Below, piece after piece: positions 1-16,121 of a DNA stretch of 16,121 nucleotides. The notes under the pieces are model-generated. The model did not search any database. It worked only from the letters and a program-made list of their open reading frames with translations, and was not told the origin of the DNA. The stretch is taken from positions 1-16,121 of the forward strand of contig MHDQ01000044.1 of the NCBI GenBank assembly GCA_001803565.1, read 5' to 3'. The stretch is from Nitrospinae bacterium RIFCSPLOWO2_12_FULL_45_22 (GTDB lineage: Bacteria > 2-12-FULL-45-22). A program made the position numbers and the translations under genes. How positions within the stretch are numbered: the first letter of the stretch is position 1; every line of letters begins with the position of its first letter.

Positions 1-207
1 ACCCGCCGGCCTCTCTTCGCTACGCCGGAATTGAAAACGAAGATGAAAGATGTTCTGGCAAAGATTCGGTCCGGCGAATTTGCCCGGGAATGGACTGCTG
101 AGCAACAGGCCGGTCAGCCCTTATTCAATGAATTGAAACGGAAGGCCCTGGAGCATCCATTGAATGCCCTGGAAGATAAAGTCAGGAAAGAATTGAAAGG
201 CGGCTAA
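1..207 (+). CDS. ilvC: Ketol-acid reductoisomerase, C-terminal end (partial)
   Basis: This frame is open from the first base and ends with TAA at 205-207, so only the last 68 residues are in the window. They match the C-terminal helical domain of class I ketol-acid reductoisomerase: TPELKTKMKDVLAKIRSG, then EFAREW, then an E-x-Q-A-G-x-P-x-F-N segment, and a basic Val-Arg tail near the end, which is how this family usually finishes. The enzyme carries out the NADPH-dependent isomerisation and reduction of acetohydroxy acids in valine, leucine and isoleucine synthesis, in the cytoplasm. The NADPH-binding domain lies upstream of the window. The stop overlaps the pyrK start by one base (TAATG), so the two are probably cotranscribed and translationally coupled. 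The identification rests on the C-terminal segment alone, but that segment is distinctive. Confidence 0.8.
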   Translation, partial: TRRPLFATPELKTKMKDVLAKIRSGEFAREWTAEQQAGQPLFNELKRKALEHPLNALEDKVRKELKGG

Positions 208-1055
208 TGGAGACTCTCGTCATGGATAACATTCAACTGGGGCCGAACTATTTTTGTCTGAGGCTCCTCTGCCCCGAAATAGCGCCTGCTTACCAGCCTG
301 GCCAATTCGTTATGCTCCGGGCATGGGCCGGCTATGACCCTTTACTGCCCAGGCCATTCGCTATTCATCAGACCTGGCAAAGACAAGATCAGGAGCAGCA
401 AGGGATCGATATCCTCTACCAGGTAGTAGGCCGGGGTACCAGATTGATGGCTGGACTTAAGCCGGGCGATCAGATATATCTTGTAGGCCCGTTAGGTAAG
501 GGTTTTATTATCCCTGAGGGACTCCAGAGTGCATTTTTGGTGGGGGGTGGGATGGGGATAGCCCCTTTGCTGGCCCTGGCCCATAAGATTATCCGGGATA
601 GTAGACCATCACCCAAACTATCTCTTCTATTAGGTGGCAAGGGGAAAGAAGACCTGTTAAGGGTAAAGGAGTTTATTGAGTTGAAGGTATCGGTTCATCT
701 GGCTACCGAGGATGGGTCAGTAGGACATAAAGGGTTGGTTACTGAGATGTTGCCTACTATTATACCCCGGCAGCGGCCCCAGGTGATCTATGCCAGTGGT
801 CCAGAGGCAATGCTAAAAAAGATAGCGCATGAGGCCAGCTACTACGAAATACCGTGTCAGGTATCTTTAGAGAGACTCATGGCCTGCGGGATAGGGGCCT
901 GTTTGAGCTGTGTAACCAAGACTAGACTAGCACAACCCCCGGAGGGCCTATCGCCAGATGGCGTCAGCCCTACACCATTCCAATACCAGAGGGTATGCCT
1001 GGATGGGCCGGTGTTTGAGGCCCAGGAGGTTATCTGGAATAATGGAGCTGAATAG
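207..1055 (+). CDS. pyrK: Dihydroorotate dehydrogenase B, electron transfer subunit PyrK
   Basis: The 282-residue product is the FAD and [2Fe-2S] subunit that passes electrons from the PyrD FMN to NAD+ in pyrimidine synthesis. The ferredoxin reductase-type FAD domain carries PRPFAI at residues 48-53. The NAD-binding domain carries GGGMGIAPL at 113-121. The cluster ligands are C227, C232, C235 (in MACGIGACLSC) and C264 (in RVCLDGPVF). The loop between C235 and C264 is 28 residues, about 12 longer than I recall for the Bacillus protein, and is rich in Pro and Gly. The start at 207 overlaps the upstream stop (TAATG), with a GAAAGG-like site just before it; an internal Met at residue 6 is possible but would trim the first strand. 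The gene overlaps pyrD by 14 bases, as expected for subunits of one complex. Confidence 0.93.
   Translation: METLVMDNIQLGPNYFCLRLLCPEIAPAYQPGQFVMLRAWAGYDPLLPRPFAIHQTWQRQDQEQQGIDILYQVVGRGTRLMAGLKPGDQIYLVGPLGKGFIIPEGLQSAFLVGGGMGIAPLLALAHKIIRDSRPSPKLSLLLGGKGKEDLLRVKEFIELKVSVHLATEDGSVGHKGLVTEMLPTIIPRQRPQVIYASGPEAMLKKIAHEASYYEIPCQVSLERLMACGIGACLSCVTKTRLAQPPEGLSPDGVSPTPFQYQRVCLDGPVFEAQEVIWNNGAE
1024..1029 (+). promoter_or_regulatory. Ribosome binding site deciding the pyrD start
   Basis: AGGAGG lies inside the end of pyrK, 12 bases before the ATG at 1042. The spacing is slightly long, but no other start in this frame has such a site and the protein family begins at this Met, so it supports 1042 rather than the longer open frame from 958. 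Confidence 0.6.
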
Positions 1056-1971
1056 AGAACCGGACCTGTCTATCAATCTAGCTGGGATCAACCTCAAAAA
1101 CCCGGTGATGACCGCCTCGGGCACCTTTGGCTACGGAGAGGAGTATGAACCCTATCTAGATTTGAATCGGCTCGGGGCTATAGTCGTGAAGGGCCTTTCT
1201 TTAAACCCTTCCCCAGGGAATCCTCCACCCCGCATGGTAGAGACGCCAGCCGGCATGTTAAACGCTATTGGTTTGCAGAATATCGGGGTAGAGGCTTTTA
1301 TCCAGGAAAAGATTCCCCGATTAAAGCAGTTCCAGACCCCTATAATAGTGAATTTCCTGGGTAGCAGTGTAAGGGAATATTGCGATGTAGCAGAAAGGCT
1401 CAGTGTAGCCGAGGGGGTTGCTGGTCTGGAAGTGAACCTCTCCTGCCCCAATATCAAGAAAGGTGGTCTGGCCTTTGGGGTTGACCCAGAAGCTACTTAT
1501 AGCTTGATCAAAGAAATAAAGCGGGCAACCTCGCTCCCTCTGCTGGTCAAGCTCTCCCCTAATATAACTGATATAACGGTGCCCGCCAGAGCGGCCGAGG
1601 ATGGTGGGGCCGATGCCCTGACACTCATCAATACCGTCCTGGGTATGGCTATAGATATAGAGACCCGCCGGCCCAGGCTGGCCAATGTCACTGGCGGTCT
1701 ATCAGGACCGGCTATTAAACCTATTGCCCTGCGCATGGTCTACCAGGCTGCTCAAGCGGTTAAGATACCTATTATTGGGGTGGGTGGGATAATGACTGGA
1801 GAGGATGCCTTAGAGTTTATTATTGCCGGGGCTAGTGCCGTACAAATTGGTACGGCCAATTTCTTGGACCCCACCGCTACTATAAGAATAATTGAGGAAA
1901 TAGAAGCCTACTGCCGCCAACATAAAATCGCCTCTATCAAAGAGATAATCGCCACCCTAAAGGTTCAGTAA
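1042..1971 (+). CDS. pyrD: Dihydroorotate dehydrogenase (NAD+), catalytic subunit PyrD, class 1B
   Basis: The 309-residue product is the FMN-containing TIM-barrel subunit that oxidises dihydroorotate to orotate. Signature segments appear in order: TASGTFGYGEEY (24-35), VVKGLS (48-53) with the FMN-contacting Lys50, LNAIGLQN (73-80), NLSCPN (132-137) with the catalytic base Cys135 typical of class 1B, LVKLSPN (168-174), and the phosphate-binding GVGGI (246-250). The length is normal for the family. The frame is open 28 codons further upstream, but the start at 1042 is chosen because MELNREPDLSINLAGINLKNP matches the normal class 1B N-terminus and an AGGAGG lies 12 bases upstream. It overlaps the end of pyrK by 14 bases. 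A Cys base plus an adjacent PyrK makes class 1B secure. Confidence 0.95.
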   Translation: MELNREPDLSINLAGINLKNPVMTASGTFGYGEEYEPYLDLNRLGAIVVKGLSLNPSPGNPPPRMVETPAGMLNAIGLQNIGVEAFIQEKIPRLKQFQTPIIVNFLGSSVREYCDVAERLSVAEGVAGLEVNLSCPNIKKGGLAFGVDPEATYSLIKEIKRATSLPLLVKLSPNITDITVPARAAEDGGADALTLINTVLGMAIDIETRRPRLANVTGGLSGPAIKPIALRMVYQAAQAVKIPIIGVGGIMTGEDALEFIIAGASAVQIGTANFLDPTATIRIIEEIEAYCRQHKIASIKEIIATLKVQ

Positions 1972-1985
1972 GCGTTCATCTCTGA

Positions 1986-1998
1986 GGGCCCAGAGCCC
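1986..1998. terminator. Weak hairpin between convergent pyrD and hsdM
   Basis: The 45-base gap between the convergent pyrD and hsdM ends contains GGGC-CCAGA-GCCC, a four-pair GC stem with a short T-rich stretch after it. It could act as a weak terminator in the plus direction. The stem is short and the T-run is interrupted, so this is only a candidate. Confidence 0.25.
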
Positions 1999-2016
1999 AT
2001 GATTTCTTTGGTTCCT

Positions 2017-3690
2017 CTATATGCCTTTGTTCCGCAATATCTGCACCGCTGTTGTAATCTCCACGGCTTGTGATTCAATAATAGCAATCAACTCATCTGG
2101 TGTCCTGCTATCTTCTCGATTCTTTCGGTTAGGATTAACCGCCTTAAGATCGTAATTTTTCGCCTCAATCTCTTCTATCGGGACTCGCCAGGAACGCCAA
2201 CTAGATTGCGGAATTTTGATTGTGGATTGCGGACTGTCTTTATTCCGCATTCCAAATTCTGCATTCAACAATTGAAAGAACTCCTCAAATTGTTCTGCAG
2301 TTAAGGGCTGCTTTTTAGTTATATTGATATCGGATAAATCGTAATACCAGATTTCTTTCGTAGGCCCCCCTTTGTTAAAAAATAAGAGGTTAGTCTTGCT
2401 TGCTGCCCCGGCATTCATGAAAACCTTTGGCGGAAGACTCACGATGAGCCATAGGTTGCATTCATTAAGGAGTTTACGCTTGGTCTGGACAAAGGCAGTC
2501 TCATTTGTGCGGAACAAGACCCCTTCATCCATCACAATCCCGCATCTCCCACCCGGCTTGAGACTATCCATCACATGTTGCAGAAAAAGAACCTGCGTAG
2601 CGCTAGTCTTATAGGCGAAGCAAGTCTGGGCCTCTTTCCCCTCTTTACCGCCGAATGGAGGATTGGTAAGCACCACATCAAAAAGGGCTGGTGCGCTGGA
2701 GAAGAGCCCACCATAAACCTCAAGCCCCGTCAGTGTGTTTCCATGCCAGATATGGGGTTCATCAATTTCCTGGAGCACGAGGTTTGCCAACGCAATCGGA
2801 TAAACCAGGTTTTCCTTTTCTCGGCCATAAAAGGTGCTGGTTTTAAGAATTGCTATTTCTTCCCCTGTGTTTGCCTTCTGCCTCATGAGTTGATATGCTT
2901 GCGCTAAAAACCCCCCGGTTCCGCAACCCGGATCGTAGACTGTCTCTCCGACCTCTGGGTTAATTACCCTCACCATCACCCGGATAACCTCTCTTGGCGT
3001 AAAGAACTGTCCACCGTCATTGTTTTTCTCCCCCATCTGCTGGAGCAATCCTTCATACACCTGTGAGAGGGTAAACATGTGGGTCTCATCAACCGTTACC
3101 GAATGCTGATTTCGGATTGTGGATTGCGGAATCTTAGATTGAGGAGTTTCTAATATATCCGCATTCCGCATTCCCAATTCCACATTCAAATTGTGGATTT
3201 TATCAAGGATATCCAGGAGGTTACGCTCAGTATCTATCCCGGTCTTTTCAATGGACGAAAAAACCTCACTAATGACTTTCTGCCGAGGAGTGGCTCCTGG
3301 TTTGCTTTTAAGGTCTCGTAGATAAGGTATAAGTTCCGCGTTTACAAAGGACATAAATGCCCCGAGCGTGCTGTTTTGAAGCTCTTTTCTTTTCAACCCT
3401 TGAACTTTTAAACCCTGCGACTCTTTAACTTTGTTTTGTGGCGGTGCGGCCCAGTCGCACCAGCGATATGGATATTCCAAAGACGGTCTAAAATCCGCGC
3501 CTACTGCCTTTGCCTGCTCTGCCTCTTTCTCTTCCCGCTCATCAAGGATACGAAGGAAGAGCATCCAGGTAAGTTCCGGCACATACTGAAGAGCCCCGGC
3601 CCGGCCGGAGCGCCGCATAATATCGCAGATGCCTTTGATGTAGGCATTCAGCGATTGCGGGGTAGAAATTTTGCGGTTGTTTTTAGCCAT
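2017..3690 (-). CDS. hsdM: Type I restriction-modification system DNA methyltransferase subunit HsdM
   Basis: The 557-residue product is an adenine-N6 DNA methyltransferase that pairs with HsdS to modify host DNA. The N-terminal helical domain spans about residues 1-165 (LNAYIKGICDIMRRSG near the start). The methylase domain follows, with GGQFFTPREV (226-235), AdoMet motif I DPGCGTGGF (253-261) and catalytic motif IV NPPF (343-346). Three low-complexity stretches break the usual architecture: about 88-104 (KESQGLKVQGLKRKEL), 169-197 and 476-496. The last two are translated copies of the repeat family described below, and all three keep the frame open. The start at 3690 has a GAGGAG site and overlaps the HEPN stop by 8 bases, implying coupled translation. 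HsdR and HsdS lie upstream on the same strand, separated from this gene by Gabija. Confidence 0.93.
   Translation of the reverse strand: MAKNNRKISTPQSLNAYIKGICDIMRRSGRAGALQYVPELTWMLFLRILDEREEKEAEQAKAVGADFRPSLEYPYRWCDWAAPPQNKVKESQGLKVQGLKRKELQNSTLGAFMSFVNAELIPYLRDLKSKPGATPRQKVISEVFSSIEKTGIDTERNLLDILDKIHNLNVELGMRNADILETPQSKIPQSTIRNQHSVTVDETHMFTLSQVYEGLLQQMGEKNNDGGQFFTPREVIRVMVRVINPEVGETVYDPGCGTGGFLAQAYQLMRQKANTGEEIAILKTSTFYGREKENLVYPIALANLVLQEIDEPHIWHGNTLTGLEVYGGLFSSAPALFDVVLTNPPFGGKEGKEAQTCFAYKTSATQVLFLQHVMDSLKPGGRCGIVMDEGVLFRTNETAFVQTKRKLLNECNLWLIVSLPPKVFMNAGAASKTNLLFFNKGGPTKEIWYYDLSDINITKKQPLTAEQFEEFFQLLNAEFGMRNKDSPQSTIKIPQSSWRSWRVPIEEIEAKNYDLKAVNPNRKNREDSRTPDELIAIIESQAVEITTAVQILRNKGI
2203..2267. 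repeat. ATTCCGC/GATTGCGG inverted repeat inside hsdM (C-terminal copy)
   Basis: The left arm has GATTGCGG-type units (2203-2235) and the right arm ATTCCGCATTCC-type units (2241-2267), in opposite orientation. On the coding strand the copy is translated as NAEFGMRNKDSPQST and so on (HsdM residues 476-496), in frame, between the methylase core and the C-terminal segment. Confidence 0.8.
3101..3190. repeat. ATTCCGC/GATTGCGG inverted repeat inside hsdM (N-terminal copy)
   Basis: The left arm (3101-3142) carries GGATTGTGGATTGCGG units and the right arm (3157-3190) ATTCCGCATTCCC units. It is read in frame as VELGMRNADILETPQSK and following residues (HsdM 169-197), placed exactly between the N-terminal helical domain and the methylase domain. 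Confidence 0.8.
3379..3429. repeat. Second low-complexity repeat type inside hsdM
   Basis: Degenerate tandem units close to CAACCCTTGAAC and TTTTAAACCC encode the in-frame KESQGLKVQGLKRKEL stretch of HsdM. The units differ from the ATTCCGC family. Only one copy is visible in this window, so it is a tentative call. Confidence 0.45.
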
Positions 3691-4084
3691 TTAATTTCTC
3701 CTCGGGGAACATGGTCTTAATAAAACTCTTAGCCTCTTCCAAATCTTTCTCGATATCTTCACAGGTAAGCTCTAAATCTCCAAGAGGAGGATATCTATCA
3801 GCAAAATAATATCCTGTTATACGTTCACATAATAGGTAGAAATTTTGAAGTTCAGAATTATATCGAATGGCTTCGTCCAGGAGAGCATCAAGTTCGTGGA
3901 TCTTTTTAAGCTTCCAGCCGCACCGGAGAAGAAAGGCCTTAAGATACTTTTCCACACTCTGCTGGAGGAAAAAACCTGCCGCCTCTGGGTCCTGATGCTT
4001 TAAATTTCTTTTTGCTCGCTCCCAATCCTTACGAGCTATCTTTAACCAATCCTCCATATCCGAGTATTCATCAGATTTATTCAT
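3683..4084 (-). CDS. HEPN domain protein (toxin-like partner of MNT)
   Basis: The 133-residue product has the all-helical HEPN pattern: a WLKIARKDWERAKRNL helix (13-28), AGFFLQQSVEKYLKAFLL (36-53), KIHELDALL around His63, and a Y-x-x-x-RYP motif near 92-99. Small HEPN proteins encoded next to MNT nucleotidyltransferases usually form type VII-like toxin-antitoxin pairs in which HEPN is an RNase toxin. The usual R-x4-6-H catalytic motif is not clearly present here (R54 and H63 are nine positions apart), so RNase activity is uncertain. The start overlaps the MNT stop (ATGA) and the stop overlaps the hsdM start by 8 bases, so the three genes probably form one coupled unit. The HEPN fold call is fairly sure; the toxin role is inference. 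Confidence 0.82.
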   Translation of the reverse strand: MNKSDEYSDMEDWLKIARKDWERAKRNLKHQDPEAAGFFLQQSVEKYLKAFLLRCGWKLKKIHELDALLDEAIRYNSELQNFYLLCERITGYYFADRYPPLGDLELTCEDIEKDLEEAKSFIKTMFPEEKLNG

Positions 4085-4398
4085 AGTGTAATCCCTTCTT
4101 CTAATATATGACGAACAAATTGATCCCCTTTTTTTCGCCTTTTTTCTACTTCGTCGGGAGTTAATACAATGGGGGACAGAGGAAGCCCGTTTCGCAAATC
4201 ACGCATAAGACCTCTCACCCTTGCCATCCTTTCAAAGAAGCGCTCATTAGTGGGTGCGATAATAAAAAGGTCTATATCGCTATCTTCCGTTTCCTCTCCT
4301 GTAGCATAAGACCCGTAGAGGATGACCTTCTCGGCATGATATTCTTTCTTCAATCTCTCACTTATCTTTCGCAGCCGTTCGTATATTTCCTGGTTCAT
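4081..4398 (-). CDS. MNT-type minimal nucleotidyltransferase (antitoxin-like)
   Basis: The 105-residue product has the minimal DNA polymerase beta-like nucleotidyltransferase signature G29-S30, ten residues, then D41-x-D43 (in LYGSYATGEETEDSDIDLFI), which binds metal and nucleotide. In characterised HEPN/MNT pairs the MNT protein transfers AMP to the HEPN toxin and silences it. The third catalytic acid that usually sits on a later strand is not evident: the expected position reads LPLSPIVL. The start at 4398 has GGAAGG seven bases upstream; that site lies in the last codons of an hsdM-like relic. The stop overlaps the HEPN start by four bases. Confidence 0.85.
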   Translation of the reverse strand: MNQEIYERLRKISERLKKEYHAEKVILYGSYATGEETEDSDIDLFIIAPTNERFFERMARVRGLMRDLRNGLPLSPIVLTPDEVEKRRKKGDQFVRHILEEGITL

Positions 4399-4402
4399 AT
4401 CG

Positions 4403-4489
4403 TCACCTTCCTAATTTGGCCTTAGTATCGCCGATGCCCTTGATATATGCGCCAAATTGAGAAAATAGGGTCTGAGCAAGAATCTCATC
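4403..4489 (-). pseudogene. Relic of the hsdM 5' end upstream of MNT-HEPN
   Basis: Between stop codons this frame reads SQFGAYIKGIGDTKAKLGR and then TGA. It aligns with HsdM residues 12-30 (QSLNAYIKGICDIMRRSGR). At the DNA level 4421-4450 matches 3616-3645 at 24 of 30 positions by my count. There is no start codon. Its last codons (GGA AGG TGA) form the ribosome binding site of the MNT gene. It lies on the same strand and about 800 bases upstream of the true hsdM start, with MNT-HEPN between. Chance similarity is possible because the match is short, but the parallel case at hsdS makes a relic more likely. Confidence 0.6.
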
Positions 4490-4632
4490 TTATTGGTATC
4501 AAAGCTTATAAATTCTTTTTCCTTCTGGCAACTATCAATTATTATAAAGACCGCACGTCTTTCCCTCACATTTTCGTTTTATCAATATGAAAGCTCCGGT
4601 CATTTTAACTCCCAAGAAGAACTATATCATTG
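4490..4632. other. AT-rich spacer between gajB and the hsdM relic
   Basis: No gene is visible. It probably contains one junction of the Gabija insertion. On the minus strand a possible promoter reads TTGCCA (4526-4531) and TATAAG (4505-4510) with a 15-base spacer, which could drive MNT-HEPN-hsdM, but the spacing is short and this is weak. Confidence 0.35.
4546..4562 (-). terminator. Hairpin downstream of gajB
   Basis: AAAGAC-GTGCG-GTCTTT on the minus strand forms a six-pair stem about 70 bases after the gajB stop. No clean T-run follows, so it may be only a weak terminator or a processing site. Confidence 0.35.
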
Positions 4633-6474
4633 TCAAAAATAAAATTGATTCAGAATATTACTTTTGTCATTTTCTGGGAACATAATTGTGACAGACTGTC
4701 TTGCGCGGGTCACACCAACATAAAATAGCTTCCTAAAATTTAGAGTATCCTTGAAACTCCTAGAGTCAACATAAGGTAAAATTATATGATCAAATTCTTT
4801 CCCCTTTGCCTGATGAATCGTTAAGACATAAATTCCTCTTCTCAGTCTCTGTATGCGTGCAAACTGAAACTGGAGGAACTTACCCTCTATCAATTCAATT
4901 ATTTCTGATGGAGACAGATTGGGATGAACAGTGGCAATGCCTGCAAGGGATTCATAGAGATTAAAGATATCTCTATTGATTCTAAAAGCTCTTCTCAAGA
5001 TATCGAGTTTTTTACTAATCTCTCCGAGCAACGAGGAAATCGCATCTAATTTTGTCGCTAACAGATCATTTATATTCTCAATCAACAATGTGGTTTCTTC
5101 TTTTCTATAGCTCCCCTTGTCAATTGGGCCACCTATTTGGAGATAACTCTTCTCTATTTTATCCCACGGAACCGTATAATTACCATCGCACGATTCTGTT
5201 AAAATGGATCGATAAACATAAAGAATTATTTTAAGCTTGTTAGACGTTACATCTCCAAGGGAAATTATTAGCCCTCTAAAGAAATTGTGTTGTTTATCTC
5301 CTTTGCTGATTTCTTTACACCCAATACCAAATTTTCTAAAGTGCCTGTTAATCTTATGTATATAATCATTCCGATAGAACAGAACTCCAATACTTGATAA
5401 AGGCTCCTGTCTTTGAAGTGATCGCACATATTTATCCAACAAATTAAAACAACCGACTGGAGCAGCTCTTCCTTGAGCATCGAAGGGTTGTAGTTTAAAG
5501 TCAGAGCAATTACGACAATCTATCGAATTATTTTGCTCCTCTCGATAGTTAAATCGGAGATTTTCGAATATCCGTTTTAACTCAGGCTTATCTTTGAATC
5601 TATGCAAAGTGTTAAGGAATTTGGGTTGTATGTTGTAAAAATCCTTTGCTTGCCGGAGACGATCTAATGCAGCACCTCGCCACTCATATATCTGCTGAAG
5701 CTCATCTGCAAAAAGCAGGAGATAACCGTTGCCCTTCAATCTCTTAACAATTTCAAACTGTAGATCCGATGAATCCTGAAACTCATCTACAATAATCACA
5801 GGATACTTCTCTTGATAAATTTCTATTAGGACATTAGATTCGGAGATTATCCTATAAAAGTAATATCCAAAATCGTCAAAATATATTCGACCATTTCTGT
5901 TTTCGTTCAATATGAATTCCCTGATGGGATGAGTATATGCTTTCCACTTGTCAGGGAATTTTATTGGATAGTGAGGTGTCGGAAAAGCAGGGTTATAATA
6001 CTCAAGCATATTTGATAACTGCTCTAATTCCTGATTTCTCTGGTTCTCTCCTCTATGAAGAGCAGGTATTGATGAGTCTTTACGGATAAAAGACTCGAGG
6101 GCGTTATATCTTTCCTCAGGTGATATAATTTCCAAATTAAAAGGTAGTCCCAAATATGTCCTGAAAGCCCATACCTTTTGTCGGAAAAAGCTATGAAAAT
6201 TTGTTATCTCAATTCTTTTCTGGGTTTCCTTTGACAATATACGATCAGCCTCTATCTGCAATTCGGCACGGGCATTTTTAGAAAAGGTTAAGAAGAGAGC
6301 CCTTTGGTGGGGTTTTAATCGTTCCCCTTTATCAAGACCTTTCTCTATAATTGACTGAGCATATAGAACACCAGTTACTGTCTTTCCTGAACCAGGGGGA
6401 GCTTCTACAAGAATCACCTTATCTCTACAGTTGATAATACATTCTTGGTCAGGATCAGGATAGATAATAGACAT
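4633..6474 (-). CDS. gajB: Gabija helicase GajB (UvrD/PcrA-like superfamily 1)
   Basis: The 613-residue product has superfamily 1A helicase motifs in order: Walker A APPGSGKT (25-32), motif Ia-like LFLTFSKNARAEL (60-72), Walker B VDEFQD (229-234), motif III FADELQQIYEWRGA (255-268), motif V TIHQAKGKEFD (552-562) and motif VI FYVGVTRAR (584-592). A UvrD-like helicase directly after an OLD-type ATPase/TOPRIM protein is the defining pair of the Gabija anti-phage system, in which GajB assembles with GajA. The start at 6474 overlaps the gajA stop by 20 bases. It is longer than the roughly 500 residues of the well-known Bacillus GajB; the extra length appears to lie in the central region, which holds a CxxC (320-323) and the 400-540 helical segment. 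The gene is visibly more AT-rich than hsdR and carries no ATTCCGC repeats. Confidence 0.88.
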   Translation of the reverse strand: MSIIYPDPDQECIINCRDKVILVEAPPGSGKTVTGVLYAQSIIEKGLDKGERLKPHQRALFLTFSKNARAELQIEADRILSKETQKRIEITNFHSFFRQKVWAFRTYLGLPFNLEIISPEERYNALESFIRKDSSIPALHRGENQRNQELEQLSNMLEYYNPAFPTPHYPIKFPDKWKAYTHPIREFILNENRNGRIYFDDFGYYFYRIISESNVLIEIYQEKYPVIIVDEFQDSSDLQFEIVKRLKGNGYLLLFADELQQIYEWRGAALDRLRQAKDFYNIQPKFLNTLHRFKDKPELKRIFENLRFNYREEQNNSIDCRNCSDFKLQPFDAQGRAAPVGCFNLLDKYVRSLQRQEPLSSIGVLFYRNDYIHKINRHFRKFGIGCKEISKGDKQHNFFRGLIISLGDVTSNKLKIILYVYRSILTESCDGNYTVPWDKIEKSYLQIGGPIDKGSYRKEETTLLIENINDLLATKLDAISSLLGEISKKLDILRRAFRINRDIFNLYESLAGIATVHPNLSPSEIIELIEGKFLQFQFARIQRLRRGIYVLTIHQAKGKEFDHIILPYVDSRSFKDTLNFRKLFYVGVTRARQSVTIMFPENDKSNILNQFYF

Positions 6475-8344
6475 TGTCTTTAATCTTACCTGTAGCGAAT
6501 CTTTGAATTATCCCAGCAAGTTTAACAAAGGTTTCAGGGATCCCCTCTTTATTATTTCTTATTGCCTCTGCAATTATTCTACTTTGTCTTACTGACTTGC
6601 AATCCATAGGTGCTTTCTTACCCGCAATTAGAAGATGTAAGAGTTTTCGTAATTGCATTTCATCAAACTTAGTTTTCATCTCCTTAACCCATTCCGGAAA
6701 GGATTCGGTTGATTTAATTATATCTAAGTCTTCTGAACTAATAATGTTATCTTTGTCCACAAAATATTGATGGATATTCTTTCTTAGCTGGCTCCACGGT
6801 ATATACTCCTCAACACAATTTTTTATTCCTTCGATCAGTCCTGCAAGGCAGGCCTCTTTTGTAAGTAATTTGTCATAGGTATTCCTTTCTGAATCTTTAG
6901 GTAAAACGATAGTAAAACTACTACTAGCTATGATTCTATTCAGTTCATCTCCTGATTTATCATTGTCCACAATAGAGATTACACTAAATTCAAGTCTTCT
7001 AAAGAAATTTGCGTACTTATGAATATCCCCGTGTCCACCACAGTCTATAGACTCAACTCCCAGAGCTTCTAATCCTTCAAATAAGACATCTTCATTATCT
7101 GATTTTAGGGTTTTTCCCTCGAGGGCTCTAAAGAAAATGGGCAAACCTCCTCTTTCGGAAGGACCCTCTACAAGTAAAATATGTTTGGCGAAGAATGCTT
7201 GAAGCAATTGATTTCTTTCATATCTTTCAAAAAACTTTAGCTCTTCGGGAGAACATCTCTTTTCAATGGAGATTATCGAGTGTTCATCTGCTCCAGGTAG
7301 AACGATGTTGACAGAACCAAGGTCAAATGCAGATATGATGTCTGGTGAGTGAGAGGAGACAAATAATTGGAACCTCTTAGACTCGGGATTTTGAAGTCGT
7401 CTTGCAATGAGGCGTTGGTAATATGGTTCGAGGTTATGCTCTGGTTCCTCAAACGCTAATATTAAGTTTTGGCTTTTATCTTCGGATATAATTCTAAAAA
7501 TTGTTGAAATCAGGACAGCATCTTGCATCCCAGAACCTTGCATTTCGATAGGAATTTCTGTATCCGTATCAACTCCTCGAAGCACTAAGTTTAAACTCTG
7601 CAATACCTTTCGTTCACTGAGATTTAAGATATTAAGTCGCATGGCTTCTACATTGTCCTCGATAAATTTAAGCCTTGCAATCTCAGACCTCAATTGCTCA
7701 AAGCTTCTTTTAAACTCAAGGTTTTCATCAAGTACAGGTTGTGATTCCTTCATCTTTTCAACTATTTGGGTAATACTGGAACTGAGATCGTGTTTCCCCA
7801 AGAGTTTTGAAAACATAGAGTTTTGATAAAATGCTAATTCATGCAATGGATCTCTATTAGAAGGGATATATAAAAACCCTATTTTCTCCTTCTCATCCCT
7901 ACTCACTGTCCTCTTATTAGATTCTGGTTTAGGATAAAATATTGTAGGAGTAAAGGTACTATCACATTCTAATCTTATTCTTAGTACCAATTTATTGTTA
8001 CCCTTAAATGCTTCTTCAAAATCTTCATAGGGCAGAAATCGCCCTTCAGGATCCATGACTTCAAGATGTTCATCAAAATGAGAAGCAATATCCTTTTCTT
8101 CTTCATCTATAGCGAATATCAGTTCGATGACAATAGGTGTTTCAGTTTTTCTCTTGTGGAAATCAAACTCCGTAAATGACTCTCGGTACCAAGGAATATA
8201 AGGATTGAGACAGAAATCTAGTGCTTTGAAGATTGTTGTTTTACCAGAGTTATTACCCCCTATAATTAGATTAATATCATTAGGCCTATAATCTAATTTT
8301 TTGATCGAACGAAAATTTTCAATACTTATTCTGGCAATCTTCAT
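6455..8344 (-). CDS. gajA: Gabija endonuclease GajA (OLD-family ATPase with TOPRIM)
   Basis: The 629-residue product starts with an ABC-type ATPase head: ISIENFRSIKKL (7-18), Walker A GNNSGKTT (30-37), a long helical insert, signature QGSG (269-272), Walker B LILAFEEPEHNLEP (294-307) and a H-loop SSHSPDII (330-337). A TOPRIM nuclease domain follows, with LLVEGPSE (390-397, Glu393) and VDNDKSG (459-465, Asp460 and Asp462). This is the class 2 OLD nuclease layout of GajA, which cuts DNA and is controlled by nucleotide binding. The partner helicase gene overlaps its 3' end. The start at 8344 follows an AAAGGA-like site about nine bases upstream. A stand-alone OLD nuclease is the alternative, but the adjacent UvrD-like gene makes Gabija the better call. 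Confidence 0.9.
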   Translation of the reverse strand: MKIARISIENFRSIKKLDYRPNDINLIIGGNNSGKTTIFKALDFCLNPYIPWYRESFTEFDFHKRKTETPIVIELIFAIDEEEKDIASHFDEHLEVMDPEGRFLPYEDFEEAFKGNNKLVLRIRLECDSTFTPTIFYPKPESNKRTVSRDEKEKIGFLYIPSNRDPLHELAFYQNSMFSKLLGKHDLSSSITQIVEKMKESQPVLDENLEFKRSFEQLRSEIARLKFIEDNVEAMRLNILNLSERKVLQSLNLVLRGVDTDTEIPIEMQGSGMQDAVLISTIFRIISEDKSQNLILAFEEPEHNLEPYYQRLIARRLQNPESKRFQLFVSSHSPDIISAFDLGSVNIVLPGADEHSIISIEKRCSPEELKFFERYERNQLLQAFFAKHILLVEGPSERGGLPIFFRALEGKTLKSDNEDVLFEGLEALGVESIDCGGHGDIHKYANFFRRLEFSVISIVDNDKSGDELNRIIASSSFTIVLPKDSERNTYDKLLTKEACLAGLIEGIKNCVEEYIPWSQLRKNIHQYFVDKDNIISSEDLDIIKSTESFPEWVKEMKTKFDEMQLRKLLHLLIAGKKAPMDCKSVRQSRIIAEAIRNNKEGIPETFVKLAGIIQRFATGKIKDNVYYLS

Positions 8345-8371
8345 CTTTATCTATTCCTTTTTGTTGCTTTT

Positions 8372-8377
8372 ATTATA
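8372..8377 (-). promoter_or_regulatory. Possible -10 element for gajAB
   Basis: A perfect TATAAT on the minus strand lies 28 bases upstream of the gajA start. No good -35 hexamer sits at the expected distance. It suggests Gabija has its own promoter, as expected for an inserted cassette. Confidence 0.4.
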
Positions 8378-8426
8378 GAATTCTTGGGTATCCAACTATT
8401 GATGAGTTTCCTTTTGAATTTCCATT

Positions 8427-8720
8427 GTCCTTGAGACTTTAAATGATGTAGAAATTAGGTAGAAATTAAGGACAGACACTATTTATTCATGCTTGGTTTC
8501 TTAGGCCTGTCTTTTAACAAAGCATTTAACACTCTACCTACTTTTTTCCTAACTCGGAAAAAATATTGTTGTTCCCAATGTATAATAAAGAAAGGGACAT
8601 GTCCCATATTATTATTTTTTTATAGGCATTTACACATTACTAGCCTTCCATCAAAATATAGTGCTTCTAGAAACATTTAAACATAAATTTTTGGGGGTAG
8701 AAGTCCTTTAGGCTAGTCAA
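8427..8720 (-). other. AT-rich spacer with probable decayed mobile-element end
   Basis: This part of the 478-base gap between hsdS and gajA has no convincing gene. It holds a perfect 12-base palindrome GGGACATGTCCC (8594-8605). On the minus strand there is a short open frame ending in KKVGRVLNALLKDRPKKPS and TAG, followed directly by GTGTCTGTCCTTAATTTC. That layout recalls to me the 3' ends of Y1 (REP-associated) transposase genes, but the match is from memory and weak. Confidence 0.3.
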
Positions 8721-8751
8721 GTACATAGGCCCATTTTTTTATATGTTTGAA

Positions 8752-8826
8752 TTAGCAAATTAAATATAGGAAGTGTACCCCTACACCCGTAATTAAGCCT
8801 CCCTTCTGTTCTGAATTATTAATCAT
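8752..8826 (-). pseudogene. Truncated 24-codon frame coupled to the hsdS stop
   Basis: An ATG overlaps the hsdS stop (ATGA) and opens a frame reading MINNSEQKGGLITGVGV and seven more residues to TAA. ATGA coupling is the usual signature of the next gene in an hsd operon, so this may be the start of a gene whose remainder was lost when Gabija entered. The peptide itself is not recognised. A small hairpin GTGTA-GGGG-TACAC (8773-8786) lies within it. Confidence 0.35.
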
Positions 8827-10088
8827 AACTCACCTCTAAATGCCTTTCTTAAAATTGACTGCGGTAAGGCATTCAATGCGGATTGCTGATTTCGGATTGC
8901 GGATTGTAGATTTTCAACTTGCACCATTTTTTCTTTGAGTTCATCAATAATATTTTTCTGGACTTCTATTGATGGTACAGGGATAACGTAATCTGATAAA
9001 AAACTATCAGGCACTCTCTGTTGGCCAACAGCACCAGTAAAATACGCTGTTGCCTCATTGAGAAAGTAGGGTTGTCGAATAAAACACCAAACCCATTCAG
9101 ATAGAGCTTCATTGCTGGGTCTCAAGACATGAAATTCTGTTGTCCCAAAACCTATTCCGTCAATCAAATTTTTTCCAATAACATGTTTTCCATTTTGCAT
9201 ACATGGCGTAATTTTGGCAAAGAGAACATCGTTTTCTTCGAAGTAAGTATACCCCTTAGCAACCTTTGAATATGGCACAACTTCTGGTTTAGCAACTGTA
9301 CCCGTTTTCTCATCCACTGCGGCCATTGGAATAAATGATGTTGGAGAATCAGAAGAGCGAGTGAAATTCTTAGGACGAGAAGAATTAATTTTGCATACTT
9401 CTCCAATCTTCTTTCTTTCCCACTTCTTTGCCGCTTCGCTTTCGAAGACCTCTTGTAGGTAGGCGGCGGGGAGGGCTTTGGCTGCCTCCAGTTGCTTTTC
9501 GCAAGCGGTTCGAGCGCGCCCCACCTCTTGCATCAGTTCCTGAAGCTTTGTGGTGATGCGCTTTTGTTCCTCTATTGGTGGTAAAGGGATAATGTAATTT
9601 AATAAAAAGCTATCGGGCACTCTTTGCTGGCCAACAGCTCCTGTAAAATACGTAGTTGCTTCTTGTAGGAAATGAGGTTGTCGTATAAAGTAATAAATCC
9701 ATTCAGGTAAAATTTCATTATTGGATCGTAAAACATGAAATTCTGTCGTGCCAAAACCTATTCCATCAATTAAATTTCTTGCTATAACATGCTTGCCATT
9801 TTGCATGCATGGCGTAATTTTGGCAAAAAGAACATTATTTTCCTCAAAATAAGTATAGCCTTTAGCAACCTTTGAATATGGGACAATTTCGGGTTCAGCA
9901 ATAGTGCCTGTTTTTTCATCAACTGCTGCCATTGGAACAAATGTAGTTGGTGCATCGTGAGAACGAATAAAATTCTTAGGCCGACGAGGATTTATCTCAC
10001 ATACCTGCCCCAACTTTACTACTCTCCAATCTTCAGGGATTAAGCTGATTTCTGTTTGTTTGTATTTTATATGGTTAATTTTAGTCAT
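8823..10088 (-). CDS. hsdS: Type I restriction-modification specificity subunit HsdS with duplicated recognition domain
   Basis: The 421-residue product has the usual order: short N-terminus with LIPEDWRVVKLG, target-recognition domain 1 (about 24-172), a helical spacer (172-222), target-recognition domain 2 (about 226-374) and a C-terminal helix ending LPQSILRKAFRGEL. It sets the DNA sequence recognised by the HsdM/HsdR complex. Residues 24-178 and 226-380 align without gaps at about 121 of 155 identical positions, including MAAVDEKTGT, VPYSKVAKGYTYFEEN and GAVGQQRVPDSFL. Type I S subunits normally carry two different domains, so near-identical halves predict a symmetric target. In the second spacer QSAIRNQQSA (395-404) is a translated copy of the ATTCCGC repeat family. 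The start at 10088 is four bases after the preceding gene's stop. Confidence 0.93.
   Translation of the reverse strand: MTKINHIKYKQTEISLIPEDWRVVKLGQVCEINPRRPKNFIRSHDAPTTFVPMAAVDEKTGTIAEPEIVPYSKVAKGYTYFEENNVLFAKITPCMQNGKHVIARNLIDGIGFGTTEFHVLRSNNEILPEWIYYFIRQPHFLQEATTYFTGAVGQQRVPDSFLLNYIIPLPPIEEQKRITTKLQELMQEVGRARTACEKQLEAAKALPAAYLQEVFESEAAKKWERKKIGEVCKINSSRPKNFTRSSDSPTSFIPMAAVDEKTGTVAKPEVVPYSKVAKGYTYFEENDVLFAKITPCMQNGKHVIGKNLIDGIGFGTTEFHVLRPSNEALSEWVWCFIRQPYFLNEATAYFTGAVGQQRVPDSFLSDYVIPVPSIEVQKNIIDELKEKMVQVENLQSAIRNQQSALNALPQSILRKAFRGEL
8876..8912. repeat. GATTGCGG half-repeat inside hsdS
   Basis: Only the left-arm type is present (GCGGATTGC, TTTCGGATTGCGGATTG). It encodes the in-frame QSAIRNQQSA segment in the C-terminal helical spacer of HsdS. 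Confidence 0.7.
8949..9413 (-). repeat. Direct repeat encoding HsdS recognition domain 2
   Basis: This stretch and 9555-10019 are direct repeats at a 606-base (202-codon) period, for example the shared GGCCAACAGC at 9023 and 9629. The copies have diverged at many third positions, so the duplication is not very recent. Confidence 0.85.
9555..10019 (-). repeat. Direct repeat encoding HsdS recognition domain 1
   Basis: Partner of the repeat at 8949-9413. The protein copies are about 78% identical by hand count. Confidence 0.85.
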
Positions 10089-10092
10089 TTGT

Positions 10093-10524
10093 TTAAGTTT
10101 TTTTAATATATTCTACCCATCCAAAAGGCAATAAATCACATTTCCAGGGTAGTATTTCATATATACTTAAATGGTCTTTCGTTATTAGCTCTATTATTTT
10201 CCAAAAATATTCATCTATTTGCCAAGGATAATGTCCTTTACTAATTCTTTCTTTCCAATGTCCTCGTGCTTCCTTTGGTAACATGGTCCACCAACAATCT
10301 ACACTTATATGATACATCCGATAAACAATCCTCCACTTATCTAATTCTGGTTGCGGATCTTCATAGTCGCCAGATATTAAAGGATCATGATCTTTCAATC
10401 GATGTCTAATACCTGGCATTTCTTGAGAATATTTATCCATTTGTGTATCTACTTTAACTTCTGGATAACCACACGCCCCAAAAGCCATTTTCCAAAGTTT
10501 CCTATGCAGTCTATTATTTGGCAT
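10093..10524 (-). CDS. Unrecognised Trp-rich protein between hsdS relic and hsdS
   Basis: The 143-residue product is not recognised. It has nine Trp (about 6%), many His, Lys and acidic residues, no signal peptide and no membrane span, so it is probably a soluble cytoplasmic protein. Notable segments are LWKMAFGACGYPEVK (10-24), VDCWWTMLPKEARGHW (75-90) and ILPWKCDLLPFGWVEY (124-139). A strong GGGAGGAT site precedes the ATG at 10524; it is formed by the Val-Gly-Gly-Tyr codons of the hsdS relic, which the gene overlaps by 11 bases. Its stop is four bases from hsdS, so it should be cotranslated with HsdS. Its position suggests an accessory or control protein for the specificity subunit, but that is inference only. 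Coding status is supported by the length, the site and the tight spacing. Confidence 0.6.
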   Translation of the reverse strand: MPNNRLHRKLWKMAFGACGYPEVKVDTQMDKYSQEMPGIRHRLKDHDPLISGDYEDPQPELDKWRIVYRMYHISVDCWWTMLPKEARGHWKERISKGHYPWQIDEYFWKIIELITKDHLSIYEILPWKCDLLPFGWVEYIKKT

Positions 10525-10582
10525 ATCCTCCCACTTTCCAATCCTCAGGGATTAAGCAAAAGTTTCTGTCGGCTTTGGTCAT
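10514..10582 (-). pseudogene. Relic of the hsdS 5' end
   Basis: The 22-codon frame MTKADRNFCLIPEDWKVGGY plus Ala-Lys and TAA matches the start of the intact HsdS (MTK, then LIPEDWRVV). CTTAATCCCTGAGGATTGG is the same in both except for one base, and 22 of 24 bases match over a slightly longer stretch. The relic breaks off at the point where the 143-residue gene begins. Its ATG lies inside the 3' end of the regulator remnant, as a normal operon junction would. Confidence 0.75.
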
Positions 10583-10913
10583 TTGAGCCCTTTGCAAGCC
10601 CTTTATGAGTCGTTTGACGCCTTTCTGGCCCCTTTCTGACCCCTTTGGCTCCTCTTGGCACATATTCTGTTCCCTTACCAGTGATACCAATTTGCTCAAT
10701 AATGTTTCTTTTAACCAAATCTTCTAAATCTCTTGTAGCGGTTCTCTTTGAAACCATATTAAGTTCCTGATATTTTTTATTCGTAATCTTCTCTTTCTCC
10801 TTCACATACATCACCGCCTTTATCTGCCGCTCGCTCAGTCCCATCTTTGTCAGATTTTCCTCTGTATAAATATCTTTGTAGAAATAGACCGAAAAGCCGC
10901 CCATCTCTTCCAT
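10545..10913 (-). pseudogene. C-terminal remnant of an AlbA_2/COG2865-type DNA-binding regulator
   Basis: The 122-residue frame carries only the last part of a protein that is usually about four times longer: GGFSVYFYKDIYTEENL (5-21), then a winged helix-turn-helix LSERQIKAVMYVKEKEKITN (26-45) and SKRTATRDLEDLVKRNIIEQIG (55-76), ending in a basic tail. In the family an N-terminal AlbA_2 (Schlafen-like) domain and a GHKL-type ATPase region precede it; neither is in this window. The frame starts directly at the edge of an ATTCCGC repeat block without a good ribosome binding site and lies in the same frame as the four-helix-bundle stop codon upstream. It looks like the 3' end of a gene split by insertion of that gene. 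Such regulators are common companions of hsdS in type I operons. It may still be translated at a low level. Confidence 0.7.
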
Positions 10914-11026
10914 TGCGGAATTCGGAGTGCGGATTGATGATGTCGGAATGCGGAATTCGGATTGTGAAATTATTTGCCTTTTTTATCATTTCCTGTATTC
11001 CCCATTCCGAATTCTGCATTCCCCAT
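10912..11026. repeat. ATTCCGC/GATTGCGG repeat block between regulator remnant and four-helix-bundle gene
   Basis: A left arm of GCGGAATTCGGAGTGCGGATT-like units (10912-10970) and a right arm of ATTCCCCATTCCGAATTCTGC-like units (10995-11026) flank about 25 bases of T-rich spacer. The right arm encodes the last residues of the four-helix-bundle protein (DGECRIRNGEYRK). Confidence 0.8.
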
Positions 11027-11402
11027 CTTTTCGATTTCTCCGAGCCGTTTTTATGGATGTAACCACAATTGCAATAATTTCGTTAGCTTCATTCATTAGG
11101 CGTTGAATCTGATTTTGCTCTACCAATCTTGCATCAAGTAGTAATTCTAACCAGTAAAGGGTTTCATCGGCTTCCTCTTCAACAATACCCATTTTAGAAA
11201 TAAAATCAGCCCTTGATCTCGCTCTACAAGCTGCACGATAATTAGCTCCAATAGATGTTCCCGACCTCAGGATCTGTCTACCCAATACATCTGCAATACG
11301 ATTTTTAGGGAGATTTTCTACCAATCTAATTATTTCCAAAGCAAACTTCCTTGTTCTTTCTTTCAAATCTTCATTCCGCATTCCCAAATCCGCATTCCGC
11401 AT
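10986..11402 (-). CDS. Four-helix-bundle protein (S23/bAvd-like family)
   Basis: The 138-residue product has the conserved core of the four-helix-bundle family first known from 23S rRNA intervening sequences: LKERTRKFALEIIRLVENLP (13-32), LGRQILRSGTSIGANYRAA (40-58), ARSRADFISKMGIVEEEADE (61-80) and LYWLELLLDARLV (82-94), ending IVVTSIKTARR. The family is also related to the accessory protein of diversity-generating retroelements; no reverse transcriptase is present here. Biochemical function is unknown. Both ends are made of the repeat family: MRNADLGMRNEDL at the N-terminus and DGECRIRNGEYRK at the C-terminus. Translation may start at 11402, directly after the radC stop, or at the Met at 11381. 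The bracketing repeats suggest the gene moved in with them. Confidence 0.88.
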   Translation of the reverse strand: MRNADLGMRNEDLKERTRKFALEIIRLVENLPKNRIADVLGRQILRSGTSIGANYRAACRARSRADFISKMGIVEEEADETLYWLELLLDARLVEQNQIQRLMNEANEIIAIVVTSIKTARRNRKDGECRIRNGEYRK

Positions 11403-11403
11403 T
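11372..11403. repeat. ATTCCGC half-repeat at the start of the four-helix-bundle gene
   Basis: A single right-arm type block (CATTCCGCATTCCCAAATCC and one more unit) encodes MRNADLGMRN. With the block at 10912-11026 it brackets the gene. Confidence 0.75.
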
Positions 11404-12446
11404 TATATCAGTCCTGCCATTGCAAAGCTAAAATAATCCTCTTGGTTTTTACCAATGATTATGTGGTCTAAAACCTTTATACCGAACAGGTTACAGGCAT
11501 CTATAATGGCGTTTGTTATTTTGCTATCTTCCGCCGATGGCTCGGTATCTCCTGAGGGATGATTATGAACTAAAATAATTGACGAGGCAGACCGCAATGT
11601 GGCCTCTTTTATAATCTCTTTCGGATCAACTATACTTGCGTTAATGCTGCCTTTACTGATCTCTACATTGTGAAGGGGTTTGTTCTTTATATCCAGGAGG
11701 ATCACACTAAAAAACTCTTTCTTGGCATCCCTCAGGTATGGGCCGTAATATTCCGCTACATAGGCAATCACATCATCAGCCTTTTTTATCCTCTTCTTTT
11801 TTTCCGCTTCTTCTTTAAAAAATCTTTTACCCAGCTCCAGTGCCACTTTTATTTGAACCGCCTTGGCATACCCAATACCATCCATCTTACAAATTTCAGA
11901 GATAGGTGCGGAATCTAGCTCTCTTAATGTCCCAAACCGATTCAGTAACCTTTTGGCTAACTCTTCTGCATTAATCCCTTCTTTGCCGGTTCGCAGGATT
12001 ATGGCCAGGAGTTTGGATAATGGAAGAGAGTCTGGCCCATATTTTATCGCCATCTCCCTGGGCCTTTCTTCTTTTATCCACTCCCTGATCGGGCGATTTT
12101 CTCTATGGGCCGCTACCTGCTCCCTCACTGCTTTCCTTATCCTGTCGCAATCATCAGCGGTTTTGATGTTTAACTGGGCAATGATTTCCTGAGATCTGGC
12201 GTCAGTTAATAGCCCTTTCCTGGAGCATCTGAGAAAAATCTTGCCCCTTTTGCTACATAAAGGATAAATGGCATTCGCCACCAGGAAATCCATTATCTCC
12301 ATTGTGGAATGCGGATTGTGAATTGCGGAATCATTCGAGTGCGGATTGATGATTTCGGATTGCTGATTAGAATATTGATGGCCTCTTTGCTCATTTTTCA
12401 TTCTTCTATTCCCCATTCTAAAATCCGCATTCCTCATTGTGTTCAT
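11403..12446 (-). CDS. radC: RadC family protein (JAB/MPN domain, UPF0758)
   Basis: The 347-residue product ends in a RadC-type JAB domain with the metal-binding HNHPSGD (294-300) and Asp307, preceded by a helix-hairpin-helix region (LDSAPISEICKMDGIGYAKA, 177-196) and the LLAIILRTG segment (146-154). RadC proteins are common in mobile and defence regions; a role in DNA repair is disputed and the real function is unknown. Residues 53-135 form an extra N-terminal region (FLVANAIYPLCSKRGKIFLR and following) longer than in Escherichia coli RadC. The first 48 residues are a translated repeat block. The start at 12446 overlaps the hsdR stop (ATGA), so it is probably the native start despite the repeat; Met49 (12302) is the alternative. 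Confidence 0.88.
   Translation of the reverse strand: MNTMRNADFRMGNRRMKNEQRGHQYSNQQSEIINPHSNDSAIHNPHSTMEIMDFLVANAIYPLCSKRGKIFLRCSRKGLLTDARSQEIIAQLNIKTADDCDRIRKAVREQVAAHRENRPIREWIKEERPREMAIKYGPDSLPLSKLLAIILRTGKEGINAEELAKRLLNRFGTLRELDSAPISEICKMDGIGYAKAVQIKVALELGKRFFKEEAEKKKRIKKADDVIAYVAEYYGPYLRDAKKEFFSVILLDIKNKPLHNVEISKGSINASIVDPKEIIKEATLRSASSIILVHNHPSGDTEPSAEDSKITNAIIDACNLFGIKVLDHIIIGKNQEDYFSFAMAGLI
12301..12438. repeat. ATTCCGC/GATTGCGG inverted repeat at the 5' end of radC
   Basis: The left arm (12301-12369) has six or so GCGGATT units, and the right arm (12409-12438) ATTCCCCATTCTAAAATCC-type units. It encodes RadC residues 4-48, in frame, including NADFRMGN and IHNPHST. Confidence 0.8.
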
Positions 12447-14842
12447 GCGGCGAATAGTCTCCTCTTGGCCTCATTAATAATCTCGTGAGGTTCTCCAAGT
12501 ATTTTTAAGGCCCCAAGACCGCCTGCCTTAGCCACATCCGGGGCATTGAATATATAAGGATTTTCCAGCTCTTCGGTGCCGCCCCTTTCAAACTGCCTGG
12601 CAAGGGCGATCAAGGTTTCTGCGGCCCTCGGAGGCAAACTCTTAAACCACTCACTATGTTTGTATCGTAATGCCGAAACACGCTCAGCACGGTCTTTGGG
12701 AACGATTCCATATCCAATCACCGCAAGGACATCGTAAAGGTCGCAATCTTTGCGGTTTAAAAGCTCCCGGAGCAATCGCAAGCCTTGCCCATCACCGGGC
12801 AACACTTCAATAAGTGCTTTTCGCCTCTGTGGGTCAATCCAGCAGTTTCTGAAGTCTTCCAGGGTCTTGACCTCTTCCAGCAAGCGAGCCGCTATGATCT
12901 GTTGATATTCCTCGAGGGTGATCATCCCCAGTTTACCCTTTACCTGGGTCGCTATATAAGTCCCAGCCGGATTTATATGAACATCAAACCCTTCTACCCG
13001 GATTATTTTTTCTTTTTCTACCTCCTCAGGTTCTTTAGACTCCCGTGTGGGCGAAGGGCGGCACTCAAAACCTTTTCCTAAGAGACGGGTGGCATTGGTG
13101 TAATCATAGACCCGAAACATCAATTTATTAGTCGGCAAGTGAATTCTTGAACCCCTTCCCATCATCTGCTGGAAAGAAATAGGAGAGCGGACATATTTGA
13201 AAAAGACGACATTGCGCAAAATGGGGACATCAACCCCTGTGGTTATTAAATCAACGGTAGTGGCGATAAAATGGCTGCGCTCGGAGCCGCGCAAATCGGC
13301 AATATACTGGGTCCCTCTTACCGCGGCAGTGCATTTGAAGGCATAAGGCTCGGCGCGAATGTGGAATTTGGATTGCGGACTGCGGAATTCAGAATTTGTT
13401 TTCTTATTCCACATTCCCAGTTCCGCATTCTGCATTCGTTTCCACCATTGGGCATAGAGATTGTTCATTTCGGCGGCAACTGCATCGGCATGGGTATCCC
13501 GGGTGCAAAAGATGACGGTCTTCTGGTGGGGACCGCCGGTTTGAAGAAACATTTCGAAGAGGTCCTGGCACATAGCTTTTACCCTGTCAGGCAACTGAAT
13601 TATATCTTCAAAGGACGGCGCCTCGTAAGTCTCACGAGTCTCATCGGGAGTGAGTGCTTGCCCCGTGGTGGCGTCCCGTGCCCCCAGTACCTCAATATCC
13701 TCCCGGGTTACCCCTTTTATATCGAGATTCACCTCTTGTCTGATGATTTCGCACGCCGGAAGATAACCGTCTTCAATCCCCTGCGCCATGTCGTATTCAT
13801 AGACTGGTTCACCAAAGTATTTGAGATTATCGGCAGTTATTTCTTCATCCTCCCCACGTTCATCCTGGGTCCCTCCTTCAAAAGAACGTGGGGTTGCGGT
13901 GAGCCCGATTTGAACCGCATCTGGGTTTTGGCGCAGCACGAGACTCCATTTCCCCCACGCGCTTCTATGACATTCATCAATAATGATATGGCTGAAATAA
14001 TTTTGGGGATAATTCTCGAGGAAAAACCTGGCATCTTCCGTCTCTCCTGCCACATTAAGTGTCTGGTAGGTTGCAATCAAGATGCGGGCATTCTTCTGAG
14101 GCTTTGCTGTTGTTACTTCGGCTGCATCAGCCCCGAAGACATTCTGGAAAGCACCCAGGGCCTGGGTACGCAATTCATCCCGGTCGCAGATAAATAAGGC
14201 ACGGCGAAGCTGTCCAGCGTCCGCAATCTTCTTCAAGAGGTGCACCGCAATAAAAGTTTTTCCCGATCCGGTTGCCAGAAAGAGGAGTAATCTTTTTTGG
14301 CCCCTAACTATTTTCTCAAGCAAGGCCCGAATAGCAGCGTCCTGATAGTAGCGTCTGCTGGCCTCTCCACCTGGATATGGAACTAATAGCGGTTTGGCAG
14401 TTTCACTTTCCAGAGAAACCCCGATGGATTTTTCGTAGCGCCGACGCAATTCAGAGGGAGAGGGGAATTCTCCTAAGGGACGAGGCTTAGAAGTTAGACC
14501 GGTAAGCTGGTTGTATTCCACGAATAGATGTCCATTAGAAGAATAAACAAAAGGAACATGGTTCAAACGGGCATATTTCTTTGCCTGTTCAAGACCTTTA
14601 TCCGGAGGCTCATCGTTTCTCTTCGCCTCAATTAAGGCAATGGCTACCGGCTGGGTATTGATGTTTACCCGCACTCTCAAGAGATAATCTGTCCTACCCC
14701 ACTCTTTTCGTTTTGGCCGGCCATCTATGATATCAATCCCGTGCTCGGTCTCTTCACGGCGGATAAGGTCTTCTGTCCAGCCCCGCTGGTGGAGGACAGG
14801 GTCAATGAGTTTTGCTTTAGTATCGGCCTCGCTTAATGACAT
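12443..14842 (-). CDS. hsdR: Type I restriction-modification system motor/endonuclease subunit HsdR
   Basis: The 799-residue product is the translocase and nuclease subunit. The N-terminal nuclease domain has Asp52 and the I-E-A-K motif (71-74). The superfamily 2 helicase core has Walker A ATGSGKT (190-196), DECH (289-292) and the TATPRS segment (315-320). Helicase motifs continue with VIFCTRDTH (443-451), TTGVDVP (534-540) and QQMMGRGSR (558-566). The C-terminal part resembles the EcoEI-type R protein and binds the methylase core. The length is normal apart from an insertion at 471-495 that is a translated repeat. Its start at 14842 has AAGGGG seven bases upstream and a strong promoter behind it, so this is the first gene of the operon. 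The stop overlaps the radC start. Confidence 0.95.
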   Translation of the reverse strand: MSLSEADTKAKLIDPVLHQRGWTEDLIRREETEHGIDIIDGRPKRKEWGRTDYLLRVRVNINTQPVAIALIEAKRNDEPPDKGLEQAKKYARLNHVPFVYSSNGHLFVEYNQLTGLTSKPRPLGEFPSPSELRRRYEKSIGVSLESETAKPLLVPYPGGEASRRYYQDAAIRALLEKIVRGQKRLLLFLATGSGKTFIAVHLLKKIADAGQLRRALFICDRDELRTQALGAFQNVFGADAAEVTTAKPQKNARILIATYQTLNVAGETEDARFFLENYPQNYFSHIIIDECHRSAWGKWSLVLRQNPDAVQIGLTATPRSFEGGTQDERGEDEEITADNLKYFGEPVYEYDMAQGIEDGYLPACEIIRQEVNLDIKGVTREDIEVLGARDATTGQALTPDETRETYEAPSFEDIIQLPDRVKAMCQDLFEMFLQTGGPHQKTVIFCTRDTHADAVAAEMNNLYAQWWKRMQNAELGMWNKKTNSEFRSPQSKFHIRAEPYAFKCTAAVRGTQYIADLRGSERSHFIATTVDLITTGVDVPILRNVVFFKYVRSPISFQQMMGRGSRIHLPTNKLMFRVYDYTNATRLLGKGFECRPSPTRESKEPEEVEKEKIIRVEGFDVHINPAGTYIATQVKGKLGMITLEEYQQIIAARLLEEVKTLEDFRNCWIDPQRRKALIEVLPGDGQGLRLLRELLNRKDCDLYDVLAVIGYGIVPKDRAERVSALRYKHSEWFKSLPPRAAETLIALARQFERGGTEELENPYIFNAPDVAKAGGLGALKILGEPHEIINEAKRRLFAA
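13359..13437. repeat. ATTCCGC/GATTGCGG inverted repeat inside hsdR
   Basis: The left arm GTGGAATTTGGATTGCGGAC and following (13361-13394) and the right arm ATTCCACATTCCCAGTTCCG and following (13405-13437) are imperfect inverted copies. It encodes QNAELGMWNKKTNSEFRSPQ plus about five residues (HsdR 471-495), in frame, in the loop before the EPYAFKCTA segment. Confidence 0.8.
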
Positions 14843-14878
14843 ATCTGAACCCCTTATATCCCTTTCTTCTCTTTTCTT

Positions 14879-14908
14879 ATTCTAGCTTAAGTAATCATTG
14901 TGGGTCAA
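14879..14908 (-). promoter_or_regulatory. hsdR: Sigma70-type promoter of the hsdR operon
   Basis: On the minus strand TTGACC (14903-14908) and TAGAAT (14879-14884) are separated by 18 bases, a near-consensus pair, about 37 bases upstream of the hsdR start. Confidence 0.6.
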
Positions 14909-14937
14909 CAATTTCCTATGGCTTTGCGGTTCCTCCG

Positions 14938-15219
14938 CTATAATAAATAATTGTCCTCATTTTCGATAAATACCGATGGGGAAAAGGTCAGGCGTTGATT
15001 TTTAAGCTCTTCATGGGTAGTCGTTCTGGGGGGATTTACCGTCGAGACACAGATGCGAGGAGGATAGAAAGTCTAACGAGCAAATCGCTTTTGCTTGCGC
15101 CTTTTCGGCAAGGGGAGTAGTTCAACCCTCTTTCCAAGAGAGCGTCGGCGTGGGTCTAGGAATGCCTCTTCCATCTCCCAGTCATGGATACCATGTCTGA
15201 ACAAGTTTTTATTAATAGG
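14938..15219 (-). pseudogene. Decayed coding remnant, unrecognised
   Basis: This is part of the 720-base gap between hsdR and DUF475. One minus-strand frame reads HDWEMEEAFLDPRRRSLGKR then VELLPLPKRRKQKRFAR and TAG (15073-15219). The same frame continues after the stop with VSTVNPPRTTTHEELKNQRL and further residues to 14938. It is protein-like in composition but I do not recognise it, and it has an internal stop. Confidence 0.3.
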
Positions 15220-15235
15220 GTATGGCTATTTTCTG

Positions 15236-15433
15236 TCATTTCCTGGCAAGAAAGACTACCAGGAGATTTAACCCTAGTCTTAATAATGAGGAAAAAATGT
15301 TCCGCTCCACTTCATGCAATGCATGCTGCTGAGCATCTCCCTGCACGTATGCTAAAATATCCTGGAAAGATTTTTCTGCCTCTGCTATACTTCGATTCAA
15401 CTTTAACAAGGTTAATCCTCTTTTTGGCTTAAT
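15236..15433 (-). pseudogene. Relic of a transposase N-terminus (ISKra4-like)
   Basis: A minus-strand frame without a start codon reads KPKRGLTLLKLNRSIAEAEK, SFQDILAYVQGDAQQHALHE and VERNIFSSLLRLGLNLLVVF, then stops at TGA (15236). An HEVE motif followed by a leucine-rich helix ending in F-x-A-R-K resembles the N-terminal part of ISKra4-family transposases. The rest of the gene is missing or shifted out of frame. The family name is from memory and not certain; that this is a decayed coding sequence is more secure. Confidence 0.45.
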
Positions 15434-15481
15434 ATGGAAACATTTAATAATGGTTAATATGTTTTTTACACATTATGCCTT

Positions 15482-15488
15482 AAGGAGG
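15482..15488 (+). promoter_or_regulatory. Orphan Shine-Dalgarno site upstream of DUF475
   Basis: AAGGAGG is followed by only a TTG-initiated three-codon frame (TTG TAT CAC TAA). It lies 75 bases before the DUF475 start, which has no such site of its own. It could be a remnant or a tiny leader. Confidence 0.3.
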
Positions 15489-15563
15489 ACCTTGTATCAC
15501 TAATAAGTTAAAATTATATTAAATTTATTCGTTTTTTTATTGACCTAAAATAGCCACAACCAA

Positions 15564-16121
15564 ATGATTAGTAAGTTAAGCTACTTCAAAGGATCCTTTC
15601 TGGTAACATTATTAGGACTTTCTGCAGCATTTATGCTGGGTGGTCCCAATGCCATAATTATTGCGTCAGTCTTAAGTATTTTAGAAGTATCACTCTCATT
15701 TGACAATGCTGTTGTCAATGCGACAGTTTTAAGAACTATGGAGGTAAAATGGCGCCACAGATTTATTACCTGGGGCATATTAATTGCGGTCTTTGGCATG
15801 AGGATAGTATTCCCTTTATTGATCGTAGGCATTGTTGCTCACTTGGGACCAGTCGAAACAATAATTATGGCCATTAAGAATCCAGGAGATTATGAAAGAT
15901 ATCTAACTTCAGCCCACTTATCAGTCGCAGGGTTCGGGGGGGCCTTCTTGATGATGGTATTCCTGAAATTTTTCTTCAACGAGGATAAGGATATTCACTG
16001 GATAAAATTTATTGAGAAACCTCTTACCAGGTTCGGGAAGATAGAGGCATTTGAAATTCTGCTTACCATAATGGCTATCTATGTAATTACTACTTATCTC
16101 CCAGAGCAGGGGAAATTTGAA
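15564..16121 (+). CDS. DUF475/TerC-like integral membrane protein (partial)
   Basis: The frame is open to the window end, giving 186 residues without a stop. The sequence is strongly hydrophobic with several predicted membrane spans (about 12-25, 28-42, 68-92 and 120-138). The family signature LEVSLSFDNAVVNATVL (40-56) includes the acidic and Asn residues thought to line the transport path in the TerC/LysE-type clan; TWGILIAVFGMRIVFPLLIV (69-88) and FLKFFFNEDKDIHWIKFIEKP (133-153, split here by the family's cytoplasmic loop) also fit DUF475. Function is probably metal or ion export, but this is not proven for the family. The ATG at 15564 is the first possible start after an in-frame TAA at 15546, and KGSFLVT near the start matches the family. 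No good ribosome binding site is visible. Confidence 0.88.
   Translation, partial: MISKLSYFKGSFLVTLLGLSAAFMLGGPNAIIIASVLSILEVSLSFDNAVVNATVLRTMEVKWRHRFITWGILIAVFGMRIVFPLLIVGIVAHLGPVETIIMAIKNPGDYERYLTSAHLSVAGFGGAFLMMVFLKFFFNEDKDIHWIKFIEKPLTRFGKIEAFEILLTIMAIYVITTYLPEQGKFE

Follow-up and report, generated by a model that had tools for sequence, protein, structure and literature searches.

Heptanucleotide arrays in a bacterial hsd operon as probable miniature copies of a cassette carrying an IVP/S23 gene

The degenerate short repeats scattered through the hsd operon of Nitrospinae bacterium RIFCSPLOWO2_12_FULL_45_22 are probably miniature non-autonomous copies of a mobile cassette, in which a gene of the 23S_rRNA_IVP (S23) family lies between an array of a 7-nt unit u and an array of its reverse complement, where u is GGAWTKY and the parent occupies positions 10914-11404. 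Positions refer to the window, the whole stretch of 16,121 nt that was analysed (contig MHDQ01000044.1). The cassette is best read as a relative, outside rRNA, of the intervening sequences (IVS) of 23S rRNA.

Repeat blocks in the window

The blocks are degenerate tandem arrays of GGAWTKY, or of its reverse complement on the opposite strand, and over all seven blocks the spacing between consecutive units is exactly 7 nt in 37 of 49 cases. With up to two mismatches allowed, three units in a row are matched 28 times in the window, as against 0 in 30 dinucleotide shuffles. The unit is mostly without stop codons, such that three units give a 7-aa repeat, and the number of units per array varies.

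2203-2267, + strand: two-armed miniature, in frame in HsdM (insert 2, net +48 nt); hairpin z -5.0
3101-3187, + strand: two-armed miniature, in frame in HsdM (insert 1, net +81 nt); hairpin z -3.8
8876-8914, + strand: one-armed array of the GGAWTKY unit in the HsdS C-terminal coil
10914-11026: arrays 10914-10963 (+ strand) and 10995-11025 (- strand), together forming a hairpin
11366-11404, - strand: upstream cassette arm, rich in G on the coding strand of the IVP
12301-12438, + strand: two-armed copy at the hsdR-radC junction; hairpin z -3.1
13357-13437, + strand: two-armed miniature, in frame in HsdR (net +66 nt); hairpin z -3.8

A preliminary description of this DNA had reported seven blocks of a degenerate repeat, most full copies having two opposed arms. 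The blocks exist where it placed them, but those at 8876 and 11366 are one-armed and gave no hairpin when their folding was compared with that of shuffles. Among the five two-armed blocks, four fold better than 200 of 200 shuffles and the remaining one better than 199 of 200. The OLD-like/UvrD-like gene pair and the MNT-HEPN pair that lie between hsdS and hsdM (3683-8344) hold no copies of the unit.

The genome is a MAG of 3.67 Mb in 321 contigs and is 85% complete; genome-wide counts are the results of pattern searches. At up to two mismatches every GGAWTKY-array match in the 3.67 Mb falls on the contig of the window, inside 2203-13437, a count for an incomplete MAG in which copies with more than two mismatches could escape. 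The preliminary description would have counted against itself a lack of copies elsewhere together with conservation of the blocks as protein sequence; the former is what was found within this mismatch limit, but the latter does not hold, since homologues lack exactly those segments. Its suggestion of evolution by local expansion is partly borne out by the confinement of the unit to one operon and by the variable numbers of tandem units.

The IVP gene and its flanking arms

Overlooked in the preliminary description was a gene between the blocks at 10914 and 11366, whose 138 aa product matches Pfam PF05635 (E=1.3e-21). The features of this region are as follows.

10545-10913, - strand: C-terminal fragment of an AlbA_2-type gene, cut exactly at the cassette edge
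10914-10963, + strand: outer downstream arm of the IVP cassette, tandem units, adjoining the AlbA_2-type fragment
10986-11402, - strand: 23S_rRNA_IVP / S23 four-helix-bundle gene
10995-11025, - strand: second downstream array, hairpin partner of 10914-10963
11366-11404, - strand: upstream arm of the IVP cassette, tandem 7-nt units

The gene and the arrays are interlocked, with the IVP start codon lying inside the array at 11371-11402 and its 3' end inside that at 10995-11025. The arms at 10928-10963 and 11366-11401 are complementary over 36 nt at 78%, and in the predicted RNA fold the upstream arm pairs with 10914-10963 around the IVP ORF (z -2.7). We presume this IVP to be the parent gene of the GGAWTKY repeat family; within the window the only ties between it and the miniature copies are the common unit and the order of the arms. 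The AlbA_2-type fragment is homologous to the C-terminal part of a protein at locus L033, where the gene is full length (L033:2473-3846, 457 aa). The operon at L033 is syntenic and carries an IVP 66% identical to that of the window, framed likewise by the GGAWTKY unit.

None of the nine window proteins scanned belongs to a transposase family, the gene associated with the cassette being PF05635. Rfam found no rRNA in the window or in 14 cassette loci, and a known RNA family for the arms was rejected in that Rfam gave no match over them. The AlphaFold model of the window IVP has a mean pLDDT of 87.7 and four helices, and its matches to the S23 protein 2rld (Z 18.8) and to Xcc0516 (2gsc, Z 16.5) are secure. 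The model also resembles Avd of diversity-generating retroelements (DGRs), both alone (4dwl, Z 14.1) and in the DGR ribonucleoprotein (8ub7, Z 14.0), at a sequence identity of ~15%, although for helical bundles a Z near 13 may reflect merely a common arrangement of helices; the likeness to Avd is additionally supported by the literature (PMC10053308). The net charge of the protein core is near zero, which is not typical of a simple nucleic-acid binder. Four polar residues, Q43, S50, N54 and E80 in the numbering of the window IVP, are invariant across 20 diverse IVPs, and from this conservation they could possibly form an active or binding site.

Insertions in genes of the hsd operon

Copies lying in frame within four genes of the hsd operon had been proposed in the preliminary description, and this is correct for the two in HsdM and the one in HsdR, wrong for HsdS and not supported for radC. 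HsdM was aligned with 19 homologues from many phyla, most of them 70-77% identical; L037, whose translation is out of frame, was left out. Relative to these, insert 1 (block 3101) adds 27 aa (81 nt) and is present in the window only, and insert 2 (block 2203) adds 16 aa (48 nt) and recurs at the same site only in L048, a distant homologue. The HsdR insert (block 13357) adds 22 aa (66 nt), with 44 residues in the window and 22 in seven homologues. All three keep the frame, as had been claimed, when compared with many repeat-free homologues, and none of the net lengths is a multiple of 7. The earlier notion of a palindromic element spreading into coding linkers finds support in HsdM and HsdR.

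The HsdS block aligns without gaps with repeat-free homologues (SIEKQLEAINALP / SAIRNQQSALNALP) and is thus not an insertion; a similar C-terminal peptide is present in HsdS of L039 and L053. RadC homologues have their first residue opposite window residues 39-50, and the radC block is located before that point. The hsdR stop is at 12443 and radC probably starts near 12302; radC follows hsdR directly in L044, L045 and L055, with a gap of ~8 nt in L044 and L055. From the homologue starts and this short gap, block 12301 appears to be a filler of the junction that is putatively coding at most.

Comparison by eye with the empty sites of HsdM insert 1 and of a cobC-cobQ cassette described below revealed no recognisable target-site duplication of the kind seen with classical MITEs and insertion sequences, the flanks having diverged. 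Before insertion the two sites had a few bases in common with the unit (TTTGGAA in HsdM and AATGGA in cobC-cobQ), too few cases for a test.

Other short repeats are also seen in these genes. A second short-repeat insertion family, likewise overlooked in the preliminary description, lies in hsdM at ~3385-3440 (peptide KESQGLKVQGL); it is also present in L033 and L049 and is absent from the other homologues. The HsdM genes of L035 and L039 lack the window insert at the insert-2 linker and carry there a short, different heptamer-like insertion (ACCCTC type), so that this site has been used repeatedly. The two halves of hsdS at 8956-9255 and 9562-9861 are 80% identical over 300 nt, and hence the two target-recognition domains probably recognise one and the same half-site.

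The distribution of the inserts bears on an alternative account, which we consider possible though clearly less probable than the miniature-cassette explanation, namely that the operon was transferred horizontally from a heptamer-rich lineage and that the repeats are passengers that did not move in the window genome. The confinement of the unit to one operon in a genome of 3.67 Mb is consistent with this, as are the scattering of HsdM homologues at 70-77% identity across many phyla and the similar HsdS peptides in L039 and L053. The occurrence of HsdM insert 2 in both the window and L048 likewise shows that some copies are old, have travelled with the operon and did not originate in the window genome. 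However, none of the homologues compared has HsdM insert 1 or the HsdR insert, so that both arose after the split from these, and satellites of an IVP's own unit cluster in the same way at IVP genes of unrelated operons (ars and cob). As a history of the operon, transfer is compatible with the blocks being miniature copies of the cassette.

Arrays around IVP genes in other genomes

The sample of PF05635 genes came from the window genome, which has nine, and from 80 genomes in the phylum to which the L033 genome, recorded as Thermodesulfovibrionales, belongs; phylum names here follow the titles of genome records. The first 60 IVP loci were picked by score and by distance from contig ends, blind to their flanks, and more were added later. 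In several phyla most of the IVP genes examined are framed by inverted arrays, the motif of which changes from case to case, and this is well supported. Within 300 nt of the IVP gene, period-7 arrays take up 6.9% of the sequence upstream and 6.6% of that downstream, as against ~1% farther out; periods 8 and 9 are also enriched near IVP genes, whereas 5, 10, 11 and 12 are not and 6 is so in traces only. Arrays of period 7-9 are present on both sides in 41 of the 60 loci, counting a few runs that are N stretches, and the second is typically the reverse complement of the first.

When the upstream arm was matched to the reverse-complemented downstream arm at 81 IVP loci, the mean score was 21.6 within a locus and 8.74 +- 2.27 between loci, with a permutation maximum of 10.2 and a value of 8.6 for stretches 1 kb out. 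An arm score of at least 16 was reached at 71 of the 81 loci (87.7%) and at 3 of 211 control ORFs (1.4%), the other 10 IVP loci falling below it. The same kind of difference was seen in smaller samples taken from the phylum of the Ignavibacteriales genome G033 (15.9 vs 9.3) and from that of the Planctomycetota genome G028 (19.2 vs 8.5), with scores of at least 16 at only 17 of 30 Bacteroidota and 16 of 26 Planctomycetota loci.

That each IVP lineage has a unit of its own is also well supported. Units differ among the IVP genes of a single genome, and between genomes the arms are alike for 65% of IVP pairs at 60-80% protein identity, for 100% above 80% and for ~1% below 50%. Units of the window type, GGATTGC and GGAGTGC, are found with the IVPs closest to that of the window (62-67% identical), whose flanking genes are unrelated to those of the window. 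Of the 67 upstream arms that have a skew, 63 are rich in G on the coding strand of the IVP and 4 are not. Values of pN/pS for pairs of IVP genes are mostly 0.05-0.3, from which the protein is under purifying selection.

Satellites and movement of cassettes

Copies of an IVP's own unit more than 350 nt from the gene number 73, in 27 of 71 loci, as against 0-12 when units are shuffled among loci. Where such satellites form inverted pairs the upstream-type arm comes first, as it does in the cassette, in 16 cases and never the reverse; four of these are in the window, leaving 12:0 without it. In the complete chromosome of G047, whose IVP units include a GGTGAAGN type, an IVP in the ars operon has an 8-nt unit that recurs close to where ArsR and ArsA begin and in the linker joining the two ArsA halves; this unit is dispersed over the chromosome, and another unit stays mostly within 50 kb of its own IVP. 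G049 has one cassette with an IVP gene and arm pieces on 34 contigs, and among the satellite loci L371-L395, from three genomes of the G049 cassette's family, none holds that IVP.

Movement of whole cassettes is well supported, in that unrelated loci are occupied and an empty site is present. Loci L179 and L186, from two genomes, share 441 nt at 94% identity that end at the arms, and the flanking proteins are unrelated. A cassette of ~450 nt lies between cobC and cobQ in G047, where the CobQ N-terminal peptide derives from an arm; in most relatives examined cobC and cobQ are contiguous, most often with 25 nt between the reference points, and in one G047 relative, L297, cobQ is preceded by a different IVP. 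In L128 an IVP cassette separates leuC from leuD. A tie of the repeats to hsd or defence operons is rejected, since satellite-bearing IVP cassettes also occur in ars and cob and a cassette lies in leuCD.

Two further observations concern cobalamin loci. Unrelated repeat peptides (SHHASRITHHG, PHPNPLPQGERG) accumulate in the CobC linker in L278-L304, and an IVP cassette of the window genome itself (L242, G000:C39) shares a 10-kb stretch with two cobalamin riboswitches.

These data also weigh on the idea that the IVP gene is the passenger, in that arrays form and become inverted through slippage and template switching during replication, the IVP genes merely surviving between the arms. It would account for the highly variable array lengths, such as the different heptamer numbers among Coxiella strains (PMC4990558), and for the build-up of unrelated kinds of repeats in the same HsdM and CobC linkers. 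Nevertheless we regard it as unlikely, since the unit tracks the IVP lineage at non-homologous loci and differs between IVPs of one genome, arms flank 87.7% of IVP genes and only 1.4% of control ORFs, and slippage alone leaves the constant 16:0 arm order unexplained.

The simplest mechanism for the cassette explanation would be that the hairpin around the ORF, either as RNA or as single-stranded DNA, is recognised at its unit by an oligomer of its own IVP, which would thereby promote the copying of the whole cassette, or just of its arms, to other places. Both that the IVP drives this movement and how it does so are inferred. The copying could be by reverse transcription, a candidate because the IVP fold is common with that of DGR Avd, or by template switching in replication. 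Copies that lose the gene would persist as pairs of arms, and the arrays would afterwards lengthen and shorten through slippage. Within coding sequence, selection would spare only those copies that keep the frame, lack stops and lie in tolerant linkers.

Comparison with known systems

Rickettsial palindromic elements are palindromic repeats found in frame in protein genes at tolerated positions. The window copies are likewise palindromic and in frame at tolerated positions of proteins. To our knowledge the rickettsial elements are unrelated in sequence to the window repeats, and we know of no gene-bearing parent cassette for them.

A closer parallel to the gene-bearing cassette is the IVS of Coxiella burnetii 23S rRNA, in which tandem heptamers (GACAGAT) lie directly upstream of the S23p ORF and inverted repeats place the ORF in a loop; it has been termed a selfish element and is excised by RNase III (PMC4990558). 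The window cassette similarly has an ORF of the S23/IVP family, complementary flanks that close a stem and tandem heptamers upstream. It differs in that it and the sampled cassettes lie in protein operons and not inside a 23S rRNA gene, and in that cassettes of its type have gene-less satellites, including in-frame copies in proteins. An already described repeat family was rejected, since searches of the openly licensed literature found no account of IVP genes within inverted short tandem arrays outside rRNA, the Coxiella IVS being the nearest (PMC4990558).

REPIN/RAYT systems also combine a repeat-flanked gene with many non-autonomous hairpin copies and link the protein lineage to the repeat sequence (PMC3116915, PMC8266576), and dispersed inverted pairs of the unit that flanks the gene are found here too. 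However, the IVP is a four-helix bundle and not a Y1 (HUH) transposase, its units form tandem arrays of 7-9 nt, copies lie inside coding sequences and whole cassettes move. As the IVP gene is not a transposase, the relation is one of likeness and not of membership. Avd is the partner of the reverse transcriptase in DGRs (PMC10053308; PDB 4dwl, 8ub7) and shares its fold with the window IVP (Z about 14), but in the window neither a template/variable repeat pair nor a gene for a reverse transcriptase was noticed.

Geobacter metallireducens has multicopy elements of tandem heptanucleotides, mostly paired and both within and between genes, in which respect they resemble the window arrays; they are annotated there as predicted regulatory RNA elements or as binding sites of global regulators (IHF/HU) (PMC2700814). 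They are not known to be linked to an IVP gene. That the arrays here are such regulatory protein-binding sites and are not mobile is very improbable, since copies lie within coding linkers, units go with particular proteins and one cassette recurs almost unchanged at loci that are unrelated.

Implications

A broader generalization is that IVP/S23 proteins, each recognising its own 7-9-nt unit, provide the specificity in a large and so far undescribed class of transposase-free bacterial mobile elements, whose cassettes and arm pairs spread through genomes and into coding linkers, and that 23S rRNA IVSs are members that landed in rRNA; we see this as evenly balanced between true and false. It would link several observations that have stood apart: low-complexity peptides such as NSEFRIPHS/GMRNAE and SPLHPFTPS in environmental bacterial proteins, the multicopy heptanucleotide "regulatory" elements, the S23/four-helix-bundle genes and the 23S rRNA IVSs. 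The IVP family would gain a testable role, the recognition of its own short unit, and this reading suggests a path by which new linker sequence may enter functioning proteins.

Follow-up and report, generated by a model that had tools for sequence, protein, structure and literature searches.

According to our analysis, the short remnants of hsd 5' ends that stand ahead of cargo genes in the type I operon of the window (the whole stretch of 16,121 nucleotides analyzed here) are probably scars of additive recombination between hsd operons, a reading to which we give a probability of about two in three. The preliminary description of this DNA had suggested one mechanism for both cases in the window. 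This is likely, since the layout is found again in unrelated operons whose cargo is also unrelated, but for the mobile element that had been considered as one form of it, no recombinase of its own was found.

Nested genes and hsd relics in the window

The minus strand of the window carries one long type I operon, which runs from hsdR through an intact hsdM and in which all non-hsd genes lying between the hsd genes are on the same strand. Its features are given below in operon order; loci with which they were compared are designated by L numbers.

12443..14842, minus strand: hsdR, type I restriction subunit (PADLOC REase_I, E=3e-88)
11403..12446, minus strand: radC-like JAB domain gene within the operon (Pfam RadC, E=6e-40)
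10986..11402, minus strand: 23S rRNA intervening-sequence-type four-helix protein (Pfam PF05635, E=1e-21)
10545..10913, minus strand: C-terminal remnant of an AlbA_2-type ATP-binding/wHTH protein (tblastn, 68-71% to L006 and L119; sequence comparison)
10533..10584, minus strand: hsdS 5' relic (MTKADRNFCLIPEDWKV), about 17 codons (0 of 200 shuffles as high; 25-nt direct repeat, 92%)
10093..10524, minus strand: 143-residue orphan cargo gene (no family match)
8823..10088, minus strand: intact hsdS (Pfam Methylase_S, E=1e-30)
6455..8344, minus strand: gajA-like OLD-family ATPase/TOPRIM gene, first cargo of the hsdS-hsdM slot (PADLOC GajA, E=9e-59)
4633..6474, minus strand: gajB-like UvrD helicase gene (PADLOC GajB, E=1e-57)
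4423..4474, minus strand: hsdM 5' relic, codons ~9 to 25 (score of 20.5 against a shuffle maximum of 17, 0 of 200; longer form in L006)
4403..4422, minus strand: leader CAAATTAGGAAGGTGA with the MNT Shine-Dalgarno (common to L006; missing in the free-standing MNT-HEPN locus L178)
4081..4398, minus strand: MNT nucleotidyltransferase, second cargo (Pfam NTP_transf_2, E=5e-14)
3683..4084, minus strand: HEPN partner, 3' end overlapping the hsdM start (Pfam HEPN, E=3e-22)
2017..3690, minus strand: intact hsdM (Pfam N6_Mtase, E=3e-59)

As had been described, a complete hsd gene follows each cargo, namely, hsdM (3690-2017) after MNT-HEPN and hsdS (10088-8823) after the 143-residue gene. The layout of two insertions holds for both of these cargo blocks, but the operon is more nested than had been stated, as the gajA/gajB pair (8344-4633) had gone unmentioned; because this pair is also present, the hsdS-hsdM slot consists of two cargo blocks parted by the hsdM relic. 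According to PADLOC profiles, the pair has the layout of Gabija, with an OLD-like ATPase/TOPRIM gene followed by an overlapping UvrD helicase gene. The likeness of gajA/gajB and of MNT-HEPN to known defence or toxin-antitoxin genes is one of sequence only. Between hsdS and gajA lies a gap of 478 bp (8345-8822) with no recognizable relic or gene, the junctions elsewhere being tight; a relic sought in this gap was not found, as 166 of 200 shuffles scored as well. A 300-nt direct repeat at 80% is common to both halves of hsdS (8956-9861), and the recognition domains thus look like two copies of one.

The hsdS relic, MTKADRNFCLIPEDWKVGG, scored 24.5 against a shuffle maximum of 21.5, and an independent repeat scan returned it as one copy of a direct repeat whose other copy, at a distance of 512 nt, is the beginning of the intact hsdS; this repeat was seen at the hsdS site of the window only. 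Being above all shuffles and carrying the repeat, the relic reported upstream of the 143-residue gene is real. Its start is overlapped by the tail of the AlbA_2-type remnant, whose counterpart in L006 has 470 aa. The 143-residue protein itself has no match in Pfam, PADLOC, NCBIfam, PHROGs, plasmids, or IMG/VR, and its single-sequence structure model is unreliable (pLDDT 46).

The frame of the hsdM relic on the minus strand ends in LFSQFGAYIKGIGDTKAKLGR and a stop codon. The relic has no start codon. The score given above is its best against the hsdM 5' ends of the clade, the shuffles having a mean of 12.3, and with none of the 200 reaching it in this alignment, the relic that had been noted upstream of MNT-HEPN is likewise real. 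When the entire 5.1 kb separating hsdS from hsdM were searched blindly, it scored 18 against a null maximum of 19, which is not significant, and we therefore accept the relic because of its position and its parallel in L006.

Stacked hsdM relics in L006

Locus L006 has the same MNT-HEPN pair as the window (74% and 71%) and holds two stacked hsdM relics, both of which scored above all shuffles. The first (r1), upstream of MNT, is a longer stub than that of the window and is frameshifted, with a score of 38.5 against 19 for the shuffles. The second (r2), downstream of HEPN, is an open frame and is followed by a truncated gene and then by the intact hsdM. The truncated gene resembles the cargo of L004, L011, and L012 and is therefore regarded as encoding a DUF4143-type ATPase. 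That the frameshifted r1 would be the older and the open r2 the newer is as stacking predicts. The window and L006 share the junction of stub and MNT leader although their upstream genes differ (gajB in the former, another UvrD helicase gene in the latter), so the stub and MNT-HEPN form a unit that was inherited or transferred.

The stubs of L006 fit the hsdM of other loci (L119, the window, and L002) better than the local intact hsdM, which ranks 19 of 22. The intact 5' end is thus a different allele from the stubs, which favors replacement over target duplication. The intact hsdM of L006 is sister to that of L004 with a support of 99.9 in the 5' 600 nt and of 36 in the rest, where the grouping is not rejected, and the L004 contig starts with the end of a DUF4143-type gene directly upstream of hsdM. 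These relationships are suggestive of a crossover inside the L006 hsdM.

Recurrence of stubs at hsdM and hsdS

With the window hsdM as query, about two dozen close relatives were collected, plus more from whole genomes; two genomes in the collection searched belong to the window's own phylum. Operons without cargo, for which a check had been proposed, do exist, since in L009 and L014 hsdS runs straight into hsdM. Exactly at the hsdM start position of these operons, L017 has a clean 25-codon hsdM stub, preceded by an hsdS tail and followed by an HTH-MNT and HEPN-like pair with its own promoter-like sequence and then by hsdM. This relic scored above all shuffles, and the stubs of the window, L006, and L017 break within ~9 nt of one another, at codons 22 to 26. 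The hsdR of this locus breaks off after ~130 codons and continues as the final 40 codons of hsdS (L017:2786-3285), a rearrangement that leaves hsdM with the toxin-antitoxin-like pair.

When every hsdM start was compared with the DNA upstream of it, fresh stubs came to light in L038 and L040, which belong to unrelated hsdM groups from Bacteroidales. The L038 stub is identical to the local gene at 71 of 75 nt from the ATG and ends at codon 25, while the L040 stub is identical at 43 of 44 nt from the ATG and ends at codon 15. Behind these stubs lies either a DUF1016 fragment with Fic and DUF1016 genes or a pair of Cas2-like and PIN genes; the stub of L038 is frameshifted, and the cargo there starts behind a gene fragment. 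The stub differs from the local gene in L006 and L013 but not clearly so in L017 or at the window hsdM, whereas in L038 and L040 the two are nearly identical, so that either a replacement or a copy of the resident 5' end would fit these sequences. Among 37 more Bacteroidales loci there was one clear stub, in L155, where 29 codons of hsdM are fused to an hsdS 3' tail matching the hsdS tail of L155 itself, followed by a short cargo gene and hsdM. The sequences of L017 and L155 contain runs of N, and both loci need confirming. Altogether, six hsdM events can be distinguished (that shared by the window and L006 r1, L006 r2, L017, L038, L040, and L155), in all of which the stub measures 15 to 30 codons, the range of the hsdS relics as well; longer stubs would have shown, as the query covered 50 codons. 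The immigration control region of E. coli has no cargo at this site, and the few hsdM loci from IMG/VR showed no stub in the first set (L169 to L174 left out).

At hsdS, L013 carries a stub (MSEISNPKIELPAGWRWVRLG), a gene for a 222-residue cargo protein, and then an hsdS allele that differs from the stub. The uninterrupted hsdS of L024, a genome of a different species, aligns with L013 through flank and gene start over 160 nt, nearly without gaps and with the first 39 nt identical. As had been predicted for related operons, the uninterrupted gene thus continues from the flank of the relic, L024 being the unfilled counterpart of the filled L013. The hsdS relics of both loci exceed all shuffles. 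L024 also has an AlbA_2 tail and a second hsdS 5' stub directly ahead of the hsdR of a complete operon (L024:2569-3164), as if a whole operon had been joined to the first codons of an older hsdS.

From genome to genome of the window's clade, the defence-type gene in the hsdS-hsdM slot nearly always changes (L002, L003, L005, L007, L008, L010, L012, L015, L022, L110, L115, and L119), with NACHT, TIR, OLD/UvrD, AbiEii, Panacea, reverse transcriptase, DUF4143, DUF3644, KAP, MNT-HEPN, and IrrE types besides Gabija. Overlap of the hsdS stop with the start of the cargo is frequent, and most embedded cargo in the clade has no stub. L110 shows the clean order hsdS-MNT-HEPN-hsdM, and MNT-HEPN stands free in L178 and L179, so MNT-HEPN with the hsdM that follows it can act as a donor. 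No integrase was found in the cargo of the window, L006, L013, L017, L038, and L040.

Translation signals at the relic ends

The cargo had been said to borrow the end of the relic as its ribosome binding site. In the window, GGAAGGTGA (4411-4403) and GTGGGAGG do sit in the relic frames just ahead of the cargo starts. However, the detectable hsdM homology stops ~12 nt short of GGAAGGTGA, and in L013 the Shine-Dalgarno of the cargo falls beyond the hsdS stub; the claim is therefore weak and not general. Having lost its start codon, the hsdM relic of the window is no translated leader.

The MNT leader at 4403..4422 may possibly be a decayed hsdS 3' tail, an idea that arose from the AILR codons in both the window and L006. 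Such an origin is conceivable because the MNT start of L110 overlaps the hsdS stop and the leader of L178 differs; in a test against other leaders, 0.14 to 0.19 of the controls were equally good, which is not significant.

Proposed mechanism and alternatives

Under additive recombination, the incoming DNA would carry cargo and, behind it, a different allele of the hsd gene. Its downstream end would join by homology inside that gene, and its upstream end would join the resident gene within the first 15 to 30 codons through short or no homology, sometimes bringing a piece of the donor's previous gene, such as the hsdS tail of L155. The resident start would stay as a stub with the cargo next to it, and the incoming allele would restore a complete gene, leaving the operon orientation unchanged. 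Repeated rounds would stack cargo with the newest closest to the intact gene, and once a stub-cargo-gene unit exists, its stub and gene could serve as arms for ordinary homologous transfer. That recombination takes place between alternative hsd alleles, as had been suggested, is supported by the low local rank of the L006 stubs, the fusion in L155, and the L013 allele unlike its stub. The upstream junctions are mapped by the hsdM and hsdS stubs; we infer the direction of transfer, the downstream crossover, and the manner of joining, which would resemble homology-facilitated illegitimate recombination. As for the downstream side, the 3' part of hsdM gives no rejection of the sister relation of L004 and L006, which counts against the inferred crossover. 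Illegitimate joining alone fails to explain stubs of at most 30 codons, so that one must also assume a preferred site or that longer fragments are selected against. The loci compared include no strain-level before-and-after pair of one species. A stronger version, in which acquisition at the first 30 codons of hsdM or hsdS is directed and repeatable, with each cargo unit bringing a replacement 5' end to build an ordered cassette stack whose newest member lies next to the intact gene, is in our view rather doubtful.

The near coincidence of the three hsdM breaks in the window's clade and the imperfect 25-nt direct repeat that flanks the 143-residue gene would suit a site-specific element that enters hsd 5' ends and supplies a replacement 5' end, with its recombinase acting in trans or lost; the outcome would be that of the dusA genomic islands (PMC4482086). 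We regard such an element as unlikely, since the repeats are merely hsd coding sequence, the Bacteroidales breaks fall at codons 15, 25, and 29, the junction partner in L155 is an hsdS tail, and no integrase or transposase was recognized in any cargo examined. The fusion in L155 could instead come from tandem complete hsd operons through a deletion with one endpoint at the beginning of hsdM (or hsdS) in the first operon and the other at the end of a gene in the second. This would also explain the remnant in L024, and L017 indeed lacks most of hsdR and hsdS. It is nevertheless improbable, as a full tandem array would be required every time and no array of two complete sets was observed. Separate endpoints would also be needed for cargo behind a promoter-like sequence (L017) or a gene fragment (L038).

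It is highly improbable that the stubs are retained as translated leader peptides which couple cargo translation to the upstream gene: the stub frame is open to a stop beside the cargo start in L017 and L006 r2, but the hsdM stub of the window has no start codon, those of L006 r1 and L038 are frameshifted, and most embedded cargo of the clade overlaps the hsdS stop without any stub. Chance similarity or an assembly artifact could be invoked for the window hsdM relic, which by itself is marginal in the blind whole-gap scan, and for the N runs in L017 and L155. With the same relic and junction in two independent assemblies (the window and L006) and all scores above the shuffles, we find this explanation hardly credible.

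Relation to known systems and significance

Defence genes nested in type I restriction-modification operons are known, among them TgvAB on VPI-2 of V. cholerae, RloF of C. jejuni, PrrC, and HEPN genes (PMC11411939, PMC3710099). They resemble the window slot in that unrelated anti-phage genes lie co-oriented between hsd genes; hsd 5' stubs ahead of cargo and stacking do not appear in the accessible text of these two reports, nor was an earlier description of either found in our literature search, outside which many subscription papers lie. Type VI secretion system (T6SS) effector-immunity modules undergo sequential displacement, which has been attributed to homology-facilitated illegitimate recombination (PMC5361080). 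There, too, each new module arrives together with a new core-gene allele, the old pieces stay beside it, and the arrays grow. In these arrays, however, the anchor is on the upstream side and what stays behind, downstream, are 3' pieces with immunity genes, whereas at the hsd loci a 5' stub stays behind on the upstream side and the downstream side would hold the anchor. In dusA islands, the insert likewise provides the target gene with a new 5' end, displacing the original one (PMC4482086), but these islands have an integrase and a semiconserved 21-bp flanking attachment sequence, neither of which was found at the hsd loci here.

Nested defence genes are now seen in many restriction operons, which raises the question of how they enter without breaking the operon. 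The short 5' stubs are a readable scar of the insertion site and of the order of stacked insertions, which can be searched for in any hsd operon. They show that a new hsd allele can come in along with cargo; a single event can therefore alter the defence repertoire and, via hsdS, the DNA specificity. As read from these loci, the scars suggest that new defence genes may come with a replacement copy of the gene in which they land.
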